Notes under the pieces: generated by a model
Database searches by the model: none
Seen by the model: the letters and a program-made list of their open reading frames with translations, nothing else
Told to the model about the DNA's origin: nothing
Program-made: the position numbers and the translations under genes
Origin: Heliocybe sulcata
Lineage: Eukaryota > Basidiomycota > Agaricomycetes > Gloeophyllales > Gloeophyllaceae
Direction: 5' to 3'
NCBI GenBank assembly: GCA_004369045.1
Contig: ML213504.1
Coordinates: forward strand, 901,508-965,507
DNA: 64,000 bases
Part shown: positions 1 to 64,000 of the stretch, piece after piece
Numbering within the stretch: the stretch's first letter is position 1
How the letters are laid out: the number at the start of each line of letters is the position of its first letter

Positions 1-2077
1 AGCTGGAAACCAAAAGGTCAGTTGAATGAAGTACGATGAAGCGAGGTCTACGCACTTCCCGTCTAAATTCATGCACAGTCCATATTACGTTAGTCAATTA
101 TTACTTCCCAACTTGAAGCAACAATACCCACCCACTAAAACGTAATGAAACCATCAGTAACCGCGGAGTAATGAAAATAACTAGGACTTACTCATCAGCT
201 GCATCTTAAATGCGTCGCCGAGCAAGTCTATTGGATCATTGTTCAGTTGGCACGCATGTCGGACGGCCGGGTGGAACTCACCTCGCGCAGTCTTGTCGTC
301 CACCGCTCGCGTAATTGGCGCCAGAATCCAGATGCAGTCACATTTCTTCATGTACTCCTTCGCGATATTGTTGCGAGCGGCATTGGCATCAGCGACCCCG
401 GGCAAGTCGACCAGAATAGCGCCAGTCGAGAGCGCAGCCGAATTGCAGCGGACACGGACTTGGCGGATGAGAGGCCAGAAGGCGGCTTCGTCGCCGCCAT
501 CCTTTTCCTTTTCCCTCTTCTTGCTCGCGTCGCCCCTGAGCATGTCAAAAAAGCTTTGACCCTTGGACTTATCCTTCTTCTCCTCTTTATCCTTGGCCTT
601 GTCCTTCTTCTTCTTGTCACCCCGCTTCTGGTCCTTGGAGTCGATGTACTTGGAAATTTCTTTCCCGAAAGCTGTCGAATCTTTTGCGACGATATTCTTG
701 GTCGTACCCAAGATCCGAGCAATTTCTGCCGCGGACGGTGGTAAGTGAAAAATACATGAGTGAAGCCAGCAAAGGTACTCACTCGGATCGCGAGCAATGA
801 TCTGATCTACGGTCATGCGGATAAGGTCTTCTGCCTCGATCGATGGATAGACCGCGTGGACCTGGAATCAGTGAGCCATAATTCCGGGCTAGTTGTTTGT
901 ATATCTATATACCTTCTGCCATGCTACACCAGAATCACTTTTCAGGTCCTTCGTCCTCTTGAGATTGCCATCCTCGTCGACAAGGTCATCCAGCAAGACC
1001 GCCAGCTCTTGCTTCCACTCGGCTTCCGACAAGAAAGAGACGTCCGCGTTGACCGTCTTCTTGGGATGGTAGGCGATCTCGGTAACGACCGCGGTACATG
1101 CTGCGGGCATATTCAGTGCGATGTCCGACGATGGCTCAAAACTGGGCAAACCACTTACCTCTCATTCCGCTAGTCGGAACAATGTTGTCTGTAAGGGAGG
1201 GGTTCGGATCAGGGAGAATAACATCACGGGTCACTAGCGCATACCGTCAAGGATAGCATTCAAGATAGACGACTTCCCAGCACCAGTCGCTGCGGATGCC
1301 GTCAGAGCTGTTATATTTGGAGGTAGCAAGACATACCTCCACAAATGGCGATCATGGTAGTCGGAGAGCCTTGGCTCTCAAGACTAGCATCATACATGTA
1401 AGTCTCATGCGCATACAACGAGGCAATAATACGTACCTTTCTATCTCACGAAGCCATACCTCTTTCCGCAACTTGCTGCCCAACTCAATCTTGTCGATAC
1501 TGGCTTTCATAGCCTTGACCATTTTAGTACCTTCACTGAGCGCGGTCTCGGGCGAGTAGGGGATATCGTCGGAGGCTTCATAGACCTTGTAGCCGGTACG
1601 AGGGGCAGATTGCGCTTGTGGAACATCATCGCCCTCATGGAGTGGAACAGGCACGTCTTCGCCTTCATCCTTCTTCGGTGCCGAGGCGCTACTAGACGCG
1701 TCGTTGGATGGTCCTGCTTCTGCTGCGAGGTAGCCGGGTAGAGGAAGTCCTCTATCCAAGAACTGAGTGGCAATCAGTCTCACCCGATAAATAGTATGAA
1801 GCCAAACGGAGTTAACTCACGACGCGTGCAGCATCTATGGGCTCGGGCTTGATGTTATCCTTCGTGTCTTTCTGCAAGGCGTCAATAGAGTTTGTCGGAG
1901 ATAAAGGCTTGATCTTGAGTTCTGTAGGCTCGCGTTTAATGGAAGGCGCCGTAGACGACTGCCAGACGCGTCAAGAAGCGCGCTATTAAAGGAGTTGCCC
2001 ATTGTGCTTACTGATGCCGCGTTGCCCATTGTTCTTCGCGAGGCCGTGCCCGCAGCGATGTTCTCCTTATAGTCCAT
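1..2077 (-). CDS. SLIP-GC-like large GTPase (dynamin-type P-loop), 3' part beyond left edge
   Basis: The first ATG is at 2077-2075. A Ser/Lys-rich leader is followed by a spliced P-loop GATGAGKSS (about 1245-1310). Next come a G2-like ACTAVVTEI segment (about 1110) and a G3 motif VDLPGV (about 405). The G3 region is followed by a stretch resembling the SLIP-GC (nuclear GTPase) family of dynamin-related proteins. Between G2 and G3 lies a very lysine-rich insert (KKKKDKAKDKEEKKDK, about 580-650). Known family members bind GTP and are described as nuclear; the role of this fungal copy is not known. The coding frame is interrupted by short introns (for example a donor at 194-193, GTAAGT). A good branch point and acceptor sit at positions 20-3, so the next exon starts at about position 2 and the gene continues off the left end. 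I am confident of the GTPase class but less so of the individual exon ends. Confidence 0.8.
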
Positions 2078-2321
2078 CACGCACTGGGTGGCGAAGAGCC
2101 TAATTGATTAAGGCTGACGCGAGTGGGAAAGGAAGTGTGAAGAACAGAGGGGCGCCCGGAATGAGCGCGATTTGTTACAGAGGGACAAATAAGACCACAT
2201 AACGCGTTCTAATTAGCGCGTAGTCATGAACGCGGTACCGGACCACGTGCATGACATTCCCACATTATGCCACATGGCCTACTGTGGCTGTGGCTGCTCA
2301 GGCATCTCTTTGCTGGACTCT

Positions 2322-3110
2322 ATGGCCAAAAAACGAAAGGCCAACCTGACTACCAAACTGCCTGAACAGAAGTTAGATATCTCCGAAGAGGAGCAATGGC
2401 GCATAATCAATCAGTCAGGTATACTGCGCAAGATTGACGCGAAGACAGACTCGTCTATACCGGCGGGCGTAGAAGAGGAGGACGAGGACGGTGTATCGCT
2501 AGGCGAAGAGATATTTAACGCTCTTGTCTACATTACGCCCTGCTCGTTTCTTCTTCTCATGATGGAAATGTACGTTGCAACGAGTACTTGTCGCAATTGG
2601 AAGTCTGACGTGCGAGAAGACTGATACACTATCAATACGGCAAACGTCCGTCGTTCGACCAGCTAGTGAACCGCATGGTCTCCGGCGTCCCAAGTATGCA
2701 GAATTCTTGTCCTTTATTGTATCTCCACTGATACCCTGTAGTATTGTCCATCTTCGTATTCTATTGTACGAGTTGACCTTTGCCGACTTGGTTCGAATCT
2801 AACCAATAGCCACAGCGATACGCTACAAACAGCACCGGCGAACGCAGTTCATCCTCTTCCTGATGTCATTAGCTTCCGGAATTAGACTGATCTGGCTTGT
2901 CAACCGAGGGAATTGGCTTACAAACATGCGGCAGGTGAGTAGAAGCTCTCCTCGGCGTCCCTGATATGTTGACCTCTCTGCTTCCAGTGTCCACCTCTCG
3001 CCACTGCATGGATCTATACCATTGTTCAGCTCGACTTAGGGCCCGCTGTCCTGAGTTTGGGTATTGTCTTCAGCTGGGTCTGGTGGGCGGGTATGAAGCT
3101 AAACTACTGA
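2322..3110 (+). CDS. DUF7719-type small multi-pass membrane protein
   Basis: Five exons give one frame: 2322-2569, 2620-2693, 2742-2765, 2810 to about 2934, and a last exon ending at the stop 3108-3110. The protein has a basic start (MAKKRKANLTTK), an acidic stretch, and then conserved hydrophobic helices (EEIFNALVYITPCSFLLLM, ILIHYQYGKRPSF, and a C-terminal helix ending SWVWWAGMKLNY). I recognise this as the fungal DUF7719 family, whose function is unknown; an endoplasmic reticulum or other endomembrane location is only a guess from the helices. The ATG at 2226 is in the same frame and could be used instead, but the 2322 start fits the family better. The 5' end faces the divergent GTPase gene. 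Confidence 0.75.
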
Positions 3111-3441
3111 GACCGGGCCACAGTGGACAACGTGATATGTTTTAGGACCTGTATCCCTATAAACTACAACCTATAATACACTACATTTATGCATGCAAAA
3201 GACAATGAATCCATTTAAGCTGTCTCCTGCGTATGAACGATGCATTTGATGCATCTTATGAAAGCTTGATCTGCCTTGCGTGAACAGCCAACGGGGTGGT
3301 GCGCAAGACAGCAATCATAACAGAGAGCAGGACTGATGTCCATATACGCCCGATAATACGCCACAACACGGGTAGCGACCTTATACCCGAGCAGCACCTT
3401 ATACGGGCGAGAAGAAATAGAGGTAGGTATTGTCACGCATA
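3111..3441. other. Intergenic spacer between convergent genes
   Basis: This is the shared 3' side of the DUF7719 gene (plus) and the conserved hypothetical (minus). I see no coding or RNA signal in it. Confidence 0.5.
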
Positions 3442-4957
3442 TCAGACCCCTGGCCCTTCGTCAAATTCCTCTTTCAGGACCTCCACTTTGCGCTGAGGCA
3501 AGAGAGTTAGCACGAGTCATTTCTCGATAACTCCAATCTTACCCTATAAGTAGTGGCACGACTCTCCAGGACTGCTCTCAAGACTCGAATTTGCCACCTC
3601 AGCCTTTTGGAAGCGGTTCTCTGGATCACACCACTGTTGTCATCTATTCGCTGGCAGAATGCTTTATAGACTCGATCGTCTCGGGCGAAGTACCAGACCT
3701 TAGAGACGATTGACTCTGAGTCAGCGAGATACAAGAGCGGACGAGAGAGCGCACCGGTATTGGTTCACCTTCAATGGAGTCCAGGACTATCGACCACGCG
3801 CCCATCATAAGCAGATCGACAGTAGCATTCGCCACACTGGAGACCGACTATTAGAATGGAGGTGGAGGTGAACTCGCACGACTCACTAGTCCTCGAGAGC
3901 AGCTATCGCCTCAGCTTTTCCCAGTTCCCTTGTCGCAAAGTTCCTCACGGCAGATTCAGCTGTACTCACAGGCTTCTCTGCAGTGCCGGCCCGTAGTGCA
4001 GTCGCCACGGAAGATACTTGTGAATACACCCATCTGTCTCCTTCACTCATGACCAGGGTCTGGAGGAAGGAGGCGATTAAGTCGGTATACGACGCTTGAA
4101 GACCGTAATCAATAGCCAGTTTGAGATTCGTGCCTAGGTAATATGAGATTCAGATCCTCCGTCTTGCAACGAAAGCAAAATCACACACGCAGCGCTTTCA
4201 GGAGAGTCTTGGTAGCCGGCTCGGAGAAATCGTCGTCTGATAAATGGTTGATCCATCGAGAGAACGCTCCGAGTAGAATGATCTGGACGTCCTGATGTGA
4301 TCGTCCTATCCGCATCGCGTGGACCAGAGGTGTGGAGTTGCCGTGTTTCCTAAGGAGCAACTAATCAAAGGCTCAGTTGTTCGTGGACTTCCGAAGAAGG
4401 TCGATAGGTCTTACATGAAATGCACGATCCCGTACTTCCATGAGGAAAACAATGTCTTTCTTCTCGATTGCACGATACACCTCGAATGGCTACAGTAGAA
4501 TACGATTAAACGATGGCGCGGCACACGCATCAATGCTAGTTCGTACCTCTGGATCTTTCCATGGCCCCTTCCAATTGGATGCGTTGTTCAGGACAGAAAC
4601 CCGTTTCTTCGTCGGTGACCCAGAAGATGAAGTCGATGCTGCGCTACTCTTCCTAGTTCGCGGAGAGCCCGCCTTGTCCGATGACTCTTCCGGCTGAGAT
4701 TCTGTAGGGCTGGGACTCCTGCGGAGCTGTTTGATAATAGCATAGGGTGCTTCTCGTTCCGCGTCTCTCTGTATGAATGCTTCACTGACGTCAACGACGC
4801 GGAGGTAAGGTGAAGCGGGAAACGAACCTGAAGACGGCAGACGGGCTAGCAGACAAGGGTCACTTCCAAGCTTGGCTTTGGAAACCGGGTCAGAGTCAGC
4901 TGGCTGGTCTAACTGACGAAGAAGATGCGAGAGTATTGGAGCAAAGTTCATGGCCAT
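3442..4957 (-). CDS. Conserved basidiomycete hypothetical, helical and possibly ankyrin-like
   Basis: The frame runs from ATG 4957 through several short introns to a stop at 3442-3444. The N-terminal half is Ser/Lys-rich (KAGSPRTRKSSAAS). It is followed by PFEVYRAIEKKDIVFLMEV and HGNSTPLVHAMRIGRSHQDV, which resemble helix pairs of ankyrin-type repeats. The rest is helical, and the C-terminus is charged and probably coiled-coil (KVEVLKEEFDEGPGV). Splice sites at 4548/4490, 4414/4361 and 3716/3770 keep the frame open, which supports a real gene. I do not recognise the family and assign no function. It is divergent from the Dicer gene, with about 310 bp between the start codons. Confidence 0.65.
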
Positions 4958-5267
4958 TTGGCGCAGGTAATGTCGGAGACTTCAAGGGGGACAAAGGAGA
5001 CAACGCCACAGCAGGCAGAGCTGAAAGCGTACAGAGTTCTTGTTAGCACTGCGCATCTTCGCAACTGAGCAGTGCCCACAGACGAGTACGATTGCCGGTG
5101 CACTCGAGCTGACTCAAGCTGGTTTAAGGCACACAGTCAGATCCAAAATCGGGAACATAGCAAACACCGCCACAACCCTCAAGTTCGAAAGTCGAAAGCT
5201 TAAAGCAGTGAAAGCCCCCATCGTTCTTGACTCCGCCCACCATCTCGCAACATATCTCATACTGACC
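4958..5267. promoter_or_regulatory. Short bidirectional promoter region (hypothetical / Dicer)
   Basis: These 310 bp separate the two divergent start codons at 4957 and 5268. An in-frame extension of the Dicer ORF reaches back to 5040 but has no conserved sequence. I see no TATA box. The stretch is too short to encode a helicase domain. Confidence 0.45.
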
Positions 5268-8200
5268 ATGCTCAGCGTATGGAAGAAGGCTTGGAAAAAG
5301 TCGAAGGCTGCAGCGACGACGGATGTTCAGGACAACCAGGATCCCCAGCCAAGTGGAACTAGCTGGCCAGGTGCTCCCGTTGACGCTACTCCAGCGGTTC
5401 CACCTGATAACGGCGAGGGATGTATGCAAACTGAAGCTGCTCTACCGAGACACCAAAGGAGGAAGCTGGATCAGCTCGAGGACGCGTCTTCTGCTACCCC
5501 CGAGCGTCCTCTCAAAAGGCGTAAGGAAGCAGAAGGCCCCGAGTCCGAGCCTGCAACCAGCTTGCTTCAGCCGCGGGTCTCTGCTGATGTGATTCTTCCA
5601 AAGGAGATGGTCATTCTCTACGAGTTCTCCCCGCCATCAGAAGAAGCTACTCTCCTGAAGCGCGTACTGGCAATACAGCCCCCGGTCGCATCTTTGAGTT
5701 CTTGGCCTCGGTATGCCCGTGATATTCTACACGCTGCTGGATCTTGTGGCTCCGACTTGGTTTGGCGGTATGCGTGTGCAGATGAGATTGCCCAAGACTC
5801 CCTTGGACAGTCTCATCTTGCTGCACGACCTATTGATGACGAGCTATTTCGTCAGATTGTCCGTGACTGGCACTACACCAGCCCTAATCTAGACGCACTT
5901 TCTTCCGAGAAGAATGTGTCCGACAAGTTCGCCAAACTAGTACAGATACTGAGAGCATTTGAAGCCCAAGGCACACAATTCCGTGTCATAGTCTTCGGTG
6001 TGTGAAAGGTCACATTGGTGATGGCAATGAACTAAAAAATGGACCAGTGCAGCACAGAATCACAGCCGCTGTGTTAGTCGACTTGATTCGCATGGTCAAG
6101 GACTTGTCGACCTTCATCCGTCCTCAAGCACTCATCAGCCATGATCAAGAAGAGCAGGTAAGCTTGCCAACATATTCTTCTCATGTCTAACTAATGTGCG
6201 TCTCGAGCAAAACATTATGCGCGACTTCGCCGAAGGGCGATACAATCTGCTCCTAGCCACAAAATCGATGGAAGACCTCGATATCCCCAAAGTGGACGTG
6301 GTAATCCGGTTCGTACAGTTGTATCTATGCTTTCTAACCAACGCTGACGTCCCTTCAGGTTTGACCTCTTCGAAAGTCAAGTCTCTTATGCATATTCTCG
6401 TGCATGCTTACGAGGCCCTGACCCCCATCTCATCCACTTGGTCGAAAACGGAAATGACGTCCATCGCCGTATACTATCCGACGTTTCTCCCTCCACAATT
6501 GCCGTCAAAACATGGATGTTTCGTATGTCAAGTCAAGAAGGCGCCATTCCACCATCCACCATCCACGAGAGTACCGATCCTTATCGGTCGGACGACGAGG
6601 ACGCGGGTTGTATGGGACCATGCATAACCGATCCGTGTACGAGCGGTAGAATCTATCACCGTGATGCAACGGCCGTCTTGCTCCGCTTCCTCGCGAGATC
6701 CGGGTCCTCTCACGAAGAGAATAGTACTATTTTCCACTATCGGCGAATGGACGGGTCGGAGAGCAACAAAGCAGAATACGTCTGTTCGATACGTCTTCCT
6801 GGGGTCAAGTCGCACGTTGTTACTGGTGACCCCTGTGATTCCATTGCACATGCTCGTCGGTTAGCGTGTTACAACGCCTGTCGGGAACTCGGCGAGCTCG
6901 GCTCCCTGGATTACCGCATTCTCCCCAGGCCGACACATGTTGTTCGTATAGATGATCCCGAGCATCAACGCCTGATGAACCACCAGCAGAATGCGCATAA
7001 CGGAACTCGAAAATATCCCCGCAAGTGCCCTGACTTCTGGTTGAACTCTAGGTCCGTTGGATGGGATCATGTATATCCCACCGTCATCTCCGTGCGCGGA
7101 GACGAAGCGTCCAGCCATGGGCCTATAGTGATGTTGACGCGGCTGCCTCTACCCTCTCTTTCATCTACCAAGCTCTTCTACATTGGCGTCCCTATAGCTG
7201 TCCAATTCTCTCGTGCAGCTCAGCTTACTCTCGATGGGGAGAAGCTCCGGCAAGCGCATGCCTACACCATGAGGGTGTGCAAAGGTATCATGAATAGGGC
7301 CATGGACTACCCGCTCCAGAACATGCCTTACTTGCTGCTTCCTCTGGACCGAAAATGGCTTGAAGCGCATTCAAGCCCGGCCGACAGCATAGTACTTCCA
7401 AGTGTAGAGGATGATATCCCTTGGAATCAAGTAGAGCTCGCAGTCGAGAAGGCAGTCATCCCTTTGCGCTATGGGAGCGTCCAAGAGGTCGAGCAGGACG
7501 TGGAGGACGCCGTCATCCAAGACAGATGGGTAGAGTTTACCAGGAGGTATGAGGTGAACACGGTCAGAGGCGACCTGTCGCCACTGAGTGCACCGACTGA
7601 CAGTCCTGTGAATGCTTTCCCTAGTTGTCTCTGTTTCCAGTCTGACGAGTTCCGCCATAGCGCGAAGCGGGATACCCAACCTTCGTGGCTTACTGCGAAG
7701 CGCGACGTAAGGGTTTTGACAGGTTGAAGAGCCACGAACAACCCTTGATCGAGATCAAACGATTGTCTCCCCTCCTTAACCGCCTGAATCCCTCAACACG
7801 ACCGTGGACCGAATCAACCAAGGCAACTGCCAAATGTAAGCCCTGTCCACAACACATCACAACGTTGCTGACCGTCGTGAGACAGATCTCATTCCGGAGC
7901 TATGTGTCAAACATACTATCCCTGCCAGGTCAGTGCGGATATCACAGCACCCAGGTAACGCCTGATGGTAATTCTATTCTAGTACATTCCGGACAGCACT
8001 TCTCTTACCATCAATCACGCGAAGAATCAATGACATGCTTCTCGTCAAAGAACTCAACGCGAAGCTGTTCGATCACTGCCTCCGCGAAGACTTGCTGCAT
8101 ACAGCGATCACCGCACCTTCTGCTGGGTTTGAGTTTGACTACGAACGTCTAGAGCTGTTAGGTCAGATTTACGTCAATTGCTCGACCTCGAATGATCTTG

Positions 8201-10031
8201 CTGACATTTCCAACAAAGGGGATGCCTATCTCAAATACCTGTCTTCGGTTTATCTCTTTGTGACAAATCCGCAGAAACACGAAGGGGCTCTCCATCACGC
8301 GCGGCAGCGAATCATTAGTAACAAGTCCTTATTGGAATACGCAGACAGCGCTGGGCTGCCTCCGTTCATTCAATCAAAACCCTTTGTGGCTAAATTGTGG
8401 CAGCCTCTCGATGGAGCCATCCACTCGGACAACACCAGGCCGGGCCCCAGCACTGTCGAGCAGCAGGGAGCTGCAAACCCTCCTAGCGCCGCCGACCGAC
8501 CTATCTCACCTGCCGAGCCGGAAACCGTGCCGGCGAAGTCCAAAAGGTCAAAGCGGAAACGGCAGCTCGATGAACAGGGCATTCAATGGTTGGGAGACAA
8601 AGCAAGTATATTCATCGCGTCATCTCCTTTCACAGCTCACTTGATACATAGGCCGTAGCAGACGTCGCGGAAGCGATAATCGGAGCCGGGTACATGACCG
8701 GCGGTCGCGAGGTAGCTCTGAAAGTCACCAAAGCGCTCAACATACCCGTTCCGCGTATCGACCGGTGGGAGGACTTTGGTAGGAAGCCGCTGGCCGTCGC
8801 GCCGGAAACGGTCTCGAAATTGAAACCAGGTCGCATCGACGCTGTCGAGCGTATCATCGGGCATAAATTCCAGCGCCCCCAGTTTCTTGCTCAAGCCTTG
8901 GTATCTAGTTCACCATGCGCAAATGCTTTTATACTTATTGACTGGTGCTAGACGCATACATCCGTGCAAGGCTACGACATGACCTCCTACGAACGTCTAG
9001 AGTTCCTCGGGGACGCGATTCTTGACTTCAGTAGGTCATGTCCAGGTTGCATGGTGGATCAGGCTTACAATCATTGCTAGTGGTAATCCGTCATCTGTAT
9101 TTCAGGGAAACACAACTGTCGCCTGGAGGATTGACACTATTGAAAGTAGGCTATATCACTATGCCAGACCCTTCTTCCTATTGAACTCTGACCTCCTTAA
9201 TTTGCCAGGGTGCCATGGTTTCCAACTCGGCTCTTGCTGCCCTATGTGTTTGGTCTGGTCTCCATCGACATCTTCTTTTCGAGTCGAAAGAGCTTGCGAG
9301 CAGCATCCAGACGTACGAAGCGCAGCTGAAAGTGCGACAGGATACGGAGTACGCGGAGGCGGATCTGGAGGGTCGTTCTCCAGGGCAATATTGGTTGGAC
9401 ATCGAGCCTCCAAAGGTCAGGGCGTTGCCTTTCGAGTCATTGCCAGTTCGTACTAATCCGAGTCATTCAGGCTCTGTCAGACGTCGTTGAGTCGATCATC
9501 GGGGCCATATACATCTCCGACAATTTCTCGCCTGTCGGATCTGAAGCATTTTTTGTCAAGGTCCTCAGGCCATTTTACGACAAGCACATTACCCTGAAGA
9601 CGTTGTCGCATCATCCAACGAAAACTCTGTTCGAGCTGTTCCAAGCTGAGGGCTGCCACGAGTTCGAGATGGTAAAGCAGCAGGTACAACCAGATGCTTC
9701 CGAAGAGATAGTTGAAGGCAGACAACAGATGACGCGTTGCGAAGGTTGGTGTCTCACTGATGCCGACATGACTCTTCATTCTAATTTCCGACTATCAGTC
9801 GTTGTGCATGACACCATCTTGGCGGCTGCGGCATCAACCTCCAGCTTCAGTGCATCGAGGAGGGCGTCTTTCTGCGCACTAGACGCTCTTGAAGGTGATC
9901 CAGACTTCATGAGACGGACTTGCAACTGCCGGTTGCAGTCACAAGTTCGCCATGCTGTGAAGAAGGCGCTGAAGGATATATGGCGGGACGAGGGTGATGA
10001 CGAGGTGGTGGAGGCAGTGCTAGCAGGATGA
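5268..10031 (+). CDS. DCL: Dicer-like ribonuclease III lacking helicase lobe 1
   Basis: Fourteen exons keep one frame of 4,074 nt (1,357 residues): 5268-5997, 6048-6157, 6208-6308, 6359-7607, 7661-7835, 7886-7928, 7983-8161, 8219-8605, 8659-8900, 8952-9030, 9081-9145, 9209-9415, 9471-9744 and 9799-10031. Domain order: basic low-complexity leader (1-110), helicase lobe 2 (about 235-340), Dicer dimerisation domain (about 410-500), platform/PAZ-like region (about 540-780), RNase IIIa (ERLELLGDA near 858 and DVAEAIIGA near 993, with a long Pro/Lys-rich insert between), RNase IIIb (ERLEFLGDA near 1088 and DVVESIIGA near 1193), and a weak C-terminal dsRNA-binding-like region. Both RNase III halves keep the Glu/Asp catalytic set, so dsRNA cleavage into small RNAs is expected. 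Walker A and DECH motifs are absent. The helicase motif VI region reads YSRACLRG, without a clear QxxGRxxR. The exon 8/9 junction is the least certain. Confidence 0.93.
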
Positions 10032-10263
10032 AAGGGTTCACGACGTCTCCTATTCTCCCAGAACCAGGTGTAAAAGAGTAGGGATTGTATTGATTAATGA
10101 GGCCGAGTATGCTTCCTCTACGTGGGTGATGACGTCTATTGGTCTAGCGCGAATTCTAGTGCCCCAGCATGCCAGTCCTTTACTGCGCACCAGCGCCTGA
10201 CTTCTGCCTGGAAAAGCTGGGTCAGGAGACCTACGCCAAAGATAGGACGCACTATGAACGGAC

Positions 10264-10531
10264 TCACAGCTGGAACACGGCAGCCACAAAAGGGATAGAG
10301 AAGCCGAACCCGAGGTAAAGAGCAACCTTGGTCGCAAACGCAGGCTTGCGCGAGAACGAGAAGGGGACAGACTGACCACGACAATTTTGGGGTCAGCAGA
10401 CGTCATGAGAGGCGATTCGGAGGGCGTACATGCTCGGGACCGTGGCCGTGCGCCAGGCGGACCTGGACGCGCTGGGCGCCGCGGAAGGCCTGCTGGCGAA
10501 GGAGAGGAGAGCGGGCGAGGATGGACTGCAT
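10264..10531 (-). CDS. COX8: Cytochrome c oxidase subunit VIIc / Cox8 homologue
   Basis: There are two exons: 10531-10430 (34 codons) and 10371-10264 (35 codons plus stop), split by a 58-bp intron. The 69-residue product starts with a mitochondrial presequence (MQSILARSPLLRQQAFRG). It continues with the family signature VPFSFSRKPAFATKVALYLG, which leads into a single membrane helix ending PFVAAVFQL. Subunit VIIc/Cox8 is a one-helix nuclear-encoded subunit of respiratory complex IV in the inner mitochondrial membrane. Length, presequence and helix all match. The gene is convergent with the Dicer gene. An overlapping 181-codon frame on the same strand is only read-through of the intron and is not the product. 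Confidence 0.88.
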
Positions 10532-11192
10532 GCTTGGGCGGGGAGCTGGATTGGAGGAGAGTACAAGTTGCGATTGGAAAGCGCGCGGCCGACACCTATT
10601 GGGTCGGAGCAAACGGGAATGCCACGTGCGACGCTTCGGGTACTGTAGGGTCGGGAGGGTCAGGAAGGATTACCGTACTTACGGCGGCGGTGCGGCGGTA
10701 AAGGGACACATCGATCGACCCAAGTACCGCTACCGCCATTCCCAATTAATGAAGCAGGAGATAGCAACTGCAGCGCATCGACATCTTTCGTTACGTATAT
10801 TACAACGGATCCTGGTCGCAATCCAGCAAATATATCGAACCCTCGGCTCGCTCATGAAGGTAAAGTTAGCATAGCCTCACGAAAATCAGATCCGATTCAG
10901 CGACGGCGAACAACGCCCAAGATCCATTTCAGCCTTTATTCAATATTCAGGGCCGCGCCCCGCGTAAGCGCTGCGCTCTCATGGGCGCACATTTGGCTCA
11001 ACCGATAGAACGGAATATCTAGAGATTCCTATGGGGCGCCGTAGGCAGATCCAAGATGTAGCGAAATCTGCGCCGTCTTAGACTTGCTGGCGGACGTTTC
11101 CTCAGTGACTCCGAGTAGGCGGGCAACGGGAGTTCACAGGGAGACTTGTGTAGGGTCCCGATAGCGTTGGCAGTGGCCCCCCCAAGCTTCGC
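10532..11192. other. Intergenic, no gene seen
   Basis: This is the upstream side of the Cox8 gene. Short open frames exist on both strands (for example at 10521-10874), but none shows splice-consistent extension, a protein signature or compositional bias that I would trust. Confidence 0.4.
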
Positions 11193-12293
11193 ATGTCAGC
11201 TTTTCGGGCATCTCCGTATGTAAAGACTTACTCAATCGAGTAATTTACATCTGATCGAGAGATCTCGCGCTCGAGCTCAAGAATTTCTAAGTAAGTCCGT
11301 TCTTTACCCTGGTTGTAGTATTCATCTGGCAACATGTACCATCGCTTTATGATTGTCTCAGAGGAACCAGGGACTATACTACAGACACAGGGTATACCTC
11401 TTGACCCTTCAGTCGAAGACAATCCTGTTCCTGGGCCATCTCGCCACCGTAGTTCATCCCACGGACACGGAGCGTTCTCTTCCAATCCAACGCGCTTCAA
11501 CCAGCTGAATTTTCAATCATATGATGGCCAGAATACGAGACGAGCTAGTTTCCGACATGTGTCATTTTCGGCGCCGTCTACAGGCTCCTTTCAACTCGAA
11601 AGTATCCCCACAGTGTCGTCCTTCAGCCCTTTGTCCTTTAACACCGAGGGAATCGCTGGATCAGCGTCCCGGAACAACTATGGAAGTTGACCTGGAGACA
11701 CTGAAATTGTATCGGGTCTCCTGCAGGTGCATATAACCGTCCGAGAGCGTTACAGATAGCCTAGGGCCAGGATACGAAGAGGTTCAGCCACTCACTTATG
11801 CCGGATTCGTCAAGTCTTACTTCATCAGGCAGGTGGCTGCGTGGGAATCCTCAATTTCGGGAGCCACTGCCAGCGCTCTCGAAAGTCTTCACAAGACTAC
11901 GCCGTCTCCGTCCCGTTCTCTGTAGACCTCCCTGTGGCCAACCGGTTGAGGAGGGCGGGTTATGCTGTACATCATAGATGGGCATTTCCCGAGCCTGTTG
12001 CAACCATTTATTTAGGCAGAGGACTGTACGAGTTGGAACACAGCCAGACGGCGTCCCGGCCAGGACAGAACCTTGAGTTTGGCTCGCGAAGGTCTCGATA
12101 TTACGGTATTATTGTCTGGTATCTCGTTCCTTCGTGTCGTAAACAACAAGCTCCTTCGAAACGTCGCAACGGGACTCCGCGCGCCGTAAAAATCGACATT
12201 CAAGCCCCACTGATTCGAACGGCGTCAGAACTTACCATCCTCATTATTTCACGCTGCGCACCTCGAGGCGGTCCAGTGAAGCGAAGCACATAA
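11193..12293 (+). CDS. Possible Ser-rich hypothetical protein (weak model)
   Basis: A frame can be carried through four introns. ATG 11193 (MSAFRASP) joins, through a GTATGT donor, to SRARAQEFLK. From there it runs to a Ser-rich exon (about 11384-11683), then GYEEVQPLTYAGFVKSYF, then WAFPEPVATIYLGRGLYEL, and reaches a stop at 12291-12293. The donors and acceptors are acceptable and the last exon has a plausible mix of residues. I recognise no domain, and the internal donor near 11684 (GTTGAC) is weak. It could be a real lineage-specific gene, a decayed gene, or chance. Confidence 0.28.
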
Positions 12294-12610
12294 TTGATTA
12301 CTGTAGTTTAAAACTGCTGTGATGGACGAGACTACTATACAAGACCGCTGTCATCAAGATAAGAACTTTCCGGAATGATCAAAGACACTCGCCGAGGAAA
12401 CTCTGCGAAGGTTGTAGCCCTGCGATATACTCACTATGGTAATGACAAGTACGTGTGCAATGCCGTCGAGGCATGCTTCATGGGTCACCAGTCGGTAATA
12501 CCATCGCCGGTGACAGAACCAGACGGCCAGATGTACGGCGGTTCCAGGTACTTTCAATACCTCTGCTGTCATCTAGTGTCTTCTGGTTTCTAGCGAGCGA
12601 AAATGGGGCA
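12294..12610. other. Intergenic, no confident feature
   Basis: A 72-codon frame at 12375-12593 (plus) looks protein-like in places but has no supporting neighbours or recognised motif. I leave it uncalled. Confidence 0.35.
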
Positions 12611-13582
12611 TCAGCGGACTATTAACGAGACAGTCGATGCACGCACGATCCGATGCTTTTCAGGGGCACCTCCCTCAGACCGCGAGGCCGCTCTGGACCC
12701 CGCGGCCCCGCCATTGCGTGTTGATAGCATGGGAGCAAAATGGGCGGCTTGGTAGCCGGTCTTGGCTGGCGTTCCAAAGTGGAGACTTTCGCATAGTTCA
12801 CTCAGGCTGAGGTTACGCTCGGTTTCAGGACCGGAGGGCGGACTAGGGCGACGGGGGACAGTGGACTGGGCCCTGGCCCTGCCGTGGAGCACCGTCTTCT
12901 GATTGGAGGCAGCCATCCATTTCTCGATGGACTGACCGCTCTCGCTACTTTCCGAGGCATGTTGGGTAACCATGTCTGCGGCGACGCTGGCTGACTCCGT
13001 CCGCTTCTCCGACTCGGAACCCTTGATATCAGGCTTTGCAAGCGTGGAAGATGACGAGAACGTCATGGGTAACAGCGAGCTAGGCAAGAACGGTAATGAC
13101 CTGGGGCGATGGGGCAAAATCGGCATTGATGGCGAAGTTTGAACCACGCCTGGACTGGGATCGGGAGGCACACCCTGGATCAAGGAGGCATCCCTGATAC
13201 CAATGACATTGTCATCAAAGAAGGAGGTAGAGCCATGCGGTGTGGATGGCGTGGAGAAGGGTTGCCCAGGTGTCAGGAGCGACGGTGGATGGAGCGGTAT
13301 GAACCCTGATGGTAATCCGCCCATAGCATTCTTGAGATTTGGTATAGTTTGCTTGTAATCATAAGCACCGCGGCTATGGTGTCGCAGTTGTTGATAAGAA
13401 AGCCTGGGTTGGTTCCGAGAAGGCAGAGTGACTACTGCATCGGGCGAAACTGGAGCCCGAGAGGAGGTGAAGACGAACGCAGTTCGCTGCGGAGAGACAC
13501 CGCGGTCGATGCCCACATCTTCGCCCGCATCAGCGGTTGAAGAGGAGGTCTGTCCATGAGTCGGAGGAGGTTGCAAGTACAT
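12611..13582 (-). CDS. Pro/Ser-rich hypothetical protein, single exon
   Basis: The uninterrupted frame runs from ATG 13582 to a TGA at 12611-12613 (323 residues). The product is rich in Pro and Ser (for example PSLLTPGQPFSTPSTPHGS and RSLPFLPSSLLPMTFSSSS). It has an acidic/Ser stretch in the middle and a somewhat more ordered C-terminus (NLSLSELCESLHFGTPAK). No known domain is visible, and long disordered fungal regulators often look like this. The frame is the longest in its area and lies divergent from the aldehyde dehydrogenase, which supports it. Additional exons cannot be excluded. Confidence 0.5.
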   Translation of the reverse strand: MYLQPPPTHGQTSSSTADAGEDVGIDRGVSPQRTAFVFTSSRAPVSPDAVVTLPSRNQPRLSYQQLRHHSRGAYDYKQTIPNLKNAMGGLPSGFIPLHPPSLLTPGQPFSTPSTPHGSTSFFDDNVIGIRDASLIQGVPPDPSPGVVQTSPSMPILPHRPRSLPFLPSSLLPMTFSSSSTLAKPDIKGSESEKRTESASVAADMVTQHASESSESGQSIEKWMAASNQKTVLHGRARAQSTVPRRPSPPSGPETERNLSLSELCESLHFGTPAKTGYQAAHFAPMLSTRNGGAAGSRAASRSEGGAPEKHRIVRASTVSLIVR

Positions 13583-13843
13583 CCTCGATGTCGCAGGGCA
13601 TTGTCGACGCAGCAAACAAGAGCTTCAGCCATCCCTGAATGAAGTTTCAGCGAGTGGGGTAATGTATTACATAAGCCACGACGCCGGCACCGGGAAGAGC
13701 CATGGGATCTAAGCGCGCGCTTAGATACTGCTCGCTGCATGCCCTTGTTCTCTGCTAAAATCGCATCGGTTCTTGCCTTCTCTGTCTTACCCACCACCAG
13801 AAGCCCTGGAGTTAGACGCCTGACATTCTCAGATACAACTGCA

Positions 13844-16591
13844 ATGGCCCAGCCCGTCGAAATCACCATCCCTGCCACAGGGCGCAAGATCGCCGTCCCT
13901 ACCGGCCTCTTCATCAATAATGAATTCGTGCCGTCGGTCGATTCCAAGGATACCATCCAGTACGGCGGTCCCTGCAACTCCGAGAGCAGACGGATTCAAT
14001 ACTGATCATCGATCTCATGTAGGACTGTCAATCCAGCGACCGAAGAGGTGATCTGTTCTATAGTAGCAGGTGTGTACTACCTCGGAAGTATCAGACGCTT
14101 TCCAGTCATCACAACCCCTTGTCGCTTATCGCCTTTGCTCTATGCACCGCTGTGCTTCGCGTTTCGCTGCGCGATCGCGCGACGACACGAGAATATACGA
14201 TCCTTCCTCTGTCCTTCTTTGATGCGCCGGCCATACGGTTCGCACAGTATTGACCTCCCTGGCCGATCAGGTTCTGCTGCCGATATCGATGTCGCGGTCG
14301 CCGCCGCACGCAAGGCATTCAATACGACATGGGGCAAGAATGTGACAGGCTTCGAGCGTTCCAGGCTAATGAACAAGCTTGCTGATTTGATGGAGAGGGA
14401 TGCCGAGATGCTGGCGGAGCTGGAAACGTTGAACAATGGCAAGCCTGTGCGGGTAGCTAGGTGCGTGCTTCTTTGAAAAGTGGCATTGTTCTGTTCTAGA
14501 CAAGCCCACGACATGCTCGGGAGAACGCCGAGCTAATTCTTTGGACGGCGGACAATAGGGACTTTGACATCGGGGACTCGGTGCAGTGCGTAAGATACTA
14601 TGCTGGGTGGGCGGACAAAATCACCGGTCAGGTTAGTGCATCGGCTATTGCCTTGGCTCGGAACCCTACCGTTACGATTCGGCAAAGTTCCCTTTTTCGT
14701 GTACTTGGAACGCTAACGACGCTCCCGCCTGTCAGACCATCGAAGTCGACAACAAGACCAAAGTAGCTTTCACGCGCCACGAGCCAATTGGCGTCTGCGG
14801 TCAGATGTTCGTTCCCCTCCGTCCCCTCCCTGCTTGCGTTCCTGACCGTCGATCTCCTCCGTCGCTGCGGCCACAGTATACCATGGAACTATCCCATCAA
14901 TATGTGGTATGTGGAATATCCTTCTTGATATTTGTTACGGCATTGGAGACACCCTGACGATCCTCTGGCCAGGTCTTGGAAGATCGCGCCCGCGCTCGCT
15001 GCCGGTTGCACTATCGTTATGAAGCCCTCCGAGATCACTCCCCTCACCGCTCTTGTAAGCGCAGTATTGTTATTACGACCGGCGATCCACTAATTTATTG
15101 TCGCTTCTGCTGCGTAGAAACTATCGGAGTTATTCATCGAGGCCGGTTTCCCGCCCGGGGTCCTCAACACCGTTCCCTCTCTAGGCTCGGTCGGCGGAGC
15201 TGCCCTTTCCAGCCATCTTGATGTCGATAAAGTGGCGTTCACTGGAAGCACTGTCACGGGCAGGAAGATTATGGAGGCCGCCGCGAAGAGTAATTTGAAA
15301 AAGGTACCTCTTGCGTTCGGCCGACGAGGGCGGATTAAGCCGTCTACTGCGCGATCGCCTGGTTATGCGTTTGCATACAACGTATTCACACTATTTCTCG
15401 TATAGGTGTCCCTGGAACTCGGCGGCAAATCCCCTCATGTCATCTTCGAGTCGGCGGACCTTGAGCAAGGCATTTGCGGTTTTATTTTCATACAGCGTAA
15501 GCCCTGATGTGAAGAGTCTCTGTCAGCTGCGAACTGGGCGGCCTTGGGGATCTTGTACAACTCTGGCCAAGACTGCACGGCGGGCTCGCGTCTTTTCGTC
15601 CAGGACACTATCTACGAGAAGTTCACCACGTTGCTGGCTGAGAAGGCTCGTGCTATGAAGATTGGGGACGGATTTGGCGACGTTAGTGGTGGTCCTGTCG
15701 TGAGTATCGTATTGGCGCAATGTCTATCGTCTCTGAAGACGCGCTTACGCTGTGTTACCGGTGGATCTAGGTCTCGAAGGCACAATATGACCGTGTCTGG
15801 TCATATATCGAGTCTGGCAAGTCTGAAGGCGCGAAGATCCTTACGGGAGGAGAGAAGCGACCTGGGAAGGGGTACTATGTCGATCCTACAAGTAAATATC
15901 ACCAACTCACCTCCACCCGTTATGCCACTGACGCATGGTCGCGAATGTCACCAGTCTTTACCGATGTCAAGCCTAGCATGAAAATCGTGAGTAATGGACA
16001 AGACTGGGTCGGCTTGATATTCTAACCCCTTGTTCAGGTCCGCGAAGAGGTTTGACTGCCGTCTCGGGTTTTTGTGTGCGCACCGAAGTGACTGGTATCC
16101 TTGACAGATCTTCGGGCCTGTGCTCGCTGTTGCTAAATTCAAAACCGAGGAAGAGGCTATCGAGCTGGCGAATGATACCAGCTACGGCCTCGGTGCGGGG
16201 CTGCACTCCAGTAAGTGCAAAGCTCTGTCTCTGAGTATGATGGGTGGTAGTGACGTCCCTTCGCAGACGACGCTAACCAGTGCATGCGCGTCTCGTCTGC
16301 CCTTGAGGCTGGAACAGTGAGTCTATCCTCCTGAAATGTGTCGCGGCCTTGACCTCATGTATCACAGGTGTGGGTGAACCAATACAACATGTTGAACAAC
16401 AACGTTCCCTTTGGTGGCAAGAAACAAAGTGGCATCGGTGCGTCCCTATTTGATGATATACGACCGTAGTCATCTGACGGTATCCTCTGCTTTTCTCAGG
16501 GCGCGAGCTGGGAAGCTACGGCCTCGAAGAGTACATGTCCATCAAAGCTGTCCACTGGAACTTTGGAGAGAAGCTGGATTGGCCGTTCTGA
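13844..16591 (+). CDS. NAD(P)-dependent aldehyde dehydrogenase
   Basis: Translation starts at ATG 13844 ([15 protein letters not shown]) and stops at 16589-16591, with more than a dozen exons. Landmarks in order: [29 protein letters not shown] (cofactor region), [35 protein letters not shown] (general-base Glu), [12 protein letters not shown] (catalytic Cys), IFGPVLAV and [11 protein letters not shown]. The length of about 500 residues is usual for the family, which oxidises aldehydes to acids in the cytosol or mitochondria. I see no clear targeting peptide. A 12-nt exon (VREE) lies at 16038-16049. The donor after DLEQ is either GC (15470) or a GT nine bases further on, which would add three residues. 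The substrate cannot be read from the sequence. Confidence 0.92.
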
Positions 16592-16976
16592 AGGCAGTGG
16601 GTGTTCGAGGTGCAATAAAAGATCTATGGAAGAAGTAAAGCTCTGTACATAACCTGGACGCCTTGCTGTACGAATAGTGTGACACGCCATCTATGACTGT
16701 TTCGTCCCTGAGAGCGCTTGTCGGATCGCTGATTCCTTGGTAAGAATGTATAAGGCCACTGCACTTGTGCGTATTCACAGCATAACGCATTTCGTGCGTC
16801 AGAATAAGCACAGCTTGCTGGAATCCCCGTATTTGAGGAAGGTTATTACATGAGTGGCAGCATCTCTACTTTTAAAGGCTATCTAGGACTTAAAATTCTG
16901 GCAAAGTACCGATATATGATAGGCGATTAATTTAGGTTGACTGAAGATTTGCCCGCTATGCCACTGTTACCGCTGC
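16592..16976. other. Intergenic spacer
   Basis: This 385-bp stretch is the shared 3' region of the convergent aldehyde dehydrogenase and the first zinc-cluster gene. Two short near-copies (CACTGYTACCGCTGCAGG-like, at about 16971-16998) overlap its right end. I see no gene. Confidence 0.45.
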
Positions 16977-17821
16977 AGGCCACTGCTACCGCTGCAGGAA
17001 GGGTCAAAAGGGTATGAGAGCGACTGCGCATAGTAGCTGAAACAAAACACATTGTCAGTGATGCTCCAGTGATCGATAGTAGGGACTAACGGTAGGCAGT
17101 CCAGCCACTCCGCGGATGGAGCGAATGAGGGATACGCTGCGTCTGGGGTTGGTGTTATGCCGAATTGATCTACATTCGCCTCGTGTATTGGTTAGAGCGA
17201 CCCCACAGCTTAAGCTGCGCTACCCAAATCTAATCATACCTGTGCACTGATGCCATACGCGTATTGAGAACGGGTCGGAGGGGTTACGTCCCGCGGCTGC
17301 AAGAAATAGGTGTTTGCGGACAGAGTTGGAGGGGCCCCTGGATTGTAGGGCGGTAAGGATGGACCTGCTCCGAGGGCGAGGCTCGAGGGAGGCAGAGTGT
17401 GCGGGGGATCGAGCGGGTCGAGTCGTACACCGTAGGAGCCGTGAGGAGTCATAGACGGCAGCATCGCGGGAGACTCAGGCGCGGTGGGTTGGCCTGACTG
17501 GCGTATTGAGGAGGCGGCATGCGCGCTTCTTTTTTTGCGTTTCTTTTGCGGGCTGAAATTGCACCTTAGGCTCTTTTCAGTGCACTTTTTGCACCCGGAA
17601 GATAATCCGGTGGGCTCGCACTTCAGCATGAACATGAGTGGGTGGCACACTCGATATAGGAATAGGCTGACCTTTGCCTTCCTTGTCCTACAGCGGTCGC
17701 AAGCCGCGGGTGCTTTCGGTCGCCGATTTGGAATCACGTAGTGATCGCCTGGGGACAGTCTAGGAATTGGAATATGAGCATCAGACGACGACGGAAGACT
17801 TCTCTCCTCGGGACTGGGCAT
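16977..17821 (-). CDS. Short Zn2Cys6 transcription factor-like protein A
   Basis: Translation starts at ATG 17821 (MPSPEERSLPSSSD). The zinc cluster is spliced together as CDRCRTRKAK|CEPTGLSSGCKKC followed by TEKSLRC, with cysteine spacing CX2CX6CX8CX2CX6C and a phase-0 intron exactly before the third Cys. A basic run KKRKKR follows, then a Pro/Ser/Tyr-rich tail. The 3' part splices twice more (GI|NQFGITPTPD and CLP|YYAQSL) to a stop at 16977-16979. Zn2Cys6 proteins bind CGG-type DNA sites in the nucleus. At about 240 residues this one is far shorter than typical family members, and no fungal-specific regulatory domain is visible. It is the first of three neighbouring relatives. Confidence 0.82.
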
Positions 17822-20185
17822 TGCTGGGATGAGTCTGAAGGCAACATCAGAGGGAAGTCTTGCATTTTATGAGCTGGTCGGGGCAGCTGCACCGCGGTAT
17901 TTTTGGGACAGAAGCGCTAGGATCGGTGCAGCGCATTCAAATGGCACAAACCGTCGGGAAGAACGCCGACTTCAGCCTCAGTCGCATTTTCCCAGTTTGA
18001 GGCACAAGACAAATGACTGCATAGATTGCATCTTAGCAAATAACGGCCTCGAGGCGTTTCCCCGGATCACGTCGACGGATGTCCCTGGAGATGGCTTCGC
18101 GAGATTCGGCTAGATTCGTGCGCACATTCTTAATTACGGGCTGCGCATTGAGTAATTGCGCTCAGGGCCACCGGGAAGAAGCTCGCTGGGCGGCATTCCG
18201 CGTCGACATGTTCGAGAACCGGGACTGAGTAGTACTGAGAAGCCGCTGAGTACTGAGTATTGAATATTGAGATCTGGGGATGTGTTGAGCACAAGGCAAG
18301 AGGTGATTGTAACTCCGCTCGATATCGACAGTGGCTGCAGGCGCAGTGCCCCATGAGAAGCTCTCATGCGCAATATATTGCCATCTTCTTCATTAAACAT
18401 GCCTATCGATTTTTTTGGGTAGACATTGCGAAGAAAAAGATTATTTTGCCTGGCGAGAAACCAGCCCATGGGTCCTACTTGGTATAACACGGAGTACGAA
18501 TTTTGGCCGTCAGTTCGGCAAAGCCCGGGGCACTTGTCGCCCCCATCTGTTCGGTCTCTACAAACATCTTTGTCGACTAGCGTACAAACGTATGGTGTAT
18601 AAAACCCATGACCTGCAGCGTCTGAAGTGGCCATGAAGAGGCGAAAACAATGTGTATTTGCCAAGGAAAATAACCAACGGAGGATCGCCCTAGATAGGAA
18701 TTTTGACGATTTCTGCTCGTTCGACTCCTAGTAAATCGTGATAACAGTAAAGAGTCCGTTCGGAGCGCCATGGCGATACGCAGGGTCGATCCAGGGCCCT
18801 CTGACGGGCGCTAAGATGGTACTGCAACTGAGACATATATTGCGCTTTTCATATCCAATTGAGGGAAATTCCGTGGCAAAGAGGTTGCTGATTGGAGGGT
18901 GCGGAGCCGGCGGGCATCGTGCCCTTGCTGTGCCGGAAGTTGGTCCTGCTCGCTGTAAAGAACCTCGGTCAGGGAGGATATTCTCCGTGTGATATCCAAC
19001 GCTCTCTGCACAGCCATGACTGACACAATAATTCTTCTTGACAGGATTCGCCGTTGCGCGTCTTTACCTGCACTGATGGTATCAGGAAGCGTCGTCGGTT
19101 CCGTGGGAAAATCCAGGCTGCTTCTCCACTCTGATGTTTCAGCTCGGACACAGCGGTCTGCTGTATTAACCTGTCATTTCCAGAGTTCTGCATATCAGCT
19201 CACACGGACCATGGGAGAATATACTACGGTCCCGATACTGACTAGACTCTTCGTGGATATGCCTGGGTTTTTACCGAATCGGAACAGGCCGTTGTTCTCC
19301 CCCAAACTACGTCGCGGTACACGCACATGCACAGCGATGGTCCGCAAGGGGGATGATTCCATTCCTCGGTCAAGCTATTTTAGTCCTCGAAAACCGCTCG
19401 TCGCGGGTTGACTGACCCCTCCGTACAGTGATGCGAGATATCTATGCTCATATTGCCCACTGCTCTGGATATAGTGTCCCCGTCGTGGCAGAACACATGT
19501 GCATGGGTCGTTACCACCTTCGTGTCGACAGTCTGTTTCGAGGATGCACAGGCCATGTCTCAGGGCCTTCCACGGGGTTTTCCGTATCAAGGTACCCTTT
19601 CTGCGACAAGAATCGAGCACGAAGTCTGGCCGGAGCCGTCCATTGGAGCACGGATCCTTCTCCATCATCTGATTATTTTTCGTCTCGCCGATGGCATGCG
19701 CCACTCTAGTAACGCTATTATACGGGCAAGGCCGAAAGGCAATACCCGCCCTTCGGTCCTCGAACTACGACTGCGGACACAAATTCCGTGCCTGTCTTCT
19801 CTCCTTCCTCGTCGACCGCCACTCAGTACCTATTGCCTCGTGCGGTCTTTGATCTATTCCCAGCTTTTGAACATGCTTCAAGTATGGTCAATCTCATTCC
19901 CGGACGTAAGCCGCCAGCGGCAAACACTATCTACTATTACAACGCCTTCACACCTCTATGTCAATATTAAGCCGATCACCTCTATGTCTATCTAAATGGT
20001 ACGTGGGCGCTATAATGATATTATTAAGCTTAAATAACATGCATCAGTCACAGAAATTCTCTTCTTTCTAGCGTCAGAGGAGATGCCTCACGGACGGGAC
20101 ATCCTTTATGACGGTTTTCTCTCGGACACCAATACCGCACTGACACCTGGCCTCCCGACGGCATGGAATGGCAGGCAAGTGGCCG
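17822..20185. other. 2.4-kb spacer between zinc-cluster genes, no confident gene
   Basis: Many frames of 60-180 codons occur on both strands, but none joins through good splice sites into a longer protein and none shows a known motif. The stretch lies upstream of zinc-cluster gene A, so it may hold a long promoter or transcripts that do not code for protein. I saw no terminal repeats or transposase motifs. Confidence 0.4.
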
Positions 20186-21454
20186 CTACCGCTGGAGGTC
20201 GCAACCTCCTTCCAGAACTCTATGATTTCCCTGAAACGGGTAGGGCGCCTGCGGCACGGCAGGCCGATCCCCTTGGTAGAAGCACGTAGATTCCCTAGCC
20301 GGAGGGTTGTCTATCGGCGTTGAAATGTTTTGGTAGTGAGGGTAATACCCGTGAGTCGGCGTCCCGGTGGACGCGTCGGGGGAGTTGACGTATCCGTGCG
20401 TCCAGTGCTCCCCCGAGGTCGGTTGCGCCTGCGCCGTGTAATAGAGCCCCGATCCACTGGCACCGTTTGGATGGTCTCCCTGAGCGGTGAAACCGGTGTC
20501 CTGATTCCTGCTAGAGGACGTCGGAGGCAAAGTGGACATGGCCGTATGGTAGCGCTGGCCACATGCATGACCTGAAGGTGCCTTAGGTGCGAGTGAGAGA
20601 ACAAATACTGGATAGACGTACCAGCCAAGGCAGACTCTTCTTCACTCATACGGTACGGTTCATATCCTGATGAAGTAAGGCTGGAAAATAAAGTGAGTCA
20701 TGTTCACTTCTCCCCAAGGACGGATTTATCATACCGGTAATTGCCGGTCGAGACGTAGTTTTGCAACATGGGCCCTTGCTGCGAGGCGCGCGACACGCTT
20801 GGGGACGGCGGCATAGAGGAGATCGCTCGCGCGTCTACCATACTCGCGTAGTAGGCATCGTTTTGTGGCGAATACTCCACTGGCTCCTGGTAGATCACCG
20901 AGGCGCTGTCCACCATGGGCTGAGGGTAATTGGGCGCGAACACCTGGACGCGATCTTGGGGATATGGGGATATGGGCGAATGCATTGGCGAGGTTGGCGA
21001 GGGAGGGATGGGATTCGGAGTAGCAGATGATGGCACGGGGACCCAAGCGGTTGTGACGAAGGAGCGCGGTACCGAACAGTACAGCGGCCTGGCGCTGCTC
21101 TCTGAATGTGTGGGAGCGTGGCCGTTCCCTCTGGAATCAATTGGAGGCAAGTCGCAGTCCAGTCCCCTCTGCTTGCATCGTTTGCAAGGCCATTCAGCTT
21201 GCTCGCACTGAACGCGGAGTTGGTTAGGCGGACGAAAGGAGCGGCAGAGTTGGTACGCACCTTTGACTTTGAGCGCCTGCACTCGCTGCACGCCTTCCGA
21301 ACCTTTGGTCTGAGCAAGGGAATAACCGGGGAATTCATAGCATGCTCTTCGATGGTGTCTACGCGAGGAAGGAACGGGTAAGCAAAAGTTAGGTTGCGGG
21401 CATAGGTCATACGAGTATTGACCCACCTTGTACGGCCATACCAGTCTCCGCCAT
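20186..21454 (-). CDS. Short Zn2Cys6 transcription factor-like protein B
   Basis: ATG 21454 (MAETGMAVQ) joins by an intron to DTIEEHAMNSPVIPLLRPK. The cluster is CSECRRSKSK|CEQAEWPCKRC followed by KQRGLDC (CX2CX6CX6CX2CX6C), again with a phase-0 intron before the third Cys. The long tail is rich in Pro, Ser and Tyr (YPQPMVDSASVIYQEP, NDAYYASM). Two further introns give NYRLTSSGYEPYRMSEEES and then GHACGQRYHTAMSTL, with a stop at 20186-20188. It is expected to be a nuclear DNA-binding regulator. No middle homology region is visible. The uninterrupted frame at 20704-21786 overlaps this gene but runs through introns, so it is not the product. It is paralogous to genes A and C. Confidence 0.82.
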
Positions 21455-23321
21455 GGCGCTCTATTAAGGGAAAAGTACTGTAGAAGCGTAGCGCGATGTA
21501 GAGGACGATGGTGCAACGCTTGACGACGCGTCCATTTTATACGAGGAGGGTTTTGAAGGGTAAGGGCAGACATTAAGTCAATGAGGTGCAGGGAAGAGCG
21601 AGAAACACGGTCTAGTGTCGGTACTGGCGCCAGCACGAGGCGCGAGGTCGTGGATGTCTGACGCGCCGCCTGATCGGAACTTAGGACCGTACAGACTGAT
21701 ACAAGACATGCAGCTGCATGGCTGCTCCGTGGCCGCGGATTCGCCAGCAAATGAAGCAACTGTTTGATCAATCTCTGACGCGGCACTGCGCACTATGAGT
21801 CGCGGACGGATATGGATAGCATTTCCGTACGAAGATAGGTGAACCTGCCCCAAAATTAGGAACTCGTCGTAGGTCCAGGTTCAAGTGCATTGCCAGGTTC
21901 AATTCCTCCAAGCATGTTCATTGTCTGCCACTGGTAGGAACGAATTCCAAGTATGGTAACCTGCTCAGCCAGGAGAATTTGAAACAGAGAAATTATAGAT
22001 CAAGCACTGCTGTCAGGTGCACCCTGAGTCTGGAGAGAGCAGCAGAGACGAGCAACGAAGCTACCAACTTGGACGGAAGCAAATTCGAGGCTAAAAGGTC
22101 CGCGCGGGGTTCCTTCCTTCCTTTTCGGGCAGTTGTCCTGGTTCCCACTGGAGTGTCGGATATTAGCTCAATGAATGGATCTCTTCGCCCCAAATGAGAG
22201 CCTCTGTTGGCGAACATAGTGATACCCGTTCTGACTGTGTGAACCTGCGACGACACCTTCCGTGGCCCATCCGATGTTCGATAGCCGAAATCGAATGGCG
22301 AGTGCATGGGAATCCATGCTGTTCGCTCTGCCAGGACGGGACGCAGGCTACGGAATCTCGAAGTTGCGAAACTACCTATCAGACTTCCCAGCTTCTTCGC
22401 GAAGATACTGCGCTCTGCCTAATAGGTAGTGTGCCCCAGTTTTGCCACCGAACCACCCGCCTAGCTCGCCTTGTAAAATTTTGTGACCCCGAAGCTTCTG
22501 ACTGTAGAGTGTTCGCCCTCTTTGCTGAGCATCCTGCTCCTACCCACGACAGCCAGGATCACTTGCATTGAATATTTGCGCGGCCTTCTCTGCCACGTTG
22601 GACACCCACCCGCGTTTCACGGACGCAGTATCATCGTTGGCGGGGTTTGTCTGTCCGAATGATGTCAGTCCTGTCCGCAGCACACTTATTAACTACCTCG
22701 CAACTGCGAATCCGTGCTGATGCAGCCGCTGACACTCTCCTCATCCCCACACAGCGACCGAAATTTGAAGGAGACCAGCGGGCTCTTCAATCCCGGCATC
22801 TTCGCCATCGATTATGATAATGGCTCCTCGGGCAACTACCACTCTGGCCCCCGAGTCTCGAGGCTTTCAGACAGGGTAATCCACGAATTCAACTTGGCGC
22901 TAGCAGCGGCGCAGCTTGTTCTGCTCCTTTCCGTGACGTCTGCTCAATCACGGCGCCGGACTCTCACCGAATACACGCCTACGCCATCCCTCAACGTCGA
23001 CAGGGACCTAGTTCTCTCAGCCCGACCAGCTCTCTGGGTACTACGTGTGCGTCACGTTCGCAAGACCGCTTGCAAATCAGAGTTGTGGAAGAGATCTCTG
23101 CGCATGACGCGGCCGTTGCCCACGTGGGAAGCAATAATCCTCGGGATTTTGACGGGATGCGAGAGACAAAGATACGTGCGTCGGTCGAGTGCTGAACCGA
23201 TGGTGCTAATAGACGAGACGGCTGCGTGTCATTTCCAGACTAGATTAACCATTGCGGGACATTCGATAGGGAGAGGTGGGATTATATCAACAGAGTATGC
23301 TAAGGCGGGTATTAATCCGAT
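21455..23321. other. 1.9-kb spacer between zinc-cluster genes, no confident gene
   Basis: The stretch lies upstream of gene B and downstream of gene C. Frames of up to about 200 codons (for example 22714-23325 plus) lack motifs and splice support. I see no tRNA, terminal repeats or transposase signature. Confidence 0.4.
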
Positions 23322-24397
23322 CTAATTCTGCCACTGCCTAGTCTGCGAGGCCCAGGTTAGCTTACTTTGGTCAATCACATCACAGAGGATTTGCTTACTA
23401 CAGGATCGTAGTATCCCTGCGCACTATATGGAACAGCCCCGGTATGCTCGTTCCCAGCTTGCGGCGCGTAGTCATAAGCTGGACTGCTCGGCTGAAACTG
23501 CCTGCTTCATTCCGGTAAGATGCGCGGACTTGCCAAGCCATGAAGACTTACGGATAGGCTTCCGGCGACGGAGGCACATAGCCCTGTCTCTGAATGCCGC
23601 TCCTGCTATTCCCGGCTTGGTATCCCTGACCATGGGAGGCGTACGCCGTATTCACGTACGCTGTAGGGCTATGAGGTTGGGTAGAGCCCGCTGGCGAAGC
23701 AAGGCCATGGTCAATGACATATCCTGTCCCACCATGCGCCTGCGGGTGCACGACATCTTGGCCGTATGAGTTCACGGATTGATAGGAGCCAGATGTAGGG
23801 GACGCCGAGTAGTTATAGCCAAAGGAGGCTCCGGCCTGTGGCTGTCCCGTGTAATAGGAAAGCGGATACTGCGGTGAAGTTGAGGGAGGGGATTCCGTGC
23901 TCCGTTGCCAAGTCGCCATCGAGCTATCCCAAGGCTGGCTATCCGACTGCAACTGGGTGGTAGGGCTCGACGGGCTGTACTGGACATCGTCGCTTCGGCC
24001 TTGTTCGACATGCTGCGTATGGGAAGAGCGGCTCTCATCGTTAGCGGGGTCCGCGGCGGTCGCCGGACGATTCGATAAGTATTCGCACTTGATACCGCGT
24101 TTCTTGCAGCGGCTACACGGCGATCCCGGGGGCAGCTGTTCGCACTAAACGAGGGCCATCAGCACGCGCCCGATGCAGACGCTACTTTCACAGAGGGACC
24201 CACCTTGACCTGTCGTCGACGACATTCGTTGCAGGCTAACTGGGTCTTCCTGCGCCGCAAGGGAATGATTGGGACACCATCGGCCGTCACTACTGGAGGC
24301 AGGTCAGGTCGATCGGAGTAGTGATGGTGCCAGACTTACCTCCGGCGGCTGGCGGTGTCCGTGTAGATGGTGATCGCTGGGTGGCTGGTGTGCGCAT
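23322..24397 (-). CDS. Short Zn2Cys6 transcription factor-like protein C
   Basis: The start is ATG 24397 (MRTPATQRSPSTRTPPAAG). An intron leads to VVTADGVPIIPLRRRKTQLA and the cluster CNECRRRQVK|CEQLPPGSPCSRC, then KKRGIKC (CX2CX6CX8CX2CX6C). The phase-0 intron before the third Cys matches genes A and B. The tail is Ser/Tyr/Gln/Gly-rich (YYTGQPQAGASFGYNYSA). It ends through two more introns (EAY|PQFQPSSPAYDY and YYDP|TRQWQN) at a stop at 23322-23324. If the last intron is retained, the protein ends KSSVM instead. It is expected to be a nuclear regulator; targets are unknown. Confidence 0.82.
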
Positions 24398-25610
24398 CTT
24401 GTCCGCCTATGCCTGCTGGGTGAAAGCAATCCGGATCGGCAGGATGGGGACTCACCATATTTACTGGCTGTATATATGGATTGCGATGGCGAATCGTAGA
24501 AGGAGTATTACTTAACGGCAAAAAGTGGGCGTTAGAGTGATGCTGGGTCCCGTACAGCCCGATGCACGAGGCAAAGAGATGGTGTATGGTCCAGGCGGAT
24601 ATTCGTGGGACTGGAAATAGAAACTAGACTACGCCACAGCTGCAGATGATTGGCTCGGCCGTGCTTAGAAGTCGAAGAGGCGATGCAGGCGACTGCCTGG
24701 CCGAACAGGACCGTCTTATATAGTCCGGGCAGATAATCACGATCTGAGCTGAGCTACAGCAACTCCATGGCATCGACGGATGGTCGAGCCAGAGCTGAGT
24801 CAGTGACAACGAGGCCCGAACCTAATCAATCAGTGAGGTGCTTGGACGGTCAGAGAACTGGTGCATAGGTCCAACATTTATTATTGACCTGCCTTCCAGT
24901 TTAGCAGCTGCCCCTTTCGGGTTTGTCCGAGGATCTCTTCGAGAACCAAAATAGTGTTTGATTTTGGATGTGCGCGTTCAGAATTGTTCCATAAGCGCTT
25001 GAAGGAGGAATGGCTGCTCACCCCATTAAAGGCGCCAAGCTCGGACCAGATCAAGATCACAGAAGAATCTCGTCCGAGCGAAAAGGGCACGCAAGCAGGG
25101 ACCTCCATGTGTTGCCTCAATTGGATTTGGACAAACTTTCTCCGCACAGAGATGCCCATCTTCGTGCTCTCTACGCAAGGCACGCATTACATATCCTGAG
25201 AAAACCCACCGGTCAAGTGGACAGTATGGCTGACCAAAACCGATTCACTAGGCATGCCAGATTGGTCGGCCAGACCGCAGCGTCTGACCGGCCACTATAC
25301 CCTTAAATGATCAGAAGCAGAATTATGCATAAGAAACATAGTGGCGAAAGCACCGGGCTCAGTATGATTACCAGGGGGGTGCTGGTACATTCGTAATGGC
25401 AAGCCAGAGGAACGTCACCTGTTCATCGTCAACTATACTGGCGCTTCTCGGAGAAGGAGAGAAGTCGGAAGCAAATCTCGTCCACGTCTCACGCACAGCA
25501 CACCAGGGGCCTGCATTCGAAGCTCTGACAATATTTCCTAATAATACACAGGGGTTAAAAATCAGTCTTGTCATCACTCCAGAGCAACACTTGCGCAGGA
25601 ACCGAAAAAC
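24398..25610. other. 1.2-kb spacer, no confident gene
   Basis: This is the region upstream of zinc-cluster gene C and downstream of the proteasome gene. Overlapping frames of about 80-100 codons at 24881-25306 sit on both strands without motifs. Nothing else is seen. Confidence 0.4.
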
Positions 25611-26633
25611 CTATAGAGCCAGATAGTCCCGGACCTCCTCCTCCGATAACTTCCTGAATGTAGGCTTTGGCCTATCGTTAGGTCCGGCCATCCGTTCCGC
25701 ATCGATCTCCGTGGGCGTAGGCACGGTCACAACCCCGATCTCAATTGTCTTCTCTGTCATTTGCCCCTCAAATCCCTCCTTGAGCGTGAGGAGGGCCGTG
25801 TGGATAGCATCCTCTAGGCTGATGTCATCGTTGTAGCTGTTAACGGGTCGTTAAAGCCGCGAGATTCATGATAAGACAGGGTTAAGTTAAGCTCGACGGT
25901 ACTTTTGGGAGCAGCATGAACCAGGGACGAACCGTTTCTCCAGAAAAGTTTTTGCATTCACCATGTTCTTGCCTATGGCTGATGCCTTCCACGCCCAATA
26001 TGAGCCGGAAGGATCAACTTGGTAGAGACTCGGGCCGCGATTGACGTCCCATCCTGCAACAAGTAAAGAGACACCGTACGGACGCACGCCTCTGCCAACA
26101 CATGGTGAGTCTAGACTAATCGCATCCGGCCATGTGTGAGACTTACCCCGATTGTGTTGCTTGCTGCATAACGGTGGCAATCTCCTGCGTTAGGACCCGT
26201 GTCGGAGGGTATTCGCCGTATATCTTCCAGTAAGCCTGAGCACTCTTTCGGGCTTTGGCCACGAGCACTCGGAAGTCCGGACCCATGCCAGAGTACACGA
26301 TGCCAATGTTTGGGCAGATCACACAGACTTTGTCCAGCATGGAGTCGTCTATCAAGATGGAGGAGGTCTTCTTTTCTGTAGCGATCACAATGCCATTCGA
26401 TGCTTCGAGGAGAGTTGCTTCAATCTGCATCGACCAACAGCATGGAGAGCACGCACCTTTGATTCCTAGACTTGTGGTTCCACCAGCTACCGCTGCCAAA
26501 GCGTGTTCGATCTGGACCAGCTTCCCGCTCGGAGAGAAGACGGTAAGAGAGTAGCTGCCCTAAGCAGATGAGAGAAGAAGGGTAGCGCAGCAGGACGAGC
26601 ACTTCACCTGTATGCTCCTCCGTCGGTTGCCAT
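25611..26633 (-). CDS. PRE8: 20S proteasome subunit alpha type 2
   Basis: Exon 1 (26633-26608) encodes MATDGGAYS and joins to [19 protein letters not shown], the conserved N-terminal alpha-subunit signature. It continues with [65 protein letters not shown] and [15 protein letters not shown], and ends [10 protein letters not shown] with a stop at 25611-25613. The sequence and the length of about 255 residues fit alpha-2 (yeast Pre8). Alpha subunits form the outer rings of the 20S core particle and gate substrate entry; they are not proteolytic. No unusual residues were noticed. The gene is strongly supported because each exon junction keeps the frame. Confidence 0.93.
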
Positions 26634-26985
26634 GTTAGCGTAGTCTCAAGTTGTAGGGCGAGGAGGATGAAAGCAACGAGGGGATGCAGCACTGTTCAGA
26701 GTACCAAAGACGCGTGTCGGGACGCGTCACTCATTTCTTGACTGGTACCACGTGGCTTGTGGCGGGCCATCAAACAGACGGGATGTCTTGCGAATGGTAA
26801 CGGCAGATGACCCAGAGATCTATTGATTTTGGAACTACATGCTCTCATGCCGATATGAGCGAGGTTTTCGTTCCACACTGTCATCGCAACAAGTTTATAC
26901 GTATGCTTTCGAGGAAATGGTGTGTTATCTGAGGAATACAATTACACATGGATTACACTCTTCCAATTTTCACCGACACGTCCTT
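26634..26985. other. Intergenic spacer
   Basis: About 350 bp between the proteasome gene start and the 3' end of the peroxiredoxin gene, both on the minus strand. It should include the proteasome gene promoter. No proteasome-associated control element was recognised. Confidence 0.4.
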
Positions 26986-27969
26986 CTACTCGACCTTAAG
27001 AGGGGTTGTCCTGAGGTACGGCTGCGACAAATTAGCAAGAAACCACATATGGCAGATGAAAGCAATAATACCTTGTGGATGGTGAAGTCGGGGAATAGGG
27101 TCTTGGCCTCCTCATTGGAGACCGAAGGGTGGACGATGACATCTTCGCCCTTCTTCCAGTTCACCGGCGTGGTCACCCTGTATTTATCACCAATTTGTAG
27201 GGCTAGGCGGAAAGTCAGTAGTTATATTCGAGCGCGAACGAGCTACGCACAGTCAATAACCCTAACCCAACAGATTAATACGTAACGGACCCTGCAGGTA
27301 CATGAAGGACTTACCGGAGGATCTCATCAAAGTTACGACCAGTAGAGGCAGGGTAGGAGAGGGTGAGGCGAATGATCTTCTTCGGATCGATAACAAACAC
27401 AGTCCGGATCTACAGTACAATGTTAGTCGCCACGGCATCATGTCTTCGCGAAGAAATGCCATACCGTGAAAGGGATGCCCTTTGCGTCGACGTTGGTGGC
27501 ATCCTGTGCATCCAACATGTCGTACAGCTCGGAGATCTTCCTATCAGGGTCCGCAATCTACGACCGGCCTCAGTTATCTGGCTCTTGTATCCGGACATCA
27601 ATGGAGGCTTACGATAGGGAACTGGACATTTGTAGGCGCAAACTTGCAACCATAGTCGTTGATGTCATCAACCCATTTGTCGTGGTCGTTCAGTGGGTTA
27701 GCGGACAACCCAATGACCTTCACATTGCGCTTGGCGAAATCTGGTGCCCGTCTAGCTACTTCTGCCAACTCCGTAGTGCAAACCGGAGTGAAGTCAGCGG
27801 GATGAGAGAAGAGAATTGCCTGAAATGCAAATTGATCAGCCCCGAGTTCGACCCTGCAATAGGGAGTACTGACCCATGAGTCGCCGATCCACTCATGGAA
27901 CTTGATGGGACCCTTGGTAGTCTGAGCCTCGAAATCAGGCGCAATGCTTCCAAGGCGTAAGGCCGGCAT
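26986..27969 (-). CDS. PRX1: 1-Cys peroxiredoxin (Prx6/Prx1 type)
   Basis: The start is ATG 27969 ([20 protein letters not shown]). An intron splits [18 protein letters not shown], and the peroxidatic cysteine lies in [15 protein letters not shown]. Later segments are [54 protein letters not shown] and [19 protein letters not shown]. These are typical of the longer 1-Cys subgroup, which has an extended C-terminal domain. The protein ends [11 protein letters not shown] with a stop at 26986-26988. It reduces hydrogen peroxide and organic peroxides using one reactive Cys. I see no clear mitochondrial presequence, so the cytosol is more likely. Confidence 0.92.
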
Positions 27970-28319
27970 GGTTGTCGAATATACGGAATCCGGAAGGATG
28001 GACGATAAGGAGCAGACAGCGCCATATCACGGCTTAGGACCTTATATAGTGTCTTGAGAGGGATCGCTCATGATTGAGAAAGCTGAATGAATGATCGCGC
28101 CTTCTAGTCCCACGCCACCCTTAGCGTGGTTAATGCCCACATTTACCTCGGTCGAGCTGGCCTCACAATCGCGTGCTCATGCGAAACTCTGGAATCCGAC
28201 ATGCGAAAGCTGACATACAGAATTGACTGGATAGGACAACAGGCCAGAATTCAGTGTCCGACGCGACTCCAAACAAGTGTTGCCAATATGTCCAAGCACT
28301 CGTGTAACAACCGGAATGT
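27970..28319. other. Intergenic spacer
   Basis: About 350 bp upstream of the peroxiredoxin gene and downstream of SSU72. No gene or clear stress-response element was picked out by eye. Confidence 0.4.
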
Positions 28320-29395
28320 TTAGTAGAAAGCGACAGAGTGAAGGATGTTGTGAGGATGCTTCTCTTGCTGCATTTGCAAGATCTTATCGATGTCTTCATC
28401 TATGTCGTCCGATGCTTCGATCTGTCCGAAGGCCGAATCAGCCTCGGAAGAAGTAGGGAGCCTAAGGAAACCTCACGGCTGCGGCCAGGTCCAGCATCGC
28501 CTTGCCGGCTATTAGAGCCTCCTCATGATTATCTTTGATCTCGATGTTTATGATGTGGACGGGACGATTGAGTTCGCCCCCACGCGTTAGCAGGTCTGCG
28601 GAACCCTTCTGCCTCGGCACTTGGACACAGATCAGCTAGAGAACGCACCTTCGCAAACAGCGTCGAAGCAACGCTCCTCGCATGTGATCACAATGTCCGC
28701 AACAGTCTTGCTCTCCTGCCATCGTTCTGGGGCTAGCTTAATCCGTCTATTGCGATCCAACATCTGCAGAAGGCCGTTTGCGCTATAGCTGTCACAACGC
28801 CATGAGACACTAAAGAATCTGCAAGCAAACGGACGTACAGTCGGGGATCTTTCGAATGCAGTTCTTCGTACATCTGGTTATACGGTGTGCCAAATGCATA
28901 GATGTTTGGTTTGTCAATCGCAGAGCCAGGCAGCCGGACTGCCGAGCCCGTGCCACATGAGACGACGCGATAGCCCGCCTTGCTTAAATGGCACTATGTC
29001 ATATCAGAAGTTTCCTAGATGCACTGCCCGAGAGACTCACGCTAAGACGTGGTGCCCTTCCATAGACCGGTTCTACAAGAACGTTGGATATGCGATAATA
29101 CGACGGAAAAATAGACACGCACTTGGTTACTTGCGCACACGACGCAAAACAGAGGTCGCGACCTGTATGCAGATGACCCTTGTTGCTGCGACAAGTTGGG
29201 CGCCGGCTGCACTTCCGCAACCGGTTGCAGAGACGACGTCGCTTGCTCAAATGGCTGAGGTGGAGTAGGCGGATGCGGTACGCCGTTGACTACGCCTGGA
29301 AGTTGGAAGGCCGCTGGCGGCGGCGGCGGCGGCCTCTGCTGTAAACGGGGGTCTGCTCGCGACAGGCGAGGATCGCGAGCTCTTCTGGGATCCAT
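28320..29395 (-). CDS. SSU72: RNA polymerase II CTD phosphatase SSU72
   Basis: The start is ATG 29395. A proline-rich leader of about 80 residues (with a PPPPPP run) precedes the catalytic core [19 protein letters not shown], where CX5RS is the phosphatase loop. Downstream are [75 protein letters not shown] and [15 protein letters not shown]. The C-terminus [10 protein letters not shown], with a stop at 28320-28322, is typical of the family. SSU72 removes Ser5 (and Ser7) phosphates from the RNA polymerase II tail and acts in the 3'-end cleavage/polyadenylation complex in the nucleus. The leader is longer than in yeast; I believe it is common in basidiomycetes but cannot verify this here. Confidence 0.93.
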
Positions 29396-29911
29396 TATAT
29401 CAAATCCTCACAATCTACGGGAACGATTTGAAGACGCGTAAGTGACCAGAAGAGACTTTCACAAACAAGCAAGCCTGCGTCAACGCCTCAGCAGTATCTA
29501 GAACAGTCATCTTCTCAACCCAGCCAATTTCAACCACAAGTATCAAAGGCAGGTTGATCGAGCTTCCACTCTGAATCATCTACGGCACTCAGGCTGCAGG
29601 ATAACAAGACGATTTACCTTGCACCACCAGTACCAACGAACAGACGGGACGCAAAGAGCCTGGAGAAAACATAGCCCGCCGCGGGAATTGCCATCAACAT
29701 GATGACACAGCTGCGCCACCCCCTGTACACGTCTATATACCAGAGGACAGGTGGCGGCTGCACTAAAGTACTTGCACATAGGCACTGAACGCAAGAGCGG
29801 CAAGCGCGTGGGCATCGCCATCTAAGAATAAGATGGACAGTGCAGAAGAGACGGTAAGGCTTCAGTAGTGGTACGTGACTTAGAGCTCACTCGAACCTCC
29901 AGCCCGCCGAA
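29396..29911. other. Intergenic region between divergent SSU72 and F-box genes
   Basis: Just over 500 bp. A minus-strand frame at 29576-29821 contains a hydrophobic stretch in one reading, but its splice phases do not agree, so I do not call a gene. Confidence 0.4.
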
Positions 29912-31554
29912 ATGACCTCCTTGCTACGCAGCTACGAGCCTTCTCCAGAGGAGTCTGCGCGAGTCCACGAGGAGATCCAGACACACCAGCGAGCTATTGC
30001 ATCTATTGACGAAGAGATACAAGCTCTCTTCCGAACTATGTATACCCTCCGCGAGCGACGCGCCCAGCATGAGGTCCAGATCAAGCGCTGCAAAGGCCTA
30101 ATTACCTGGGCGCGTCGTATGCCTCCTGAAGTCTTAGCCAAGATCTTCCTGCATTGTGTCGAGGATGGGTGGAATCAGGCTCCTCTAGCTGTCTCTATGG
30201 TCTGCTCCTCCTGGAGATTCGCGGCGCGCAATTATCCCAGGGTCTGGTCTCATGTCCACGTCAATATGGAGGAGTACGACCCCGTCTCCCGCACCCGTTA
30301 TTGGCTCACGATGGCCCGCCGGTCTCCGTTGCATGTCACAATCGTGGCTGACATTGAGACTTCAGAGCTCGCCGAGGTCATCGATATTCTTCTGGAACAA
30401 GCTTCCAGATGGCGCAGCCTCTCAGTAGTATCTTCTTCTCTCCGCAAGACGAATACCATCCTTTCTCGATGCAAGGAAGCTACCCCCGACTTGAGGGAAA
30501 TTCAAGTGACTACCGATATCGAGATTGACGACGTAGCAGCAGGCAACGCCGCGATAACAGGTTTTTGGGGATCCTTTCAGGAGGCTCCACGTCTGAGGAG
30601 GCTGGACTTGACTTCCAGTACGATTCATGTTGCCGGTTCCATACCCAGCCAAATTGAAGATCTCTCTATCAACTTGCAACCATCTCGTCGTCGAGTCGAA
30701 ACGCCAATGACTGGCTCGAATATCTTGCAGATGCTTGAAGACCTTCCGAATCTCAAGCATTTCGCGATTAACCTTTCGCATCACCACGAGCCACCGTATG
30801 TGCCCGAGCGTGATCTCTCGCGGAGGATCTTTCTTGCGAACCTAGAGTCCATGCTCCTCTGTGTTCCGCCGGACGTGAACGGCCTGATGGCGCACCTGGT
30901 AGTGCCCAAGTTAAAGCAACTCCAGATCAGATCGAACTTGGATCCGCTAGTTCGCCCGCACGATCTCACAGGCGCCTCGTTGCGCGAATTACTGGAGCAG
31001 TCGAATCCATCGTTAGAGCTCCTGGAACTACATGACGTCGACCTAACAGACGACGACTACACCCACTGCTTAAGCCGCTTGGACAGTCTCCGTGAACTCC
31101 GTCTCCACGAGAGCGAAATCTCGGACGATGTTGTACGTCTTTTGACTGGACCCAGAGGTCGATGCCCTCGCTTGAGTCGCCTAGATTTGAGGTGGTGCGG
31201 CCAGTTAACAGGAAGTACCATGGTAGAACTCGTGCGTAGCAGGCTTGCAGTCGATGACCACCCTATTGCCAGCAGCTCCGTCCCAATACAGGAGGTGGCC
31301 ATAATAAACTGCGCTTTTGTCGAAGAACAAGATGTGCTGGATTTGGCCGCCATAACTGTATGCCGGTTGATTCTTAGGGAAACAGAGGATTATTGCAGTG
31401 AGTAACACTGACCTGACCTGGGATTCGCTGCGTAATCTGACGCTCATTTCCAGGGTCGCGAGGTTGTTGTACAAACTCTAGATACCGACAGAGGCTCCGG
31501 CTACGCCACAACATAGGGCATACTGGAACCGGTCTTATCCACTTGATCCTATGA
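29912..31554 (+). CDS. F-box / leucine-rich repeat protein
   Basis: A long first exon (29912-31397) and a short second exon (31454-31554) make about 528 residues. After a coiled-coil leader (EEIQTHQRAIASIDEEIQAL) comes the F-box-like block MPPEVLAKIFLHCVEDGWNQ, then VCSSWRFAARNYPRVWSHVH. The remainder holds irregular leucine-rich repeats (LRRLDLTSST, NLKHFAINL, LELLELHDVDLTDDD, LRELRLHESEIS, LSRLDLRWCGQLTGS). Agaricomycete genomes carry very large families of such proteins. They are assumed to be substrate receptors of SCF ubiquitin ligases, but few have been tested. Its substrate is unknown. The last 33 codons rest on a well-formed GTGAGT/CAG intron. Confidence 0.85.
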
Positions 31555-32143
31555 AAGAATATACTCTACCCTTCTATGGCTGAAGTAAGTTACTGTACTT
31601 TGTTTGTACTCGCAGACACCCTCCTCACTGAGCGTCGCCATGGAAGGAGTACTCGGACAGGGACGCTGACGTTCACGGTCGTGCTGGGTCGTATTAATGT
31701 ATCTGGGGCGCTACGGCTCCTGGATGGATCGGAAGACATAGATGATGGAGCCTTGTAGGATCACGTACTAGAACGTATGCGGAACTTTTGTTATTGGGTG
31801 CACCCTATATTACACGAACGATACAAGTCCGACGCTGAAATGATTGTATGTCACACCTATGGCGAAAGACGGTGCAAAGACCCGCGATCCGCTTCAAACA
31901 CGGACATTACTCCATCTTCCACAGACGATAGGACCCGTTGTTGTGAATATCAACGAGCGAGTCGGGGGTTACGATGTTGTGGTTGAAAAACAAGTTTGCC
32001 GTTTCGTGCTGCCCATCTTATAGACTCAGAAGTTCCCACGACCCTTGCATGTGCATGATGTCCCGACGCGAGGCCTCGGGTTCTACTCTCGTTGTTCGGA
32101 CCTAGGATATTCGAGTTCGCCTGGCCAGTATTTGAAACCAGCA
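31555..32143. other. Intergenic spacer, no gene seen
   Basis: About 590 bp between the F-box gene and the SNARE gene. Short frames of about 60-70 codons are present, and none is convincing. Confidence 0.45.
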
Positions 32144-33475
32144 ATGCCTTTCAGCAATCGTACTTCCGAATTTCGAGAAATAATAGAAGAAAGAAAGAGG
32201 CTGTCACCCGAGGCGAAACGCCGTAAAGTGTCGAGGAACGCCAGGCAGGCGGGTCCACCAGACAGTCAGCTCCCTCTCAATAAACAATACCTCCAAGAAG
32301 CCTATCTAATAGTGCGCTTTGTCCTTTCACAGTGGTGTCGTTTCTGACGGAAGGAGGCTGCAGTTGAAGCATGTTAATACTCTGATGCGCATGTTGGTCG
32401 CCATTCGCAAGCCGTATTTGAACGTCGATTCACGACAAGGTCCATTTGGAGGACCCTCGCATGCGTCCTCTGGGCTGGATTTGTTCAACCTCGATAACCC
32501 AGAGTCGTCATGGTCATCCATACGCCATCTCTCAAACGAGGAGCGGGATCAGATTGACTTGCAGGCGCGGGTGGTGCTGTCCCGATGTGCTGATCGAGTC
32601 AAGGATCTGGAGGAGGTCGAGAAACGTACGTTTTCAGTATACCAAGCTCTTGTCTCGTAGTCTAACTGCAGGCATGTTATTTTGCATGACCTCACTACTT
32701 GTTAGGCCGCCACGAGATGGAAGCGTCTCGGACGAACCCACTAGCCCGACTACTACCGGCGCGCCTGCTACAGTCCGCGTCACCCTCCCTCGCCACGTCC
32801 GACATGGTAGCCGCGCACCATGCAAGCATAACCTGGTACCTCTCTCGACGTCTCGCGGAAGCGAGCCAAACACAGAAAGAGATGCAAGAAGAGCGCGTGA
32901 AGAGGCAAATGGAGCGGACGAAGACGTTAGGCTCGGGTGCCGCGAGGGAGGTTGCCGTCATGGGGCTCAGCGACACGTCGAGCGACGACGACAGATACGG
33001 GAGCGGCAGCTGGTTGGGAAACGCGTCCTCGAGCTTCGCATCAACATTGCTAGGGGCGCCCTCGACAGCGTCGAGGGCCAACAACCCCTCGCCACCCTTG
33101 ACATCCACGTCGTTCCACGACTCGGACCAGCTGTCCGACGACGACATGGAATTAACCCAATCCCAAATAATGCAGTTCGAGTCTGAGAACTCTCAGATTC
33201 TCCAGTCGATGCAGAATACCCTGGAAGCCGTGCAGGTAGCAGAATCCAGGTTATTGGAGATCAGCACGCTACAGACCGAACTTGTTGCCCATCTGACCAG
33301 ACAAACGGAGTTGACGGACCAGCTCTATGAGGATGCTATTGCATCGACTGGGATGGTGGAGAAAGGTAACGAGCAGCTCAGAGAAGCAAGGAGGAGAGCC
33401 AAAGATAGCCGGATCTTCATTCTGGTATTTCTCCTAGGAGCTAGTTTCTCCCTCTTATTCTTACACTACTACTGA
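32144..33475 (+). CDS. UFE1: Syntaxin-18 / Ufe1-type Qa-SNARE of the ER
   Basis: The start is ATG 32144 (MPFSNRTSEFREIIEERKR). Exons are 32144-32311, 32364 to about 32626, and a last exon beginning near 32705 (KRRHEMEASRTNPLAR). The N-terminal part (EAYLILKHVNTLMRMLVAI, KPYLNVDS) matches the syntaxin-18 family. The SNARE motif lies near the C-terminus (ESENSQILQSMQNTLEAV, ISTLQTELVAHLTRQ, with Q in the central layer). It is followed by a tail anchor, FILVFLLGASFSLLFLHYY. Ufe1 mediates fusion of Golgi-derived COPI vesicles with the ER and homotypic ER fusion. An acidic Ser/Asp-rich linker (SDTSSDDD, SDQLSDDD) separates the two parts and may be a kinase target. The stop is 33473-33475. Confidence 0.88.
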
Positions 33476-33746
33476 TTTACAGTAGCGGCGGGTGCATGCG
33501 ATTCGTCGTGTTTCGAAGACCATATTTGCACGTATATTTCATACATTCTATTTGAATTACTCGCTGTCCGTTTGAAGATTATCATACAAGATCTGATGCT
33601 CTCAAGATAGTCATACAACACCGACCCCGAGGAGTACGCCATCGTGTATAGAATGGTGCATGTACACGACGTGCACTCTGTCCGGTCTACGCAGTCTCTG
33701 GTCTGCAAGCGCTAAGGTCGAAGTTAGCAGCGCCGTAGTAGACCGG

Positions 33747-35057
33747 CTATGGTGCGGGTGACTCTTGCCGCGACCTGCCCGAAGACGGAAATGCTGGTGG
33801 TTCTTCGATGTCAGCACCGGAGCCCTTATCCAAAGAATCGGAAGAGAAGTTGGCCAGCAAAGGTGCACCCTCTTCCGCGATGTCCTCGATAGCTTCCGCC
33901 GCTAGTTCATCCACTTCTGGAGATAGGCCTTCCGCATTGCGGATGTGCTTCTGCATCTGATAGTACACAACCCTGAGTGTAGAAAGCAAGTGTGAGGCCC
34001 TGTGCGAGTCAAGAGTGATAAAGAGACGAACCACCCTGCGACTATGCCCACAATGATCCCTGCGGCAATGAGGACTGCATTTAGAATCTTGGTTTCTGCG
34101 TGATGATATCGTAGCTATCATTAGCAGACGCTGGGCATCTCGGAACCGGCTACTCACGAGTGTCCATTTGACGTCGCTGTTCATCATCAGATAGGGCAGC
34201 CAAACGGGCTCCAATGAAAACATGGAGAAGCATCTTCGGGAACAAACAAGCCGTAGCAATCATGAATTGCCATATGGATACCGACTCAATGGACTGAGAA
34301 GGCGAATGAGTGTCATTCTCCAGAAAGAGACAGGGCACACACAGCAAACAGGGCGTTTGAATAGACCCAAGGAGGGAACGGAGACAGCCGGATGAGGATG
34401 ATCAGCGGGAGACCTTTGGACTTCTAGAAGTTGAGTGAGGGTGAAAGGTTTAGCACATTCATGAGGCGGTCAATAGGTGATCAAAAGTGTACGAACGATG
34501 ACGGCTTCTAGGGCTTGCCATTTCTCATTCGAAGCAGACCACTGCCGGAGTCTGTTCGCGAAAAGGAAGCGAAGCACGAGGAACACTATGGCCGAGCCGA
34601 CTATCGACACAGGGACGGCTATGGCCAGGCCGGTCATGCCATATGCGAAACCGCACAAGGTCACCGTCGTTGTGAATCCGATAAATGGAGGGAAGGACAC
34701 AAGTACTGCCGAGGTGTGTCAATGAAGAACCCGTCACTTATGAGTATGCTTACCCATGACAGAACCGAGTATCAGCCAACCGAGCCTTCGATGACTGACT
34801 TTCTGAGCCATGTCATAGAAGAACTGGCCGATCCGGTGGGGTGTTATGATAATAACAGCAGCACCCACGCAGACGTAGAACAGCAGTATGGACCAGATAA
34901 ACAGCTAGCCATCAGGTGGTCAGATGCAGGATAATTACAGTCCGGTCGATGAACGCACTTTACCGACAAGATTGAGCTTCTGATACCGCCGGTACGACAT
35001 GGCGCAGTAGCGAGCCAGTGTCCTCACCGGCCATTTCATAAGAGTGCCTGCGCCCAT
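33747..35057 (-). CDS. TVP38: TVP38/TMEM64-family Golgi membrane protein
   Basis: The first ATG is 35057 (MGAGTLMKWPVRTLARYC). The open frame continues upstream without another ATG, so an earlier exon is possible. Membrane segments include WSILLFYVCVGAAVIIITP, LVSFPPFIGFTTTVTLCGFAYG (the conserved VTT/SNARE-associated core), AIAVPVSIVGSAIVFLVLRF, LSPFPPWVYSNALFA, IWQFMIATACLFPKMLLHVF and AGIIVGIVAGWVVYYQM. The tail is acidic and cytosolic in appearance, ending SRQESPAP with a stop at 33747-33749. VTT-domain proteins are DedA relatives of the late Golgi; several relatives act as lipid scramblases, but the activity of Tvp38 is not settled. The gene is divergent from LOA1. Confidence 0.87.
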
Positions 35058-35223
35058 AATGTCCCAGAAGAGCCGAATGCGAGTAGAGGCAAAGCTGGTG
35101 TCACGGCCGTTAGCCGCGTTGGGGAGTTACCCGGCAGACCAATTAAGACGCGATCACGTGCTGAGTCGCAGCATCACGTGGAGGCCGCGCTGGCCGGAGC
35201 CGCCCACAACTTGACCTGCAAGC
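35058..35223. promoter_or_regulatory. 166-bp bidirectional promoter with paired CACGTG boxes
   Basis: The interval between the TVP38 and LOA1 start codons holds two ATCACGTG motifs, with CACGTG cores at 35155-35160 and 35175-35180 (20 bp from start to start). CACGTG is the E-box core bound by bHLH factors such as Cbf1 or Pho4 in yeast. Its use here is inferred. Confidence 0.5.
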
Positions 35224-36802
35224 ATGGAGAAGTTCTCGGCATTCAGAGTCAGTAGCAGCTTTTTATGATGCTGTAAAGACTAATGAAATCAATTAGGATC
35301 CTGGAACAGGGATACAGGCCTGTACTGTCCGATGCAACGCATACAATCCACTGATTCGTTTGCCCGCTTCAGCCGTTTCTTACGCCCGTGCCGCCGCTCG
35401 GAGCGGATACATATAGCAGATATCTCAAACCTCTTCAATATCTCGTAGGAACAGCCAAGTTTGCTCTGGCAGTCATTCTCTTTGCGATATATTTCGTTTT
35501 GGTTCAGATCATATGTCTTGTTTTGGTTGGTCAAAGATCGTCCATCCCAGCATCAGTCCTCATTGCTTATATAGGTACCTATAACCCCCCTTCACCGTGC
35601 CGTAACTTGGATTATTACTGCCGTAATTACCCGGCTCATATTGCTTGTTGTTGGCTTGTGGTGGATACCCGTGGACGTCGTGACGAGGAAACGAGGGTGA
35701 GCAATCCAGGTCGTATTACTTTCTCTCATTGCACCTGCTCATCATTAGTCGGAGCACACGCGCAAATGAATCATGGAACCCTGCCGCAGGCGACATCATA
35801 GTGTCCAATTGGGTGTCATGGACGGAACTTCTCTGGCTGGCATTCAGGTACCCGTCTCGCTCATCTCATCCGACATCTCCCTTTCATAAATGATATCTGA
35901 TGAAGCATTGCTTGGCATACGAACATAGATTCAACCCCATTTTTCTGATTCCCATCCCCATCTCGGATCCTGCCATGTCTACTCCGACTCCATCCACGCC
36001 GTTAAGCCATACCCCAGGCCGCCGGACGGGAACAGGGTCCGCTGCCCTCTCTTCGCCTAGTGCCAGAGCCCCAGCCCCGCGGGTGCCTATAATTGGTTTT
36101 CATCAGGTGTCACTTCTGAGAATGGTCAGATACACTGGCGGCGTCCCTTCAGCGGACGCGGCGCAGGCATCCCATCCACGTCCTCTAGATGAAATCTTGT
36201 CTCGAGCAGACAGACCCGTGGTATTGTTTCCGGAATGCACGACAAGCAATGGCAGGGGAATACTGAGATTCTCGGATGTCGTTCCGGATCTGAAGGCTAA
36301 GAAAGATAAGCTGTTTATGATGTGTGTCAGGTGAGAAGAAGTAGGGTTAGCTGCGCAATGTCACTCGAGCTGACATCTTCCTGAGGTACGACCCTCCGAC
36401 AGGTATTTCGCCGAGCCTCGCACATCCCATGCCCTCGAGCCCTGCCTTCCTGAATCCCCTATCCCACCTCTTCAGCGTCTGTACGGCGCTTATTCCCCTC
36501 ACGATGTCTATCCGTCTGGTCGCAAAATCGAGCCTCGAGCCCTCCGATTCCCCCGCTGGTGGCAGTATGGCAGAAGCCGAAGAAGCCATTGCTTCCATCG
36601 GCAAGATCAAGAGGATGGGCATGGGATGGGAAGACAAGGCTGCTTTCCTCGAGTTTTATCACGGAACGCGGAAGTCGGGAAGGTGACCTATGATACGCCA
36701 GACTCAGCCTCCATAATGTTTTCCCGCAGATGCAATGACACGGAGCATATTCTTAATATCCCCTTTTCGAGAGTATTGTCCGGTATTGCAGCGCGCCATT
36801 GA
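35224..36802 (+). CDS. LOA1: LOA1/VPS66-like lysophosphatidic acid acyltransferase
   Basis: ATG 35224 begins MEKFSAFR|DPGTGIQ|PFLTPVPP, the conserved LOA1 N-terminus. The second intron (35318-35372) appears to use a GC donor. Next are a membrane helix (FALAVILFAIYFVLVQIIC), VPITPLHRAVTWIITAV, LWWIPVDVVTRKRG, DIIVSNWVSWTELLWLAFR and FNPIFLIPIPIS. The acyltransferase motif FPECTTSNGRGILRFSDV follows. The stop is 36800-36802 (VLSGIAARH). Loa1 is an ER/lipid-droplet enzyme that adds oleoyl groups to lysophosphatidic acid and influences lipid-droplet size. The usual HX4D His is not seen in SNWVSWTE, where Trp and Glu occupy the expected positions. A Ser/Pro/Thr-rich insert follows NPIFLIP. All splice phases agree. 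Confidence 0.87.
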
Positions 36803-38504
36803 GGATTACGCCGGCTGACAGCCTGCGTCTCACGTCCTTGTATCTGCGCCGGGTGCTGGGGCTCGCCTGAATTTCTTGCGATGATCAGATGGCCCGGTTT
36901 TGTATCGAGTCCCAGGGCGATGGTTATCTCGATGGAGCGGAAGGTGGGCATGATAGACGCGGTGGTGATGACTCAGGTCCTGTTCTAAATCCAGAGACAC
37001 CAAGGGGACTGGTGGGGGGCGAAAGCGGAAGAACGGGTGGATCCACGGCCCACCCATACGCAACAAATTATTTCCTGACGCGGGCCTCCTGCAGAGACCA
37101 GAGCGCGGGCGACCGCTGCGAGTACTGACAGCGGCTGGACCGACTGCCGTCCACGAGCATCCCGTCACAGCTGCTGAAATTTTTATCGAGCGGTTAGACC
37201 ACATCACGCCCGCCAGCTCTGTCGCCCCTCCCAGTTGCATGCCTTCTGGATCACTCAGTTCTTCAATGGAGTCTCTGACGTCCAGACTGCTGCGAACAGC
37301 GAGCCAAGGGATCTCTGCCAGTCCTAGCGGCCACGATTGACTTATCTGGCGCCGGGAGAACTAGGACCCAACGACTGTAGCCCGGTATGTACTTCACCTC
37401 TCTGCGGCCCGTTTGACTGGGATGCGTCGTGCCAGGAGGATGATTGATCCAGGTTATCCAGAGGGCTAAATGATATTGTCCTAGCAAATCTACCGGTGAA
37501 GACTAATCGCCCCCCTTTCGGTGTCCTTTCGTCGGATATCTAAGAAGTCTGACTTGTATCAGATTCATTGAAGCGAGAAATTTCTGCATCCAAGTGCGGC
37601 GCCTTAGGGTCGGCTGCAGCGACGGCGTCTATCGATGTCGTGGGCGACTGGCCCGCGGAACAGATGATCAAAGCCCTTGAGCTCCTGACGGGGAATCTTT
37701 TGGGTAGGTTGGTCACAACGATGTTGTATCTCAACAGATTATGTGATGACGACAGTCTTACAGCCATGCCGGGCTTACTCATGCCTGTGATGCTCATACG
37801 CACTGCGTAGCGTTGAACTGCTGCCTGATCAAGTTAAGAGAAGAACAGCGCACTCTCGGACCGGTCCGAGTTCCTCGCCATCAAGAATCTTCACGCTCAC
37901 GAGGTTTGCATTGCTAGAAAGGTGCTTCGCTGAATGCCCGCACGTCGCTCCCTCCCTTCGGTAATAACTAGACCATTCTTCGCTTCCTCTTCTTCGGGTA
38001 GCCCACCGCTGTCCCTTGTGAATTTTGATCCTGAACGGACTCTGTATATCCAGTCCAAATACTGCTCCCGAAGGCAAAACCCGGTCAACGACATGAGCGG
38101 AGAAGGAAACACGAACTGCGACCACGCTGCGGCAACTCATTCTATATCCTCTTTGATCTTGCATGCTAAGCAGGACGGCGTCCTAAACGTGAGCGGATAT
38201 CAGCAAGCGACACATCTAGTCCCCATGGCGGATCTGACCATGATCATCATCATCGCCGCAGTGCTCTTACGCATCTCTAGGAATTGTGGATCTTCCTCGG
38301 GCGTTGTTCGGAAGTCTCCAGAGTATAATTGATAACGGTGTCCATAGAACAAGCCATCAAAGGCAACGAGGAACCCATGTGTCCGCATGCCTGACATAAG
38401 GTGTCTTAATTACCGGGATTAACGTTGAAATAAATTACACAGGCGTAGCATTAATGACGAGGCTAAATGTGAACGCAGCTAGAGGCGACATACGCCATCG
38501 ATTG
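36803..38504. other. 1.7-kb region with coding-like stretches but no assembled gene
   Basis: Several stretches look protein-like on one strand or the other. Examples on plus are AAEIFIERLDHITPASSV near 37160 and AEQMIKALELLTGNLLGRLV near 37650; on minus, EEEEAKNGLVITEGRERR near 37950. I could not join them through consistent introns or match them to a family. The region may hold a decayed gene, a gene with unusual introns, or noncoding DNA. Confidence 0.35.
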
Positions 38505-39867
38505 CTATGAAGCGTTTCGAAGTGGCACTCCCGCCTGGAGGTGCTTAACCTGAGAAAGCGCCTGAGTAACCCTGCTGATCGCTTCCGCAGTCTGGCCGAT
38601 TGATAATGGATCGACCACGTCTGGAACGCTGGAAAGCCGGACAAGCCTTTCCGAGAGGGCGACAAGGGCGGTCTCTAACGCATGGCTGGATACCTGCAGC
38701 GCTGATGGTCCACTTGGTGCCACCTGAGATGATGCCCATGAGTTTGCGTGAGAGCCACGGAAAAATACCTACGTACCCTTGTCGGTTGGGGAACGGAACG
38801 CGTCGTCTGTGCTGGAGGCAGCGCGGATTGGAAGACCTAAGGCAACGGATTTAATGATACAGGCCACCTCTCCTATAAGCAAAGATCCGGCTCACAGTAG
38901 GTTGGACACTTAGTGAAGTTGGTGATAATAGCAGCGTTTCCGGGACCTGCTCATAGAGGAATATGAGAACTGCAGTATTTGCATTGCACCATGATGTTAC
39001 CTGAGGCGTCTTCTCATACACGGCACCTTTGCCTTTATCCTCCCGAGAAGAGAGCTCATTTGACGGACCAGCAGAAGGCGTAACGCTGGAGGACGAGGGC
39101 ACATTTTGCTGTCGTCCAATAGTTGCGTCAAGCGGTACGAGCCTGTCCCATCCGCTTGCATCCTTTTCATCCACGTAAACGGTGCCGCAGGCAACACATT
39201 CCTGCGAGACATTCTCTAGGAGCACCACACCTCGCCAGGCGGCTCACTCACTTTTCTAGGGTCTTTACCACCTCCAAGCTTGGGAGGTCGGACCAGTGGT
39301 ATACCATAACAGCCGGCATTCGGACATTCATCCGCGAGCATTGCCCACCCTTTGAGAAGCCGCTTCCCGATCTCAATTGATGCATTGTCCGACTGCTGCC
39401 GTCTGCGTAACGTCTCGGCTGTGTCCATGGGCGGTGCAAAAGTCGGCGAGCTCAGGGCACTTGAGATCTCCGTGGGAGGGGTGGAAGCGCGGGAGTAGTG
39501 AGTGCTTGACGCAAGGCTCGGAGAGGAGGGATCGGCACGATCCACGCGTGGCCTCGTCGAAGTAGAGCTTGAGCCCGATGAAATATCTGATCCGCGCCAC
39601 GTATATGAGGAGACGCAATACACATAATGAATGCCACTCACTACTGGGGTCTCCATCGCAGTTGGCGCAGAAATGCACTATGGGAGCGGTTCCATTAGGC
39701 GAGCGCATCAGCGGTACATTACATCCTTTCGGGCATGCTCGATCTGTGAGAACCTAGAACCATGTACTGTAAGACGACCTATGCAGCAATTATGCGTGTG
39801 AGTCTCTCACCCAGCCCTTCAGCATGTATTCTCCCAGTTTTGAAGACACGTCGATGACCCTCGACAT
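38505..39867 (-). CDS. Double zinc-ribbon protein, ZNRD2 (SSSCA1 / p27 autoantigen) type
   Basis: The start is ATG 39867 (MSRVIDVSSKLGEYMLKGW). Domain 1 continues VLTDRACPKGCNVPLMR with the second Cys pair in HFCANCDGDP. After a Ser/Pro linker, domain 2 reads IEIGKRLLKGWAMLADECPN, GCYGIPLVRPP and ECVACGTVYVDEKD. The remaining exons (VPETLLLSPTSLS, VFQSALPPAQTTR, VAPSGPSALQVSSHALETAL) are all phase 0 and end with a helical tail and a stop at 38505-38507. The family motif is GW..L...CP.C..PL...FC..C. The human relative is a small zinc protein with a poorly understood role. Two copies in one chain are clear here. The first ATG could lie upstream, because the frame stays open. Confidence 0.78.
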
Positions 39868-40042
39868 AGCGCTGATGCAGATGTGGTGTAGGGATTTTGT
39901 TTTTCTTAGCAGTGGTATAGTAGGACTCGTCGAAATCGAGTATTTCGAATAGCCGAAGCCTATTGACGCCCGATTTCCCACGCATACTAGATCACTCTTC
40001 TTGCGACGCCTCCGCCACGTCGGGTATACAACTTGATCGTCA

Positions 40043-43000
40043 ATGAAGGGGTGGTTGAGCTGGCCTCGGACGCTTGTTGCTGTTGTTCTTATTTCGCTCG
40101 AGGCCTCTATCTGGCTACCTCGGAATACCCCTCTTGTAACTGCAGTGCCTTCGCATGGTTGGTCAGCGAGTAAGAGATTGGACACTCGGTGCGTTGTCGT
40201 CCGGCTGCTGGGTCACCCCCGTTTGTGAACCAGAACAAATAGCGAGAAGGTCCGCGAGTTATGGTATCATGGATATGATAATTATATGAAGCATGGTGAG
40301 TATTTGCTACATATGCGACGAAGAACGTGATTGGATGTTCATGGCCATACAGCCTTCCCACTTGACGAGGTGTGGTTAATTCTGCGTGCTATACCTTTTT
40401 TCGCTTAGATGTCTCTGTCCAGCTAGCTCCACTATCATGCACTGGGCGAGGTCCAGATTGGTCAAACCCGTGAGTTCTCTGAACACTTTACCAGCTGTCT
40501 ATACGCGGCTGCCACCCAGATCAAACATTGCGTCCAACGACGTCGCGGGCAATTTCTCTTTGACTCTAATAGACTCCCTCGACACACTAGTTGCTCTAGG
40601 GGACCGGGATGGATTCGAGACTGCTGTCCGGAACGTCATCCAATGGGTCTCGTTCGATGTTAACACAAAACCGCAAGTGTTCGAGACGACTATCCGCGTA
40701 CTGGGGGGTCTACTCTCAGGGCACTTGTTCGCGGTTGACAAAGACTTCGACTTCTATCTGCCTTGGTACCATGGGGAGCTGCTGGACTTGGCACATGACC
40801 TTGGCCGTCGATTACTTCCTGCTTTCGGAACTCCTACTGGCATACCTTACGCAAGGGTATGGCGTATTTGTATTGTACTGCATGAAATAAAATCTAATTT
40901 TTGCGCGTTGGAAGATCAATCTACGGCATGGCCTCCAGCGCGGTGAAACAGTGGAGACATGTCAGTATCGCGTATAATGATCTCTGGAGTGAAGTTGAAT
41001 CCTCGACCAGGCACTGCAGGCGCCGGGTCCCTCATTCTGGAATTCGGCACTCTGAGTCGCCTCACCGGCGACGACAGATTTGAGAAGGCAGCCTACAAGG
41101 CCTTCTTCGCCCTATGGAATCGTAGGTCAGATATCGGCCTTGTGGGGAACACAATAAATACGTGGACAGGGGTGCGGCTCTTCCATCAGACAGGATAGAA
41201 CACACTTTTGACTCTTTGATTCCTGCAGACTTGGATGCACCCAGAGGTAACCGGCATAGGAGCAGGCATCGATTCCTTCTACGAATATGCACTCAAATGG
41301 TACGTCTTGAGCGGTGCGTAGTAAGTCCTCGCTTTTCCTCCCCATGCGCCGTATCTTAGCTGGGCATAGGCGAGATCGAATTCCTGGACGTCTGGCATGA
41401 GTCGTACGCTGCCATTATGCGATACGCCCGTGCCAACGATGGGTTCTGGGTAAGCTGTTGGTCTACGGATATCCATTCGCGAAGTTGACGATTGTATAGT
41501 TCCGAAGCGTCAGCATTCATACGGGTGATATCACTTATTACACAGTCAGTCTTGCTTCCTGGTCTCAAAACCCATCCTAATTTTTGTATAGACGGATTCA
41601 CTATCTGCTTTCTGGCCAGGCTTGCAAGTGCTGGCAGGCGATCTCGACAATGCTATCAAATCTCATCTCGCTTGTGCGTCCCACCGTTTCGGTCATTTCC
41701 CTTGGGTAGTACTAATATGCTTACCAGTTTGGAATATATGGAGGAGACATGCTGGACTTCCTGAGATATACGACACCAACTTCATGTATGCGACATCGCT
41801 GCAGTATCCCCTGCGACCTGGTACGCTATTTCGACTCTCATAGTACGCTCTTAGTTGACAGGGACCGCAGAATTCGTTGAATCTACTTGGTACCTGTATA
41901 GGGTATATTCGCACGTCAGAGCATTCGCAATATGATCTGATAGTCACGACAGGCCACAGGCGATCCATTCTACCTTGACGTAGGCGAGCGTATCCTGAAC
42001 GACATCACAGTAAGGGCCAGAGTTGAATGCGGCCTGGCTGGCATCCAAGACTTGCGCATTAACCAAAGAGATGACCGCATGGAGTCATTCGTGTTATCCG
42101 AAACTCTAAAGGTATGCAGTTTCACCGGCACCTGGAAGTGGTCTCATCAGATGTGCTCTTTAGTATTTATTCCTATTATTTGATGAAGATAACACGTTCA
42201 ATCATGACGACTCAAATGCGGTGTTCACCACTGAAGGGCATATACTGCGACTTCCCCAAGAACACATGAAACCCGTGTCTGCCGCTCGGCGCAAACTGCG
42301 GAGGCAAGAAAGTTACCAGTGTCCTGCTTACCACCCTCCCGTCATCGCTTGGGACTACCGGGGAGGCAATGCTGGCTTGATCGGAGGCCTCTTGCATCGA
42401 GGGGATATTGACCACGCACGAGAGCTTGTCGCCATGCTTCCTACAGAAGCGGACCAGAGTGTGTGGTCGCCGTACGGGTGGTGTGACCTGCCCCAAGTGG
42501 ATATCTACGTGAGTAATCGTCTCCACTGCTCTGAACGACGCAGCTGTACGAATAACTCTGGACAGTCCTATGACTTCCTGCTCTCTCCAACTGGTGGATC
42601 TGTTCCGGAGGACGCGAGTCCTAGCTCGAAAAAGCTGCAAACTATCCCGGAAGGGTATCTCTTGCAAAATGTTACTGGAATCCGGACGCATATAGTGCGA
42701 CGACTGGATGGTGCAGGTTATGACGTGACGAAGTGTAAGCTGTTTCAGGGCTCGTTCTTTCTAGGTCGATTCATGAATCTGGTTTTGCAGTGGGTCCACA
42801 TGCCGTCCGATCAGGTCAACTGGTGTATATAAACGACTCCGAGCTTCTTCTCGCTGCGGTTGATGTTGTCGGGCCTGTGGATGACCACACAGGACGTCGT
42901 CGACGCAGTGCGGACGTACAATTGCGTTTCTTTGTCGAGGCAGTGGATCCTACGCTGGTCGGACAGCTCGCTATGCCCGACTTGATCCAGGAAGCCATTG

Positions 43001-43554
43001 TCACCGCTTACACCGCTACGTTCGGTGCAGATCCAAAAGCTCCTCTCGAAGACGGACGTCCCATCCGCTTCGGCCACGGCGACGGGGTTAGGGTCGTGCA
43101 AGATCACACGAACCTTCTTGGGTGCCGTCCCTATACTCACAAACACGACGACGACGCCTTGCTCGTCCACCGAGGAGAGTGTACTTTCCTGGAGAAGTTG
43201 CTTCATGCCCAAGCAGCAGGAGCATCGGGGGTCGTGGTGATCAGCGACGATGAACTGCCGCTCAATCCGTCCGCGACTCAGCACGAGATTGACGCTGCTG
43301 GAGGATCAATTGAGGAAGTCGCGATTGTTGTCCTGCAGCGCTCAGCCGGTCAAAGCATCCTGGATATACTGGAGTACACCAATGTACATGGGTTAGGGCA
43401 ACTCATGGTCGCAGTGGATCCGGAAGGCAGCTCCATTCCCGTTGAAGGCCAGCGGAGTACTCAGCAAGAAAGGGTCCTTAGGCTTCAGGATGATACTACC
43501 AGGGTATTATATCTTAACGGCCATCCACTGTTGAATACACGATTGATGGTGTAA
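40043..43554 (+). CDS. MNL1: EDEM/Mnl1-type GH47 mannosidase-like protein with PA domain
   Basis: The start is ATG 40043; the hydrophobic N-terminus TLVAVVLISLEASIWL acts as signal peptide or anchor. Exons then give KVRELWYHGYDNYMKHAFPL, LAPLSCTGRGPDW, NDVAGNFSLTLIDSLDTL, KPQVFETTIRVLGGLLSGH, ETVETCTAGAGSLILEFGTL, GIGAGIDSFYEYALKWYV and FTTEGHILRLP, the order of a GH47 alpha-mannosidase barrel of the EDEM branch. The C-terminal third includes HRGECTFLEKLLHAQAAGA and GVVVISDDE, a protease-associated domain as in EDEM3 and fungal Mnl1. EDEM proteins trim mannose on misfolded glycoproteins in the ER lumen and mark them for degradation. The first intron boundary (donor near 40160) is uncertain. 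The stop is 43552-43554. Confidence 0.9.
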
Positions 43555-43556
43555 AT

Positions 43557-44273
43557 CTAATCATCACTTTGGACAATGGAATAGACCGGGGCGTCTAGCT
43601 TCTGGCCTCCCTTGAGGAATGCCAATTCTATGATGAAAAGGTACTCTAGCGTTTTGCCTCCCTGCTTCGCCACCAGTTCTCCGGCAGCCTTGGCCGAACC
43701 GCCTGACATGCACAAAGTTCATAGCCGTGCATATGCATGAGAGATGCATGAGAGAGATACACACCTGTGGCTATCAGGTCGTCCACAACCACTACTGTCT
43801 GGCCAGGTTTGATGCCTTCGGCTTGCATCTCGAAAACGTCCTGTGGCTTATCAGAAAGAGCTCTGTGAGAAAGAGGTCGCATTACTCACTTCGCCATACT
43901 CCTTTTCGTATGTTGCGCTCACGCACTGACCAGGAAGCTTGCCCCTCTTCCTCACCGGCACAAAGGCAGCACCTAGCCGCAGGGCAATAATGGGACCGAG
44001 GAGGAATCCTCGGGCGTCCAATCCGACTACAACATCGATCTTCTTCGACGGTGAATTGGGGATCGTATGAGATGTAATATGGTGGACAAGATGCGTGATG
44101 AGCGTCTCAAACGCAACTGGGTCCCGGAGGATGGGGAAAATGTCCAGGAATACTATTCCCTAAGAACGTTTGAATCGTGAGCTTGACGACCAATACTATG
44201 GCGTATAACGTGCCTTCTTGGGGAAGTCGGGATGCTCAGCCAGGAGACTCCTCAGGTATTGGACGTCGGCCAT
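43557..44273 (-). CDS. APT1: Adenine phosphoribosyltransferase
   Basis: The start is ATG 44273 (MADVQYLRSLLAEHPDFPKK). It continues GIVFLDIFPILRDPVAFETL, DVVVGLDARGFLLGPIIAL, AAFVPVRKRGKLPGQCVSAT and YEKEYGEDVFEMQAEGIKPG. The PRPP-binding loop follows, VVVVDDLIATGGSAKAAGEL, split by an intron after ATG. The stop is 43557-43559. At about 185 residues it has the usual length. The enzyme joins adenine and PRPP to form AMP in purine salvage, in the cytosol. Its stop codon lies only 2 nt from that of the convergent EDEM gene. Confidence 0.93.
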
Positions 44274-44520
44274 GACCACAGTGAGTATGTACGAAGGCAA
44301 GACAAGTGCACATGTATTCGATCGTTATCCAAGAAGTTTGCCATCATCCATCATTCTCATTCGCGATCAACAGGACGCGGTTGTCTTGACGAGCACTGTG
44401 GGTGTCGCACGCCGCACTTCTCTCTGGTGAATGTCATGAATGCTCATAGATTCACCCGTGTAGCATAGTGTAACAGATGGCATAGGCAATACAGAGCATA
44501 TAGAAAACAAATGCGACCAC

Positions 44521-45509
44521 TCAAACCGACTCCAGGATCTCGGGCTCCTTGAAGTCCTTCGCCACCCGCGTACCAGTCTCCTGGAAGAACGTCAACAAAG
44601 CTAGTTACCGAGATTACGAGGAATGGACGTACATCCGTTGACTCGCCGTGAAGCTCAAGCAACTTCGAAACATCGAACTTGGGCGCCTTGAGGATCTTGG
44701 CCTTGCGGACGTAGACGTTCTGGAGTGGGTATATGCTCCTCGTCGCCTTCTCAATCTCACGGCCAATCGCCTCAGGGATGAACTTCTGCACCAACTCCTT
44801 CAAGTCGCAGCTCGACGCCTCCCGGGTCATGATCTCGAACATCTTTTTCCGGATTTCTCGGATTTGTGCCGACTGGGCGTACGTCGTCTTCTTCACCTGC
44901 GACTGGCGGCGCTTCGTGAACCCGATGGCGAAGAGGCGGAGGAGGTAGCCGTCGGTCGTCTTGACGTCGACATGGGCTTCGACGAGGGTTTGCCACTTGC
45001 GGACGAGTGACCGGAGCTTGTCGGAGGTGAAGTCCATGCCGTGGAAGTTGGTTAGGCAGTTCTTGCCCTGAACCTCGTCGATCCGTAGCTTGATCTTGCG
45101 GAAGGCCTGCTCCTCATCCTTGTTGAGGTCGGCCAGCGAAAGCTCAATGATACGGCCCTTCAACGAGTCATTTGCGTTCTCTGTACGACCGTAAGCAGCT
45201 GCGGGTAGACAAAGGACCTCTGGCACTGACTCAATCCAGAAGAACGGTTGACGAGTGTCTTGCCGGCGTTCTTAACCTCGAAGATCGAAGGTGCCTTGAT
45301 GTCGTACCAATCTATAACGCTGTCAGTGCAAAGGAGCGAGCACTTCGATGAGAGCCATACCCTTGCGAGAGAAGGGGTCGACGACCTTCTTCTTGATACC
45401 CTTCTTACCCTTGGACAAACGCTTGTTCTGTGAGAGATAACCAGCAGTCAGACGACCAATTTCCAAGATAACAAAACATGATAGAGCAACAGACCTTGCC
45501 AACAGCCAT
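44521..45509 (-). CDS. RPS1: 40S ribosomal protein eS1 (RPS3A)
   Basis: Exon 1 is only ATG GCT GTT GGC AAG (45509-45495). The next exon starts [20 protein letters not shown]. Further exons give [60 protein letters not shown] and [20 protein letters not shown], and the protein ends [14 protein letters not shown] with a stop at 44521-44523. This is the conserved eS1 sequence of the small ribosomal subunit at full length (about 255 residues). The very short first exon and the codon-biased, C-ending codons are typical of fungal ribosomal protein genes. It lies in the cytosolic ribosome near the mRNA exit. Confidence 0.95.
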
Positions 45510-45700
45510 TTTGAAGCCCTACGCCGTACTGTCAATCACAAAGGATGGAGAGCCGGCACTTGGTCGGGCTATGTTTTGGGACGAGGAGGATATCTGGCGC
45601 GACGAGTAGGTAGCGGGAGGCCGCCTGCCCGAGGCTTGAACTCTAATTCGTGCGACTGTACAGTTGTTCACACGCTTGACAGTCTCAGCCGCCCACACCC

Positions 45701-46468
45701 ATGTCGCCGCCGCCGGCACACCTGACTCGCTCTGAATTCGAGACTGCATCCAAGGCTCTCGTGGACGATGCGCGAGAAGGTGGTGATGCTCTTGCGCAAC
45801 GACACTTGCGGGAGTGGTCTTGGGTAGAGCATGCTGTGCGCTCCTAGTCTCGCTATTCGATCTTACTCTCAACTGTTTCGTTAGTCGGTGTCTGGACTAG
45901 GCTACCTGTCAAGAACTGTGTTACTGTCGCGGAGGCCGGGCTGTCGCAGCTATGAACTCGGTTTTACGGATGGTCTTGATGGGGAGGCAATTTTAGAAGA
46001 AGAGGATGGGGCCACGCTTTCGGACGCGGACCCGTCCGACACGGTCGTTTGCCGGCAGTACGTCGTTTATTCGCCGACGTACCAGGTACCGGTTTTCTAT
46101 TTCACCATTCACGCAAGCAGTGGGTGTCTCGGTCTCGAGACAATAGCACTTGACTCAGGCCAGTCGCAGATGGCGCGCCCCTGTCTCTTGAAGATATACT
46201 GCGAAGTTCGCTCTTCCGGCCGGATACTCTACCTCCGTCCCAGATCACCTCATTCGCGCTGTCCCCGGATTCCTCGCCGTTCCCTCTTCTCTCGCAAGGC
46301 GATCATCCTACGCTAGGCACGCCGTCATGGTACGTCCATCCCTGTGAGACACCAAAGGCCGTCGGAGAGATCCTAGCCGAGGTGCAGCGGCCTCAAGGAA
46401 CAGCCACTAAAGAATTGATGCGAGTGTGGTTTGCTGTTCTCGGGGGTGTCGTCGACCTCCGACCGTAA
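45701..46468 (+). CDS. ATG10: Autophagy E2-like enzyme ATG10
   Basis: Three exons share one frame. The first starts at ATG 45701 (MSPPPAHLTRSEFETASKAL) and runs to WSWVEHA. The second covers SVSGLGYLSRTVLLSRR to TIHAS; the third runs from NGAPLSLEDILRSSLF to VVDLRP, with a stop at 46466-46468. Family hallmarks are RQYVVYSPTYQVPVFYFTIH, QGDHPTLGTPSWYVHPCETP (the Cys in HPCET is the active-site residue) and VWFAVLGGVVDLRP. Atg10 forms a thioester with Atg12 and passes it to Atg5 during autophagosome formation in the cytosol. The gene is divergent from RPS1, with about 190 bp between start codons. The intron acceptors were chosen because they alone keep all three exons in frame. Confidence 0.87.
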
Positions 46469-48338
<1,870 letters not shown>

Positions 48339-49184
48339 TTATCCGGAGTACTCACAGCGGACTTTATGAGGGCGGGTTTTATGGGATAATTCACTGTATT
48401 ATTTCTTATATCTGTATATCCATAGCAACCTATAGACCAGCCTCTGACTGTTGTTGATGCCCAGATACTTCGATGTGAACGTTCAATCAGGGACCTGGAG
48501 AATTAAAGTCGCGGGACCAGATAAGACCCGTCATGATCGGCATGTCGTGATAGTGTACGGCATTCTAGCCAGTTCCCTCCACTTATGGGGCGCTACTCAC
48601 TGCGGTGTAAGATAATGATAATGAGCGGAGTTACGTAAGCACATTCAAAGCCCGAAGGTGGCGTCGTCTGTGGCTGCAGTATGAAATGCTCTTTGTGGTT
48701 GATTCCTGGTGACAGAGATCCCTCACGCTCATTAAGAATAGGAGATGAATAATGGTATTATAGCAGTAAATATAGTTGGCAAGTAAATGTGAGTGCTGTA
48801 CCTCTAGAGCTCTATAGGATGGCCGGGACCTGTATCAGCATTTGGATTCAAGAATCACCTATATATTCAGACCTCTCTGGGGAAGTGTTCTATGTAGTGT
48901 TAGGCTCAAACTTAAGCTAGATCAGATGGCAAACAGCACTTGTCAGTAGATTGCCTAAGCCTTCTCCCTGCTTGGTGACACCCAGAGGTCGGAGATTAAA
49001 TCGGACGCTCGACGGCAAATCCCGGACATGTGGCGGGAGATAGAAATGCAGCCTTGTAGCGGACCCGGCTGTATTACATGCTACATATGTACCTATAAAT
49101 CTTCTAAAACTCAGTTCATTAGATGGTGCCAATTTTGATGCCACTTGATGCTGAGCGTATCTCTGCAGCAGAGCGCTCGGATAA

Positions 49185-49234
49185 TGAGCGGGGTTCAAAC
49201 TCGGCCAGATACTGAGCGGGGTTTGAATTGAGCC
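49185..49234 (+). repeat. Imperfect 22-bp direct repeat, two copies
   Basis: Copies at 49185-49206 and 49213-49234 share the start TGAGCGGGGTT and the end GCC, and differ at five positions by my count. The 28-bp period could mark a binding site pair upstream of the first transporter, or may be chance. Confidence 0.5.
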
Positions 49235-49363
49235 ACCACATGAAATATCCGGCCATCGGCCGGGAAGAAAAATCGAATAAATTACCGGATGGTACATAGT
49301 GCATCATACAGTTGCTAGACTTCAGATTGGATTGACAAAAGGGCTCTTAGAGCCAACCCAGAT

Positions 49364-49408
49364 CTTTCCTTTCCTTTTTCTTTTTCTTTTTCTTTTCTTT
49401 TCTTTTTT
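49364..49408 (+). repeat. TTTTC-type pyrimidine microsatellite
   Basis: An uninterrupted run of T and C made of TTTTTC and TTTTC units lies about 270 bp before the first MFS transporter start codon. Such tracts are common in fungal promoters and 5' leaders and vary in length between strains. Confidence 0.8.
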
Positions 49409-49680
49409 CACATCTTAGTCATTATCGTGCCCCACTTATCGCTTCGTGTGGCTCACGCCTCTCATGCCATGGTTTGCTAGGTTAACTATAGCTGCTCTTA
49501 TCATCGACGGGTACAGTTCATCCTTCCGGAGAACTTCCGTCATCAGGAAGATACTGACATGGTCCTGAGAGGTACGGTAAGCGTTTGGGTTATAAGCACC
49601 GCGCCCTGCCGTCAAGGTTTGGCTTCGTCCCTGTTCTCTGAGCGGCCCTCGACGGATCCTAACTGTCACATTCGACGGCA

Positions 49681-52219
49681 ATGGCTTCTATCGATGAGAA
49701 GACGATTCATGACGAGCGGAAGGCTTCTCAGGAAGATATTGAGGAGAAGCTTGGTACAACCACTTCTGTCTCGGAAGTGGACACGAGCGAGGGTGATGAG
49801 GCTTTGCAGCTGGTGGGGAAGGAGCGTACTGTGCAGTTCAGCGAGGAGTACAACCGCAAGCTGAGGCGGAAGCTGGTGAATATGCTCTCACATCCAGACG
49901 GGTTGCACCGGCTTATTCAAGCATGAATCTCTAGGACCTGTGGATCCCACCGCTATGCGCCGCGGTCTACTTTACTCAGTTCCTGTAAGTTGTGAGAACG
50001 GTGCGACATCCATCATGAACTCACCCCGGCTGTCTATGCCAGAGACAAGACATCCCTGAATTATGCTAGGTAAGTATCTTTCGCATTAGAGGCCTGGCAG
50101 TATCACTTAATGCTCTCCTCAGTATAATGGGTCTTCCTATTACAGGACAGGTGCCGTTGCTGCCACTCCCAATTCCCGAGCTCTGCTAACGCCATGTTAA
50201 GAACTACAATCTGGTATCAATGGCCTTCTATCTAGGTAAGAGTAACGCCTGGTGGTTCCAGTGTCTTCCAACCCAGATTTCTAGGCTTCTTGGTCTGGGA
50301 ATTCCCCACTGTCTACATCTCGCAGAAGCTGCGGGTAGCTAAGTACCTCGGTAATGCTCCCGCCCTGCTCAATTATATCGCTGGACTGAACGACGAGATT
50401 AGGTGCGAATGTCGTGGTCTGGGGCGCTCTCCTGATGCTTCACGCTTCGACTACCTCATTTGGCGGTTTCTTTGCCCTTCGTTTCCTGCTCGGTAAGTCG
50501 TCAGATGGTAATTGGCCAAGCGAATATCTAACACGCATACTATATAGGCATGTGTGAGAGCTGCGTCGCGCCTCTCCTGATCCTGATCATTTCGATGTTC
50601 TATAAAAAGAATGAGCAGGTATGAACAACGGTAACTGCATGCCCAGGTTGACTGAACGCGGCAATAGGCGTCTCGGATATCATGGTTTTATGTCATGGTT
50701 GGTGCATTGTCGAGACAGGCGCTGGTGGAGTGGCTGATCTGTTTCATAGAACGGTCTTACACAAGTCTTCGGTGGTTTCGTCGCTTATGTGAGTTATGCT
50801 ATCTGGGTTGGACCTCCGCCGTTATTGACGCAGCGCGATCTTCGATAGGGCGTCTCTTTCTCCGATGGCCGCGCTCTCGCACCGTACAAGATCATTTACA
50901 TTCTCCTCGGAGGCATGGCGATTGTAGTCGGGATCTGTATCTTGATCTGGATGCCCGATTCTCCTGTTCACGCCCAACTGCTCACGAAAGAAGAGCGCAT
51001 TGCGGCTCTCGAGAGGGTCAGGGATGACCAAGTAGGTGTGGAGAACCATAATTTGAAGAAGGATCAAGTCGTGGAAGCGTTGTTGGACGTTCGGACGTGG
51101 CTGGTCGTTTTGACCACCATGCTGAGTAAGTCCTCCGGACACTCAGCGCAATGTAGCTTTTACTCAGAGGTCATCTAGCCAGTATCCCTAATGGCGCTTT
51201 GAGTAATTGTAAGTCCATTCATCCGTCGTTCATGAGGTTCCCCATTCAGCTCTTCTGCAGTCAGCAACATCATCATCAAGGGATTCGGTTACACGTACGA
51301 AGATCCAGCTTTCCCCCTTTGCTTGTCCGAGACTGACCATGTCTTAAAGTTCGAAACAGACGCTTATCCTTTCTACTCCGGGTGGAGCTGTCGCTTCAGC
51401 GATGACTCTGTTCTGTGGTTGGTACTCTGACAAGAAGGCAAGTTTCTAGCTTTGTGAACATACAATCGTCATTGATGATTCGGCCAACTTGTAGGGCGAA
51501 CGAATGCTCCCGATTGTGTTCGCGATTGTTCCGACCATCGTTGGTGCAGGTTCGGTGACCTACTTTTACTGCCGGTTTCGGCGTATTTATGTTTTGTGTC
51601 CACAGCCATTCTGATCGGCATGAACCACTCCGGCCAGAAAGGAGTCCTATTATTTGGTGAGTGCACCTTTCGCGTGGAGGTTAGGCGCTACTGTATCTAA
51701 CTCCGGTATGCAGCGTCGTACTTGATCGGAACGTTCGGCAGTGCTTTGTCATCGGTATATGCCTATAACGCCAGCAACACTAGTGGACATACTAAGAAGG
51801 TACGCGCTTCGCGGGGTGGCGAATATAGCACAATTGACATGGGTCCTAGTCCACCATCAATGCCATGACGCTCTTCACGTTCAGTATCGGGAATATCATC
51901 GGAACCGAAATCTTCCAGCCCAAGGACGCTCCTGATTACATCCCGGGCAAGACGGCCATCATGGTGCTTCTTATCGTGCAGCTGGGTGTCTCATTCCTGT
52001 TGCGCTGGATCAATATACGCTTGAACAAGAAAAATCAAGCGCGTCTGCAGGAGGAGAAGGTCCGGAGAGGCTGGACGGACGAGGACATGCAGAAAGAACG
52101 GGAGCGCCACGCGTTCGCCGACTTGACCGACAAGCAGTAAGTTGGCCGCTACCTGTGAAACGCTGGACAGTCTTTGATTGCATCTCTACAGGAACATCTT
52201 TTTCGTGTATACGATCTAG
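49681..52219 (+). CDS. MFS transporter, Dal5/allantoate permease type, copy 1
   Basis: The start is ATG 49681 (MASIDEKTIHDERKASQED), with many short introns and a stop at 52217-52219. Conserved blocks in order: LDLWIPPLCAAVYFTQFL, DKTSLNYASIMGLPI, GFLVWEFPTVYISQKL, ANVVVWGALLMLHASTTSF, GMCESCVAPLLILIISMFYK, WFYVMNGLTQVFGGFVAY, ILLGGMAIVVGICILIWMPD, SPVHAQLLTKEERIAALER, SNIIIKGFGYTS, YAYNASNTSGHTKKST and NIIGTEIFQPKDAPDYIPG. These are typical of the anion:cation symporter family in fungi (allantoate, nicotinate, pantothenate and related organic anions). Twelve membrane helices and a plasma membrane location are expected. The substrate cannot be read from the sequence. No break was found in the exons that I followed. 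Confidence 0.88.
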
Positions 52220-52899
52220 TCCTGATAGATGGAGCCTACGGTTGTATTCATAGTTTACATGCCGTAAATGTCGCCGCAGTTTTACGGCTATCCTCCTCTC
52301 AAAACGTCAAGATTAGCTACTCTCAATTGGCTCCTCTGATTAATCGCCACGCCACAATTGAGGTGACTTATGAGCATTGAGATTTTCGAGATCATGGCAA
52401 TGATGTCTCGACCTGCCACGATGTTTACTAACCACCTAGCTAATATGCCAGCATGCGATGAACTTAAGTAGGACCTTGACACGGGAGGCGCTCCTATGGG
52501 AGGTTCTCTGCGGACGTAGTACAACGTAGTCCCCCGCCGATCTTAATTCACACGCCATGTACCCGCGTGCCTTGACCAGGATCGCGTTCACGAAATCGAT
52601 TCTAGACATCTATCTCTGCTCTCATCCCGCTGATACCTCTTGAACAAATATTGCAAATTGCTTCGTCCGAGAATCTGGAGTTTCGACTGCATCTCGCTAT
52701 GATTATCTGGTAATCTCGGGGGATCTGGTCGTGTCATGCAGTTATGTATGTAAGTGGGTCCTTTGCCGACCCGGTAGTGCGCTAGTCCCGAAAGGAATTT
52801 TGAGAAGTCGATGTTCCTCACGCATTCGTGACTAACCTTATAAAATGGCTTCGGGAGGCTGAGGAATCGCTCGGTGCTTCATCCTCGTATCTACGCCCC
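52220..52899. promoter_or_regulatory. Upstream region of second MFS transporter
   Basis: A 680-bp spacer with a TATAAAA box at 52840-52846, about 55 bp before the second transporter ATG (52900). No gene is seen. Confidence 0.45.
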
Positions 52900-55333
52900 A
52901 TGGCTCTGACCGTTCAACCCGAGAGGCAGTCCAGTGACAGCAGCGGTAAAAAGCAGGCTGCCAGCGCCGAATGGGATCAGTATCGAGCGAACACGGTCAA
53001 TTCCGTGGCATTGTCCATCGACGGTGATGAAGCTTTGAAGCTTGTGACAGCGGAACGGACGCTTGAGTTCACTGATGCTGATTACGATGCCGTCAGGAGG
53101 AAGCTGGTGAGCCCTTTTCAGCTGGTCTAAATAACTTCTCTGATGAATGTGCTTTGCAGGATTGGATCATCCCTCCTCTTTGCGCCCTAGTTTACTTGAA
53201 CCAATATTTGTGCGTCTACCAGTCGAAGGTTTGGGCAGGAATTAAGCTGGCGGTTGTGATATCAGGGACAAGACGGCTTTGAACTATGCCAGGTATGTTT
53301 GTTACATTTGTGGAGCCCAAGAGACACCCTAAATTCGCTTAGTATCATGGACTTTCCAATCAAGGGCCAAGTACGTCCGAACAAACGTTTTGTATACATA
53401 TGCACTTACGTCTAACGCAGGACTACAACTTGGTGGCGATGGCCTTCTATATCGGTGCGGTACCAGCCTGGCACTCTGAAGAGACACTGTATACTGATAG
53501 ACGAACCGCTACTGATAGGCTTCCTGGTCTGGGAATTTCCGACCATGTACATTGCCCAGAAGACGAGGCTGGGCAAATACCTCGGAATCAACGTGGTGCT
53601 CTGGGGTATCGTCTTGATGTTGCACGCCATCCCGACAACGTTCGGGCCGTTCTTCGCTCTGCGATTTATCTTGGGTCAGTGTATTTTTTCTATGACACGC
53701 GGCATACCTCCTGATAATTATATTATCAAGGCATGCTTGAATCCTGTGCTGCTCCGGTACAGATCCTCATTACGGGCATGTTCTACAAGAAGAACGAGCA
53801 GGTGAGCGATCGAAGGAGTCTTGCTGCGTCTTGGGGATTGCTCACACACCATGTAGGCTATGCGAATAGCATGGTGGTACCTTCAGGTACACTCTGCTGA
53901 CTACGTGTCGATTATCGTAACTCACTTATTTTGTCAGAGCGGTACCGCCAGCGTAGTCGGCGGGTTCATAGCATATGTAAGTTCTACAGGACTCCTGTCG
54001 CTATTTAGTACTTAGGCCTCGATCAGGGCATTTCATTCGCCACGGACGGCCGGATACCCGCATGGAAGATTTTGTATCTGGTCTTCGGGGCCATGGCGGT
54101 TGTCGTAGGCATAATGGTTCTCATCTGGCTGCCGGACTCTCCCCTGCATGCCAGATTGCTAACGGAAAGGGAGAGAACCATCGCTCTCGAGCGTATTAGA
54201 GACGATCAGATCGGCGTGGAGAATAAGAAAATCAAAAGGGAGCAAGTTTGGGAAGCGTTCACAGATATAAGGACTTGGATAATTGTCCTCATGATGATGC
54301 TTAGTAAGTCTGGTCGTTGCATTGTATAGCTGATTTATGCGACGACTTTCACAGCCGCTATACCGAACGGAGGTCTGGCCAACTGTAAGCTCTGTTCGAT
54401 GCTATCCTAGCCCAGCGGGTTTACTAAAGTAATTTCCAGTCAGTAACCTGATTATTAAGGTCGGTAGAGGTTATTGTCTCCCTCATGAACTTACATATAC
54501 TAAATATTCTGGCCTTTGAAGAGTTTCGGTTATTCGTGAGTATGACTGGAGTGGCCCATGAAATGCCTTAACACGTGTCGCGTAGAACACGAGAGACCCT
54601 GCTCCTGTCCACGCCAAGCGGATTGGTCGCAGTGCTTTGGCTGCTGCTTCTGTCCAGGTTCTCTGATAAAATGGTGAGCCTGACTGTCCTTGGCATATCG
54701 ATCTGTTTTATATTAGTGAAACAGGGCGAAAGAATGCTGCCGCTTGCTTTGACAGTCCTGCCGACAGTAGTGGGAGCAGCCATCCTCATTGGTCTGAATG
54801 GTACAGATGAAAAGGGGGCACTTCTTTTCGGTAAGCTCATGGACCGTTTAAAATACCAAGCTGACTGACTGCGGCGTGCAGCGGTCTACATCATCAGCTG
54901 CTTCGGTGGTTCCGTCTCTTTCATATACGCCTACAACGCCAGTAACATCAGTGGCTATACGAAGAAAGTCACCGTCAATGCTCTGACCTTGGTATCTTTC
55001 AGCCTGGGTAATATAATCGGTACGGAGACCTTTCAAGCGAAGGACGCCCCGAACTATATTCCGGGCAAGCTGTCGATTATGATCCTGCTCGCTGTGGAGT
55101 TCTTCCTCTGCTTCCTGATGCGCTGGATTAATGTCCGCAAGAATCGGAAGAGACGTGCGGTGTTAGAGAAGAGGAAGGAAGAGAATGGATGGTCTGATGA
55201 AGCTATGGCCAAAGACAAGGAGAGACACGCATTCCTGGATCTTACTGACGAAGAGTGAGTGTTCGTGCCCCTCGTTGGGACCAGCGATGCTGAAGCTTCG
55301 GACAGGAATCCACACTTCATGTATACGCTGTGA
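52900..55333 (+). CDS. MFS transporter, Dal5/allantoate permease type, copy 2
   Basis: The start is ATG 52900 (MALTVQPERQSSDSSGKKQA). The frame also extends upstream to 52828, but only with a GTG there. Blocks match copy 1: DWIIPPLCALVYLNQYL, DKTALNYASIMDFPI, GFLVWEFPTMYIAQKTRLG, VVLWGIVLMLHAIPTTFGPF, GMLESCAAPVQILITGMFYK, VFGAMAVVVGIMVLIWLPDS, RLLTERERTIALERIRDDQI, YAYNASNISGYTKKVT and NIIGTETFQAKDAPNYIPG. The stop is 55331-55333 (NPHFMYTL). The intron positions that I could place agree with copy 1, for example within the FALRF(L/I)LG codon run and before the last exon. It is a tandem duplicate that has diverged, chiefly in the N-terminal tail. Confidence 0.88.
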
Positions 55334-55684
55334 CGAATATCCATCATGTAGATAACGATACTTTCCACGAGATACCTATACGTCTGTGTATGATGTTACC
55401 TACCACTACATGTTGTTTCTTTAGTCTTTTAGTAACTCGTCGGTCTCTTCAGCTCGGAGGTCCGGCATCTTGATGAGTGCCCGGTCAGTTCTATTTTAGT
55501 CGGATAGACAAACCCCGGATTTGCTTCCGCTTCGGCGTGAACTGGATCGACGCCTTTCCAATTGCAAGGGTCTCTTGCTTCGACTATGAATCGGGACTTG
55601 CGTCTGCCCTGCAGTATGCTTTGATAGAGACTCATCTGGTCCGAAAGTCGCAATGTCAATCTGAACCTGCGCCAGAACTAGGAA
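55334..55684. other. Intergenic spacer
   Basis: About 350 bp between the second transporter and the next plus-strand gene. A plus frame at 55477-55833 overlaps the next gene in another reading and is not supported. Confidence 0.4.
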
Positions 55685-58316
55685 ATGCAGCCCCTGACTT
55701 CACCGAACCTTCGCAATATCAGCAGCAGCAAGCTGCGCAAGGACGACCTCATTGCCAGGTATATAAAGGGACAAAAGGGTTATGTGTCTGGATACGCTCG
55801 GGACTCGCGAAACATGTTGGGGAATATCTCTGAAGAGCCTCCTAATGGCGAGAAGCAAGTCCTCGCTTCGGGCTTTGCGACCCCGGTCCTCAAGCCTAGG
55901 GTCCCTCCCACCGGAACCAAAAATGTTGTGAAAACCGCTACTACCTCTAATTCCCCCCTGAAGTCGACGTCGCACGCCAAACGTTCACGAAGCACGGACA
56001 AGAGGCCCCCGAAATCCGGCGCATCGAAGAACGAGGCCGAAAATGTCGATCCACGAAAGCACTCTGTGGGAAAACCTATTCGTAAACGTCCAATGACACC
56101 GGATCCAGACGAGGAGCGGGGTGCTAGTGAGCCTTTATTCCCAAGTTCACTATTATCTCCCTAACTTCAACGTTTATGGGGCAGGGCTTGCTGAAAGGAG
56201 AGAACGCAAGCGAGCCAAGAAAGCCATCACCAACCCCAAAGACGTGGAAGATGCATCAGAGCGTTCTGATGCCGAAGAGGACCCAGGAGACTCAAGGTCC
56301 AGTAAGCACTTGAGCAAAGGCAAGACGGGAGGCAGGAAGAAGGAAGGGAAGAAATTAAAGGTCCCTGCTGGCCTTGCGTTGATGAATGGATTTTCAGCAA
56401 AGAATTTAGGAAAGAATAGGCTGACGGTGCGTATGCTTCTTGCTCTCTCGCGTAACATTTGGGGTTGAACGTGGCTATAATCAGCTGAAGCCTGAGCCGC
56501 AGTCGGGTGTGTTTAATAAGGGTAAGGCTTCAGCGAAAGTTAAGGTTGATAGGAAAGCCGACAAGCGAGCGAAAGGTTCGTATCTGCAGATTAAACGGTT
56601 CCCGTCTGACGATGTCGCGTTTGTGAAGGACTCGACGATAGCGTCTTCTCAGAGTTTCGTTTCCTCAACAAGAGCGAACCTCCAGACGTCCTTCCGAGGC
56701 AAAAGGAACTGGAGACAGGTTCTGCACTTTCCTTGGATGAGCCCAGGAGTGTTCGTGATAAGAACAGCGATATTGGACCCTTCAATTCCAGAACCGAATC
56801 GAAGGCGCAAGATGCTAGTGAAATGGACAGCTCTCCCGTCTTTCCAGATGTTGATAACTTATCCGCATCAGCGCAGGGACAAGATCAGGAATCGCAAGTG
56901 TGGGATATTGAAGTCGAGGGTCGCAGTCTTCCTTCTGAAGCTTCTTCCGTGTCTCTCGGTAGCTGTGCGCAAGAGGGGACGGTCCTCTTGAACATGCCCA
57001 TCTTCCAATGCCCGAAGGACCAGCGCCACGAGGAATCTGAAGCCAAGACTGGCAACGCGCAAACAAGCAAGTCGACAAATGCAAAGAACGTCGATGTCAA
57101 TGCGAGGGCTTGTCCTGTACTCTCTTGCCGCAGTTCCTCAATCGGGCCCTCCGAGTCTGCCTCGCAGGCGCAGCTGGTGAAGCTGGACCACGCGGCAACA
57201 TTCGGCAACGTGTCAAGGTTCTTTCCCCAGCCTCCTCATGTCCTGGGAGACAGCCTGAGCGAGATCGTGGACGCAAAAGCTATTGTGCACTCTGACCAGC
57301 AGCCGGTCATGGATCACTCGCAGTTATCTTATCTGTCGCCGCACCATAGTCTGGACTTTGACGATGTAGCCTTCGGAGACGGACAGCTCGTACCGACGGA
57401 CCTTCCTCCCGCAGATCCTGAAGCACCCTCTCTGTCCCTCCATGCCGACATGTGTGACGTGGTCAGCGGCTTGCCCATGGGTTCCGAAGTACCCGACGAC
57501 TGTGACCCTTTGGATCATGGTGCTGTCTCTCCTGCTCTGTCCGTGAACTCGCTCGAACTTGCGCTGCAAACCTATGAAGCCGATCATGTTTTGGACGCTC
57601 ATCTACCAGAACCAATATCTGCGCAAGAGTATGTCCCGTATGAGTACTGTGCATCTGATGCGCCACAGACTATCGATCACGCTTACGCTGGTTTATACGC
57701 CGAGGACCATGACTCTGTTGCTGATGGTCTGGACACTATCGATGAATCCGCCTTTTGGAGACTGAAGCATGCTGAAGAGGAACCGGCCGGCCTTGCGATT
57801 CATTCAGCCGCAGGAGATTGGCAGGACCATGAAGGTTATTACGAGGACCACGTCGCTCCGGACACGGTACCCGGGGATAATATGCGAGAGATCTGGACTT
57901 ACCGAGATGGCGCTGCATCCAATGCTCCCAGCGATGTGTACGAATATTGGCCCTCTATGCCGACGATAGGGGATATTTCTTTGGAAGAGGAGTACGGCAT
58001 GGACCTGGTGGAAGACGAGATAACTTTCGACGATACTGCACATGATTCTCTGTACGACTGCGGTACTCGGCCTCAAACGGGCTCCTCGCAACTCACTCTG
58101 CCTGATGACGTGTCGTCTACTTCAGATGATGGAACCATTGATGGTCCATCGCTATTGCCACTCTTCAGCGAAGGCCGCTCGCTGTTGCTGGGGTTCTCTA
58201 AGGACCACAAGCTCTCGCATACCTTGAATAGTTCCGGAAACAAGCCTGCCGCCTCTAAGGCAGAGAAGGATGTTGCCACAAGTCTGAAGGATCATTGGTT
58301 TCCCCAGAGACTCTGA
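55685..58316 (+). CDS. Large acidic hypothetical protein, probably disordered
   Basis: The start is ATG 55685 (MQPLTSPNLRNISSSKLRKD). Exons follow: DEERG|LAERRERKRAKKAI after an intron at about 56120-56183, then KNLGKNRLT|LKPEPQSGVF, then DKRAK|GLDDSVFSEFRFLNKSE (intron about 56575-56626, needed to pass a stop). A long last exon ends KDHWFPQRL (stop 58314-58316). The first half is basic and Ser/Lys-rich; the last 450 residues are strongly acidic with few ordered segments (MDLVEDEITFDDTAHDSLY). The conserved-looking ends are the first 50 and last 40 residues. No known domain is recognised. A nuclear or chromatin role is only a guess from the basic/acidic halves. Confidence 0.68.
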
Positions 58317-58572
58317 AAAAATCTACGTCGCAAGATATCGTTACTCTCTTTTCCCTCGTTCTCGCGCTTTCGAACTTTGGGTCTTCTCAGATGAATGTAT
58401 CACGGAGTCGTAGCTGTTGTATAATTGATGTATCCCATACTCCCGGTGACTAGCGCTTGCGGTGCCCATACTCGCAGAGACAACAGAGATGTGCCACATT
58501 TTTCCTCCAAGTCCGCACGTGCACGTGACTGTGCTGTCACAACTTTAGTTTCCCAGCTTGTTATGAGATTCT

Positions 58573-59785
58573 ATGGCGGACCAGGACCAAGCAGAGCACT
58601 TGTTACAATTGCTGCAAGCGCATGGGCAGGCATTCTTGGGCTCGTTTGATCTGCCTTCGCCGAGACCTACAAAGCGGAGAAGGACAGGAGATGACTACTC
58701 TGGCGACCGCGATGTGACTGAGGCTCCGAAACCCGAGGACAATGTAGGCTCAGAGGAAGAATGGACTGGTTTCGCGAATAAATCATCTTATGTTGGTGAT
58801 AGTGATGAGGATAGGTTAGAGTCTGATTACGGGTCTATATCGGCTGGTACGTGCGCCTAAGCTCGCGGTTGAGATTCGTTGTCTAAAGGCGATTGCAGAT
58901 TTTGAAGAGAACGATGATGGGTTCACTGCACAGTCCAGCAGTTCCCGGCCTGCGACTGTTGTGGTCTTCGATGGTGCTCAGAAGAGAGCAGATTCTATGC
59001 CTTCAAGCTCAAAGACCGAGATGAAAGCCTTCATGGTAATGCATGACATTCTTCCAATGCTCTCCTTATTGAAACTGTCCCAGTCCTCGAAAGTATCGAA
59101 GGTCACTCAAGAATCGAATAACAGTCAGCGAAACGCTGGTCGGACAGTAGATGTCGAGGACGAGGATCGGTAAGTCTCTATTCCTCATGGATTTGACACG
59201 CACTTGAACCTGGCTTCCCTAGCACCAACGCCGAAAACGACGCTGAATTACGGCGTCTTATCCACACGAAGCTGCTCTCTGGATCACTGAACCCTGAGCT
59301 AGATATGAAACCTGCTCAGCGCCGCAAAGCATTGGAAGGACGGGTAATGGAACTGGCAGGTGAAGTCAAATTGGGAAAGGGGGAGCGTTCCGTCAAGTCT
59401 GCGGAACGAAATAAGGCAGCGCAGAAGGTGCGCATTGGCATGCTTGCGAAACAGAAGGATAGGGAGGGAAAACATCTAGAGGAGGTACGTGAATATATCT
59501 TTCTCTCCCACATTCCCGCCTCACTGATGCATGCCGTCCTACTAGGCAAAGAATCTGGGCAACTACCATCCAACGATCAAGAAACTCTTCGAGCCTTCAG
59601 ATGGCCAGCGGTCTATCAGGAAACGCGAGAAGGGCTTGACCATGGGGATTGGCAAGTTCAAGAGCGGGGTATTGAAGTTGAGTAAGGAAGAGATCAGTTC
59701 CATACAGGGATCGAGCCCACCAAGTCGTGGGATGCATAGGGGAAGGGGAAGAGGAAGAGGCCGACCTGGAGGTCGACGAAAATAA
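58573..59785 (+). CDS. FAF1: FAF1-like ribosome biogenesis protein
   Basis: The start is ATG 58573 (MADQDQAEHLLQLLQAHGQA). Exons carry a Ser/Asp-rich first half with a basic patch PTKRRRTGDD. The conserved C-terminal block reads LRRLIHTKLLSGSLNPELD, RRKALEGRVMELAGEVKLGK, AERNKAAQKVRIGMLAKQKD and AKNLGNYHPTIKKLFEPSDG. The tail is Gly/Arg-rich (RGRGRGRGRPGGRRK), with a stop at 59783-59785. The block resembles yeast Faf1 and human C1orf131, which act in early 40S/18S rRNA processing in the nucleolus. The Gly/Arg tail fits an RNA-binding nucleolar protein. Assignment rests on the block AKNLGNYHPTIKKLF, recalled rather than searched. Confidence 0.72.
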
Positions 59786-59902
59786 CTTTACAAGCGTACA
59801 TAATGTTGTAATATCCATAATCCATGCGATGCCGTCCAAAGCCAATGCAACATGCCGTGGGAAGTCAGACTGAGCCTGCGATGTAATGTAGAATTGTCTG
59901 CA

Positions 59903-62040
59903 TCAGAATGTTTGAGCGTCTCTGGAAGACATCATCTGAGGATGTTGCCCGTATACTTGCGGAGCAGAAGACTGGTATCGGCCCGCGTCAGTCCTTGTTG
60001 GCTGCACTTGACTAAACGCGGAGATCATTCGATTGCATAAACGGTTGAGATAGCTACAAAACACATACATTGGAATTTGATTTCCGAAGTCATCAATCAG
60101 GATGACATTGGGGGGTACCGAAGGCCGACCAGAGCGAGATGAGCTAGATTGGGAACCGTGTCTCCTAACGGTCTCGACACGTCTGCGTGTGCGGATACCC
60201 ATGGTTAGTTTGTGGCATGCGAGGATTACACGGCACGTACGGAGATATGGGTCGTCCCCACTGATCAATGAGCTTGATGGGAAGACCATAGGAATCAGCA
60301 TCCTCGGGTGGTCCTGGGCTGTATGCTGAAGTACGACTCGAGTGGTCACTCCCGTCAAAGCGTTCGTGGTGTCTAGGTATAGTGCATTAGGATGACCGAC
60401 GTCTAGCCAAGAGAGACAGGAAAAACCTTTGATAGTCATGTCCAAAAGACTTCCCATAGTGGTCATCATGCATGTCGCCAGTTCTTCAGAGTGGCAAATA
60501 AGCAATACGGACAATGCATGAGAAACAAAATGATATACCGATACAACTCTCGGCCAAACTCGTCTTGAATAATCAGAGGATGTTTCCTCCGGCTTCTTTT
60601 CCTACCGCTGAAGTCTCCGACTCTGATATGCAACGTTGAATAGGGTGAACGCTAGGCCTGAATGATGCCCTCGCTTACCTAGTGATCTCTTTGCCATGCT
60701 CGTCCTTAAATATAACAGGCCGGTTGCTTGGAATAATATAGTATGTCTCTGCATGGCGGCGGCGGGACACCGTATGAATCAGCGGTTGCACATGATCGCG
60801 ACTGGTCATATGCTGCGTTGTGTGACTGGGCGACTGGTCAAAGATAAGCCGTCTGCAGAACTCGCAGGTTGCGATAGCTGGAAGCTTACATGATATTGGG
60901 CATGGCTACGAGGTGGTTGTGAGTATTCCCCTCGAGAACGTTCCGTACTCGCTGGAGGCCTGTCATACTCATAAGCACCGGGGGGAGGTATATGGTACGC
61001 CGGGGCTGGCGGAGGAATGGGTTGGCCATGTGGCTACAGAATCGGACGAGCATTACAATGTGAAAGTACACCGCCGCCATGGAATAAGTATACACGTACC
61101 TCCAAGGGAGTGTCAGGTCCGTAAGTAGGAACATGTTCACGGGCCGGTGAGGGTATGTACGACGTCGCCTGGGACCTATAGTCCAGTACAGTGGGCTCTT
61201 GGTCGGTCTGTCGACGCGAAGAACCATGTCGCATAGGTGGTGGCTGCTCCGACGCTTGATAAGCAGGTCGACGCGTTGAACGAGAACGATGCGGTTCTCT
61301 CGGATGGTGCTCCGTGTACTGCGAAGAGCCGGCTTCGTGGTACCTGGAAGAGCTTGGGTCCGGGTACCGGGAAGTGCCGGTGTCATAATACTGCGACGAG
61401 CCTGCATCATGGTACCGCGAAGAGCCTGCCTCGTGATACTCCGAGGGACCTGGTTCATGGTGGTACTCGTCCTGAGAATGCCGGCCTACATGGACATATC
61501 CATCCGAGACTGTACGAGCTGTCTCGTCCTCCTCTTCTTGAATGGTGCTGTACATCGTCGAGCGCGGGTCGTCTAGCCTCTGTACTCTCGGGATGCGGCT
61601 GTCACTGAATTCGGAGGGCGCTACGGAAGTGTGAGCCATAGAATGCGACCGAAAGTCAGCATCAGAAGGCGCCATTGACTGGGACCTATAATCCGAAGGG
61701 ACCGCCGTAGGGACCATGGAGTGCCGGATATCTTGATATTCATGAAGGTCCTCGTATTCATCATCGTCGCCGTCAATGGGAGTCCGGGCGGAATAACCCG
61801 ACTGGGTCTACGCAAGAAGGTAGACAGAAGAGTTAAAGTCGGACACAGCAACGTTAGAGCCGATAGAACAACACTTACTCGCTCCAATCCATATGTCTGA
61901 ACATTATCCGGTCTCAGATGTGAATTCCTCCCAACGCTCCCATAGTCATATGGCCGAGGCTGCATCCCATGCGCAGCCGCAGCCGCGGCACCCCTCGAAC
62001 TCGACCGCCTGAACGCCTGGAAGATCTTGGGTGGAGGCAT
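59903..62040 (-). CDS. Ser/Tyr-rich hypothetical protein with octapeptide repeats
   Basis: The start is ATG 62040 (MPPPKIFQAFRRSSSRG), followed by an alanine run. The middle holds about six 8-residue repeats of the type GSSRYHDA / GSSQYYDT / GTSRYPDP / SSSRYHEA (about 61310-61465 on the genome). After a Pro/Tyr-rich exon (PIPPPAPAYHIPPPGAYEY), several exons each end in a related motif: RPVIFKDEHGKEITR, HPLIIQDEFGRELYR, IKLIDQWGRPISP and PNVILIDDFGNQIPM. The stop is taken at 59903-59905. I do not know the family. The repeated I-x-(L/I/F)-x-D-x-x-G motifs resemble the C-terminal strands of a ubiquitin-like fold, but that is speculative. Minor exon boundaries are uncertain. Confidence 0.6.
61310..61465 (-). 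repeat. Coding tandem repeat, 24-bp unit
   Basis: Six imperfect 24-bp units inside the hypothetical gene on the minus strand encode eight-residue repeats with the pattern (G/S)-(S/T)-S-x-Y-x-x-x. The first and last units are the most degenerate. Coding minisatellites of this kind often vary in copy number between strains. Confidence 0.75.
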
Positions 62041-62429
62041 CACCAATACGCGGTACAAAGTGCTGTTGTGTCAGTGCTAGCACTGCAGACACGGACACCC
62101 ACCGCTCATATAGCAGGCTACATGCGGCACGCCATGCACGGGGTGGCAGGCCAGACCGGCCGATCGGAAATGTTAACGTTGCAGGATATGTCCTTCAATC
62201 GGAGAACTCCACGAGGCTCTTGTGTACAGTTGTGTATACTTGCCCCGAGCAATCACATCACAAACGCAGGCAAGGATCTAAAATTGGGATCTCTTGTATT
62301 GCAATCGTTATCAGATCTGGCCCTAACCTATCCAAACCTATACCGTAATTTAGCATGGTAGATCTTTCCACAGCCTCTAGGCCCTAAAGTAATGGCCATA
62401 CCTTAAACTGTATTCCGATAGATAAAGTT
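62041..62429. other. Intergenic spacer
   Basis: About 390 bp between the PLP enzyme's 3' end and the hypothetical gene's start. No gene is seen; the overlapping plus frames (about 105-130 codons) are unsupported. Confidence 0.4.
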
Positions 62430-64000
62430 TTACGTGAGCACCCGAGAGCTAATCTACAGCTTAGCTTGACGCTGGCAGACAGGGACATCAGGGCATAGTC
62501 AGGGAATGGGCTATACAGAAGCTCACCTTCGCTAGTTCCTGGAAAGCCTTCCTCAGATCATCCTTCAGATCCTAATCTCGAAGTCAGCTCAAATCTCCTC
62601 GAAGAGTTTCAGACTGCTTCTCTACCTCGAGCTCCTCCACACCGACACTAATCCTAATGAGTCGGGGGTCTGCACCAGGATCAGCCGTGATACGGTGATC
62701 CATGAGTGACTCGACACCGCCGAGACTGGTCGCAGGCTATATAGCCAGATTCAGTATCAAACATACAGGTCGCCATACAAGGTTGCCTACAATGAAATAT
62801 GTCACTAGATGAGGAAGATGAGTAGCGTGCTCAGGATCGACCATCTGTCACCGTGCGGAAGTCATATTAATGCAATGAACGCGCAGATAGTCAGGCTACC
62901 TACCAGCAAAGCAAAGGTCGCATTCCAGCCGCCCTCTAGCTGTTTCGACGGTTCGAACCCGCGCTTGTCTGTGCCCTGCAACGACGAATGCCACACTTTC
63001 TCGATGATCCCCCCAGGCACGTCGTCGAACGACTGGCCCTTTGGGACTGCGGCGACCTTCCTGAGCCACTGAGCGAGGCCTGTGGCCGTAGCAGACTGCT
63101 TTGGCACACGGAGGTGCAAAGTCCGGAGGGAACGAAGGAGGAGCCAGGACTCGAGGGAGCCCATCATGCTGCCCATGTATGTGCGGTCGTTCATTAGCTA
63201 CCCATACTCGTAAGTTATCCATCGTAGTAAAGAACACGTCAGTGGGTACCTGTTGCCATATCTCGGGTGTCTTGACGACCAGAACGCCACAGAGTAGGTC
63301 AGAGTGTCCACCAAAATATTTTGTGCCTGCCCATCATAGTCAAGATATAATCGGAAAGTTGATAGCGCTCTGCCTACCACTGTGCATCACCGTATCGGCT
63401 CCCCACTTGAAGGGATACTGCAAAGGCGGAGGAGCAAATGTCGAGTCCACGACGAGACGTCCTCCAACAGCGTGGACCTTCTCAGCGTAGTACTGTATAT
63501 CCCTTCCTGGCAAATCAGCATCTAAACAAGGAAGAAAGCTAAGATCTGCCCATACCTTGCCTCTCCGGTCGGGTTCAAAGGTGTCTCAAGCCAACAGAGA
63601 TCTCCAGCTTGGAAGTCATCGTCGATACCTATAACCTCCACGTTTCCGCGAGCCTTCTTATAGACCTCTACCGTATTGTGGCAGCCCCAGTAACCCTCGG
63701 TGATAGCGATCCGTTTTGGCTGATAGTATACCAAAGCCTGGGGTATTCATCATATTAAGCCAGATATATGCGTGGCGTAAGGGGAAATGTTACCGCATAA
63801 CAGGCTGCCAGGCCTGAAGCATAGGTGAGAGCATAACCACCCTAACCACGCAGAAGATGAGTACTTTAGAGGTAACTCAGAAAGTACACGGCCGGCTGAC
63901 GTTGATATGACTGAGCACTTTCTCCGCACGGGTGCTCACTGTCTGCGTGTATCGAGAGTATAGGTGTCTCGAAGGGTTCATCATGTCAAAAACATCCCAT
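62430..64000 (-). CDS. Cys/Met-metabolism PLP enzyme (cystathionine gamma-lyase/synthase class), 5' part beyond right edge
   Basis: Entering from the right edge, exons read WDVFDMMNPSRHLYSRYTQT, VSTRAEKVLSHIN, GGYALTYASGLAACYA and ALVYYQPKRIAITEGYWGCH. They continue with DLCWLETPLNPTGEAR, YYAEKVHAVGGRLVVDSTFA and the PLP-lysine motif TKYFGGHSDLLCGVL. Then come LMNDRTYMGSMMGSLESWLL, TSLGGVESLMDHRITADPGA and LIRISVGVEELEDLKDDLRK. This is the fold-type I trans-sulfuration family (cystathionine gamma-synthase, gamma-lyase or O-acetylhomoserine sulfhydrylase); the exact reaction is not clear. The last exon probably encodes ISSRVLT with a stop at 62430-62432; without that intron the protein stops sooner. 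The N-terminus lies outside the window. Confidence 0.85.

Follow-up and report, generated by a model that had tools for sequence, protein, structure and literature searches.

A Dicer of Heliocybe sulcata that lacks helicase lobe 1, in a genome with two helicase-complete Dicers

The stretch of DNA analysed here (the window; 64,000 nucleotides, G000:C2:901508-965507 in an assembly of 31.6 Mb and 51 contigs) carries at 5268-10031 on the plus strand a gene for a Dicer-like protein in which, by pattern scan and domain search, the ATPase is absent: the first lobe of the helicase is gone, and the second lacks the residues needed for ATP hydrolysis. The residues for cutting are present in both RNase III domains, and two helicase-complete Dicers, D7 (contig C7) and D8 (contig C28), are encoded elsewhere in the genome. 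By its domains the protein appears to be a Dicer of the published basidiomycete Ba2, or non-canonical C, type, and comparison with better-studied enzymes makes it probable that it cuts without ATP and distributively, beside the two complete Dicers. To what has been published on that class, the analysis adds the motif-level decay of lobe 2, a corrected splice site, and a genome context with two complete Dicers.

Gene model and splicing

The gene reads from an ATG at 5268 to a stop codon at 10031 in 14 exons (Table 1), whose junctions were set against homologous proteins with the frame kept. No internal stop interrupts this frame, and the other two frames contain 56 and 55. The 13 introns measure 50-63 nt when all are read as GT-AG. 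An automatic splice model misplaced several junctions, one of them turning an Asp of RNase IIIa into Asn, and was replaced by the homology-checked junctions. The initial annotation had proposed a 14-exon frame across the same interval; the open frame stands, and the one junction that required correction is intron 8, which fits better as GC-AG (8602-8651).

Three readings of intron 8 keep the frame: a GT donor joined to either of two tandem acceptors (8606-8658 or 8606-8661), or the GC-AG pair. In that order, the RNase IIIa match to PF00636 scores 61.1, 62.4 and 68.9 bits, the alignment to D7 scores 43.5, 41.5 and 59.5, and the alignment to D8 scores 38.5, 34.5 and 47.5. The GC-AG reading gives a product of 1357 aa containing KAVADVAEAIIGA and restores the spacing of the relatives, with KAVADVAEAIIG in the window protein, KTLADVVEALIG in Arabidopsis DCL1 and KVLADVIESLIG in the paralogue D7. 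Because the RNase IIIa spacing, the Pfam score and both paralogue alignments improve with it, intron 8 is likely GC-AG rather than GT-AG. The two GT-AG readings score more poorly and were set aside for the main product, though either may occur as an alternative splice form.

A tandem TAGCAG acceptor lies just 3' of the GC-AG intron (window 8602-8661). Splicing from the GT donor at 8606 to the second acceptor would put Asn in place of the catalytic Asp in RNase IIIa, and one of the two cutting sites would be killed.

Table 1. Features of the Dicer-like gene, its predicted protein and the adjoining gene (window coordinates; slashes in the intron 8 entry mark the splice junctions)
Feature	Position	Strand	Basis or remark
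Divergent neighbour, rough 7-exon model, bounding the 5' side	3442..4957	-	FBA (F-box-associated) 18.6 bits, below cut-off
Exons 1-7, Dicer-like gene	5268-5999, 6053-6157, 6208-6308, 6359-7607, 7661-7835, 7886-7928, 7983-8161	+	Frame, homology
Exons 8-14, Dicer-like gene	8219-8601, 8652-8900, 8952-9030, 9081-9145, 9209-9415, 9471-9744, 9799-10031	+	Frame, homology
Intron 8, likely GC-AG, 50 nt	8602-8651	+	AAA/GCAAGT ... ATAG/GCC
Basic low-complexity N-terminus with KRRK cluster, aa 1-110	5268..5597	+	Occupies the position of lobe 1
Linker, aa 111-215, where a helicase insertion (Hel2i) would sit	5598..5912	+	Position
Degenerate helicase lobe 2 (Helicase_C), aa 216-365	5913..6515	+	Helicase_C, motifs V/VI
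DUF283 / Dicer dimerisation domain, aa 416-504	6666..6932	+	PF03368 38.7 bits, cut-off 23.7
Recognisable but weakly scoring PAZ, aa 690-817	7488..8028	+	PF02170 19.3 bits, under the cut-off of 28.8; E 0.0011
RNase IIIa, with ERLELLGDA at aa 856, DVAEAIIGA at aa 993 and an insert of about 70 residues between	8065..8807	+	Pfam, pattern scan
RNase IIIb, with ERLEFLGDA at aa 1086 and DVVESIIGA at aa 1193	8826..9530	+	Pfam, pattern scan
Divergent dsRBD-like C-terminus, aa 1236-1313	9609..9896	+	PF24995 DSRM_2 24.5 bits, cut-off 27

The helicase region

The initial annotation had described a protein with neither Walker A nor DECH, without lobe 1 and with decayed motifs in lobe 2, and each of these points is borne out. 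By pattern scan, the window protein contains none of Walker A, DECH/DEAH and QxxGRxxR; both paralogues score positive, carrying GSGKT, DEAH or DECH, and QSRGRAR. The sole loose match to a DExH/D pattern is DEGD at 1344, in the C-terminal tail. Pfam searches up to E 1 return no DEAD or ResIII domain (1356-aa version of the protein), and aa 1-244 have no Pfam match. No PDB match covers the linker at aa 111-215, the helicase-region matches beginning at aa 191-206, on the approach to lobe 2. An AlphaFold prediction of aa 100-244 alone, a piece of exon 1, reached a pLDDT of 37.7 and was unusable.

Lobe 2 itself is recognised by Helicase_C at aa 220-323. The region of motif V, LLLATKSMEDLDIP at 6247-6288, is without the Gly of TxVAEEGLD, a segment that reads TSVAEEGLD in D8 and TAVAEEGID in D7. 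Motif VI, at 6393-6416, reads YSRACLRG and has lost the arginine of GR, versus QSRGRAR in both paralogues. The names and roles of motifs V and VI are those that we take them to have in helicases of this kind.

Search for the missing lobe

The upstream space is bounded and, as the initial annotation had argued, short: only 310 bases (4958-5267) separate the ATG of the Dicer-like gene from the model of the divergent neighbour, which starts at 4957. On the minus strand, a GTGKS resembling Walker A near 3.9 kb runs directly into a stop and was set aside as chance. Further out in this direction lies a fragment of a dynamin-family GTPase (window 181-867, minus strand; Dynamin_N 31.4 bits), whose gene probably reaches about 2100.

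When the lobe 1 sequences of both paralogues were used as tblastn queries against the 64-kb window, only chance-level matches appeared, the best at E 2.8 and 0.84; the remaining parts of the paralogues match the window gene down to E 4.6e-13. Against the whole genome, at E up to 10, neither lobe 1 query has a match beyond its own gene and the other paralogue, and the two detect each other at E 1.8e-6 and 1.3e-4. Given this mutual detection, any lobe 1 of comparable divergence would have shown up. In the family search of the genome, none of the best 20 ResIII places listed falls on the contig of the window (C2).

An artefact, whereby lobe 1 was dropped by the assembly or the model at 4.9-5.3 kb or sits in unseen upstream exons, is very improbable. 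A single assembly does lie behind the model, and the neighbouring gene model is rough; set against this, the window is free of N bases, lobe 1 sequence occurs on neither strand of the 64 kb, none is left unassigned in the genome, and a published class of Dicers looks alike (PMC12663654). Lobe 2 shows decay in its motifs as well, which is what a true loss of lobe 1 from the gene would lead one to expect.

The dicing part of the protein

Past the helicase region, the protein has what marks a Dicer: a tandem pair of RNase III domains, each with its full catalytic acids, and DUF283, the latter being detected in a six-frame scan as well. The sequences ERLExLGDA and DVxExIIGA, which the initial annotation had read in both RNase III domains, were recovered in each by pattern scan. 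All eight catalytic acids are kept, at the positions that we take to be catalytic in RNase III domains. PF00636 matches two stretches, which together score 134.8 bits.

The region assigned to PAZ can be aligned with both Arabidopsis DCL1 and human Dicer; its Pfam score is under the cut-off. Arabidopsis DCL1 is the closest relative of solved structure (E 2e-83). No dsRBD of PF00035 is matched at E up to 1, and no NCBIfam model matches across DUF283-PAZ. Among viral contigs, three stretches fit a pattern for relatives and none was confirmed.

Paralogues and genome context

A full-length paralogue had been suggested as something to look for, and the genome holds two. The gene model of D7 has 3 exons and encodes 1505 aa (L007, 1540-6201), and that of D8 has 7 exons and encodes 1472 aa (L008, reverse complement, 1576-6321); these exon numbers differ strongly from the 14 of the window Dicer. 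In Pfam, both show DEAD, ResIII, Helicase_C, Dicer_dimer and two RNase III stretches, and PAZ goes unmatched in both up to E 1. The window protein is 28.9% identical to D8 over 502 residues and 23.5% identical to D7 over 1011, and because identity is only this high it is, on sequence comparison, a recent copy of neither.

Domain scores are uneven along the window protein. RNase III scores 134.8 bits versus 127.3 and 133.6 in the paralogues, Helicase_C 33.6 bits versus 46.7 and 57.2, and Dicer_dimer 38.7 bits versus 78.3 and 61.1. This is the pattern that relaxed constraint on the helicase with dicing kept would give; selection itself is a question for orthologues. It is unlikely that the gene is instead a decaying paralogue, one that lost its helicase first and whose RNase III domains are readable only through the recency of the decay. 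The Helicase_C and Dicer_dimer scores under those of both paralogues are what decay would produce, but the RNase III scores equal those of the working paralogues, no catalytic acid has been lost, not one of the 1357 codons is an internal stop when the alternative frames have dozens, and the same make-up recurs in 273 proteins of a fungal survey (PMC12663654).

The genome has at least three clear places and one weak place for the Piwi family (Argonaute-type) and at least six for RdRP. A PAZ match on contig C1 (1379884-1380033) has no Piwi beside it among the matches listed, and an extra RNase III match (G000:C3:1160706-1160882; 27.2 bits against a cut-off of 27) is possibly a non-Dicer RNase III. 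The genome also has 28 matches to DUF6533 (PF20151), a family presumably typical of Agaricomycetes, and the introns of the window gene are about 50 nt long.

A published class of helicase-reduced Dicers

The survey by Melet et al. (2025; PMC12663654) covered 1592 fungal proteomes and 2911 Dicers. Dicers that are helicase-free or have Helicase_C only are reported to fall mainly in the basidiomycete clade Ba2 and are described as "potentially lacking ATPase activity". The non-canonical C type comprises 273 mainly basidiomycete proteins, without helicase subdomains or dsRBD and with PAZ kept; types C and D occur together in 189 species, and the commonest number of Dicers in Basidiomycota is given as three.

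The window protein shares traits of this group, with Helicase_C alone left and no PF00035 dsRBD. It is like Ba2 and non-canonical C proteins also in having two RNase III domains, DUF283, no lobe 1 and a shorter N-terminus, and in sitting in a genome with further, helicase-complete Dicers. Its PAZ is probably of the canonical type that they have; one possible difference lies in its score, since the E of 0.0011, obtained against a library of 24736 models, is just past the survey threshold of 1e-3, which comes from other database sizes. The protein matches the already published helicase-reduced class, to which it is likened by domain make-up and not by tree position. With D7 and D8 being D-like (no PAZ and no dsRBD match) and the window Dicer C-like, the predicted set of three fits the C+D pattern of the survey. 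In the portions of the survey consulted, neither motif-level decay of lobe 2 nor an experiment on ATP need is described, and a literature search found no study of what a Ba2 Dicer does, which does not disprove that one exists.

Among mushrooms, Coprinopsis cinerea likewise has three Dicers with PAZ in one of them, DCL-3 (CC1G_00230; PMC6145500). At 1499 versus 1357 aa, DCL-3 is longer than the window protein, and the two are likened by PAZ and not by helicase make-up. Since Dicer-2 of Sanghuangporus joins PAZ and a DEXHc domain in one protein (PMC9769868), PAZ alone is no marker of helicase-less Dicers.

Functional analogues

By analogy, the best functional counterpart of the window Dicer is Dicer(O) of mouse oocytes, in which the DExD/H lobe (HEL1) is missing and the rest is kept (PMC9645528). 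In mouse stem cells, the engineered Dicer-deltaHEL1 is reported to raise the yield of siRNA from long dsRNA about tenfold, and RNAi is similar whether only HEL1 or both HEL1 and HEL2 are lost (PMC9645528). Both mouse forms and the window protein lack the DExD/H lobe and keep lobe 2, DUF283 and the two RNase III domains, together with PAZ, which in the window protein is weakly scoring. Dicer(O) is, however, produced as an alternative isoform, its lobe 2 motifs are intact and its Hel2i is clear, whereas in the window Dicer the gene itself has lost the lobe and what remains as lobe 2 has degenerated; the loss of lobe 1 in the two is presumably convergent rather than homologous.

A second analogue is Drosophila Dicer-1, which like the window protein has a degenerate helicase and which is ATP-independent (review, PMC10328071). 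It differs in that its loss is unrelated by descent and affects a domain that is degenerate, not a lobe that is missing. According to that review, no evidence points to true processivity in Dicers of this kind.

The genome context raises the prospect of a helicase supplied in trans, the window Dicer pairing with a complete Dicer or with a separate helicase in a complex that uses ATP. Two complete Dicers are at hand in the genome, DUF283 and a remnant of lobe 2 have been retained, and Dicer of C. elegans acts with a separate RIG-I-like helicase (PMC11095941). Such an arrangement is nonetheless doubtful, as mouse Dicers without HEL1 work alone (PMC9645528).

The initial annotation had drawn its parallel with Giardia and budding yeast, which have in common with the window protein dicing without a helicase. 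They are poor comparisons, because lobe 2, DUF283, a match to PAZ and a second RNase III domain are all retained in the window protein, whose build is nearer to that of mouse Dicer(O). Budding-yeast Dcr1 has one RNase III domain and no PAZ, whereas the window protein has two RNase III domains. In the Giardia Dicer, the whole base and the dsRBD are missing (PMC10328071).

Proposed mechanism and significance

On the analogy with mouse Dicer(O) and Drosophila Dicer-1, the window Dicer is most likely an ATP-independent, distributive enzyme that measures its product by PAZ. The PAZ/platform would grip the end of a dsRNA, both RNase III sites would cut at a fixed distance from it, and the enzyme would release after every cut, with no threading of long dsRNA. 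Loss of lobe 1 would also remove the flap that closes mouse Dicer, and therefore substrate could load directly. The residual lobe 2 and DUF283 may serve as a scaffold that binds RNA or a partner protein. Any ATP-driven, processive dicing would be left to the two complete Dicers, in what we infer to be a division of labour between active enzymes.

More tentatively, the window Dicer could be a gene-fixed counterpart of Dicer(O): basidiomycetes of its clade would independently have dropped lobe 1, made an ATP-free scaffold of the residual lobe 2 and DUF283, and arrived at a permanently open, PAZ-measuring Dicer that cuts distributively and is specialised for substrates, hairpins or short dsRNA, that the two ATP-competent Dicers leave. 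This is possible, though we hold it to be somewhat less likely than not to be the case. If true, ATP-driven and ATP-free Dicers would have come convergently to divide the work inside one cell. A natural Dicer without lobe 1, found with two complete Dicers in one genome, makes a good test case for the Dicer helicase, whose role in ATP use, processivity and substrate choice may be tested here without engineered truncations.
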